Shown: positions 1 through 34,147 of the stretch, in pieces
How positions within the stretch are numbered: the stretch's first letter is position 1
How the letters are laid out: each line of letters opens with the position of its first letter
From: a virus
Virus record (IMG/VR): IMGVR_UViG_3300017779_000058
Location: 1-34,147 of that record
Direction: 5' to 3' (one strand)
DNA length: 34,147 nt
Position numbers and translations under genes: made by a program
Notes under the pieces: model-generated
What the model was told of the DNA's origin: nothing
The model's database searches: none
What the model saw: only the letters and a program-made list of their open reading frames with translations

Positions 1-320
1 CAGAGGCAGGAGAACGCCCCCCTTCACAAGATTACCACCCATTGTTAGATGAGCCGCCACTGTCTGCGGCATACTTATTGCCATCCATTTCTCCTAAGAA
101 GACGTCAGCATTACAGCCAACGTGTGACAGGGCTTTAGTCAAACCATCAGTGACAGCCATCTTTGGGGCATCCTCTGCCATACGCCCTTTGACAGAATCA
201 AAGAACTTACGACAGCCAGTGAATGGCCCGAATACATTTGATGGATTGCCATGCCAGACAGAGACATGAGCAAGCACTGCGCTATCTCCGTTACTGACGT
301 TGACGATTTGTGTTTCACTG
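1..320. repeat. Left copy of the 320-base terminal overlap (circular join)
   Basis: Bases 1-320 match 33828-34147 over their full length. There are eight substitutions (left-copy positions 104, 164, 173, 182, 185, 188, 194 and 224) and no indels. All eight lie at third codon positions of the annealing-protein gene and leave the protein unchanged. The likeliest reading is a circular genome assembled from two close haplotypes, giving a unit length of about 33,827 bases. Confidence 0.9.
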
Positions 321-478
321 TGCCAACCCCATCCGTCACCGACAGGGCCAAACTCTTCGGTCATCATTCTGACCTGATATTGTGGATCAATAGCTGTAAA
401 GCTACGCGCTCCAAAGCTGACCTTCTTCAGATACTTGGGGTCTGAAGAGGACAGCCTGTTCCATATTTCCATAGTCAT
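32..478 (-). CDS. Single-strand annealing protein, Rad52/Erf-superfamily-like
   Basis: This 148-residue protein probably anneals complementary single strands during phage recombination and concatemer formation. The central part has the FGPVGDGWGW-type segment, and residues near 108-130 (TDGLTKALSHVGCNADVFLG) match the pattern seen in Rad52/Sak/Erf-like phage annealing proteins. The C-terminus is short and rich in Gly, Ser and Asn. The ATG overlaps the stop of the upstream exonuclease gene (ATGA), so the two are translationally coupled like a Red-type exonuclease/annealase pair. The family assignment rests on recognised pattern and context, not alignment; Erf, Sak and DUF1071-type subfamilies cannot be separated by eye. 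The 3' two thirds of the gene recur at the right end of the window with synonymous changes only. Confidence 0.72.
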   Translation of the reverse strand: MTMEIWNRLSSSDPKYLKKVSFGARSFTAIDPQYQVRMMTEEFGPVGDGWGWHSETQIVNVSNGDSAVLAHVSVWHGNPSNVFGPFTGCRKFFDSVKGRMAEDAPKMAVTDGLTKALSHVGCNADVFLGEMDGNKYAADSGGSSNNGW

Positions 479-1254
479 TTTACTTCTCCATTTCGTTTAG
501 TAATTCTTAATGCCCCTCGCTTGTCTCGTCTGACTGTGAGGAAATCACAGTAAACTTCTCTCTCATTTGGGGCGACCATTTCTTTGAGAGACTTCTTTGC
601 GTTCTGGAATACTTTGTCTTGCTCAAGCCCTTGGGTGTATGTGGCTGCTGTGCTGACGAACTCGTTGCTTGTTGAGGCATCTCGTATGACCATGTTGTCC
701 ACCTGAATGGAGTTGGTTGAGATGTCTGGCGCTTGAATACCAATCGGCTCTTCGTTGCGTACAACGTGACCCCAGAAATCTGACACCACTGCCCACATAG
801 AATTGAAATACGAGTAGTCATATGAGACAACAGTTGACTCCCATTTATTGTTACCAAAGATTACAGACAGATAAGCATCTGGCGCTCCTGCCAACCGACA
901 ATACAATTGTATCTGCGGCATGTAGTATTGGATAACTTTTTCCATAGTGTTGTATGAGTTAGTGTGCTTTGCCTCGACAACAGCATCACCAAACATTGCA
1001 TCTATTGTACCCTTCACAGGGACAGACCCAATGGTATCTTCATACTCGCACTGATGATCCGACAGCACACAATCATACTCGGTCTCGAACCAGTCAAGGT
1101 TAAAGCTCTCAGTATGTATGCCCATTTGGACAGCTAAATTTTTTGACAGATCAGGGGAATCTATCTTCCCTGTTTTGATTTGCCATAGCTCAAGCCAGTC
1201 ACCCTGCATAATTTTTACACAGTCAGACCCGCCTATGAAGCCAGTTCGTTTCAT
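475..1254 (-). CDS. YqaJ/lambda-type 5'-3' exonuclease
   Basis: This 259-residue protein probably resects double-stranded DNA ends to make the 3' overhangs used by the annealing protein. It shows the YqaJ-like signature in order: N-terminal IGGSD (7-11), MGIHTE (44-49), the PD-(D/E)XK core with Asp85 (GTIDAM) and Glu94-x-Lys96 (VEAK), and QIQLY (114-118) on the following helix. The start is supported by AGGAG about 8 bases upstream in the minus-strand message. The stop overlaps the start of the annealing protein. A 47-base gap upstream carries a candidate operator dyad at 1286-1300. Confidence 0.85.
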   Translation of the reverse strand: MKRTGFIGGSDCVKIMQGDWLELWQIKTGKIDSPDLSKNLAVQMGIHTESFNLDWFETEYDCVLSDHQCEYEDTIGSVPVKGTIDAMFGDAVVEAKHTNSYNTMEKVIQYYMPQIQLYCRLAGAPDAYLSVIFGNNKWESTVVSYDYSYFNSMWAVVSDFWGHVVRNEEPIGIQAPDISTNSIQVDNMVIRDASTSNEFVSTAATYTQGLEQDKVFQNAKKSLKEMVAPNEREVYCDFLTVRRDKRGALRITKRNGEVK

Positions 1255-1285
1255 GATTTTCTCCTTCTGGTACAGTAGCTAGACT

Positions 1286-1300
1286 ACTGCATATGTGCAG
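1286..1300. promoter_or_regulatory. Candidate operator dyad ACTGC-N6-GCAG (site 1)
   Basis: ACTGCATATGTGCAG lies in the 47-base gap just upstream of the exonuclease gene. It overlaps a second inverted repeat, CAGTAG-N5-CTACTG (1273-1289). The same ACTGC-N6-GCAG arrangement recurs at 2697-2711 and 4994-5008, always in a non-coding gap of the leftward block. Binding by one of the phage helix-turn-helix proteins is inference. Confidence 0.45.
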
Positions 1301-1301
1301 A

Positions 1302-1559
1302 CTACGCAAGATACTTTCTGAAGTCAGCTTCAGTTAAGTTTGTAAATTCTAGCAGCCTTTCTTTCTGCTTACCTTTGAGATAGCTCTCGCCAATTGGCTC
1401 TCCGTTTTTGATGCGTCGAGCCATTACCTCGTACTCGTCGAGAACATAATTTGTACGCTTGTATTCTTTAGCGTAATGAGGTGAGCTTGTTGCTTTGCTA
1501 ACGTGTGCATCCCACACATTACCTTCGACATACTTGCCAATGCTAGTTGGTTTCTTCAT
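1302..1559 (-). CDS. Hypothetical early protein, 85 residues
   Basis: I do not recognise this protein. It is small, charged and apparently soluble, with no membrane segment or cysteine motif. The C-terminal half (KGKQKERLLEFTNLTEADF) looks alpha-helical. The start lies 17 bases inside the end of the upstream gene, with an AAAGG-type ribosome-binding site about 9 bases upstream. Its position between a conserved phage hypothetical and the exonuclease suggests a DNA-metabolism or early role. Confidence 0.7.
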   Translation of the reverse strand: MKKPTSIGKYVEGNVWDAHVSKATSSPHYAKEYKRTNYVLDEYEVMARRIKNGEPIGESYLKGKQKERLLEFTNLTEADFRKYLA

Positions 1560-1836
1560 ACTTCAATGCCTTTGTCCTAAAGAACCCTGCATATTCTGGA
1601 TTCATTGCCATGAACAATCGTGAATAATAGGCGATGTAATTATTACTAATCTTAAAATCTTCGCCTGTTGTTTCGATCATGGTTTCCCATCTAATTCTAT
1701 TTACAATTAACCAAGCACTTAATCGGTTATGCCCTCGGTTAATTGCTTGCATGGTAAACCTCTCAAAGAGTTCATAGACATGTGGGTTCTCTTTATGCCA
1801 AGCCCACCACTTTAATTTATCTGGATTCTCCTTCAT
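1543..1836 (-). CDS. Conserved phage hypothetical protein, 97 residues
   Basis: This is a small Trp/Tyr-rich protein. Its KISNNYIAYYSRLFMAMNPEY stretch (about residues 62-82), ending in GFFRTK, is a pattern I associate with a widespread phage hypothetical family found near recombination genes. GGAG lies about 7 bases before the ATG. It overlaps the nuclease gene upstream by 20 bases and the 85-residue gene downstream by 17. No catalytic motif is visible and its function is unknown. Confidence 0.75.
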   Translation of the reverse strand: MKENPDKLKWWAWHKENPHVYELFERFTMQAINRGHNRLSAWLIVNRIRWETMIETTGEDFKISNNYIAYYSRLFMAMNPEYAGFFRTKALKYEETN

Positions 1837-2158
1837 TGATTTTCTCCATTAGCTGTTGAAATTCATCGCCACTCATAATGACTAGCGTTTGCGGACTGCC
1901 TGTCCGTCTTTTATAGAAGGCAATGTCTCGCCTATCTAATACTGAGAAGGGGCTAGGGAAGTTGGACTTGTCCCTATACTTAACCTCTCCTACCATTTCT
2001 CGTCCGAAGACTTCGAGCTTGATGTCTCCGCTATACTCTCCTCCCAAACTGCCTGAGAGGGGTTGCCTCTTCGCTTTGATCGGCGCTTTGATTTCGTTGA
2101 GCCAATTGACAAACCACTTTTCGTGGTAAGTTCCTTTGTTCTTGTTACGGTTTGCCAT
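1817..2158 (-). CDS. PD-(D/E)XK nuclease, Holliday-junction-resolvase-like
   Basis: This 113-residue nuclease resembles Hjc/RecB-type PD-(D/E)XK enzymes. The motifs are an early Glu13 (YHEKWF), KAKRQPLSGSLGG (28-40), Asp45 (SGDIKLEV), and Glu58-x-Lys60 (GEVKYRDK), which together form the D-ExK active site. It probably resolves branched recombination or replication intermediates before packaging. GAGGAAG precedes the ATG. The gene overlaps the following gene by 20 bases. The reading frame of the zinc-ribbon gene upstream runs well into its 5' end. Confidence 0.75.
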   Translation of the reverse strand: MANRNKNKGTYHEKWFVNWLNEIKAPIKAKRQPLSGSLGGEYSGDIKLEVFGREMVGEVKYRDKSNFPSPFSVLDRRDIAFYKRRTGSPQTLVIMSGDEFQQLMEKINEGESR

Positions 2159-2307
2159 CTGTCTTCCTCATAACAATTAAGGCAGACGTACCAATGCTTT
2201 TGATGGGTGGCTGCGCTATTGTTTTTGCATATAGCAACGAACCAATTCGTTACTGTTTCACAAGCAATGCAAGTTATTGCACTACCTCTTTTGGACTTTG
2301 ATGTCAT
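1990..2307 (-). CDS. Putative zinc-ribbon protein with long overlapping tail
   Basis: This 105-residue frame fills the otherwise empty stretch between the nuclease start and the Cro-like gene. Its first half has a four-cysteine pattern, Cys13-x2-Cys16 and Cys42-x2-Cys45, with an extra Cys27 and two His between, typical of a zinc ribbon. The last 56 or so residues are overprinted on the first third of the nuclease gene in another frame and are low-complexity (Ser, Lys, Arg), so the real product may effectively be the N-terminal half. No strong ribosome-binding site precedes the ATG, which overlaps the end of the upstream gene. Function unknown, perhaps nucleic-acid binding. Confidence 0.5.
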   Translation of the reverse strand: MTSKSKRGSAITCIACETVTNWFVAICKNNSAATHQKHWYVCLNCYEEDRWQTVTRTKELTTKSGLSIGSTKSKRRSKRRGNPSQAVWEESIAETSSSKSSDEKW

Positions 2308-2530
2308 ATTCTAATGCGTCCAACCAACACATCAGCATAAAACCAGATGGGATTCTCTTGTGAGATTCCCACTTGTGGATCAGTGATGACGTACACCCGA
2401 TGTTATAGGCTAGCGATTCTTGGCTTAAACCTTGCTCGAACCGAGCGTCGATTAACATCTTGATTAGTTTCTCGTAGTCTCTGGGTATAGTCACGGGCTT
2501 GTTGAATCGAGTGAAGCTCTTCGATGGCAT
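2282..2530 (-). CDS. Cro/C1-type helix-turn-helix regulator
   Basis: This 82-residue protein has an XRE-like helix-turn-helix at about residues 20-68: LIDARFEQGLSQESLAYNIG, then SSLIHKWESHKRIPS. The LSQESLA/xxxxI..WE spacing is classic for HTH_3. AAAGG sits 6 bases before the ATG, and the ATG lies 128 bases inside the preceding gene in a different frame. It could repress early promoters through dyads such as ACTGC-N6-GCAG, but that is inference. No integrase accompanies it, so a lysogeny role is not indicated. Confidence 0.75.
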   Translation of the reverse strand: MPSKSFTRFNKPVTIPRDYEKLIKMLIDARFEQGLSQESLAYNIGCTSSLIHKWESHKRIPSGFMLMCWLDALEYDIKVQKR

Positions 2531-2687
2531 TGAATACCTTTGCAGCTGTCTCGTACCTTAGCTCTGTCGCTCCATTGATCGTGCGATAGTATGTTGATGT
2601 GGGAATTTGCGCCCTTTGGAAAGCTTTGCTCAACGGAATACTATACTCCGTTGAACAATCTATTACGGTTTGTAAGTACGATTTCAT
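2403..2687 (-). CDS. Small helix-turn-helix protein, 94 residues
   Basis: Residues about 14-50 (PLSKAFQRAQIPTSTYYRTI, then TELRYETAAKVFNAIEEL) read as a compact helix-turn-helix of the kind seen in phage regulators. The last 42 residues are overprinted on the start of the next gene, so the DNA-binding part is the non-overlapping part. The gap upstream is only 24 bases and is largely the ACTGC-N6-GCAG dyad, placing the candidate operator directly before this start. The target is unknown. Confidence 0.7.
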   Translation of the reverse strand: MKSYLQTVIDCSTEYSIPLSKAFQRAQIPTSTYYRTINGATELRYETAAKVFNAIEELHSIQQARDYTQRLRETNQDVNRRSVRARFKPRIASL

Positions 2688-2696
2688 ACCGCACTT

Positions 2697-2711
2697 ACTG
2701 CATAGACGCAG
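2697..2711. promoter_or_regulatory. Candidate operator dyad ACTGC-N6-GCAG (site 2)
   Basis: ACTGCATAGACGCAG occupies most of the 24-base gap between a 58-residue gene and the helix-turn-helix gene that starts at 2687. It shares the exact spacing with sites at 1286 and 4994. Because it lies about 10 bases from the ATG, a bound protein could also block translation initiation on DNA-coupled transcripts or autoregulate the gene. Confidence 0.45.
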
Positions 2712-2888
2712 CTAGAAGTCAACCTCCTGTTCTTTTAGCTGAAGTCTATAGCCTTGTATGGCTATGCCAATGTGGGCTAGCTCGGTTGATACCCAACTTG
2801 GCCTTACACCAGAGCCATATTGTTTGAGCAGGTCATTGTATTCTTTTCTTTCACGCTCAATGGCTTGCTCAATATCAGTCTTTGTCAC
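2712..2888 (-). CDS. Hypothetical 58-residue protein with GTG start
   Basis: A short open frame begins with GTG (VTKTDIEQAIEREREEYNDL...) and ends in KEQEVDF. A good GGAG ribosome-binding site stands 6-7 bases upstream. It fills the gap between the ParB-like gene and the helix-turn-helix gene. The first half is strongly helical and charged, and the second half has SWVSTELAHIGIAIQGYRLQ. I do not recognise the family. It may be a small helical DNA- or protein-binding factor. Confidence 0.7.
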   Translation of the reverse strand: MTKTDIEQAIERERKEYNDLLKQYGSGVRPSWVSTELAHIGIAIQGYRLQLKEQEVDF

Positions 2889-2903
2889 TGATCTCTCCTT
2901 CTC

Positions 2904-3725
2904 TCAAGATTTTAAGTTGCAGGATGATTCGTCCCATCCATCCATTGCATAAGCAGCCTTCATTACTTTTGCATTTTTAAGAGTGCTGTAAGTTTTAAAC
3001 TTATTCCATGACAACAATATTAATCTGTGCTTATGCACTGTTGTCATTTTCTTAAGCCTATGAGCATCTCTGATTAACAGATTCCTTACATAGATGATGG
3101 GGTCATCTTCATAGTTTATCTGTCCATCCTTCCAAGTCTTGATGAAGGAGTTGGCTGTTTCTCCAAAGCCAGTCTGAGTTGCGATGTAATGTATAGCTCC
3201 AAGAACTTTGTCACATCTAGTGAATGTGTTTCGAGCATAGTCAGCGCTCTCTACTATTAATGGATTAGATTGGAACACATCATCTAACTGAGAAGATGTA
3301 AGCCCTGAGTTTTTGGGAGTGTTTAAAGCTATCAAAGCTACATGAGTAATCGTTGCTGCAAGAATCCCATGGTTTGTATAGCCTCGAACTTTAAGCCTGT
3401 CTGCGTAGACTCTTTTTCTACCGCTATCTATTGTAACCATAGCCCTTTCTTCTAAGTCTTTTACTAAGATAGTCCAGAAAGGTTTGCCTGTTTCAAGACA
3501 TGCTGTTAGTCGTTGCTGTCCATCAAGCAGTATATTTGTATTAGAAACACAGATTGTATTGCCATTAAAATCAAAGGAATTGTTAGCCATATCCCTTGAG
3601 TATTGTGCAACTAATTTTCTATTGATCCTTCTGTTCTTTGTATTGATCTTTAATAATTCTGCTGCATGATCTGGTGTTATTAAAGTTATCTCAGCAGATG
3701 AGTTTGGTTTTACATACTGGTTCAT
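2904..3725 (-). CDS. ParB/DGQQR-domain protein
   Basis: This 273-residue protein has an N-terminal ParB/sulfiredoxin-like fold signature: ITPDHAAELL (16-25), NRKLVAQYSRDM (35-46), NGNTICVSN and the diagnostic LLDGQQRLTAC (66-76). The DGQ(Q/H)R motif occurs in ParB-like nucleases/CTPases and in DndB/DUF262-type proteins. The rest is mainly helical with no second recognisable domain. AAAAGGAG precedes the ATG by about 8 bases. Phage copies are often found near recombination genes, but their role is unclear. A partition role is unlikely here, as no ParA is present. Confidence 0.75.
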   Translation of the reverse strand: MNQYVKPNSSAEITLITPDHAAELLKINTKNRRINRKLVAQYSRDMANNSFDFNGNTICVSNTNILLDGQQRLTACLETGKPFWTILVKDLEERAMVTIDSGRKRVYADRLKVRGYTNHGILAATITHVALIALNTPKNSGLTSSQLDDVFQSNPLIVESADYARNTFTRCDKVLGAIHYIATQTGFGETANSFIKTWKDGQINYEDDPIIYVRNLLIRDAHRLKKMTTVHKHRLILLSWNKFKTYSTLKNAKVMKAAYAMDGWDESSCNLKS

Positions 3726-3738
3726 AATCTACTCCTTT

Positions 3739-3942
3739 TCAGTATGGGATTTCGTCATCAATAATTGGTGGCAGATTTTTCTGCTCCCATTTAGCGATGG
3801 CTCTTGCGAGAAACTTTTTACGATTAAACTTATCGTTTAGTAACTCAAGGTCATCAGCAATCTTTTCAATTACGATTGGTGATGATACAAGCGGGGCTAA
3901 GTGATCCGCTATGTATTCAAAATGTCCGCGTGTTGTTTTCAT
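3739..3942 (-). CDS. Hypothetical 67-residue early protein
   Basis: The start is taken at the ATG at 3942 (MKTTRGHFEYIAD), because a strong AGGAGG lies about 10 bases upstream. An upstream in-frame ATG at 3975 would begin inside the preceding gene without a site. The product is soluble, largely helical and ends in an acidic stretch (IIDDEIPY). The DDEIPY ending resembles the acidic tips that dock on SSB partners, but it is too short to be sure. The family is not recognised. It starts one base after the stop of the upstream gene. Confidence 0.7.
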   Translation of the reverse strand: MKTTRGHFEYIADHLAPLVSSPIVIEKIADDLELLNDKFNRKKFLARAIAKWEQKNLPPIIDDEIPY

Positions 3943-3943
3943 A

Positions 3944-4129
3944 TTACCATTCTCCTCCTTGGAATTTAAATTCAAAATCTCTGAACATATTGGACTGCTC
4001 TGCGATATAAGAGTTAGCTCTTTCCATTGCTTGCTCTGCGCCTAAACTAGTAATGCTAAAGCTTCTGGTCATGCCAAAATCTTTTTGATGTGGTGCTTTT
4101 GACATGACCATAATCCATTGTTGTTTCAT
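3944..4129 (-). CDS. Hypothetical 61-residue early protein
   Basis: The start is chosen at the ATG at 4129 (MKQQWIMVMSKAPHQ), which overlaps the stop of the DUF932-like gene as ATGA and has GAAGGAG about 6 bases upstream. An ATG 15 bases earlier lacks such a site. The sequence has mixed character with aromatic C-terminal residues (FEFKFQGGEW). The LGAEQAMERANSYI segment is helical. I do not recognise the family. Confidence 0.7.
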   Translation of the reverse strand: MKQQWIMVMSKAPHQKDFGMTRSFSITSLGAEQAMERANSYIAEQSNMFRDFEFKFQGGEW

Positions 4130-4965
4130 GCTAGCTCCTTCCATGCGCTAGAACGCATTGCACTGGTGATGATTGCCTCACGGTTATGACGCGCTGTATG
4201 AGGGCTGCGCATATCCTGAGTGTGTGTCGCCCAATGCGTTAGGGTATTGTATAAAGCCCACTTGTTTGGGCCGAGATGTCCTCGCTCGTCACCCCATAGA
4301 CCGAGCAGGTTTTCTAGTTGGCGCTCGTTGGTCTTGATGGTGTGGGCTTGGCGAGTGTGCATTTTGCAGAGGTGCTTCTTGAAGAAACTTTCTGCTTGGT
4401 CATTGCTGATCTTCACACCCATGTAAGATTGCCATATGCCTTTTTGTTCTTTGAAGGCAGACATGCCATTGGCAATTTTGATTGCTGATCCTTCTACGTT
4501 GATGGATCGTGTGTGTTTATATTTAGAATAAGCAGAGACATCAGCAGTAGTGCAACCATTCAGACACCATAACCGATTGCCTTGACTCCATTGAGCAAAC
4601 GACCAACTGCCATCAAGACTGTTGGTTGCTAGCGCTTCGTAATGTACATAGTCACCGACCTGCGGTTCAACAGTTACATCAGGCCACATAATCTTAGCTC
4701 TTAGCTTGCGACCACCTTCGTAGACCTCGATCTTAGTCTTGAAGTCTGAGCTAATGTTGGCTGCTTTAGCTGCATCAATGATTGATTCAACAGCTAGGTC
4801 ATGGCTAACAGGTTTGTATTTACTGCCGTGAACACCCATCACTTCATCAGTGTCAGTGCGGATCACCTGTACCGAATTGGGTACAGGCTCACCAGTCATA
4901 GCGTTAGGCGTTGCCATCATCTTGATTGGGAAGTTCCAATCGTTTATGGGCTTCATAAAAGTCAT
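4126..4965 (-). CDS. DUF932 phage/plasmid-like protein
   Basis: This 279-residue protein matches the DUF932 pattern: an N-terminal YKPVSHDLAVESIIDAA segment, then HYEALATNSLDGSWSFAQWSQ and RLWCLNGCTTAD, then a C-terminal helical half with GHLGPNKWALYNTLTHWAT. Members occur on phages and plasmids next to recombination and DNA-modification genes; the biochemical role is not established. The start at 4965 (MTFMKP) is preferred over 4983 because AAGGAG lies 7 bases before it. It heads a cluster preceded by a 183-base gap with a dyad and a 17-base repeat. Confidence 0.8.
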   Translation of the reverse strand: MTFMKPINDWNFPIKMMATPNAMTGEPVPNSVQVIRTDTDEVMGVHGSKYKPVSHDLAVESIIDAAKAANISSDFKTKIEVYEGGRKLRAKIMWPDVTVEPQVGDYVHYEALATNSLDGSWSFAQWSQGNRLWCLNGCTTADVSAYSKYKHTRSINVEGSAIKIANGMSAFKEQKGIWQSYMGVKISNDQAESFFKKHLCKMHTRQAHTIKTNERQLENLLGLWGDERGHLGPNKWALYNTLTHWATHTQDMRSPHTARHNREAIITSAMRSSAWKELA

Positions 4966-4993
4966 TTTGTTTCTCCTTTTCATGACTGTAGGG

Positions 4994-5008
4994 ACTGCTA
5001 GTATGCAG
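4994..5008. promoter_or_regulatory. Candidate operator dyad ACTGC-N6-GCAG (site 3)
   Basis: ACTGCTAGTATGCAGT is the most symmetric of three ACTGC-N6-GCAG copies. It sits 28 bases upstream of the DUF932-like start and 21 bases from the 17-base repeat at 5030. An AT-rich stretch (TTAATAATTAATAATC, 5011-5026) separates them and could supply a leftward promoter. Confidence 0.5.
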
Positions 5009-5029
5009 TGTTAATAATTAATAATCTAT

Positions 5030-5046
5030 TGTTACGTTACGTCACT
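5030..5046. repeat. 17-base repeat TGTTACGTTACGTCACT, copy 1
   Basis: This exact 17-mer recurs at 6173-6189 in the same orientation. Each copy lies in a large non-coding gap upstream of a leftward gene cluster. It contains two GTTAC units and a TACGTCAC half-site. The rest of the gap at 4966-5148 holds an AT-rich stretch and a strong AAGGAGG (minus strand, near 5051) followed only by GTG-ACG-TAA, with no supported gene. Confidence 0.6.
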
Positions 5047-5148
5047 TTGCCTCCTTATATAAATAACCGGACACTTTACTTGTGGTTGTATACTAATTAC
5101 TCGGACGCTTTTGCTTGTTGACAGAGTTGATACAGTTGAAGTTGATAC

Positions 5149-5310
5149 TTAGTCATACCAACGATGGATGCGTCCATGCTTTAAGCTTTGTTGAGTAGCC
5201 CCTTTCTTTTTAGACCTGATGCGGCGGCGTTCTTTGCGATTAGTCACTTCAAACTTAGGTTCTTCTTTAACCTTTTGAACTTTAGAATAAGCAGTGATTG
5301 TATGTGTCAT
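5149..5310 (-). CDS. Small basic early protein, 53 residues
   Basis: The start is placed at the ATG at 5310 (MTHTITAYSK), which has AAGGAGG about 6 bases upstream. The upstream ATG at 5361 has none. The product is very basic (NRKERRRIRSKKKG near the middle) and ends HRWYD, suggesting nucleic-acid binding. No family is recognised. A minus-strand stem-loop (5338-5346 with 5364-5372) lies in its leader. Confidence 0.65.
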   Translation of the reverse strand: MTHTITAYSKVQKVKEEPKFEVTNRKERRRIRSKKKGATQQSLKHGRIHRWYD

Positions 5311-5337
5311 AATTTCCTCCTTGGCTTTGCAGTTTCC

Positions 5338-5372
5338 ATAGCCGACTAAGTTTAGAAACAATAGTCAGCTAT
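5338..5372 (-). promoter_or_regulatory. Leader stem-loop before the small basic gene
   Basis: In the minus-strand RNA, ATAGCTGAC (5372-5364) can pair with GTCGGCTAT (5346-5338) over nine pairs, including one G-U, around a 17-base loop. It lies 28 bases before the ATG at 5310 and upstream of its AAGGAGG. There is no T-run, so it is not a classical terminator. The effect on expression is unknown. Confidence 0.35.
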
Positions 5373-5418
5373 CAAAACCACAACGCTCGGCGCTGTAGCT
5401 ATGACCCCCAGAGCCGCA

Positions 5419-5499
5419 TCAGGTAAGTAATGATAACACAACAAACAGCGCCACAAAGAGTGACGCTGCTGCGATTGTGTCTGACAGTAGCGGTGGCAT
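5419..5499 (-). CDS. Candidate 26-residue single-pass membrane microprotein
   Basis: An open frame starts at an ATG that overlaps the stop of the preceding gene as TAATG. It encodes MPPLLSDTIAAASLFVALF followed by VVLSLLT. Residues about 9-25 form one continuous hydrophobic segment, unusual for random non-coding DNA. There is no clear ribosome-binding site, so expression would rely on coupling. Small phage membrane peptides often inhibit host functions, but no role can be assigned. Confidence 0.45.
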   Translation of the reverse strand: MPPLLSDTIAAASLFVALFVVLSLLT

Positions 5500-5882
5500 T
5501 AAGCCACTCGCTTTCTGAGTTCAGAGAAGTTACGTTTCTTGGGGGTGGCAACCGGCTTGTTCGGTAGCCAAGTCTCACCGCCGCTAAAGTGTTTATAAAC
5601 TTCAATGTCTGCATCGTGGCGGACTTGAAGCTCCTCAAGCTCTGGGCAAAGGCGATCAATCCAACGTTGAGTGCGTTCTTGATCGTGTAGATTCTTAACC
5701 TCAACAGCTATGTCATATTCAGCTAGCGCGTCAGCAATCTGCTTACGTTTGAATTGCAAGCTGTTGTGTGACGTATAGCAAGCATCTCTAGATAGACCTA
5801 CGAGGAACTTGCTATTATCGTGGTTATGATAGTTTATAACTTCGAGTTTCAGTTTTGCGAGTTTAGATAATACCTTAGTCAT
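5499..5882 (-). CDS. Hypothetical 127-residue first early gene
   Basis: This is the first gene of the leftward block, so it is probably among the earliest expressed. An AAGGAG site stands 8 bases before the ATG. The product is soluble, with helical N-terminal and central parts (LQFKRKQIADALAEYDIAVE; DQERTQRWIDRLCPELEELQ) and a basic tail (ATPKKRNFSELRKRVA). No motif identifies a function. Its leader contains the nested structured element at 5907-6047. Confidence 0.7.
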   Translation of the reverse strand: MTKVLSKLAKLKLEVINYHNHDNSKFLVGLSRDACYTSHNSLQFKRKQIADALAEYDIAVEVKNLHDQERTQRWIDRLCPELEELQVRHDADIEVYKHFSGGETWLPNKPVATPKKRNFSELRKRVA

Positions 5883-5906
5883 TGCTAGTTCTCCTTGTTA
5901 TGTGGT

Positions 5907-6047
5907 GCGAGGATCATCCCCGCACGACGACTTGAAGCACGGAGCAGAAACGCCCAAAGGCGCTTGCAGTTCGCAATATCCGAGGTACGAGCGGTATTGC
6001 GAACTGTTTCTGCCCGATGCTCAACAAAGACGGGCGGGGATGACCGC
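5907..6047. ncRNA. Nested 141-base structured element in the divergent intergenic region
   Basis: Four co-linear helices can form. P1 is TCATCCCCGC (5914-5923) with GCGGGGATGA (6034-6043), extended by GG/CC and GC/GC pairs past small bulges. P2 is GCAGAAAC (5944-5951) with GTTTCTGC (6006-6013). A side hairpin is CGCC-CAAA-GGCG (5951-5962). P3 is CAGTTCGCAATA (5967-5978) with TATTGCGAACTG (5995-6006), extended by CCG/CGG. The rod could be a small RNA, a leader of the leftward transcript whose ATG is 25 bases beyond it, a replication or packaging site, or a bidirectional transcription block. The strand of any transcript is not determined. Confidence 0.5.
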
Positions 6048-6131
6048 AGCCTCCACTAACAAGGTGATCGACGCTTTGACTAATTATCTGAACAAGCAAA
6101 CTGTAACGAGCGGTGTAGTATGTGGTAGTGC

Positions 6132-6195
6132 GTCAATAGCTTTGGCAAGGTGTGACGTAGGATAATTAGCAATGTTACGTTACGTCACTATTGAC
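6132..6195. promoter_or_regulatory. Nested dyads around the 17-base repeat
   Basis: GTCAATAG (6132-6139) is the inverse of CTATTGAC (6188-6195), and inside it GTGACGTA (6152-6159) is the inverse of TACGTCAC (6181-6188). Copy 2 of the 17-mer TGTTACGTTACGTCACT lies at 6173-6189. A TTGACA at 6191-6196 could be a -35 element, but the position 17 bases on has only a poor -10. This looks like a regulatory or origin-binding cluster. Confidence 0.45.
6173..6189. repeat. 17-base repeat TGTTACGTTACGTCACT, copy 2
   Basis: This is identical to 5030-5046 and lies within the nested dyads at 6132-6195, in the gap between the leftward and rightward blocks. The likely use is as a protein-binding site shared by two control regions; no known consensus was recognised. 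Confidence 0.6.
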
Positions 6196-6221
6196 AGTAC
6201 ATTACAGGATGGTGTTAGCGT

Positions 6222-6244
6222 GGGGGGAGAGAGGGAGAGGGGGG
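6222..6244. other. G-rich purine tract with near-mirror symmetry
   Basis: The plus strand is purine-only here: G6, AGAGA, GGG, AGA, G6. It offers four or more runs of three G with short loops, so a G-quadruplex is possible. It is also nearly a mirror repeat, the class that can form triplex DNA. It lies between the nested dyads and the start of the late block. Its function, if any, is unknown. Confidence 0.4.
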
Positions 6245-6264
6245 CAAGCGAATGAGACATACAA

Positions 6265-6273
6265 TGATACAAT
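6265..6273 (+). promoter_or_regulatory. Possible extended -10 element of the late block
   Basis: TGATACAAT fits an extended -10 (TG-N-TACAAT), with no matching -35 at the usual distance. A start near 6280 would give a leader of about 85 bases to the first late gene. The element overlaps the left arm of the inverted repeat 6268-6277/6352-6361, so DNA-level control and RNA-level control are alternatives. Confidence 0.3.
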
Positions 6274-6361
6274 CCTTCTTTATGATGCTTGCACCATCTA
6301 GCAAACACAGACAACAACAGTTAGCTATGTGTATGTCATCAGCATAGAAGAAAGGATTGTA
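6268..6361 (+). promoter_or_regulatory. Inverted repeat enclosing the ribosome-binding site of the first late gene
   Basis: TACAATCCTT (6268-6277) is the exact inverse of AAGGATTGTA (6352-6361), and CTT/AAG extends the stem. The right arm contains the AAGGA ribosome-binding site of the gene starting at 6364, so pairing would hide it. GACATAC (6256-6262) and GTATGTC (6331-6337) are also complementary and interleave with the first pair, a pseudoknot topology. The whole element requires a transcript start upstream of 6256. Confidence 0.4.
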
Positions 6362-6363
6362 AC

Positions 6364-6738
6364 ATGGGTGAAGTTACCCGAAAGTTGACAGATAAACAGA
6401 CAGCCCTCGTTGACACCATTGTAGCAAATGGCTGCTCCATCAAGGATGCTGCTCCTTTAGCAGGTTATGCAGTTGGCGAATCTGGAAGGGTAACTGCAAC
6501 CAAGACTATGAAGTTGCCTCATGTGCAGCAGTACATGATGGAAAGGATGAATGAGGAGTTTGGATTATCTGCTACTATCGCTGCAAGACAACTCCGTACC
6601 CTAGCTTCTGGGGCTAAATCTGAGTATGTCCAGTTAGAGGCATCGAAGGATTTGCTAGACCGTGCAGGGTATAAACCGATTGATCGCAGCCAAGTGCAGG
6701 TTGCAGGGGACATACGAGTCTCAATCGATCTAGGATAA
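6364..6738 (+). CDS. Terminase small subunit
   Basis: This 124-residue protein recognises phage DNA for packaging and loads the large subunit. The N-terminal LTDKQTALVDTIVANGCSIKDAAPLAGYA is the typical helix-turn-helix of the Terminase_2-like small subunits. It is followed by HVQQYMMERMNEEFGLSA and an oligomerisation-type helix, AARQLRTLASGAKSEYVQLEASKDLL. The C-terminus (VAGDIRVSIDL) is the usual short tail. It is the first gene of the rightward block. The large subunit follows 2.3 kb later, after ten small genes. Confidence 0.85.
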   Translation: MGEVTRKLTDKQTALVDTIVANGCSIKDAAPLAGYAVGESGRVTATKTMKLPHVQQYMMERMNEEFGLSATIAARQLRTLASGAKSEYVQLEASKDLLDRAGYKPIDRSQVQVAGDIRVSIDLG

Positions 6739-6846
6739 AACTGTTCATTGATCGTTCCGTCATGGGGGTGGGGGGGAAAAACTGTGTAACCTGTTACTGT
6801 AATAGTCTCCAACTCACATTATTCTGCTCAGAAGCAAACAGACTAA

Positions 6847-6860
6847 TTTGTGCATTGTGA
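6847..6860 (+). promoter_or_regulatory. Repeated intergenic motif TTTGTGCATTGTGA, copy 1
   Basis: The 14-mer recurs exactly at 10554-10567, and a degenerate form (TTTGTGCGTTGA) lies at 25810-25821. All are in the few real gaps of the late block and about 30-60 bases before a start. Sequence after the motif is AT-rich but not conserved. It may be a -35-like part of internal late promoters or a binding site. The rest of the 152-base gap 6739-6890 holds a G5-T-G7 run (6764-6776) and nothing else identifiable. Confidence 0.45.
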
Positions 6861-6890
6861 AAAATATTTTTATCTGCATAAGGTTCTGAC

Positions 6891-6998
6891 ATGAGTAGAT
6901 TTGATCGTACCCCAGAGAAGCAGCCGGATAGGGCTGACATGACTGTCGCCAAAGCTGCGCTCAAGAGTGGTGGATACTTAAGAAAGAAGAAGGAATAA
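6891..6998 (+). CDS. Small basic protein, 35 residues
   Basis: This short frame (MSRFDRTPEKQPDRADMTVA...) ends in a basic tail, GGYLRKKKE. AAGG lies about 7 bases before the ATG. The next gene's ATG begins 4 bases after this stop, and its ribosome-binding site lies in the AAGAAGAAGGAA that encodes the tail. The family is not recognised. It opens the run of small genes between the terminase subunits. Confidence 0.6.
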   Translation: MSRFDRTPEKQPDRADMTVAKAALKSGGYLRKKKE

Positions 6999-7002
6999 GT
7001 TG

Positions 7003-7398
7003 ATGGAAGGCACAGCAGCCATTACTGAAGACAACGAGACTCGTCGTTTAAGGGGCGGCCCTAAAGAGCAGATTAAAGGTTTGAAGTCTGTTCTTCGCCA
7101 GATAAGCAAAGAAATTAGTAAGCTGAAGGGTAGCGGAAAAAATGTTAAGACTTATTCTTTTTCTGAGGATGGAAGTTATGAAAAGCTGTCAAACAAAGAA
7201 AAGGTTCAAGAGCTAAAGCGTGAAGTTAAACATGCTCGGACTTTGCTGCGCGATGCTAGAGGCGAAGTAAAGTTTGACAAAAAAATCAACAAACCAAAAG
7301 CAAGGTATAGCGGCAAAGGCGGCGGCGGTATGTACTCTCCTAGCAAGCCTCTCAAGGATCAGTCTTTGCTCTCTATGGCTAAGAAGAGGCAGATGTGA
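7003..7398 (+). CDS. Hypothetical basic coiled-coil protein, 131 residues
   Basis: ATG at 7003 (MEGTAAITEDN) is preferred over the in-frame TTG just before it because AAGGA is well spaced. Residues about 22-45 and 63-90 are rich in Lys, Glu, Leu and Arg with heptad-like spacing, suggesting helical bundles or coiled coil. The C-terminus has a Gly run (KGGGGMYSPSKP). Several phages have such a gene between or near the terminase subunits; function unknown. The stop overlaps the next gene's GTG start. Confidence 0.7.
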   Translation: MEGTAAITEDNETRRLRGGPKEQIKGLKSVLRQISKEISKLKGSGKNVKTYSFSEDGSYEKLSNKEKVQELKREVKHARTLLRDARGEVKFDKKINKPKARYSGKGGGGMYSPSKPLKDQSLLSMAKKRQM

Positions 7399-7664
7399 GG
7401 AAGGAACACAAAAGCAAGACTGGCGGCTTGACTGCTGCGGGCCGCGCTCATTTTAAGCGTACTGAAGGTGCTAACTTAAAGCGTCAGTTAAGCAGTGGTA
7501 CGAATCCTCGTCGTGTTTCTTTTGCTGCTCGGTTTGCAGGAATGAAAGGGCCGATGAAAGATGAGAAGGGTCGCCCGACTCGAAAGGCATTGGCATTAAA
7601 GAAGTGGGGCTTTGGCTCTGTGGAGGCGGCTCGTAACTTTGCGAAGCGGCATAAGAAAGGATAG
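7395..7664 (+). CDS. DUF6321-like conserved small phage protein
   Basis: This basic 89-residue protein has the KEHKSKTGGLTAAGRAHFKR start and the GMKGPMKDEKGRPTRKALAL segment that I associate with a family common in marine phages (probably DUF6321). The start codon is GTG, overlapping the previous stop as GTGA. The high Lys/Arg content suggests nucleic-acid contact, perhaps in packaging or the virion, but no role is established. Confidence 0.72.
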   Translation: MRKEHKSKTGGLTAAGRAHFKRTEGANLKRQLSSGTNPRRVSFAARFAGMKGPMKDEKGRPTRKALALKKWGFGSVEAARNFAKRHKKG

Positions 7665-7667
7665 ATT

Positions 7668-7859
7668 ATGTGTTTTGCTAGCAGCGCTCAGAAGACAGCA
7701 GAAAAGTATTATGAAGAGATGAGGGTAGACCCTGAGGCTTTGCCTTCTCTTATGATGGACAAGAAGAAGCGCAGCGATGTGAAGTTAGGGGATGTTCCAA
7801 AGCCGATAAGCGGTAATCAGAGTTCTTCGTTGCTGACAGCTTTAAAGAGTAGTTATTGA
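7668..7859 (+). CDS. Hypothetical 63-residue protein (MCF start)
   Basis: AAAGGA precedes the ATG by about 7 bases. The product begins MCFASSAQKTAEKYYEE, with a Cys near the N-terminus as in the 78-residue gene at 10615 (MCFGGGG). The rest is charged and ends in a Ser/Leu-rich stretch. The family is not recognised. The stop overlaps the next ATG (TGATG). Confidence 0.65.
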   Translation: MCFASSAQKTAEKYYEEMRVDPEALPSLMMDKKKRSDVKLGDVPKPISGNQSSSLLTALKSSY

Positions 7860-8119
7860 TGCCAGAGCAGAAGACATCTCCGTCTGAAAGAAAGTACGAT
7901 AGCCTTCTCAACCAAATGAAGGCTTTTGAGATACCCACTAAGGTAACGGATGAAGAGGCACAGAATAAATGGCTTCGCCGTTATCACAATGTAATGGTAG
8001 ACGTTGCGTCTTACATTCGCGGCAAAGACCCAAAGTATAAGTCTCTTCTCAGCCAAGCAAAAAAGATTGAGCGGAGGTGGAACTTAGAGGGAAAATACAC
8101 TAGGGGAGGAAAAGATTAA
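7859..8119 (+). CDS. Hypothetical 86-residue protein
   Basis: The ATG at 7859 overlaps the previous stop. It is a soluble, helical and basic protein (MPEQKTSPSERKYDSLLNQM, then RRYHNVMVDVASYIRGKDPK and a basic tail RWNLEGKYTRGGKD). No motif reveals a function. The stop overlaps the next start (TAATG). Confidence 0.68.
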   Translation: MPEQKTSPSERKYDSLLNQMKAFEIPTKVTDEEAQNKWLRRYHNVMVDVASYIRGKDPKYKSLLSQAKKIERRWNLEGKYTRGGKD

Positions 8120-8352
8120 TGGCGTTTTACATTGCGCATACTGAAGAATTATGGACTGGGGAAACCCATACAATTGCAGGGATTCATTACACTGGTAAGA
8201 CGCGCATGGCTGATGCCAAGCGTTTAGTCGAAGGGCCAGAGCCAGTAAGGGCAAGAACAGCCAAGGGATCGTACAAGGCTGACAATCCTTCTACGCCTGA
8301 CATTGATGAATCGAAAACTGCGCCTAAAAAGAAAAGGAAAAAAAATGCCTAA
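8119..8352 (+). CDS. Hypothetical 77-residue protein with lysine-rich tail
   Basis: GGAGGAAAAG precedes the ATG well. The N-terminal half (AFYIAHTEELWTGETHTIAG) could form a small beta-rich domain. The second half is disordered and ends in TAPKKKRKKNA. The poly-basic tail is consistent with DNA or RNA binding. It overlaps the next short gene by 8 bases. The family is not recognised. Confidence 0.68.
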   Translation: MAFYIAHTEELWTGETHTIAGIHYTGKTRMADAKRLVEGPEPVRARTAKGSYKADNPSTPDIDESKTAPKKKRKKNA

Positions 8353-8452
8353 AGTTAATGGAAAGACTTTCTCCTACAGCAAAGAGGGAAAGAAAGCTGC
8401 AAAGGCTTACGCTCGTAAAAAGAACAAGAGTGTGAAGAATGGCAGTAAATGA
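8345..8452 (+). CDS. Small basic protein, 35 residues
   Basis: This frame encodes MPKVNGKTFSYSKEGKKAAK and a Lys/Ala-rich remainder. The MPKVNGKTFSYxxxGxxAAKxYA pattern is one I have seen repeatedly as a stand-alone phage microprotein. Its AAAAGG site lies in the Lys codons of the preceding gene. It overlaps the next gene's start by 14 bases. Function unknown. Confidence 0.65.
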   Translation: MPKVNGKTFSYSKEGKKAAKAYARKKNKSVKNGSK

Positions 8453-8606
8453 AGCAGGTAATTATACCAAGCCCAAGATGCGGAAGTCTTTGTTCAACAG
8501 AATAAAGGCCGCAAATGTTCAAGGCACTGCGGCAGGTAAGTGGTCTGCGCGTAAGGCTCAACTCTTAGCCAAGCGATACAAAGCAGCAGGTGGAGGATAT
8601 AGGTGA
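8439..8606 (+). CDS. Conserved small phage protein, 55 residues
   Basis: The product contains KPKMRKSLFNRIKA and then GKWSARKAQLLAKRYKAAGG, a highly conserved signature of a small basic phage family commonly located near the terminase. It starts at an ATG inside the end of the previous gene and its stop overlaps the next GTG start (GTGA). The role is unknown; the charge suggests nucleic-acid or capsid-surface binding. Confidence 0.72.
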   Translation: MAVNEAGNYTKPKMRKSLFNRIKAANVQGTAAGKWSARKAQLLAKRYKAAGGGYR

Positions 8607-8839
8607 AAGCTTCTCAGAAATCATTAATGAACTGGGGCAAGCAGAAGTGGCGCACCAAGTCTGGCAAAAAGTCTAGTGAGACTGGTGAGCGTTACCTTCC
8701 TTCTAAAGCTATCGCTGCTCTTAGTGATTCTGAATATGCAGCTACAACCAGAGCTAAACGAAAGGGCAAGGCTTCGGGCAAGCAGTTTGTGGCTCAACCG
8801 AAAGCAATTGCTGACAAAGTAAGGAAGTACAGGACTTGA
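8603..8839 (+). CDS. DUF5872-like conserved small phage protein
   Basis: This 78-residue basic protein has a GTG start overlapping the previous stop, with a GGAGGAT site upstream. QKWRTKSGKKSSETGERYLP, SEYAATTRAKRKG and the ending KQFVAQPKAIADKVRKY match a family widespread in marine phages and giant viruses (DUF5872-type, from memory). Function unknown. The stop overlaps the next TTG start. Confidence 0.72.
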   Translation: MKASQKSLMNWGKQKWRTKSGKKSSETGERYLPSKAIAALSDSEYAATTRAKRKGKASGKQFVAQPKAIADKVRKYRT

Positions 8840-9036
8840 GCTTTACCTCTACGATTACCCAACAAGACCGCGATATGCTGCGCGGCATTGTTCGCAAGGT
8901 TCATCTATCAAGTGTCATTGCAAAGTTCGGACAGCACTTTGTTACAGACCATGAGTGCGACAAGCTCATTGACAGCATTGCGCCAGAGGTGGTTGAAGAT
9001 ATGATCCGCTTTGGAGTTAACAAAGGGCTTAGATGA
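8836..9036 (+). CDS. Conserved protein upstream of TerL, 66 residues, TTG start
   Basis: The TTG start overlaps the previous stop (TTGA), and AAGGAAG lies about 8 bases upstream. The product is helical, and its C-terminus (DKLIDSIAPEVVEDMIRFGV) is a pattern often seen in the gene just before TerL. Its stop overlaps the TerL ATG, so it is tightly coupled to packaging. Function unknown. Confidence 0.7.
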   Translation: MSFTSTITQQDRDMLRGIVRKVHLSSVIAKFGQHFVTDHECDKLIDSIAPEVVEDMIRFGVNKGLR

Positions 9037-10553
9037 TAGACTTCAAGTACAAGCCAGATGGAGAAGTCCTAAAAGTATTTATGAAGGACGATACATTCTT
9101 TCGTGGCATAAGAGGGCCAGTCGGTTCTGGCAAGTCCGTTGGCTGTTGTGTAGAAGTGTTTCGCCGCGCAATCCAACAAGGCAAAGGGCCAGATGGAATC
9201 CGCAAAAGCCGATGGGCAATCATTCGTAATACCAATCCCCAACTTAGAACCACCACCATCAAGACATGGCTTGACTGGTTTCCAGAATCAGACTGGGGTA
9301 AGTTTACTTGGTCAGTGCCATATACGCATCACATTAAGAAGGGCGACATTGATCTTGAGGTTATCTTCTTAGCTTTAGACCGCCCCGAAGATGTAAAGAA
9401 ACTGCTATCTTTAGAGCTAACTGGCGTTTGGATTAATGAGGCTAGAGAAATTGCGAAGAGTATTATTGACGCCTGTACTATGCGTGTTGGGCGTTTTCCT
9501 TCTATGCGTGATGGTGGCCCTACTTGGACTGGTGTCATTGCCGATACCAACGCGCCTGAGGAAGATCACTGGTGGCCGATTATGGCAGGTGAAGTTCCAG
9601 TCCCAGATCATATACCGCGTGAGCAAGCTAAGATGTTGGTTAAGCCAGACAACTGGTCTTTCTATACCCAACCCTGCGGCATGGTTGAAAAGAAAGGTGA
9701 AGAGGGCGAGATAGAAGACTACGAGCCAAACCCCAAAGCCGAGAACACAAAGAATATGCTCAAGAGTTATTATTCCAATCTAATAAGGGGTAAGACTAAA
9801 TCATGGATAGACGTGTATGTGATGAACCGTTTGGGCCACATCCAAGATGGGAAACCTGTTTACCCGATGTTTGCAGCAGAAGTACACATAGCAAAAGAAG
9901 AAATACCAGTAGCAGCAAATTCCCCAGTTTATGTTGGCGTGGACTTTGGCTTGACCCCTGCGGCAGTGCTTGGACAAAAGGTTCGAGGGCGATGGTTCAT
10001 TCAATCCGAAATTGTAGCCGTAGACATGGGCATCGTGCGTTTTGCCGAAGTTCTTAGAAATGAGCTAGCTATAAGATTCGCGGCAGCGTCAGAGGTAATA
10101 ATCTATGGCGATCCCGCAGGTGATTTCCGCGCACAGACTGATGAGTCTACTCCCTTTCACATCTTGCGCGGAGCAGGTTTGAGGGCGTTCCCTGCGCCTT
10201 CCAACTCCGTTGACCTTCGGCTTGAGTCAGTGTCCTCCCAGCTGACAAAAATGGTCGAAGGGAAACCTGCTTTATTAATTGATCGCAGATGCCCACAGCT
10301 AATCAAAGGCTTTGAGGGCGGGTATGCGTACAAGCGGATGGAAGTTTCTGGCGAAAGATACGCAGACAAACCAGACAAAAATATGTTTAGCCACGTTCAC
10401 GATGCTGCACAGTACCTTTTCTTAGGTGCAGGTGAGGGTCGAGCGCTCATGAATACCCAAAAACCTGCAAGAGTATCCGTTGCAAAACGTAGCTTTGATG
10501 TCTTTTCTAAGCAGTCACGCCCTAAAAAGCAGGGGTTTTGGGCAAGAATGTAG
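9033..10553 (+). CDS. terL: Terminase large subunit
   Basis: This 506-residue packaging motor combines an N-terminal ATPase with a C-terminal RNase H-like nuclease. Walker A is GPVGSGKS (28-35). The Walker B-like strand is GVWINEAR (131-138) with catalytic Glu136. The nuclease carries Asp304 (VGVDFGLT), Asp360 (YGDPAG) and Asp457 (HDAAQY), the usual metal-binding set. It overlaps the preceding gene by 4 bases. The length is typical for podovirus large subunits. No intein or truncation is seen. Confidence 0.96.
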   Translation: MIDFKYKPDGEVLKVFMKDDTFFRGIRGPVGSGKSVGCCVEVFRRAIQQGKGPDGIRKSRWAIIRNTNPQLRTTTIKTWLDWFPESDWGKFTWSVPYTHHIKKGDIDLEVIFLALDRPEDVKKLLSLELTGVWINEAREIAKSIIDACTMRVGRFPSMRDGGPTWTGVIADTNAPEEDHWWPIMAGEVPVPDHIPREQAKMLVKPDNWSFYTQPCGMVEKKGEEGEIEDYEPNPKAENTKNMLKSYYSNLIRGKTKSWIDVYVMNRLGHIQDGKPVYPMFAAEVHIAKEEIPVAANSPVYVGVDFGLTPAAVLGQKVRGRWFIQSEIVAVDMGIVRFAEVLRNELAIRFAAASEVIIYGDPAGDFRAQTDESTPFHILRGAGLRAFPAPSNSVDLRLESVSSQLTKMVEGKPALLIDRRCPQLIKGFEGGYAYKRMEVSGERYADKPDKNMFSHVHDAAQYLFLGAGEGRALMNTQKPARVSVAKRSFDVFSKQSRPKKQGFWARM

Positions 10554-10567
10554 TTTGTGCATTGTGA
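10554..10567 (+). promoter_or_regulatory. Repeated intergenic motif TTTGTGCATTGTGA, copy 2
   Basis: This is an exact match to 6847-6860, starting right after the TerL stop. The gap to the next ATG at 10615 is 61 bases and contains TCTATGG (possible -10) and a good AAAGGAG. It could be an internal promoter for the head genes. Confidence 0.45.
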
Positions 10568-10614
10568 TTTATCCTGTTCTATGGTTACGAATGTAAAAAA
10601 TAAAGGAGCTTATT

Positions 10615-10851
10615 ATGTGTTTTGGTGGTGGTGGCCCAACTGATGCAGAGAACAAAGCAGCAGCAGAAGGGCGTGTTGCAGCAGATGCGGCAAAACAAGA
10701 AGAAATTCAAGCTAGAGCATCTAAAAAACGTGAAGATGTAACTGAGGCTATTGAATCAAGCACTGAGCGCCGAGGCGGTATGCGTGGTGGCGCAGGTCGC
10801 AGATCACTTATGAGAGCAGGTGGCGCAGGGTTTTTAGGTAGGTTTGGCTAA
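10615..10851 (+). CDS. Hypothetical Gly/Arg-rich protein upstream of the portal, 78 residues
   Basis: AAAGGAG stands 7 bases before the ATG. The product begins MCFGGGGPTDAENKAAAEGR, has a charged helix, and ends in an RGG-like segment (RRGGMRGGAGRRSLMRAGGA). Proteins with an MCFGGG start occur just before the portal in many T7-like phages; their role is unclear. The stop overlaps the portal start (TAATG). Confidence 0.7.
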   Translation: MCFGGGGPTDAENKAAAEGRVAADAAKQEEIQARASKKREDVTEAIESSTERRGGMRGGAGRRSLMRAGGAGFLGRFG

Positions 10852-12392
10852 TGGCTGACGATCCAATTGCAAAGCAGTACATCGAAAAGTACAACAAGGC
10901 TAAAGCTTTTCGTGAGAACTGGGTTTCTCTTTTTGAAGAGTGTTATGAATATGCGCTGCCTCAACGAGAGTCATTCTATTATGAAGAAGCAGGGCAACGC
11001 AGGGATGACAAAATCTTTGACGAGACTGTTGTAGTTGGGGTTCAGGAATTTGCTAGCCGCTTACAGTCGGGCATAGTTCCTAACTTTGCACGATGGGCTG
11101 ATCTTATGGCAGGTAGTGAAGTGCCTCCAGATCAAAGAGAGGCTATTGATAATGAGCTAGATGAAGTCACCGAATATGTTTTTGAGGTTTTACAGAACTC
11201 AAACTTTAGCCAAGAGGTGCATGAATCCTTCATGGACTTGGCTGTCGGGACTGGTGTGTTGTGCGTAGAAGAGGGCGATGCAGTAAACCCAGTAAACTTC
11301 TCAGCAATACCGCTTCCTCATGTAGTGCTAGACACTGGCCCCGACGATAGAATTGACCACGTTTACCGTGAGCGCAAGAAGGTTAAGTTCGATCACCTTT
11401 CTATTATGTACCCCAAGGGAAAGTTCAGCCCGAAGGTGCAAGCGTTGATGGGGGCTAATCGTGAAACAACTGTTCTTGAAGTTGTTTGCAGAGATTACTC
11501 CAAGAAGAACGAAGATGCTTTCCTTCAATATGCAATCTGCCTGACAACAAACACCTGCTTATATACGAATGAAATGAAGGGCCTTGGCTCTAATCCGTTT
11601 ATTTGCTTCCGTTGGTCTAAGTGTGCAGGTGAGATTTATGGACGAGGCCCACTACTTAATGCGCTGTCTTCAATTAAGACAACGAATCTCACCATCCAGT
11701 TAATCCTTGAGAACGCACAGATGTCGATCTCTGGCATATATCAGATGGAAGATGACGGCGTAATCAACCCTGACACGATAAATTTAGTGCCCGGCACAAT
11801 TATACCGAAAGCTATGGGGTCAACTGGCCTTCAGCCTATCCAAGCAGCAGGTAAGTTTGACGTTGCGCAGCTTGTTCTTAGCGATATGCGGCACAACATT
11901 AAGACTGCACTGTATAATGATATGCTTGGCAAGCCTGATACCACACCTGCAACTGCTACAGAGGTTGCAGAACGCATGGCAGACCTGTCTCGCAGGATGG
12001 GCGCAGCCTTTGGCAGACTGCAAGCAGAGCTAGTTCAGCCAGTATTGCAGCGCGTAATCTACATTCTTAAGAAGCAAGGGCGCATTGAAGTTCCAACAGT
12101 CAATGGGAGAGAGGTCAAGGTTCGCTCTGTATCTCCATTAGCTCAAGCCCAATCTAATCAGGATATTTCTAGCGTAGCAAGATTCCTAGAGTTGGTTGGC
12201 GGGACGTTTGGCCCTGAGATGTTGCAGCTTCTAATTGACGGTGAACAGACAGCAATTCACTTAGCTAAGAAATTTGGTGTGCCAGAGAGCTTGATTCGTG
12301 ATGAAGAACAGCGTAAACAAATAGCTGCATTAGCGCAGCAAATGGCGCAGCAGCAACAGCAACAGGGACAGATGGTTGCCGAACAAGGTTAA
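10851..12392 (+). CDS. Portal (head-to-tail connector) protein, T7 gp8-like
   Basis: This 513-residue protein should form the twelve-subunit ring at the packaging vertex. The N-terminus (YNKAKAFRENWVSLFEECYEYALP) and the FASRLQSGIVPNFARWADL and VGTGVLCVEEGD segments are typical of the Head-tail_con family. The C-terminal half contains TATEVAERMADLSRRMGAAFGRLQAE and ends in a Gln-rich tail. Length matches the family. TerL precedes it and scaffold and capsid follow, as expected. Confidence 0.95.
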   Translation: MADDPIAKQYIEKYNKAKAFRENWVSLFEECYEYALPQRESFYYEEAGQRRDDKIFDETVVVGVQEFASRLQSGIVPNFARWADLMAGSEVPPDQREAIDNELDEVTEYVFEVLQNSNFSQEVHESFMDLAVGTGVLCVEEGDAVNPVNFSAIPLPHVVLDTGPDDRIDHVYRERKKVKFDHLSIMYPKGKFSPKVQALMGANRETTVLEVVCRDYSKKNEDAFLQYAICLTTNTCLYTNEMKGLGSNPFICFRWSKCAGEIYGRGPLLNALSSIKTTNLTIQLILENAQMSISGIYQMEDDGVINPDTINLVPGTIIPKAMGSTGLQPIQAAGKFDVAQLVLSDMRHNIKTALYNDMLGKPDTTPATATEVAERMADLSRRMGAAFGRLQAELVQPVLQRVIYILKKQGRIEVPTVNGREVKVRSVSPLAQAQSNQDISSVARFLELVGGTFGPEMLQLLIDGEQTAIHLAKKFGVPESLIRDEEQRKQIAALAQQMAQQQQQQGQMVAEQG

Positions 12393-12636
12393 TATTGGGA
12401 TCGACGGAATACAAAGAGCCTCTGCTAAAGATGTAGAGGTAAGCCACAATATCGCTCATGTATTTAGTTCGCCCACAGGACAGGAAGTCCTGCGTTATCT
12501 GCGCTCCATTACAATCGAAATGGTTAATGGGCCTAATGTGACTACAGAAGAGTTGCGACATATAGAGGGGCAGCGATATATCGTTGGCCTTATTGAGCAA
12601 CGTATCTCACATTCGCACAGGAGTAAGAACAAATGA
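12376..12636 (+). CDS. Bbp19-like small protein, TTG start
   Basis: This 86-residue protein lies between portal and scaffold. The FSSPTGQEVLRYLRSI and TTEELRHIEGQRYIVGLI segments match the Bbp19 family of podoviruses. The start is TTG, 17 bases inside the portal gene, with AGGGA about 7 bases upstream. No in-frame ATG or GTG near that point is better. The family is virion-region associated, with function unknown. Confidence 0.72.
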   Translation: MPNKVNIGIDGIQRASAKDVEVSHNIAHVFSSPTGQEVLRYLRSITIEMVNGPNVTTEELRHIEGQRYIVGLIEQRISHSHRSKNK

Positions 12637-13376
12637 ATGAGACAGTAGCCGAAGCAACAGCCGAAGTAGCTGTAGAAGCGCCAACAGAAGAGCGTGATTT
12701 TGTTGTAGCAGAGGACAGTCAGCCACAACGACCTGAGTGGTTGCCCGAAAAATACAACACAGGTGAAGACTTAGCTAAAGCATATAAGGAGCTAGAGTCA
12801 AAGCTTGGCACAAAAGATGAAGACATTCGATCTAAGATCATCGAAGAGATTCAGACCGAAGCCTTTAGCGAGAGGCCAGAGTCAGCAGGTGATTATCAAC
12901 TGCCAGATATTGTGAATGAGGAAATGGCTGTAGATAATGAGTTGCTCAAGTGGTGGGCAGATCATTCATACGAGAACGGCTTTTCTCAAGATGAGTTCAA
13001 TAAAGGCATTGAAATGTATGCTCAAGCGACTGGTGGGCAAGAACCAGACCTTGATGCAGAAGCTGCAAAGCTTGGAGATAATGCTAATGACCGCATACAA
13101 GCTGCGTCTATGTTTGCAAACAAGTTCTTTCCAGAGCAAGCAATCCCTGCGGTAGAGCGCATGTGCGAAAGCCATGAAGGAATCCTTGCTCTTGAAGCCG
13201 TAATGGAAGCAATGAAGGACGGATCGTTTACAGGCGAAACGCAGCCGAGTGCAGGTCAAAGTGAGGCCGATCTAAGGGAGATGATGAATGACCCAAGATA
13301 CCATAAAGACCGCGACCCTCACTTCATCAAGCAAGTCACCGAAGGATTCCAAGCCCTTTACCCAAACAGAGGTTAA
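12633..13376 (+). CDS. Capsid assembly scaffolding protein, T7 gp9-like
   Basis: This 247-residue acidic protein probably guides capsid assembly and exits before DNA fills the head. The N-terminal 45 residues are disordered and Glu/Ala-rich, followed by RPEWLPEKYNTGEDLAKAYK, a common opening of podovirus scaffolds. The C-terminal part (LREMMNDPRYHKDRDPHFIK...) is the typical capsid-binding end. ATGA overlap with the upstream gene. Its position between portal and capsid fits. Confidence 0.85.
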   Translation: MNETVAEATAEVAVEAPTEERDFVVAEDSQPQRPEWLPEKYNTGEDLAKAYKELESKLGTKDEDIRSKIIEEIQTEAFSERPESAGDYQLPDIVNEEMAVDNELLKWWADHSYENGFSQDEFNKGIEMYAQATGGQEPDLDAEAAKLGDNANDRIQAASMFANKFFPEQAIPAVERMCESHEGILALEAVMEAMKDGSFTGETQPSAGQSEADLREMMNDPRYHKDRDPHFIKQVTEGFQALYPNRG

Positions 13377-13384
13377 GATTCTAA

Positions 13385-13413
13385 AAAGGGGGCGTTATTA
13401 CATGACCCCCTTT
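13385..13413 (+). promoter_or_regulatory. Hairpin holding the start codon of the gp13-like gene in its loop
   Basis: AAAGGGGG (13385-13392) pairs perfectly with CCCCCTTT (13406-13413) around a 13-base loop that contains the ATG at 13402. The only ribosome-binding purines (AAAAAGGGGG) are in the 5' arm, so folding would hide them. It could also weakly terminate transcription, since A5 and TTT flank the stem. Either way it would lower expression relative to the scaffold. Confidence 0.5.
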
Positions 13414-13887
13414 ACCTTACGTCATGTTGATGAGGTCGTTGCCAACTTAAGTAAGGAAAATAAAAGAGAGCTTGCCATCTTAGGTCACACTGACGTTGAG
13501 CAAGCCATCATTGAAATGTACGAAACATCTGAGTGCTATCTTGTAAGGCGAGAGGGCGAAAGCTTTATAGCTGTTGGGGGTTTGTTCTTTACTGAGGATC
13601 AAGACTTTCCTCAAATGTTCTGCATGTTCTCAAATAAAATAAAAGAAAACTTCACTATGCTAGCGCGTGGATCAAGGATGTTGGTTAACTTCTTTGACAA
13701 GACTCAGCCCAATATGACCATGACTATCCTAGCCGATTATGAGGGAATATTGCAGTGGGCAGCTTGGCTTGGCTTTGAACCTGTTGGTATTTCAGTGCTA
13801 GGAGAAAACAAGTATGTTGAATTTGTGCGTTGCAATCCGAACAAAAAGAATGTTTACGATAGCTCATTACGGCCCATAATGCACTGA
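13402..13887 (+). CDS. T7 gp13/GNAT-like (DUF2833) protein
   Basis: With the ATG at 13402 the protein is 161 residues (MTPFTLRHVDEVVANLSKEN). ECYLVRREGESFIAVGGLFF, then RGSRMLVNFFDK and the ILQWAAWLGFEPVG segment, match the acetyltransferase-like DUF2833 family that includes T7 gp13, an internal virion protein A homologue. An alternative ATG at 13288, inside the scaffold gene with AGGGAG 7 bases upstream, would add 38 low-complexity residues. I prefer the later start because homology-like sequence begins there and the added segment overprints conserved scaffold sequence. A start-codon hairpin suggests low or regulated translation. Confidence 0.75.
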   Translation: MTPFTLRHVDEVVANLSKENKRELAILGHTDVEQAIIEMYETSECYLVRREGESFIAVGGLFFTEDQDFPQMFCMFSNKIKENFTMLARGSRMLVNFFDKTQPNMTMTILADYEGILQWAAWLGFEPVGISVLGENKYVEFVRCNPNKKNVYDSSLRPIMH

Positions 13888-13908
13888 AAGGCCCGAAAGG
13901 ATACCCTT

Positions 13909-13953
13909 ATTGAAGTGCGAGAGTGGACACCCGTTGTAAACCGTAACTTCAAT
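13909..13953 (+). promoter_or_regulatory. Leader stem-loop before the capsid gene
   Basis: ATTGAAGT (13909-13916) and ACTTCAAT (13946-13953) are exact inverses in the 79-base gap before the major capsid gene. The AGGA ribosome-binding site (13955-13958) follows immediately and stays outside the stem. The loop is 29 bases and there is no T-run. Such a stem could protect the capsid message from decay and keep its start accessible. Confidence 0.45.
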
Positions 13954-13966
13954 TAGGACTGTGAAA

Positions 13967-14776
13967 ATGGCTAATACAATTGACCAAGCCTTTATCAAGC
14001 AGTTTGAAACCGAAGTTCACATGGCGTATCAGCGTATGGGTTCTAAACTACGGAACACTGTTCGCTCTACTAATGTGACTGGTTCAACTGCTCGTTTCCA
14101 AGTAATCGGAAAAGGCACAGCCAATACGAAATCTCGTAACGGCAACGTAACCCCAATGGAATTGGCGCATACAAACGTCGAAGTCACTATGGCTGACTAC
14201 TATGCACCAGAGTACATTGATAAACTAGACGAGTTGAAAATCAACATCAACGAGCGTCAAGCTGTAGCTCAATCTGCTGCTGCTGCGCTTGGTCGTAAGA
14301 CAGATGAGATTCTAACAACTGCTCTTGATGCAGGTGCTAACTCAACTCAAATCCACGACACTGGCTCTGCTTTGGCAAAGGCTGATCTGCTTTCTCTCTT
14401 TGAGACTGTTGGTAATGCTGACATGCCAGAGGACGGACAGCGTTTCTTGGCAATGTCTCCTGCGGGATTTGCTGATCTGTATAACATTACAGAGTTTGCA
14501 TCTTCTGACTTTGTTGGCGATCAGAACCTGCCGTTCGCGGGTGGTATCACCATGAAGGAGTTCTTGGGCTTTAAAATCTTCTCAACGTCTGCGGTTGCAG
14601 GTGGCAAAAACTTTGCTTACCACACAAACGCTGTTGGCCTTGGCATCAATGCTGATGTTCAAACTGAGGTCAACTATGTTGCAGAAAAAGTCTCACACCT
14701 CGCAACCTCGATGATGTCAATGGGGGCTGTCGTTATTGACGATGATGGCGTCTATGAAGTCCTCGACAATAACTAA
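13967..14776 (+). CDS. Major capsid protein
   Basis: This 269-residue protein follows scaffold and gp13-like genes and precedes the tail tubular genes, the standard place for the capsid gene. The ATG at 13967 is chosen over GTG at 13961 because AGGA is 8 bases away. Segments such as VTMADYYAPEYIDKLDELKI and SPAGFADLYNITEF fit short HK97-fold capsid proteins. GFKIFSTSAVAGGKNFAYHT and the hydrophobic C-terminal MMSMGAVVIDDDGVYEV are also as expected for that fold. It is shorter than T7 gp10 (about 345). The exact family is not assigned. Confidence 0.88.
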   Translation: MANTIDQAFIKQFETEVHMAYQRMGSKLRNTVRSTNVTGSTARFQVIGKGTANTKSRNGNVTPMELAHTNVEVTMADYYAPEYIDKLDELKININERQAVAQSAAAALGRKTDEILTTALDAGANSTQIHDTGSALAKADLLSLFETVGNADMPEDGQRFLAMSPAGFADLYNITEFASSDFVGDQNLPFAGGITMKEFLGFKIFSTSAVAGGKNFAYHTNAVGLGINADVQTEVNYVAEKVSHLATSMMSMGAVVIDDDGVYEVLDNN

Positions 14777-14788
14777 GGAGAGTAAAAC

Positions 14789-15052
14789 ATGGCTTATGCA
14801 GCAAGTGGACTAGCTCGAATTGGTGGTGACTCAAACGGAAGTTTGTGGATGTACACAAGCGCAGACGCAATTGCGACTGTAAACACAGAAGGTTACTTTA
14901 ACAGTGCAGCAAATATGCTAGCTGTTCGTGACCTAATTATTGTTTGTGACACTAATGTTCCATCAACCAACTTTGTTAATGTTCTCTCGAACACTGGCAC
15001 TGTAGTCGATGTTTCAAACGGCACTGCTGTCGTTGAAACAGACGGCGATTAA
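14789..15052 (+). CDS. Small capsid-adjacent protein (possible head decoration)
   Basis: This 87-residue protein has AAGGAG 9 bases before the ATG. The pattern ADAIATVNTEGYFNSAANML followed by VRDLIIVCDT and a beta-rich C-terminus is common in small proteins encoded right after the capsid gene or in tail genes of many phages. A head-decoration or stabilising role is suggested by position only. It ends just before a very stable UUCG hairpin. Confidence 0.7.
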   Translation: MAYAASGLARIGGDSNGSLWMYTSADAIATVNTEGYFNSAANMLAVRDLIIVCDTNVPSTNFVNVLSNTGTVVDVSNGTAVVETDGD

Positions 15053-15053
15053 T

Positions 15054-15088
15054 AAAGGGGTGGGGGCTTCGGCCCCCATACTGCCATG
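15054..15088 (+). promoter_or_regulatory. UUCG hairpin between Shine-Dalgarno and start codon
   Basis: AAAGGGG (15054-15060) is followed directly by a seven-pair hairpin, TGGGGGC-TTCG-GCCCCCA (15061-15078), and then seven bases to the ATG at 15086. There is no other Shine-Dalgarno between hairpin and ATG. Linear spacing is 25 bases, far too long; with the hairpin folded it becomes 7, optimal. This is the arrangement described for the T4 gene 38 message. No T-run follows, so it is not a standard terminator. Confidence 0.7.
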
Positions 15089-15670
15089 CCAAAAGTAGCA
15101 GATTCCGCAATAGAAGTTGCAACCAACGCCTTATATCTTATTGGCGCAGATGCCATTACTGACTTTACTGCTAATACAGTAGAGGCAAAAGTTGCGAACG
15201 CTCTTTATGAAGACACCGTTCGGACATCGTTTGCTTCTTTTCGGTGGCGTTTTGCAACTACACAATTTAATCTTACACGGTTAGCAACAGCGCCCAAGGG
15301 CAAGTTTGAGTCTGCTTACCATATACCTTCTTCTTGCATTACAGTAATAGGCGCAACAATTAATGATGCTCCAATTAAATACGATATTTATGGTAATAAA
15401 ATATTCTGCAATGCAACCTCATCGGATACTGTAGTCTTAGACTATGTTGAGCGTGAAGCTGAATCCAATTGGCCTTCTTACTTTACAACGCCAATTCAGT
15501 TTTCGCTTGCTGCATCCTTTGCAATATCAATAGCTAAAGATGCGCAGTTAGCTAGCTTGATGGAGCAGAAAGCAGCCTCATTGTTTATTAAGGCTAGAAA
15601 CATTGACTCGCAGCAACAGACAACGCGCAAGCTAAACACTTCGAGGTTTATTACTGAAAGGCGCAGCTAA
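15086..15670 (+). CDS. Tail tubular protein A (T7 gp11-like adaptor)
   Basis: This 194-residue protein probably forms the ring joining portal and nozzle. The N-terminal pattern EVATNALYLIGADAITDFTA, then ANALYEDTVRTSFASFRWRF, is the signature of podovirus tail tubular A proteins. The remainder is beta-rich with a C-terminal helix (SLFIKARNIDSQQQTTRKLN). The length agrees with T7 gp11 (196). Translation appears to use the hairpin-bridged ribosome-binding site just upstream. It overlaps the next gene by one base (TAATG). Confidence 0.92.
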   Translation: MPKVADSAIEVATNALYLIGADAITDFTANTVEAKVANALYEDTVRTSFASFRWRFATTQFNLTRLATAPKGKFESAYHIPSSCITVIGATINDAPIKYDIYGNKIFCNATSSDTVVLDYVEREAESNWPSYFTTPIQFSLAASFAISIAKDAQLASLMEQKAASLFIKARNIDSQQQTTRKLNTSRFITERRS

Positions 15671-17907
15671 TGCAAAAAATCAGAGTACCAATTAGCAGCT
15701 TTCAGTATGGCGAAATAAGTGATTCTCTTATTATGAGAACTGACACCGCTGTCTACAATGCGTCAGCGCAAAGCCTACAGAACATGGTTGTTATGGCAGA
15801 GGGGTCTGTTAAGAAGCGTTATGGTCTGAAACATATTTATAATTATAGCTTAAATGATTCTACTAAAGAACAGTCACATTTGTTTCCTTTCGTTTTTGAT
15901 GAAAATGAAGAATACATTATTTCGGTAGAGCATCAGAAAGTAAGATGCTTTCGCCTTCTAACAGATGGTACAGTAAGTCTTGTTGCTACTATAACAACAG
16001 ACACAAGCAGCGCAGCGCTTCCCTTCGATCAGGATTATTTAAAAGAATACACTACATCGCAGTATGGTGATGTTATGTTTATATCGCACCCACTGTTTGC
16101 GCCAAGGATGTTAACACGCACAAGCCTTACTGCATTTGAAATTTCTACATACAGCTTTGACAAAAGGGCAGATAACAGCGCTACGTTTCAACCTTACTCT
16201 AAGTTCCAAGGTCATGGCGTAACGCTTGATCCTAGCGCTACAACTGGGACAGGAATAACCTTAACAACAAGCGCTGCATATTGGGATACAACAGGAAGTC
16301 AGTCTGGTGGCAACTATCCCGACTCCCTGCATGTTGGCGTAGTGGTTAGATATAGCGGCAATGAGATTACAATAACTAGTGTTCAGTCTGCAACTCAGGC
16401 AACAGGTAATGTTGTTGACGAACTATCAACTCGCCTGTCTGTTTTAAACCCATTCCGCACTATTGACGGAAGCACAACTGTAGAAGTCACAATGATTGAG
16501 CATGGTTTTGCAGGTAGTGAATCCATTACTTTTTCTGGTGCTTCAGCAACTGGCGGCATTAATACTGGCAACTTAAATGGGGCTAGAACTGTAAGCGGCA
16601 TTATCGACGAAAACACATTTACGTTTACTGCGGGTGGTGCTGCTTCTTCTGCCGAAGATGGTGGTGGTCAAGTAACTGTTGTAACCCATGCGCCTAGAGC
16701 AGATTGGGATGAGCAAGCTTGGTCGGCTAAGAGGGGCTACCCTGCGGCTGTTGAGTTCCATGAGAACCGTCTTTGCTTTGGGGGCACAATAGCAGAGCCA
16801 GATAATATCTGGATGTCACAACTTGGTGAGTTCTTTAACTTTGACGTAGGAGATGCAGCAGATACAGATGCTATCTCTATGGTAGCTGCAACAGGTGATG
16901 TTAATGAAATAAGGTATCTTGTTTCAAACAGAGACTTGCAGGTGTTTACTGCATCTAATGAGCTTTATATTCCAACTTACCTTAATCAAGCTATTACGCC
17001 GACTAACGCACAGATAAGAAAGCAGACACCATATGGGGTCGAACACGTTGAGCCTATGTCGATAGACGGCGCAACAATCTTTGTGCAGAATAATGGTAGG
17101 ATTATTCGGGAGTATATCTACACTGACACAGAAGAAGCCTATACTGCGACATCTGTTTCCACGATTGCCTCTCATCTAATAGATGCCCCAAAGTATTTAG
17201 CCATTGTTCATAGCGGCTTTGGGCTTCCAGATTCATATGCTGCCTTAACTCTTAACAATGGCGACCTTGCATTGTTCTCCTCAAACAGAGCGGAGAAGAG
17301 AGCATCATGGACTAGGGTAGTAGCCAATGGCACATTTGGATCGGTTTGCAGCATTGAAGATCGCTTGTTTGCTAATGTCTATGATTCAAGTGGTAACTTA
17401 AAGCTATGTGAGTTTGACACTGAGGTTGGTTTGGATTTCTGGCTGTATGGTGCAGTATCAACAAACCTTGTTGATGTAAGCGCTGTATATTCTTCTGGTG
17501 ATTCTGTTGATGTAATAGCAATTAAAAACTCTACTCAGTATTCTCTTGGCTCTTTTACTGTAAATGGAAGTAATAAGGTTGACCTTACTGCCCACGCCTC
17601 AGAAAGCTATACCCATGCTTATGTAGGCAAGAAGTTTACAGCTCAGATAATAACAAATCCTATTGATGCTGCTGTAGGCAATGGCCCTGCAACTGGTAGC
17701 GGAAGAGGGATTACTAACATTGTTTTAGACTTAAAGAACGCAAACTCAGTTAAGGTAAACAGCAGAACGCCAACGATGTCTTCTGGATTTACTGGTAAAA
17801 AAGAGTTCCGCTCTTTAGGTTATAGTCGTGACCCACAGGTTACAATCGAACAAGATGACCCGCTTACTATGCAGGTCAATGGAATAATTGCGGAGTTAAT
17901 AATATAA
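15670..17907 (+). CDS. Tail tubular protein B / nozzle (T7 gp12-like)
   Basis: This 745-residue protein should form the hexameric nozzle. The N-terminus (SFQYGEISDSLIMRTDTAVY, then SLQNMVVMAEGSVKKRYG) is the diagnostic opening of the family. Another typical segment is AVEFHENRLCFGGTIAEPDNIWMSQLGEF. The C-terminus is beta-rich, with RSLGYSRDPQVTIEQDDPLTMQVNGI. The length is close to T7 gp12 (794). A Thr/Ser-rich insertion at about residues 185-340 may be an extra surface domain. Confidence 0.93.
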   Translation: MQKIRVPISSFQYGEISDSLIMRTDTAVYNASAQSLQNMVVMAEGSVKKRYGLKHIYNYSLNDSTKEQSHLFPFVFDENEEYIISVEHQKVRCFRLLTDGTVSLVATITTDTSSAALPFDQDYLKEYTTSQYGDVMFISHPLFAPRMLTRTSLTAFEISTYSFDKRADNSATFQPYSKFQGHGVTLDPSATTGTGITLTTSAAYWDTTGSQSGGNYPDSLHVGVVVRYSGNEITITSVQSATQATGNVVDELSTRLSVLNPFRTIDGSTTVEVTMIEHGFAGSESITFSGASATGGINTGNLNGARTVSGIIDENTFTFTAGGAASSAEDGGGQVTVVTHAPRADWDEQAWSAKRGYPAAVEFHENRLCFGGTIAEPDNIWMSQLGEFFNFDVGDAADTDAISMVAATGDVNEIRYLVSNRDLQVFTASNELYIPTYLNQAITPTNAQIRKQTPYGVEHVEPMSIDGATIFVQNNGRIIREYIYTDTEEAYTATSVSTIASHLIDAPKYLAIVHSGFGLPDSYAALTLNNGDLALFSSNRAEKRASWTRVVANGTFGSVCSIEDRLFANVYDSSGNLKLCEFDTEVGLDFWLYGAVSTNLVDVSAVYSSGDSVDVIAIKNSTQYSLGSFTVNGSNKVDLTAHASESYTHAYVGKKFTAQIITNPIDAAVGNGPATGSGRGITNIVLDLKNANSVKVNSRTPTMSSGFTGKKEFRSLGYSRDPQVTIEQDDPLTMQVNGIIAELII

Positions 17908-18347
17908 TGTCATTACCTTTAATGTTTGCTTTTATTAGCGCAGCAGGTCAAATGCAAGCAGGTGCGGCAGCAGAACAGTCTGCTAACTTAGACGCTTTTA
18001 ATATAGAGACCGATAAAGTAAGGAGCGCAATAGAAACTCGACAGCGCCATGCCGCTAGACGAGAGGCTTACGATAGAAATACCTCTGCCAACATTGCAGC
18101 CGTTTATGCTAGCGGAAGAGATGTATCTAGCCGATCTGTTGAGGCTTTCCTTGGAGCGCAAAAAGAAACCTTGGGTAAGGATATTAGAACGTCCGATCTT
18201 ATGGGGATGTTTGAGGCTATGAAGCTAAGTCAGCAAGCAACAACAACAAGGGTTGAAGGCAGGGCCAGAAAGCAAGCAGCGATGATTGGTGCATTTACTA
18301 CAATTGGCAAAGGCATTGCTGATTATGGCGATTACAAGACCCCATAG
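17907..18347 (+). CDS. Internal virion protein B-like (T7 gp14-like)
   Basis: This 146-residue protein starts with a hydrophobic Ala/Gly/Gln-rich segment (MFAFISAAGQMQAGAAAEQS) and continues as a long charged helix (IETDKVRSAIETRQRHAARR and on), as in T7 gp14-like ejection proteins, which line the outer-membrane part of the ejection channel. It is shorter than T7 gp14 (196). It begins one base into the nozzle stop and is followed by two giant internal proteins, supporting the call. Confidence 0.8.
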   Translation: MSLPLMFAFISAAGQMQAGAAAEQSANLDAFNIETDKVRSAIETRQRHAARREAYDRNTSANIAAVYASGRDVSSRSVEAFLGAQKETLGKDIRTSDLMGMFEAMKLSQQATTTRVEGRARKQAAMIGAFTTIGKGIADYGDYKTP

Positions 18348-18374
18348 ACCAAGCAGGAAATAGGAAAATAAGCA

Positions 18375-21300
18375 ATGGCAATGATTAGAGAAAAGCGTGA
18401 GTTTAGAATCTCGCCCATTGGCGTTGCGCGATCATCTTCCGCAGGTCAAATTACTGGCGAGGCAATAGCGCGAAACGCAGCAAAGGCCGAAGCGGTTGCT
18501 TATAAAAGAGCAGTTCAAGATGCCGAGGCGCATGGCATTGATCTAGCCAATGCTTTGTCTGGTGAGCAGGTGATGGCACTTGACCCCTCCACAGGGTTGC
18601 CAGAAGTTCACGAAGGGCCAAAAGGTTTAGGTCGTGTCGCTCAACAAGCTTACCAAAACGTACTGCTTACAAGATTTGAGCAAGAGTTAGGAACTCAAAT
18701 TGATGGCAAGATGAAAGAGCTTGCCCTCAGATACGATCTTAGCCCTTCTGGATTTAACAAAGCAGCATCAGAATACATTGCGCAAATGGCGAACACTGAA
18801 ACAAGCACAGTGTTTAGCAATGAAATTGTAAGAGTTGGTCAGGCTGTAAAGCAGGGGTATGCCCACAATCTTAGCTTAAAGGCTTTAACTAGAGAAAGAG
18901 CAGAGCAGGTTGATGCTCATAAGTTAAGGGTACAAGAAAGACAGGCTGCATTAGAGATTGCTGCAAGAACAGGCAACACTGAGCAAATTCAGCTTATCCT
19001 TAAGCAAGGCGCTGTTGACGATCAGAATATGGCTAACTCTCAGCTAGTAACTGCTAGCTCAACAAAGCTAAATTCTAAGTTTGACAATGTTGCAATAGCG
19101 CGTGGCACTCTAAGAAGTGTTATTGAGACTGGCAATTTCACTCACATGGAGTTGCTAGAAATCCAGTCAGCCGTTGATATGGGGAACTTAGGCGGTCTTT
19201 CAGAAGAAATAAAAAATGCTCTTGGAAAAGACTTTCAAGATGTTCTTTCTGACCCATCAACCTTCGAGCAGTTTACCCAATATGCCAATGAGTACATGGG
19301 AGATGCCGTTGGCGCTTCTTCGATTAAGCTTGCCAAGTCTGTCCAACAGGCGCGTGTTGACGCAAACTCTGGCAAAAACTCTAATGGTCAGATTATGCGA
19401 AACGCAGACGCAATAGCAGATGGCACTGATTCTACGGCTGAAGTTGACGAAGTTATTGAGGCTTATGAAGCTGCTTTAGCTACACAACAGGGCGCGGTTA
19501 TTGCAGGTATGTCTAACAGTGAATCAAACGATCTTATGTTAGGCGTTACAAAAAGAGTTAATGGTATAGCCGATGGGATTCAGCGACATGTTGTAAGTCA
19601 GCTAACAAGCAAAGAAGAGATTGTTAATGTTATTGAGTATTTAAATAACCCAAGCCCACAAGCTCTTAAGATAATACCAGAAAGCCTACACGATGATTTA
19701 AAAAATTTAGCGTACTTAGATAGCGAAACTGGCTTTGGCCTTAAGAAAAGTGCTATTACTTTTTTTGAGGGCTTTAAAGATGAGAAGGCTTTTAAACAAA
19801 ACCAAGAAAAAATTAAGGCGGGAATTGAGCTTTACAGAGATGTAAACGAAGCAATTGACAGCGCAATAAGAACAGGTTCTGATGTTGATGGTGTAAGCAC
19901 TTCTTACGCTGAAACAATGTCTAATATAGAAAGCTCTAAAGCAGACAACGAAGCAAAGGAACGGCAGAAAAACTCTCTTAATAATGCTGCGGCAACAGCC
20001 TATATAAGATTGGCTATAAGCTCTGCGCCAACAGCAGAAATGGCAGAGGCTATGGTGGCTTATGCTAAAGGAATAGAGCCTAGCATTTCACTGCCAGAAA
20101 ATGTTCGTGATGTTTTAGACAAAGCTAAAAGACTTGGCGATGAATCAACAATAACAACCGCAGCAAATAATAAGTCTCAAGCTAAAATTAAAGATTTAGA
20201 AAACAGAACAGCTTTGAGCGCAATAGATAAGTTGAACTCTGATATTGGTCGTGGAATGGCTGATGCTTCTGACAAGGATAATAGAGAGCATATAGATACC
20301 GTTCTTAAGCTAAAGGATGATTTCTATACAGTTTCTTCTAGCGAACAAGATCAAGGCTTTAAAGCCGTAGGCCAAGTTGTTCTTCCACAGTCATTTGTTA
20401 GCCTCCTTGACCAAGCCGCAAATGGCAATGTCCCAACAGGGATGATGAATAGATTGCTGTCTCTCTATGCTAATACGTCTACTCAAATTGACAGAAACGG
20501 AATAGAAAGCCTTTCTAATAGTCACTCTGCTTTAGATGCAAATACTAAAGCATTTTGGGACTTAATGTCTTCATATCAACAGCAATCAGATACACCAATT
20601 AATGAGGCGCAGTTTAAGCAGTTTGCTGACTTTTATAAAGAGACCGTACGAGGCGAGGGCTTTGCTACAGTAATGGGTTCTCAGTTGGCTCAATATGCTG
20701 CTGAAGAAACAGGAGGTACAGCTACAAAAAATCAGACTGCAACACCTCTACAGTACCTTCAATCCTTAACTGGCCCAGATAAAAATACTCCAATAAGCGC
20801 TGCTATAAGAAATACAAAGATGACAGAAATGTTGGAGGCATCTGTCTTTGCTTGGTTTGCTGATCGCGGTGGCGCAAACAAAATAGACATGCCTTTAAAA
20901 GATTATGTAACGCAGAAAGCAGAAGCACTTTATGTTGAAGACAAAAATGTTTTGCCTGAGTTTGGTGAAACGAAAACAATATACCCTCTCTCTGCTACAT
21001 TAAGCAGCGATCCTAAAGTGCAGGAAATGTTTCTTGATGCAGTAAGAAAAGATTTGCACTTAATGGATAAAGATTTTGGTTGGGCGACTAAAGAGTTTAA
21101 GCTTAGACCAGTTGGGCAAAACCTAGACACAGGCATGACGTATGCTGTTATGGTTAAGGGCGAAGACGGCGAGTTTTCTTTGTATGAGTATTCTCATGAT
21201 GTAGTAACGGACTACAATATTACTGATACATTTATGGTTCCTGCTTTTATCTCTACCAAAGAAGAAAAGTATTTACAAAATATAAGGGCTTTGGAATCTT

Positions 21301-22007
21301 ATCAAGAAGAAGCGGCTGTTACTAGAGCCGAAGAAATATCTCAAATGGAAGAGGCTAGGGAGTTATACCCTGCTCATAGTGTTCAGCTAAAAGAAAAAGT
21401 ATCAGAGATAAAAAACACTATTGATATAAATGTCTTTAGCAGTTTAACCGACGAGCAAAGAAAAGTGTTTGCTAATCTTACTGACAGCAATGAGCAAGAT
21501 TTAGTTGGCGTTACACCGTCACCTGAGTTTGCTGCTCTTTATGAAGCAATGCAAAATCATTATGATGTAAGCAACAATAATGCTTTAGGGCCATCCTCTT
21601 CAATGCAGAAGGTTAATGAAGAGTTTGCCAAAGCAACTCAGCTTTTCATGTTTCTGTCTGGTCAAGGCGTAGTGCCAATAGAAGATGTAAACAGGATGCT
21701 AACTGGTAAGTTCTCTAGCATGGACGATACAGAAGCACAGCTAACAGGCGATGCCCCAGAAGCAGAAGCGCCGCCAGAGCCACAGCCTATAGACCTTGGC
21801 CCTTCTATGGCTATTTATAACAACCCAACAAACGAAACATATCTAATTAAAATAAAAGGAAGGATCGGTACATTTAGAGTGGATAGCGAAAGTCTGTCAT
21901 CTATACCTAGAGGCCAAATAGAAAATGAAAATGTAACGATCAGAGAAGATGATGGCAAGGATTATAAGAAAAGAAGTTCTAGCTATCTTAAAGGGGTTTT
22001 TAAGTAA
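18375..22007 (+). CDS. Internal virion protein C-like (T7 gp15-like), large
   Basis: At 1210 residues this is much larger than T7 gp15 (747). It is overwhelmingly helical, with long Ala/Gln/Glu/Lys stretches. A Pro/Glu-rich linker (EAEAPPEPQPID) lies at about residues 1130-1142, before a small beta-rich C-terminal domain (TYLIKIKGRIGTFRVDSES). By position and composition it should be an ejected protein forming the periplasmic tube. I saw no lysozyme, transglycosylase or protease motif. The ATG has AGGAAAA upstream. Confidence 0.82.
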   Translation: MAMIREKREFRISPIGVARSSSAGQITGEAIARNAAKAEAVAYKRAVQDAEAHGIDLANALSGEQVMALDPSTGLPEVHEGPKGLGRVAQQAYQNVLLTRFEQELGTQIDGKMKELALRYDLSPSGFNKAASEYIAQMANTETSTVFSNEIVRVGQAVKQGYAHNLSLKALTRERAEQVDAHKLRVQERQAALEIAARTGNTEQIQLILKQGAVDDQNMANSQLVTASSTKLNSKFDNVAIARGTLRSVIETGNFTHMELLEIQSAVDMGNLGGLSEEIKNALGKDFQDVLSDPSTFEQFTQYANEYMGDAVGASSIKLAKSVQQARVDANSGKNSNGQIMRNADAIADGTDSTAEVDEVIEAYEAALATQQGAVIAGMSNSESNDLMLGVTKRVNGIADGIQRHVVSQLTSKEEIVNVIEYLNNPSPQALKIIPESLHDDLKNLAYLDSETGFGLKKSAITFFEGFKDEKAFKQNQEKIKAGIELYRDVNEAIDSAIRTGSDVDGVSTSYAETMSNIESSKADNEAKERQKNSLNNAAATAYIRLAISSAPTAEMAEAMVAYAKGIEPSISLPENVRDVLDKAKRLGDESTITTAANNKSQAKIKDLENRTALSAIDKLNSDIGRGMADASDKDNREHIDTVLKLKDDFYTVSSSEQDQGFKAVGQVVLPQSFVSLLDQAANGNVPTGMMNRLLSLYANTSTQIDRNGIESLSNSHSALDANTKAFWDLMSSYQQQSDTPINEAQFKQFADFYKETVRGEGFATVMGSQLAQYAAEETGGTATKNQTATPLQYLQSLTGPDKNTPISAAIRNTKMTEMLEASVFAWFADRGGANKIDMPLKDYVTQKAEALYVEDKNVLPEFGETKTIYPLSATLSSDPKVQEMFLDAVRKDLHLMDKDFGWATKEFKLRPVGQNLDTGMTYAVMVKGEDGEFSLYEYSHDVVTDYNITDTFMVPAFISTKEEKYLQNIRALESYQEEAAVTRAEEISQMEEARELYPAHSVQLKEKVSEIKNTIDINVFSSLTDEQRKVFANLTDSNEQDLVGVTPSPEFAALYEAMQNHYDVSNNNALGPSSSMQKVNEEFAKATQLFMFLSGQGVVPIEDVNRMLTGKFSSMDDTEAQLTGDAPEAEAPPEPQPIDLGPSMAIYNNPTNETYLIKIKGRIGTFRVDSESLSSIPRGQIENENVTIREDDGKDYKKRSSSYLKGVFK

Positions 22008-25000
22008 TGGTCGTTAATCCAAACAGTTTTAGGTATGGCAACTTTGACCAGTTAAGCCCTCAAGACTCCAGACAGCCTTCTTTCTCAGATACTTTGTCTG
22101 CATCATTCGGCTATACATATGACCCTGCATATGAAGCGTTTCAAAACAGGCGCAGGTTTGGAACTGTTAGGCAAGAAGGTTATAATCCACTAGAAGACCT
22201 TGGCGAGTATTCTTTACACGCAATGGAGTTGCGCAGCGCTGTTAGCTCAGAGCATATGATTGAGATGAAACGTGGCATAGATGAATCGCTTGAAAGACGC
22301 AGGGTGCTTGGCGAGTCTTCATTTATCTCTCAGCTTGGCGCAGGTCTGTTTGATCCTCTTAACTTCTTAGCCTTGCCTTTTGGTGGCCCCACATTGGGCA
22401 TAGGGCGGTCAGCACTTAGGGTCGGCGCAGGGACAGCAGCAATTCAAGCAGGTGTTGAGGCGGCTTTGATACAGCCATATGATGCTGTGCAAACTAGCAC
22501 TGAAAGCGCAGTAAATGTAGCAGGTGCATTTTTGTTTGGTGGCGCGATGGGCGGGGCTGTATCAATCCCTATTACCAAACGCGCTGCTGCTTACACAAAG
22601 ATAAAAAAGTCACTTGAGAATCAAGCCCAAGCGTTAAGGCAAATAGAATATGCTAGCGAACTTAGCGCAGATGACTTTGGTACAATAGGTTCGCCAGAAC
22701 TTAGACCGCTATCTGAGGTGGCTGAATCAGATATAAACAAAAAAATAACAGAGCTTACTGCAAAGCAGCAACAGCTTGTTGCGGCACCAGAAGAGGTGCA
22801 GTTACATTCGGCAACAGAGATTCAGCTAGAAGAAGTAAGCGCAGAGCTTTCTTTGCATAAAAGAGAACATGCAATAAGAAAGCTTGAAAGCGATGGCTTT
22901 GACCAAAGTAAGATGTGGTCGATGGCTGATAATGTTTTTACTGATAGCGGCTTTTATAAATTTGTATCTACGCCGTTTAAAAGGATCATACAGTCAAACA
23001 AAGCCACAGCCTCTATAAAGGAGGCTACAGTAAGGTTAGCAGGTGATGCAGGTATCAACTTAGTAATGAACACCTTCGGCTTTGCTAGCCCCCTTTCAGT
23101 GCATCAGAGAGCTTCTGCAAGGAATGGCCAGTGGGTTAAAGCGCATGACGAGCTTATTCGCTTGTTCCGTGAGGATGTTGGTCTGTCAAATACATCTCGG
23201 CTTGACATTGATCCTGTTCTTGCTTGGCGCTCTCTAACAAACAGAGATGACAGTTATGGTAATTGGCTTAGACGCATAAACGAAAAGCGAACTAAGAAAG
23301 ACACCAACCTTAGTGATCTTGAAAAAAGAAGCATTAAGATTGTAGACGAGTTCTTTCAAAAAGCAGAGCGTGAGTTAAGCGATGTTGGTTTGATTGGGTC
23401 AACTAAATCAATAACCAATCGTCTAAAGTCTGTTGAGCGACAGTTTCTTGATTTGGAAGATTCTCTAGCAAGAATGGGGGGTGACGCTAAATTTGCAAAG
23501 CTTCGTGAAGAAGACTTAAGCAGAAAAAGATATTTGGAAAGGCAGAAGTCAGAGCTTGAAGCTAGCTTGCAAGCCTTTAGGGATGAGCCGCAAGAACTAA
23601 CAGATAACTTCCTGCCTCGCTTTTGGGATATGGGGGCAATCAAAGCCCGAAGAGGAGAGCTTTTTGAAATATTGTTTAAGCACTACTCTGAGAACCCTAC
23701 AATATGGATGTTTCAGAATAACAAATGGGGGCTAGTTCGTCTAAAAACTGACAGGGGTTCTATAGAAAAACGTGTCAATGAAACAATAGATACAATTCTT
23801 GGCGACAAAAACCCTACAGATGAAGCTAACATTGGCTTTGGTTATGGAAGATCAAAACACTTTCGCCACAGACAAGTAGACATTCCAAATGAATTAGTCT
23901 GGGACTTTATTGTTCAAGACCCTATTGCAATTATGAAGACTTACACTGCGCGAGTTGCTCCACGACTTGAGTTTAGAAAGCAGTTTGGCGGTGACGTTGA
24001 TGATGTCGTTTATAAATTAAGAAGAGACATGGTTGCCAAGGGCTTCTCTGAGGATCAGATTAATAAAGACATGAAAGACTTTATGATTCTGTACGATAGA
24101 ATTGCAGGTGCGGTCTTAGACAATCCATCAGCTTTAAGTCAAAGAACAGCATACATAATGAAGGAAGCTGCTTCTTTAAATTATATGGGCGGTGCTTGGG
24201 CTGCTGCTATTCCTGAGTTTGGCAGAATTATTATGGAGCATGACGGTGGCGTTATGGTGAAAGCCATGCAGGGTATGCTTGATAAAGAAGTGTTGGCTGC
24301 GTCTGCTGCGGAAACTCGCATGAGTGGCGAATCTGTTGATATTGTTAGGGGTACTGCTCATGTTCGCTTAGTCGATGACATGGCAAACAATGTAGACGCA
24401 GGTGAGTTGTGGAATAAAGCTCGAAATGCTTACTATGTTTTAAATGGACTAGGGCCAGTTACGCAAATTAGTAAAATGCTTGATGGCATGGCTAGAGCGC
24501 ATACAATTATTGAGCGCTCAGTAAAGCTATTAGAAGGTAAAGCAACAGAGTTTGAAAAAACATGGCTTGCAAGAAACGGCATTAATGATGAAGCCGCTTT
24601 AGAAATAGCAAAAGCGCCTTGGCAAAAATCTGATAGTGGATTGATTTTAGCTAATACTGAGCAATGGCTTGATAGTATTTATGTTCCAGAAATAGATGGT
24701 AAGCGCGTTAATATCATTGAAGCAAAAGAAGATGGATCGCCTGTTGGCACACAAGGTGTAGGAGCAGATGGTGAAAGCATATATGTTCCTGCTAGATATA
24801 ATGAAAAATCAAATACTATTTTCTTTGATAGAGAATACATTGAGGGCAAGTTTTTTGAAAACAAGGTTTGGTTAAATCCTAGAAGAGAAGGAATTAAACC
24901 TTTAGAAGATGTTTTTAAAACACCTAAATCTTGGTCTAACTTTGTTATGCTGCATGAGATTATGCACACAAGGTTTAGAGCAAAAGACCTTGGCTTTAAT

Positions 25001-25795
25001 AAGGAAACTAACGAAGGTTTTATTGGATACGAAAACAAAATTAACGAACTGGCTTTTGCTGAGTGGAAAAAGCAATCAAAAGTACGACAGCAAACAGTTG
25101 GCGATTTTCGCGCTGCACTAAACACTGGAATCCTAAATACAATTATGATGGCAACCCCTGCGGATAGACCAATTATCAGTGATGGCGTTGCTTTTGTACC
25201 GTATCGTATTGCCAAGAAGTTTGGTTACTCGGAAGACAAAAGATATAAAGGTTACTCTCGCATTGAGAATGGCTTCATGGCTTTGCCGTTTCAATTCTAC
25301 AGCTATACCCTTGCTAACGTAAACAAGATGGTTGGCGGTATGGCTCACGGTCAAATGAAGAACAGAGTTGTTGGTGTTGCAGCAATGCTTGGCTTGGGTT
25401 ACTTGTCTGTTAAAGCAAAGACTCCAGATTTTGTTTGGGAAGAAATGGAATGGAGGGACAGATTTGCTAGGTCTTACGACTCAAGCGGCTTAACAGCGCT
25501 TTACAGTGATTTGTTCTATACCTCTATGCATACAAGCTTGGCGCTTGGTGGACCAAATATAACTAATGGATACTTAAGCCCCAAGTTTCCACAAGAACCA
25601 AGTATGGCTGATGCAATCACAGGACTTGCAGGTGCAGGGCCATCTATAACTTACGATATTGGAGCAGGTGCGGCTCAATTTGTTTCTGGCGATTATGGTG
25701 AGGGCGCTAAGAATGTATTTAGGAATCTTCCTTTTACTAGAATGTGGTTCTGGAAGGATGAGATGAATCAAATGACTCGCGCTTGGTCACAGTAA
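22007..25795 (+). CDS. Internal virion protein D-like (T7 gp16-like) with zincin-like HEIMH domain
   Basis: This 1262-residue ejection protein has Gly/Ala-rich hydrophobic segments near residues 110-190 that may enter the inner membrane. A middle helical region (for example RFLDLEDSLARMGG-type stretches) and a C-terminal part (FMALPFQFYSYTLANVNKM, then NVFRNLPFTRMWFW) are typical of large podovirus internal proteins. I do not see the transglycosylase motifs of T7 gp16. Instead, HEIMH at 983-987, followed by Glu1009 and Glu1014 in YENKINELA, resembles an ImmA/IrrE- or gluzincin-type metallopeptidase in an AT-rich insert of about residues 860-1040. It probably helps DNA entry; the protease activity is inference. 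Confidence 0.82.
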   Translation: MVVNPNSFRYGNFDQLSPQDSRQPSFSDTLSASFGYTYDPAYEAFQNRRRFGTVRQEGYNPLEDLGEYSLHAMELRSAVSSEHMIEMKRGIDESLERRRVLGESSFISQLGAGLFDPLNFLALPFGGPTLGIGRSALRVGAGTAAIQAGVEAALIQPYDAVQTSTESAVNVAGAFLFGGAMGGAVSIPITKRAAAYTKIKKSLENQAQALRQIEYASELSADDFGTIGSPELRPLSEVAESDINKKITELTAKQQQLVAAPEEVQLHSATEIQLEEVSAELSLHKREHAIRKLESDGFDQSKMWSMADNVFTDSGFYKFVSTPFKRIIQSNKATASIKEATVRLAGDAGINLVMNTFGFASPLSVHQRASARNGQWVKAHDELIRLFREDVGLSNTSRLDIDPVLAWRSLTNRDDSYGNWLRRINEKRTKKDTNLSDLEKRSIKIVDEFFQKAERELSDVGLIGSTKSITNRLKSVERQFLDLEDSLARMGGDAKFAKLREEDLSRKRYLERQKSELEASLQAFRDEPQELTDNFLPRFWDMGAIKARRGELFEILFKHYSENPTIWMFQNNKWGLVRLKTDRGSIEKRVNETIDTILGDKNPTDEANIGFGYGRSKHFRHRQVDIPNELVWDFIVQDPIAIMKTYTARVAPRLEFRKQFGGDVDDVVYKLRRDMVAKGFSEDQINKDMKDFMILYDRIAGAVLDNPSALSQRTAYIMKEAASLNYMGGAWAAAIPEFGRIIMEHDGGVMVKAMQGMLDKEVLAASAAETRMSGESVDIVRGTAHVRLVDDMANNVDAGELWNKARNAYYVLNGLGPVTQISKMLDGMARAHTIIERSVKLLEGKATEFEKTWLARNGINDEAALEIAKAPWQKSDSGLILANTEQWLDSIYVPEIDGKRVNIIEAKEDGSPVGTQGVGADGESIYVPARYNEKSNTIFFDREYIEGKFFENKVWLNPRREGIKPLEDVFKTPKSWSNFVMLHEIMHTRFRAKDLGFNKETNEGFIGYENKINELAFAEWKKQSKVRQQTVGDFRAALNTGILNTIMMATPADRPIISDGVAFVPYRIAKKFGYSEDKRYKGYSRIENGFMALPFQFYSYTLANVNKMVGGMAHGQMKNRVVGVAAMLGLGYLSVKAKTPDFVWEEMEWRDRFARSYDSSGLTALYSDLFYTSMHTSLALGGPNITNGYLSPKFPQEPSMADAITGLAGAGPSITYDIGAGAAQFVSGDYGEGAKNVFRNLPFTRMWFWKDEMNQMTRAWSQ

Positions 25796-25809
25796 TTTGT
25801 GATAGTTTA

Positions 25810-25821
25810 TTTGTGCGTTGA
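25810..25821 (+). promoter_or_regulatory. Degenerate copy of the late intergenic motif
   Basis: TTTGTGCGTTGA in the 88-base gap between the ejection genes and tail-fibre genes resembles TTTGTGCATTGTGA at 6847 and 10554. It is followed by a T-rich stretch, and a good AAAGGAAAG site precedes the ATG at 25884. It may be an internal promoter or regulator site. Weaker support than the two exact copies. Confidence 0.3.
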
Positions 25822-25883
25822 TGTTTCTTTGTTTTTGTAGAACAAGGAATAAACTGGTGGCTAACAGCTAAAGGAAAGTAGAA

Positions 25884-26309
25884 ATGGCTAGCTTTGTAAA
25901 AGTAAATGACTTTGTAGAGTATGCAGTCGAGGCTATGAACCTCGGAAGCGATACTCTGATTGTCGCTCTATCGAATACAGACCCAACTGCGGGGACAAAT
26001 GTTACAGCAGACGGAAACGGTGTATTAGCTAATATATCACAGATTAGTTACACAAACTTGTCGTCAAGAACTCTGGCAAGTGTAACAAGCGCTCAGTCAT
26101 CTGGCACATATAAGCTTGGTGCAGCCGATTTGACGCTAACTGCATCTGGTGGTTCTGTAGCAGCATTTCGTTATGTGGTTATTTACAATGACACTGTAAC
26201 AAACGATCCTGTTATTGGCTATTATGATTATGGAAGCTCACTGACACTCAATGACGGTGATACTTTTACAATCGACATTGGCTCTAATGGAATCCTAACC
26301 CTCGCATAA
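25884..26309 (+). CDS. Putative tail structural protein, 141 residues
   Basis: This is a beta-rich protein with the common pattern LGSDTLIVALSNTDPTAGT near the N-terminus and VAAFRYVVIYNDTVTNDPVI then GYYDYGSSLTLNDGDTFTID. I recognise this from many marine phages, where the gene lies between internal virion proteins and tail fibres. A tail or fibre-base role is inferred from position. No catalytic motif. Well-placed AAAGGAAAG before the ATG. Confidence 0.75.
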   Translation: MASFVKVNDFVEYAVEAMNLGSDTLIVALSNTDPTAGTNVTADGNGVLANISQISYTNLSSRTLASVTSAQSSGTYKLGAADLTLTASGGSVAAFRYVVIYNDTVTNDPVIGYYDYGSSLTLNDGDTFTIDIGSNGILTLA

Positions 26310-26320
26310 AGGGTATAAAA

Positions 26321-26644
26321 ATGGCTAACGTAAAAATATCAGGGCTTACTGCGGCTTCTTCTGTAGTTGATGCAAACCAATTTGAGATTAATGAGGCCGG
26401 AACATCTAAGCGTGTTACGGCTGCTCAAATCAAAACATATGTTGGTGGTGGCGGTGGCTTGTTTAAAGGTGAGAATGGTGAAACTGGCAGTAGTGCAGGA
26501 GACATCTTTAGGATCAATGAACAAACCTTAAACACTAGCACAACAATCGACGCAGACGAAAATGCTAATGCAACTGGTCCATTAACTATTGCATCGGGTG
26601 TTACTCTGACTGTCACATCAGGGGGGAACTTGTCCATTGTCTGA
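26321..26644 (+). CDS. Tail-fibre-like protein, 107 residues
   Basis: The N-terminus (VKISGLTAASSVVDANQFEI, then NEAGTSKRVTAAQIK) is the typical virion-attachment opening of short phage fibres. A Gly hinge (VGGGGGLFKGENGETGSS) separates it from a beta-solenoid-like C-terminus (ATGPLTIASGVTLTVTSGGN). It likely anchors or trimerises fibre components. AAAGGG lies upstream of the ATG. It overlaps the next, TTG-started gene. Confidence 0.78.
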   Translation: MANVKISGLTAASSVVDANQFEINEAGTSKRVTAAQIKTYVGGGGGLFKGENGETGSSAGDIFRINEQTLNTSTTIDADENANATGPLTIASGVTLTVTSGGNLSIV

Positions 26645-27014
26645 GATTAGAGCAAATACAATAAGTGCTGCGAATGGTACTGGCCCTGTTGCGTTGACGA
26701 AGCAAAGTGCTGCGCAACACTTTTCACTTGTTGTGGCAAGCAATACTATAAACAAAAGCCTCAATCTTGCGTCAATCGTGGACGAGGGAACAGGACGCAT
26801 AAAGTATAATTTTACCAATGCTTTCGATAGCAGATGGTATGCTTATGCAAGCCACAACATGGATGGCGGCGGTCATAACGATGGTTCTGGAGCAAACACC
26901 TCAGATAGTGACACTCCAACAGCTTCCGTCATGTACGTTTTTACGCACCACAACGGCTCTGCAAATGACAGTGAAGGCGGTGTTGGTCTGACTGTAACAG
27001 GAGACTTAGCATGA
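26637..27014 (+). CDS. Short tail-fibre paralogue 1, TTG start, GDLA end
   Basis: This 125-residue protein begins SEIRANTISAANGTGPVALT, a standard short-fibre opening, and ends TVTGDLA. Its TTG start overlaps the preceding stop, with a G-rich site upstream. The middle carries the motif pattern SLNLASIVDEGTGRIKYNF, alignable with SSLTDN/SSLTDSS in the next two genes. Its last five codons form the 15-base junction GGAGACTTAGCATGA that supplies the next gene's ribosome-binding site and start. Confidence 0.75.
   Translation: MSEIRANTISAANGTGPVALTKQSAAQHFSLVVASNTINKSLNLASIVDEGTGRIKYNFTNAFDSRWYAYASHNMDGGGHNDGSGANTSDSDTPTASVMYVFTHHNGSANDSEGGVGLTVTGDLA
27000..27014 (+). repeat. Junction repeat GGAGACTTAGCATGA, copy 1
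   Basis: This 15-mer encodes Gly-Asp-Leu-Ala-stop of one short fibre gene and, in another frame, gives the GGAG ribosome-binding site and the overlapping ATG of the next. Identical copies lie at 27347-27361 and 27739-27753. Confidence 0.85.
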
Positions 27015-27361
27015 GTACCATCACGGTCACCAACATAAAAGCCACAGGGGAAACAGCTAGTCGTGCAGTGTCAGGGGTTGCTGTTGCTTGGATATATTTT
27101 AACGGGTCTGGTACGGTTGCAATACAAGATAGCTCTGGTGTTTCAAGCCTCACAGATAACAGCACAGGAAACTACAATGTAAACTTATCCAACAATATGA
27201 CTAGCACATCATATTGTTGGTCGGCTGCAAATAATAATTATCATCAAGCTACCTCAACAGTCAGAACCGTTTCGTCATTTAATTTGCAATCATATAACTC
27301 TAGTCATTCGATTGCAGATGCAACTGTATATAACTCTCAAGTTAATGGAGACTTAGCATGA
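27011..27361 (+). CDS. Short tail-fibre paralogue 2, GDLA end
   Basis: This 116-residue protein starts MSTITVTNIKATGE, has VAVAWIYFNGSGTVAIQDSS followed by GVSSLTDNSTGNYNVNLSNN, and ends VNGDLA. The AWxxFNGxGT/SSLTDN pattern marks a family of short fibre or receptor-contact proteins in marine phages. The ATG is within the 15-base junction shared with its neighbours. The sequence between conserved blocks is divergent from the next paralogue, as expected for receptor-binding parts. Confidence 0.78.
   Translation: MSTITVTNIKATGETASRAVSGVAVAWIYFNGSGTVAIQDSSGVSSLTDNSTGNYNVNLSNNMTSTSYCWSAANNNYHQATSTVRTVSSFNLQSYNSSHSIADATVYNSQVNGDLA
27347..27361 (+). repeat. Junction repeat GGAGACTTAGCATGA, copy 2
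   Basis: Identical to 27000-27014 and 27739-27753. It joins short fibre paralogues 2 and 3, with the same overlap of GDLA codons, GGAG site and ATGA. Confidence 0.85.
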
Positions 27362-27753
27362 GTACACTAAATGTTTCCAACATCACAGACGGCACAACAA
27401 CGGTCGGCACTAGCTATGTGGTCAATGGGTCAGCTAAGGCTTGGTGTACTTTCAATCAACAGACCCCCGCAATATCAGACAGTATTAACACAAGCAGCTT
27501 AACCGATAGCTCAAATGGTCAAGGTGATTTAAATTGGACAAGTGCAATGTCCAACACATTGTATACTGCCCCATCTCAAACTAGTTATGTTTCGGGTTCT
27601 GGGTCTTATTGTATAACTCTTGGTGATGCTGAAGGTTACTCAAATAGAACAGTTTCAAAATGGTATTTTAGAAACGTATACGCAGACCATTCAAGTAGTG
27701 GTTTCTATGACTCAACTAAGGGGCAAGTTACAATCCACGGAGACTTAGCATGA
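27358..27753 (+). CDS. Short tail-fibre paralogue 3, GDLA end
   Basis: This 131-residue protein begins MSTLNVSNITDGTTTVGTSY, has the related GSAKAWCTFNQQTPAISDSI then NTSSLTDSSNGQGDLNW, and ends TIHGDLA. It is a clear paralogue of the previous gene by its blocks, while most other residues differ. It probably adds another receptor-contact or fibre-tip chain. Its end is the third exact copy of the 15-base junction. Confidence 0.78.
   Translation: MSTLNVSNITDGTTTVGTSYVVNGSAKAWCTFNQQTPAISDSINTSSLTDSSNGQGDLNWTSAMSNTLYTAPSQTSYVSGSGSYCITLGDAEGYSNRTVSKWYFRNVYADHSSSGFYDSTKGQVTIHGDLA
27739..27753 (+). repeat. Junction repeat GGAGACTTAGCATGA, copy 3
   Basis: This is the third identical copy. It links the last short fibre paralogue to an unrelated 137-residue gene, so the junction is conserved even where the downstream gene family changes. 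Confidence 0.85.
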
Positions 27754-28163
27754 CCCACGAACACCTATGGGATAGACTAGCCGAAGCTAAGAGCCGTCTT
27801 GCGCCAGTGCAAAGCAAGTATCGTGTGGTCTTTGAAGACCCTGTCACACCTGACGAACCTGCCAAGGTGCTTGTGCCTGATCCAAACTGGATGGCTGCTG
27901 CACTAGAGGGCAACATCCTGCCACCGATAGACACCTATCAGCGTGACAGAGATGTGGCTGATGGAGAACGAAAAGAACATCCATACGCAGAACCCATTGG
28001 CCCAATGTCAGAAGAAAAAGCCATTGAGTATCTCATAATGAAAGACATCTGCCCCTCTGTGTGGCGAGATTACAAAGGAAACAGAACGATAATGCGGATC
28101 GTCCCTGTTGAACTAATACCAACTGACCGCAGCTTTAGAAACGCATGGAGAATTGCAGCATGA
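27750..28163 (+). CDS. Tail-fibre-region hypothetical protein, 137 residues
   Basis: This soluble protein starts MTHEHLWDRLAEAKSRLAPV and ends IPTDRSFRNAWRIAA. The C-terminal PTDRSFRNAW recurs near the N-terminus of the next gene (PTDRTFRGAW), a motif common in small proteins encoded with marine phage fibres. Coupled at both ends (ATGA). No enzymatic motif. A structural or fibre-assembly role is plausible. Confidence 0.7.
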   Translation: MTHEHLWDRLAEAKSRLAPVQSKYRVVFEDPVTPDEPAKVLVPDPNWMAAALEGNILPPIDTYQRDRDVADGERKEHPYAEPIGPMSEEKAIEYLIMKDICPSVWRDYKGNRTIMRIVPVELIPTDRSFRNAWRIAA

Positions 28164-28507
28164 CAACCTACATCAATATCAACGGAGATGTTCGTGATGC
28201 GTCATCTCTTACAGTTCCAACTGACCGCACCTTTCGGGGCGCTTGGGCTTTCAACGAGGCGGTCATTGAAGTGGACATGGCGAAGGCCAGAGACATCCAC
28301 AAAGACAACCTTCGTGCAGAACGCAAGCCACGTTTGGAAGCACTGGACGTGTCTTACATGAAAGCTCTGGAAGCTGGCTCTGGCGCAGATGCTGTTGCAG
28401 CGCAGAAAGCAACGCTTCGTAACATCACGGCTGACAGTCGTATCGCAGGGGCAAGCACACCCGATGCGCTAAAGGCTCTGACACTGGCTGCTCTGCTCGG
28501 AGAGTAA
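28160..28507 (+). CDS. Tail-fibre-associated protein with PTDRTFRGAW motif, 115 residues
   Basis: The start is set at the ATG at 28160 (MTTYININGDVRDA), overlapping the previous stop and 9 bases after GGAG. An in-frame ATG at 28145 lies inside that gene without a site. The product has VPTDRTFRGAWAFNEAVIEV followed by a long charged helix (MAKARDIHKDNLRAERKPRL). This layout is common in small proteins beside phage fibres. It could be a fibre chaperone or linker; no function is established. Confidence 0.72.
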   Translation: MTTYININGDVRDASSLTVPTDRTFRGAWAFNEAVIEVDMAKARDIHKDNLRAERKPRLEALDVSYMKALEAGSGADAVAAQKATLRNITADSRIAGASTPDALKALTLAALLGE

Positions 28508-28512
28508 ACTAA

Positions 28513-30438
28513 ATGGCCAATGGATTCCGCATAACGGAAGCATCAGACACTCGTATTCTTGAGAATGGGGATACAAGGGTAACTGAAAGATTCTTTCCAA
28601 TTTCAGTTGATGCGGGATCATTTAGCCTTACTGGTCAGGCTGTTTCATTAAGTGTAAATATAAAGGTTGCCTTAGCTTCAGGTTCATTTGCCTTAACAGG
28701 TAATGCAGCAGACTTAGATAAAGCAGTAAAAGTATCTGCATCAAATGGCAGTTTCACTTTAACAGGGCAATCAACAGGTCTAAATAAAGCTCAAAAAATA
28801 AGCGCGTTGAATGGCAGCTTTGCGCTTACAGGTCAGCCAGTTGATCTAAACAAATCGCCTAAGATGAGCGCAAGCAATGGCTCATTTACTTTAACTGGGC
28901 AATCTGTTTCTTTAGCAAAAGCCCTTAACATAACCGCATCCAGTGGCACTTTTGCTTTAAGTTTGCAGGGTGCAGGGAAGCTTATTACAGAGGTTGCTCC
29001 AAACGGCAGCTTCACTATTACGGGCCAAGATGTTGGATTTACAAAGTCACTTAACTTATCTGTTTCTAACGGCTCTTTCTCTGTAACAGGCCGACCCTTA
29101 ACATTTGGAAATGCTTACTCTTTATCTGCGGCTTCAGGTACATTTAGCCTTTCTGGGCAAGCTATTATATTTAAGAAGTCTTTAAACATTGCAGCTAATA
29201 ATGGCTCTTTTGTTGTTTCTGGAAAAGATGCAGGATTAAATGCTGCTAAGAAAATAGAAGCAGAGCGCGGTACGTTTAGTTTATCTGGGCAAGCTGTAAG
29301 CTTTAGCAGCACCAAAGTGCTAACGCTAAGTGTTGCTAATGGCGCATTTACTTTAAGCGGTCAAGAAATAGACATAGATATTTCTGAGGGCTTTTCATCA
29401 GGATCGTTCTTACTTTCAGGCCAAACTGTTACGCTTAAAAAGTCAGTTAAATTAGAAGCAGAGCGCGGCGCTTTTACTTTATCTGGTCAAGCAGTTGGTT
29501 TTGAGCAGACTGAAGCAGCCAAACTAGATGCTGCAAACGGATCGTTTACTCTATCAGGGCAAGCAGCAAACCTAAACAGAGAGATCAATCTAACTGCTGA
29601 CTCTGGCTCTATCTCTCTTTCTGGGCAAGCCGTTGGCTTAGAGAGAGGCGAGTTAGTTTCATTTGCTAGTGGTTCGTTTACCCTAACAGGGCAGTCAGTA
29701 ACCTTATCCCGCGCTATAAAGTTAAGCATTGGTTCAGGATCATTTACTGCAACAGGGCAGTCAATTAATTTCATTAAAGGCAAATCTCTAACAGCCAATA
29801 ATGGTTCATTCTCACTTTCAGGTCAGTCTGTTGATTTAAAGAAAGCATTAATTCTTTCACTTGATAGCGGTTCATTTGTTCTTAGTGGGCAGAGCGCGTC
29901 TATTGGTCTTGGCAAAAACATAACAGCTTCAAATGGTTTGTTTGTTTTAACAGGTCAGTCAGCTAATTTAGATGAAACCAAAAAATTAACGGTTAGCAAT
30001 GGATCGTTTTCTATTTCAGGTCAATCTGTTGATTTGAAAAAAACGTTAGTGCTTTCACTTGATACAGATGATCGGATTACTGAAGATTTAAACACTCGCA
30101 TTACGGAGAGTGGAGATAGACGAGTAACATCAGGTGGTGTTGGTTCATTTGTACTTACTGGTCAAAGCGCAAGCATTGGCCTTGGCAAAGAAATAACGGC
30201 CTCAAATGGTTCATTTACTTTAACAGGTCAGATTGTTTTATTTGTTGTCCCATCTGAAGCTTCAAGGGCTGATGATGGCGCAAATGATATAGTTATTGTT
30301 GATGGTGCGGCTCAAGCTATGGTAGACGCAAGCCCCAATAGCGTAGTTATTTTTGGCAGTGAATCTATGGCTGTAGTAAATGTAGATCACAATGACATAA
30401 TTATTCACGACGATATAGTGTTTGCCAATGCTGCTTAG
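28513..30438 (+). CDS. Large repeat protein, 24 copies of a 22-residue GSFTLTGQ unit
   Basis: This 641-residue protein starts with a short motif (ITEASDTRILENGDTRVTE) and then carries 24 tandem units of 20-24 residues, each built on GSF-[TSAV]-[LVI]-[TS]-GQ-x-V-x-L-x-K. This is expected to fold as a beta-solenoid or stacked beta-sandwich fibre. Between units 22 and 23 lies a 25-residue insert (DDRITEDLNTRITESGDRRV) that copies the N-terminal motif. The C-terminus (about 60 residues) is a different Asp/Val/Ile-rich stretch ending in HNDIIIHDDIVFANAA. It is probably a long tail fibre or surface appendage. GGAG is 10 bases before the ATG. Confidence 0.78.
   Translation: MANGFRITEASDTRILENGDTRVTERFFPISVDAGSFSLTGQAVSLSVNIKVALASGSFALTGNAADLDKAVKVSASNGSFTLTGQSTGLNKAQKISALNGSFALTGQPVDLNKSPKMSASNGSFTLTGQSVSLAKALNITASSGTFALSLQGAGKLITEVAPNGSFTITGQDVGFTKSLNLSVSNGSFSVTGRPLTFGNAYSLSAASGTFSLSGQAIIFKKSLNIAANNGSFVVSGKDAGLNAAKKIEAERGTFSLSGQAVSFSSTKVLTLSVANGAFTLSGQEIDIDISEGFSSGSFLLSGQTVTLKKSVKLEAERGAFTLSGQAVGFEQTEAAKLDAANGSFTLSGQAANLNREINLTADSGSISLSGQAVGLERGELVSFASGSFTLTGQSVTLSRAIKLSIGSGSFTATGQSINFIKGKSLTANNGSFSLSGQSVDLKKALILSLDSGSFVLSGQSASIGLGKNITASNGLFVLTGQSANLDETKKLTVSNGSFSISGQSVDLKKTLVLSLDTDDRITEDLNTRITESGDRRVTSGGVGSFVLTGQSASIGLGKEITASNGSFTLTGQIVLFVVPSEASRADDGANDIVIVDGAAQAMVDASPNSVVIFGSESMAVVNVDHNDIIIHDDIVFANAA
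30064..30141 (+). repeat. Insert copying the N-terminal motif inside the repeat protein
   Basis: The segment reads DDRITEDLNTRITESGDRRV, matching the start of the same protein (ITEASDTRILENGDTRVTE). The flanking units (NGSF-x-SGQSVDLKK and SASIGLGK) duplicate units 19-20, where no insert exists. It looks like a duplicated block into which an N-terminal module was joined. Confidence 0.65.
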
Positions 30439-30468
30439 ATTGTTGTAGATATAATTAGGAGATGCGTG

Positions 30469-30792
30469 ATGACATTCTACATAAAACAAAATGACACAAG
30501 GCCCATCTTATCTGCCACGTTAATAAATAGCGATGGAAGTGTGCCGACTTTATCAGGTGCGGCTGTATCTTTTAAGATGCGGAAGTCTGGAGCAAGCTCT
30601 ACCACAGTAAATGATTCGGCTGCTATTAGTGACGCAACAACAGGTGAGGTTAGTTACACTTGGTCAGGCTCAGACACAGCAACTGTTGGTAGCTACGAAG
30701 GAGAGTTCCAAGTTACCTTTGCTGCGGGTGGTGTTCAGACTTTTCCTAATAGTAACTACATAGAAATAGAAGTTGTGGATGATATAGCATGA
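30469..30792 (+). CDS. BppU-N-like beta-sandwich tail protein, 107 residues
   Basis: The pattern FYIKQNDTRPILSATLINSD, then VSFKMRKSGASS and TTGEVSYTWSGSDTATVGSY, ending EFQVTFAAGGVQTFPNSNYI, is that of the immunoglobulin-like N-terminal domain of baseplate upper proteins. These attach fibres to the virion. The ATG at 30469 is chosen over GTG at 30466 because AGGAG is 7 bases away. The end (DDIA-stop, GCATGA) again couples to the next gene. Confidence 0.78.
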   Translation: MTFYIKQNDTRPILSATLINSDGSVPTLSGAAVSFKMRKSGASSTTVNDSAAISDATTGEVSYTWSGSDTATVGSYEGEFQVTFAAGGVQTFPNSNYIEIEVVDDIA

Positions 30793-30980
30793 CCAAACAA
30801 ACTGTAGCATCAGCGCATCAGCGTATCGACAAGATAGAAAAGCAGATTATTGCTATGAAAACTGAAATGGACATACAGTTTAAGGATTTGTTTAACCGCG
30901 TCAAAAGAATAGAAGCTATTCTAATTGGCAGTAGCGCATTTATAATTGTGCTTCTTTTGCGGATGACAATGACAGGCTAA
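30789..30980 (+). CDS. XhlA-like coiled-coil/membrane protein (lysis-associated)
   Basis: This 63-residue protein has an N-terminal coiled coil (AHQRIDKIEKQIIAMKTEMD) and one C-terminal membrane helix (AILIGSSAFIIVLLLRM). That layout matches XhlA-type haemolysin/holin-associated proteins. It is the first of four consecutive small membrane proteins before the endolysin. ATGA and TAATGA overlaps bind it to its neighbours. The role is inferred from topology and place. Confidence 0.65.
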   Translation: MTKQTVASAHQRIDKIEKQIIAMKTEMDIQFKDLFNRVKRIEAILIGSSAFIIVLLLRMTMTG

Positions 30981-31423
30981 TGATTGATCCTTTAACAGCG
31001 TTCGCCGCAATAAAGGCCGCTGTTTCCGCAGGTCAGGAATTAGTAAACGTCACCAAGCAGATTGGTGAGTTCTTCGATGGCGTCGATGATCTGCGCAATA
31101 AACATAATAAGAAAAAAAGCAGCGCGTTTGGCAGTGAAGACGAAAACGCAATGGAAACCTTTGTTGCTTTGCAAAAGGCAAAGGATGCAGAGGATGAACT
31201 TCGTGAGCTTATCATTCACTTGCGAGGTTATAGTGCTTGGCAGGAATTGATTGCTATCAGAGCTAGGGTACGCAGAGAAAGAAAAGAAAGAGAAGAAGAG
31301 CAAGCAAGATTAAAAGCTGAAAGGTTCGAGGCTGTTGTTATTTGGGGCAGCGTTGGAGTAATTTTTACTTTGATTATTGGTTTTGCTGTTGTTGTTTTGC
31401 TTGCATCACAGGGTAAGATTTAA
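30980..31423 (+). CDS. Membrane-anchored helical protein, 147 residues
   Basis: The N-terminus (MIDPLTAFAAIKAAVSAGQE) and the charged helical middle (RRERKEREEEQARLKAERFE) match a common family in marine podo- and myoviruses. The C-terminus has one membrane helix (VIWGSVGVIFTLIIGFAVVV). It sits in the lysis cluster and could be a spanin-like or inhibitor protein, but family members are uncharacterised. The start overlaps the preceding stop. Confidence 0.7.
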   Translation: MIDPLTAFAAIKAAVSAGQELVNVTKQIGEFFDGVDDLRNKHNKKKSSAFGSEDENAMETFVALQKAKDAEDELRELIIHLRGYSAWQELIAIRARVRRERKEREEEQARLKAERFEAVVIWGSVGVIFTLIIGFAVVVLLASQGKI

Positions 31424-31435
31424 CGGAGGTTTATC

Positions 31436-31636
31436 ATGGCCCACACTACTGTAGATGACTGGAAGATTGTTCCCCGACTTATGATGTTAGCCGTCACCAT
31501 TCTGACCTATCAATCTGTACACTGGTATATGTCATTGCCTGACCCCACCATACAGCAATCAGGTTTGGTATCTGTCTGTATGGGGGCGCTCACAGGCTGC
31601 TTTGGAATCTGGATGAGCAAGGAGTCACCAAAATGA
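31436..31636 (+). CDS. Two-helix holin-like membrane protein, 66 residues
   Basis: GGAGG stands before the ATG. The product has two hydrophobic segments, PRLMMLAVTILTYQSVHWYM and SGLVSVCMGALTGCFGIWM, separated by SLPDPTIQQ, and a short charged tail. This resembles small two-span phage membrane proteins often labelled holins. The stop overlaps the next gene (ATGA). Confidence 0.7.
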   Translation: MAHTTVDDWKIVPRLMMLAVTILTYQSVHWYMSLPDPTIQQSGLVSVCMGALTGCFGIWMSKESPK

Positions 31637-32019
31637 TACAAGCGCTTATAGGCCCTCTTACAGAGCTTGCAGGAGGGTGGTTAAAAGGTAAGACAGACAA
31701 GCAAGCTGCTGAAGCCAAGCTGAAGCTAACTGAAGCAGAAGCCAAGGCTAAGATAATGCTTAGTAAAGAAACATCTGTTGCTGATTGGGAACGGATCATG
31801 GCTCAAGGTTCTCAGACATCTTGGAAGGATGAGTGGCTAACAATTCTATTTAGTATTCCATTGGTGCTTGTGTTTCTTGGTGATACTGGCAGGGACATTG
31901 TTGCTAATGGCTTCACTGCTTTAGAAACTATGCCTGACTGGTATCAGTACACGCTCGGTGTTATTGTAGCTGCAAGCTTTGGTGTTAGATCAGCAACTAA
32001 ATTCTTTGGAAGGAAGTAA
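31633..32019 (+). CDS. Holin, GTA-holin-3TM-like
   Basis: This 128-residue protein begins with GPLTELAGGWLKGKTDKQAA and a charged helix, then has SQTSWKDEWLTILFSIPLVL and a last hydrophobic stretch (YQYTLGVIVAASFGVRSATK). The WKDEWxT motif and layout fit the GTA_holin_3TM family. It should permeabilise the inner membrane for the endolysin encoded next. The start overlaps the previous stop. Confidence 0.78.
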   Translation: MIQALIGPLTELAGGWLKGKTDKQAAEAKLKLTEAEAKAKIMLSKETSVADWERIMAQGSQTSWKDEWLTILFSIPLVLVFLGDTGRDIVANGFTALETMPDWYQYTLGVIVAASFGVRSATKFFGRK

Positions 32020-32020
32020 G

Positions 32021-32488
32021 ATGTCATTCAAGTTATCAGATAGAAGTTTGTCTCGCCTTCGTGGTGTTCACCCTGATCTGGTTAAGGTGGTGAAGGCTGC
32101 GATTGACGTAACTGATGTAGACTTTGGTGTTGGAATTGGTTTGAGAACCGAAGAAGAGCAGGCTGCTCTTGTCGCCAAGGGCGCATCACAAACTATGAAG
32201 AGCAAACACTTGCGTCAAGACGATGGCTTCTGTCATGCTGTTGATCTCTTTGCTTATGTTGGTGGCAATGTGGATTGGTCACTGCCTCTCTATGATAACA
32301 TTGCTGATGCAATGAAGAAGGGTGCGTTAGCTCACTCTGTTCAATTGCGTTGGGGTGCTGCTTGGTCTGTTCCAAATGTAATGGAGTGGGAAGGAACAAT
32401 GGAAGAGGCGATGAACTCTTATATAGATTTACGCCGCTCCCAAGATCGCCGTCCCTTTATTGATGGGCCTCATTTTGAATTAATGTAG
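32021..32488 (+). CDS. M15 peptidase endolysin (VanY/T5-endolysin-like)
   Basis: This 155-residue enzyme probably cuts the L-alanyl-D-glutamate (or similar) bond of peptidoglycan peptides. Zinc-site motifs are SKHLRQDDGFCHAVD (His63, possibly His72, and Asp75) and the C-terminal DGPHFEL (Asp148, His151, Glu153). The ATG at 32021 has GGAAGGAAG upstream; an in-frame ATG at 31979 falls inside the holin gene. No signal peptide, so it is released through the holin. It ends 31 bases beyond the start of overlap with a convergent minus-strand gene. Confidence 0.9.
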   Translation: MSFKLSDRSLSRLRGVHPDLVKVVKAAIDVTDVDFGVGIGLRTEEEQAALVAKGASQTMKSKHLRQDDGFCHAVDLFAYVGGNVDWSLPLYDNIADAMKKGALAHSVQLRWGAAWSVPNVMEWEGTMEEAMNSYIDLRRSQDRRPFIDGPHFELM

Positions 32489-32684
32489 GTCTTGCTTTTG
32501 GTCTGAGCGACCAGTCTGGTGCAAGCTTTTGTTCCTGCTCGTAGTTAGTACGGTTGCCGTTTGTATCTACGCCAACACACTGATCGTGGAATCCATGCAG
32601 GTCATGGAATCTTACAAAGTCTTGACAGTCTTGCCAGTCAGTGAACGGCAAGAAGGCAATGAAGGCAAAGCTAAGATTGTTCAT
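32457..32684 (-). CDS. Hypothetical 75-residue early protein
   Basis: AAAGGAG lies 7 bases before the ATG, and the start is 14 bases inside the upstream helix-turn-helix gene, supporting a real leftward gene. The product has an aromatic N-terminus (NLSFAFIAFLPFTDWQDCQD), a His/Phe-rich middle, and ends in PKARPTLIQNEAHQ. It overlaps the 3' end of the endolysin on the opposite strand by 32 bases. A competing plus-strand frame (32529-32714) lacks a ribosome-binding site. The family is not recognised. Confidence 0.5.
   Translation of the reverse strand: MNNLSFAFIAFLPFTDWQDCQDFVRFHDLHGFHDQCVGVDTNGNRTNYEQEQKLAPDWSLRPKARPTLIQNEAHQ
32491..32533 (+). terminator. Weak candidate terminator of the late block
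   Basis: Just after the endolysin stop, CTTGC (32491-32495) pairs with GCAAG (32521-32525), and an inner GGTC-TGAGC-GACC (32500-32512) stem fits inside. CTTTTGTT follows. The stem is interrupted and the T-run is broken, so efficiency is doubtful. Position at the end of the rightward block is the main support. Confidence 0.3.
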
Positions 32685-32964
32685 TTGCCAACTCCTTTAG
32701 ATTATATCTACTAATGATTTGGCTGACTGCTTGATGCGAAGTGCCGACGACTTGCGCTATGGCGCGGACATTCATATCGGACTTTATGCAGAGTAATATT
32801 TTTTCTGCCTTCTTAGAAAGCTCTTGCTTTTTACTTGGCCTGCCTCCCTTGTATCCTCCGTCCCTGCCTTTCATCCCCGCGATAGCGTTGCTCCCACCTA
32901 TGCGAGAGAGCATCCTTGCGTTCTCTACTTTTGCATAGATCATCATCTTTTCTAGTTGTGTCAC
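32671..32964 (-). CDS. Helix-turn-helix protein with GTG start, 97 residues
   Basis: The C-terminal region (KAEKILLCIKSDMNVRAIAQ, then VVGTSHQAVSQIISRYNL) is a helix-turn-helix like those at the end of resolvases or in sigma-like regulators. The middle is Gly/Arg/Lys-rich (KGRDGGYKGGRPSKKQEL), like invertase linkers, but no catalytic serine-recombinase domain is present. The start codon is GTG with AAAGGAG about 11 bases upstream. It is likely a DNA-binding regulator. The gap of 110 bases upstream (32965-33074) shows no clear gene; CATATAAAG near 33060 could be a leftward -10. Confidence 0.65.
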   Translation of the reverse strand: MTQLEKMMIYAKVENARMLSRIGGSNAIAGMKGRDGGYKGGRPSKKQELSKKAEKILLCIKSDMNVRAIAQVVGTSHQAVSQIISRYNLKELANEQS

Positions 32965-33074
32965 TTGACTTGCTCTCCTTTGTTTTGTTTAATGGATTTG
33001 TGAGGCGGCTCTCTCAGAAACCCAAACTTTTTGTATCGTTTACCTGCCTGTTAAACTTTATATGAACTGCCGCT

Positions 33075-33263
33075 TCACACCTTATCAGGCCATCTTGCTC
33101 TTAAAAATTTTATATCGTAGTGGTGCGCAAACCGTCGAAGCACAGGCTCATCACATCTCAGTATCTTAGCTGCGTCTTTCATTGTGTAATTAGCAGCAAA
33201 GCTTTGAGCGAGTTCGATCTTCTCTCGCTGATGTCTAGCTTTTATTTCCTGCCATGTTTCCAT
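33075..33263 (-). CDS. Small helix-turn-helix-like protein, 62 residues
   Basis: AAGGAG lies 6 bases before the ATG. TMKDAAKILRCDEPVLRRFA has the spacing of a helix-turn-helix, and the C-terminus is basic (HYDIKFLRARWPDKV). It is the fourth DNA-binding candidate of the leftward block. A strong terminator ends only 13 bases upstream of the ATG, so its expression may depend on read-through. Confidence 0.65.
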   Translation of the reverse strand: METWQEIKARHQREKIELAQSFAANYTMKDAAKILRCDEPVLRRFAHHYDIKFLRARWPDKV

Positions 33264-33276
33264 GATATCTCCTTAG

Positions 33277-33304
33277 AAAAAAAAGGACGCTCCGAAGAGC
33301 GCCC
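33277..33304 (-). terminator. Rho-independent terminator, leftward
   Basis: On the minus strand, GGGCGCTC-TTCG-GAGCGTCC forms an eight-pair stem (one G-U) with a TTCG loop and is followed by eight T. It lies between the SSB-like gene and the 62-residue helix-turn-helix gene, both leftward. The T-run runs straight into the next gene's AAGGAG site. It should separate strong expression of the SSB-like gene from the genes beyond. Confidence 0.85.
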
Positions 33305-33350
33305 AAGTCTGTGAGTGTTGAGGCAGACTCACTGGGTATAATGATTTATC

Positions 33351-33749
33351 CTAGAACGGAATGTCATCTTCTGGCAAGGGTTTTGATGGATCAGCAATCT
33401 TTCTTTCTTCAGTGCCACCTTGCTTATCGCTGACATTGAAAGACATATAAGGCTTGCCGTCTTTCATCCTGCGCCAACCTGCGATCCGTTTCTCAAGCGG
33501 AGATTCGACCACCTGTTTTATTGGGCCAGAGTAATCGGGCGCTGCTTCGTTGCCCTTCTTGTCATTCTCAAATAGAACGCCGACTTTCTGAAAGACCTCA
33601 ACAATCTTTCTGCCGTCTCGCGTTTCGTCTGAAACCAAGACAATCTTATTGTCATTGCCGTCAACATTTACTTTGCCCTGCAAGATCATCTTCTGTGTAG
33701 GGAAAGGTGTGAAGGCTGCGCCTCGGTTTGTGTCGTCATATTCTGCCAT
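33351..33749 (-). CDS. SSB-like protein with acidic DDIPF C-terminal tip
   Basis: This 132-residue protein ends PLPEDDIPF, the hallmark acidic tip by which SSB proteins recruit partners. A disordered linker (DKQGGTEERKIADPSKP) precedes it. The N-terminal 100 residues look like a small beta-barrel (KMILQGKVNVDGNDNKIVLV; RIAGWRRMKDGKPYMSFNVS), with the GWRRxKDGKPYMS piece resembling DUF736-type OB folds. It lacks the canonical bacterial SSB sequence. Across the circular join it lies immediately downstream of the annealase and exonuclease, so it probably protects single-stranded DNA for them. AGGAG precedes the ATG. Confidence 0.7.
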   Translation of the reverse strand: MAEYDDTNRGAAFTPFPTQKMILQGKVNVDGNDNKIVLVSDETRDGRKIVEVFQKVGVLFENDKKGNEAAPDYSGPIKQVVESPLEKRIAGWRRMKDGKPYMSFNVSDKQGGTEERKIADPSKPLPEDDIPF

Positions 33750-33775
33750 GCTTTTGGCTCCTAGTTAGTAGTTGT

Positions 33776-33813
33776 GGGGCGGCTCTTAGTGAAGAGTTCT
33801 ACCGCGCCGCCCC
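33776..33813 (-). promoter_or_regulatory. GC-rich stem-loop between annealase and SSB-like genes
   Basis: GGGGCGGC (33776-33783) pairs perfectly with GCCGCCCC (33806-33813), with a smaller TCTT/AAGA hairpin inside. It lies in the 109-base leader of the SSB-like gene. No T-run follows on either strand. It could be an mRNA-stability or processing element that lets the SSB-like gene be expressed differently from the upstream pair. Confidence 0.45.
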
Positions 33814-33827
33814 TTGTACGGTCAGTC

Positions 33828-34147
33828 CAGAGGCAGGAGAACGCCCCCCTTCACAAGATTACCACCCATTGTTAGATGAGCCGCCACTGTCTGCGGCATA
33901 CTTATTGCCATCCATTTCTCCTAAGAAGACATCAGCATTACAGCCAACGTGTGACAGGGCTTTAGTCAAACCATCAGTGACAGCCATCTTGGGGGCATCT
34001 TCTGCCATCCGTCCCTTGACTGAATCAAAGAACTTACGACAGCCAGTGAACGGCCCGAATACATTTGATGGATTGCCATGCCAGACAGAGACATGAGCAA
34101 GCACTGCGCTATCTCCGTTACTGACGTTGACGATTTGTGTTTCACTG
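33828..34147. repeat. Right copy of the 320-base terminal overlap
   Basis: Matches bases 1-320 with eight third-position mismatches. It contains the 3' end of the annealing-protein gene, which runs off the right edge and continues at 321-478 on the left end if the map is circular. Confidence 0.9.
33859..34147 (-). CDS. Annealing protein, second partial copy (cut by the window end)
   Basis: This is the same gene as the one at the left end, truncated at its 5' side by the end of the window. The protein encoded is identical to the left copy over its length in spite of eight base changes. It is best read as the same locus from a related haplotype, not as a second gene. Confidence 0.85.
   Translation of the reverse strand, partial: SETQIVNVSNGDSAVLAHVSVWHGNPSNVFGPFTGCRKFFDSVKGRMAEDAPKMAVTDGLTKALSHVGCNADVFLGEMDGNKYAADSGGSSNNGW

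Follow-up and report, generated by a model that had tools for sequence, protein, structure and literature searches.

A covarying palindrome over the start of a leftward gene in marine phages, with mismatches that favour folding of the antisense strand

What is a strongly folding stretch of 141 bases doing between the two divergent gene blocks of a marine phage? The window, by which we mean the whole stretch of DNA analysed, is the 34,147-nt tailed-phage record IMGVR_UViG_3300017779_000058, from a marine virus of bacteria. The fold occupies its only divergent region, adjoining a conserved purine tract and the small terminase gene (6364–6738, PHROG matches) with which the rightward block begins. 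On the other side, the leftward block starts with L127 (5499–5882, − strand, 127 aa), followed by DUF932, RecE-like and YqaJ-like genes. By large terminase, the isolate nearest to the window is Pelagibacter phage EXVC031P Hodr (65% identity); a search for DNA similarity to phage isolates returned nothing relevant, and relatives were gathered from IMG/VR by TerL, pattern and L127 scans. The purine tract, GGGGGGAGAGAGGGAGAGGGGGG (6222–6244), is nearly mirror-symmetric, directly precedes the small terminase gene and is kept in nearly all relatives; G-rich tracts resembling it occur in Vibrio and Cronobacter relatives, and it is a possible packaging, R-loop or G-quadruplex site. The record also carries a near-copy of ∼290 bases at its ends (32–478, 33859–34145), the same protein segment with differences, and the probable causes are circular permutation or terminal redundancy of the genome, or else an imperfect join.

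An earlier note on this DNA had described 5907–6047 as four helices stacked into a rod with one side hairpin, including perfect 10- and 12-base inverted repeats. All four helices are present where it placed them, the repeats being an outer 10-bp stem (5914–5923/6034–6043) and a perfect 12-bp stem (5967–5978/5995–6006). Folded as RNA, the segment reaches −71.1 kcal/mol on the + strand and −73.6 on the − strand (z −7.6 and −7.5), and none of 200 shuffled sequences was as stable. The limits drawn in the note did not survive: pairing extends outward, and the 141 bases are only the tip of a longer palindrome. Thus 5868–6092 folds with z −8.7 (−) and −9.9 (+), and 5761–6197 folds as a single rod of −180.7 kcal/mol on the + strand (z −10.2) and −159.1 on the − strand (z −8.0). 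What had been overlooked is that the start of L127 is itself a pairing partner of the fold, which caps a more extensive inverted copy of this gene. The note judged no gene credible here; the extended fold overlaps the start of the credible gene at 5499–5882 (−). Scans for tRNA and tmRNA gave no match, no Rfam 15 family matched the window or ten relatives at the gathering threshold, and none matched the window, Hodr and L172 elements at E ≤ 1 with lax filters. Among the roles the note had listed, a likeness to 6S RNA is therefore unsupported, the 6S family being one of those without a match even at E ≤ 1; a block to transcription is unlikely, a terminator-like site not having been found; a small RNA and a leader of the leftward block stay live.

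The tip of the palindrome, hereafter the cap, has a plan that is common to the sequences lying upstream of L127. Its outermost helix, P0, pairs 5893–5905 on the gene side (− strand), which overlaps the L127 ribosome-binding site, with 6053–6064. It is followed by P1a (5914–5923 with 6034–6043, 10 bp plus flanking pairs), by the middle stem P1b (5932–5950 with 6007–6025), and by a three-way junction formed with P2 (5967–6006) and the 4-bp side hairpin P3 (5951–5954/5959–5962). CTTG (5963–5966) stands directly after P3 on the + strand, and the base of P2 is CAGTTCGCAA/TTGCGAACTG, conserved across families as TTCGCAA/TTGCGAA. A local hairpin on the − strand, P4 (5905–5925, arms 5905–5912/5918–5925), lies beside the ribosome-binding site and competes with P1a, since the two exclude each other.

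The cap recurs in 49 sequence clusters and in further lineages including Pelagibacter phage Hodr, in the gap that separates the small-terminase gene from the first gene of the leftward block. In the Hodr group a syntenic rod of different sequence (z −7.2) lies over the ribosome-binding site and start codon. Eight more lineages carry the cap motif at the same site, beside a leftward gene whose protein is only distantly related to L127 or shows no detectable relation to it and, on contigs long enough to include it, with the terminase small subunit on the other side. No rod was found in the equivalent region of BcepC6B-like Vibrio and Cronobacter relatives; the left end of Burkholderia phage BcepC6B itself (L425, 1–100) has a strong inverted repeat near a repressor gene (z about −8). 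The P2 apex is modular: it measures 13–156 nt and has been exchanged between near-identical flanks, as in L164 and L168 or in L187 and the window. Apparent recombination has exchanged the inner domain of the RNA, or the tip of P2, between unchanged flanks (L187/window, L164/L168, L125/L112), and the window cap shares 92–94% identity with caps from phages in which L127 identity is only ∼37%. In L113 and L114, a hydrophobic ORF of 62 aa runs through the leader across P1 and the tip of P2, with a stop that overlaps the L127 start; other families showed no such ORF.

Covariation was assessed by an R-scape-like test written for this analysis, in which a tree was built from the alignment and substitutions were reshuffled to give 40 null alignments. 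The leading covarying pairs fell in P1b, P2, P3 (E 0.05) and P4, one of the six being a register neighbour of a true pair; P2 counts lean towards the model, because the P2 anchor used to cut out the sequences was chosen partly by complementarity. P4, found in 48 of the 49 clusters, is paired in 91% of cells (67 sequences), and double changes occupy 56 cells where shuffling gave 18.3 ± 3.4. A triple covariation of columns 51:149:163 ties column 149 to its partner in P1a as well as to that in P4. The covariation that the earlier note had suggested looking for in homologous intergenic regions is thus present, as is a folding energy below that of shuffled sequence, so that the fold survives the refutation proposed there. 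Exceeding a phylogeny-aware null, the covariation identifies the element as a conserved structured RNA.

Outside the cap, the arms of the palindrome are made of L127 and a copy of it. The left arm (5761–5905, + strand) is the antisense of codons 1 to ∼41, the start codon and the ribosome-binding site. In the right arm, 6077–6103 (+) stands opposite codons 1–12 (6077–6083/5875–5881, 6083–6093/5861–5871 and 6096–6103/5850–5858), and the outer part, 6104–6197 (+), pairs more weakly with L127 to about codon 41 and overlaps operator-like and −35-like sequences. These include conserved palindromic GTGACGTAACGTCAC-like sequences beside TTGACA (6150–6196), which partly overlap the outer right arm, resemble the L127 codons for YTSHN, and are the probable operator and promoter of the rightward block. 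In the window, then, pairing covers the ribosome-binding site, the start codon and the first 12 codons, and is weaker out to 5761–6197. Among 48 families, codons 2–12 pair with their own leader at −22.8 kcal/mol, as compared with −14.7 for the leaders of other families and −17.2 for synonymous recodings; the own leader does better than other leaders in 45 families (p 6e-13) and better than with recoded codons in 43. The excess of pairing along the gene is strong for codons 1–11, weak to about codon 44, and then nil.

Arm length varies widely among lineages, and the window carries only a short version. The mirror arm spans essentially the entire L127 gene in about a dozen clusters (L087, L179, L208, L210, L212, L214, L215, L217, L226, L233, L238 and L253), in most of which the copy reaches ∼30–70 nt past the gene. 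These full-arm rods of 1.0–1.3 kb fold at −562 to −682 kcal/mol when the + strand, antisense to L127, is taken, as compared with −458 to −588 for the sense strand (−), and 0.74–0.85 of the arm is paired on the + strand. A lack of codon-position bias and of a long shared frame rules out coding in the mirror arm. L127 itself is conserved in more than 150 viral contigs, with third-position-biased divergence, and its AlphaFold2 model is a helical hairpin (pLDDT 87); Pfam, PHROG and fold searches gave no match. A scan of bacterial and archaeal genomes returned a single match, L429, on the contig of a marine Euryarchaeota MAG that is probably a misbinned phage, and on this basis the family looks largely viral rather than proviral.

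Gene and copy change together. Between relatives, the gene varies mostly at third codon positions while the copy varies evenly. At gene-variable sites, both relatives were paired with their own partner in 219 cases and neither in 21; with partners swapped, the figures were 66 and 127. Sites that had changed on both arms and were fully compensated numbered 135. Pairs of relatives overlap in these counts, which are therefore not independent. Identity between gene and copy inside one genome can exceed that between copies in different genomes.

Every palindrome offers two strands for folding, and the mismatches and loops help to tell them apart. In going from gene to copy, the full arms show 200 A>G and 127 C>T changes, far more than the 14 G>A and 25 T>C, so that mismatches read on the antisense (+) strand are G·U in 327 cases and A·C in 39; other mismatches read G·G 69 versus C·C 5 and U·U 127 versus A·A 37. 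Deamination of C is the less likely cause of this bias, gene A to copy G being at least as common as C to T. At non-Watson–Crick positions lying between pairs that the folds of both strands have in common, G·U falls on the + strand in 40 contexts and on the − strand in 13, and the new lineages gave 11 sites and 3. A strand-neutral alignment gave 136 versus 29 (cross-family control 344 versus 224). Unpaired bases are A in 43% of cases on the + strand as against 25% on the − strand, a difference that holds throughout the cap outside P3 and the base of P2; P4 and P1a are strand-neutral or lean to the − strand. Mismatches that disturb one strand little disturb the other severely, and the bias in the arms may therefore equally reflect selection that loosens the sense mRNA, but such loosening does not explain the A-rich loops or the cap counts. 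Taken as a folded RNA, the + strand accounts better than the − strand for the mismatches and for the base composition of the loops, and it is well supported, if short of proven, that the + strand of the window is an RNA kept folded. A consensus scan and synonymous conservation gave no signal of a promoter for a + transcript within L127, where host promoter rules may differ; beyond the arms and at their ends only weak signal was seen and no promoter was recognised, and a search for a terminator of such a transcript found none.

The reading we prefer, to which we give close to an even chance, is that the element caps a + strand fold-back rod RNA, antisense to L127 and coupled to its expression. 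Its left arm would be the antisense of L127, strongly over the first 12 codons and weakly to ∼41 in the window, and over the whole gene in other lineages. Its right arm would be a non-coding inverted copy whose changes have tracked those of the gene, with G·U wobbles used to keep the antisense strand paired, and the conserved three-way-junction domain with its exchangeable tip would close the rod, perhaps as a binding or recognition part. The + strand is presumed to be transcribed. Complementarity of such a rod to the L127 leader is given by its position, and the rod, which would also cover the L127 ribosome-binding site and start codon, may set L127 expression in cis, whether as an antisense RNA or as a structural one. 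We think it unlikely that the kilobase DNA-encoded self-paired rod of these marine podoviruses is an RNA agent or long dsRNA with a function of its own beyond regulation of its neighbour, for example by serving as a decoy for a dsRNA-binding or nuclease system of the host, or by inhibiting it.

The main rival to the + strand rod is a leader RNA of the leftward block. The mRNA would start at the right end of the rod and fold back so as to cover the L127 start codon, the ribosome-binding site before it and the first codons after it. L127 would then stay silent until the leader had been processed, until a factor had bound it at the junction, or until a ribosome had caught it while transcription was under way. 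In favour of such a leader, a transcript crossing the element is needed for L127, and a promoter-like sequence (6115–6136, −; TTGACG 6136–6131, TACTAC 6121–6116) that does not match the sigma-70 consensus is the putative start of the leftward block; in many short-arm relatives the right arm starts 7–12 nt after a motif of this type. Here and at equivalent sites a tandem ATACTAYAMC-like motif with a period of ∼10–12 nt stands behind TTGACR, in a spacing at odds with a sigma-70 promoter. In the leftward mRNA, a conserved helix holds the ribosome-binding site together with the start codon, both inside the rod in the lineages inspected, as in a sequestering leader; accessibility of the ribosome-binding site is 0.092, as compared with 0.267 when the upstream sequence is shuffled, and is lowered in 60 of 64. 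P0 changes together with that site (GGAG/CTCC to GGAA/TTCC in L157; AUGGC/GCCAU in L150). P4 offers an alternative fold, but it fails as an on-switch: forcing it costs 0–10 kcal/mol and, in the families computed, leaves the ribosome-binding site paired. If the leftward mRNA folds as drawn, L127 is therefore silent unless something else opens the fold. Against a leader, the other strand folds better in 53 of 64, by a mean of 6 kcal/mol and by 220 kcal/mol in L215, and on the − strand A·C mismatches outnumber G·U about 5 to 1 while the unpaired bases are U-rich. We regard the leader as a tentative and somewhat unlikely explanation.

Two further accounts dispense with a dedicated RNA. The copy may be the remnant of an inverted gene duplication, kept alike by recombination or template switching, with selection merely loosening the L127 mRNA hairpin. 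The high identity between gene and copy within a genome would follow, the commonest mismatches are those that weaken the leftward mRNA most, and the phage encodes a RecE-like exonuclease; however, this leaves unexplained the conserved junction, the covarying P2, P3 and P4, the A-rich loops of the + strand and retention across many lineages, and the cap lies outside the gene copy, so that we hold it to be quite unlikely. Very unlikely, in our estimate, is a DNA element, either a cruciform or a single-stranded + strand hairpin, serving replication, packaging or recombination. It would suit a site in the only divergent region, beside the small terminase gene and the purine tract, and DNA hairpins also tolerate G·T and G·A pairs. 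Nevertheless, the position of the element follows the L127 start rather than the terminase gene, a modular three-way junction with A-rich loops is typical of RNA, and nothing points to the replication or packaging site that the earlier note had also entertained.

How does this compare with known systems? In P1-like phages, c4 RNA is a phage antisense RNA that acts on a leader and its ribosome-binding site, and we know of no gene-length inverted copy for it. The c4 family (Rfam RF01695) is listed in PMC2864571. The + strand rod would share with it the antisense action on a leader, but has no Rfam match. Type I toxin mRNAs such as tisB have a highly structured leader in which the ribosome-binding site is sequestered, and they are partnered by an antisense RNA (PMC7708055). 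The structured leader with its sequestered site is found here also, but L127 is a 127-aa helical protein rather than a small membrane peptide, and the partner arm is a mirror copy of the gene. Sequestered starts, phage antisense control and structured toxin mRNAs are thus already known (PMC2864571, PMC7708055), and the leader reading, if true, would be a variation on a known kind of control.

The layout of the relatives, of which the window carries a shorter version, is another matter, and any claim to novelty rests on it. A whole-length, co-evolving, non-coding mirror of a gene, with the antisense strand kept folded, could not be matched to a described arrangement, and appears to be a new layout: no published description of a gene with a co-evolving non-coding mirror was found in searches of an open-access library, and we know of no phage in which a whole-length non-coding inverted partner keeps the antisense strand of a gene folded. 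In diversity-generating retroelements, too, a gene segment lies beside a non-coding near-copy, but their hallmark is direct template and variable repeats that differ at adenines, together with a reverse transcriptase. Here the copy is inverted, and A>G and C>T are both common alongside transversions, a pattern that does not fit such an element. The rod offers a clear and testable case in which selection acts on the two strands of a single gene, in relatives of a cultured Pelagibacter phage. Its cap is an unclassified RNA domain whose tips are swapped between phages like modules. In overall form the rod recalls hepatitis delta RNA and the Obelisks, which are circular, replicating RNAs, rod-like and largely self-paired, with an ORF on one side. 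A largely self-paired rod of about 1–1.7 kb with an ORF on one side occurs here only in relatives with full arms; unlike those RNAs, it is encoded in phage DNA between phage genes and known from DNA contigs alone, and its better-paired strand is the antisense of the ORF, which lies on the complementary strand.
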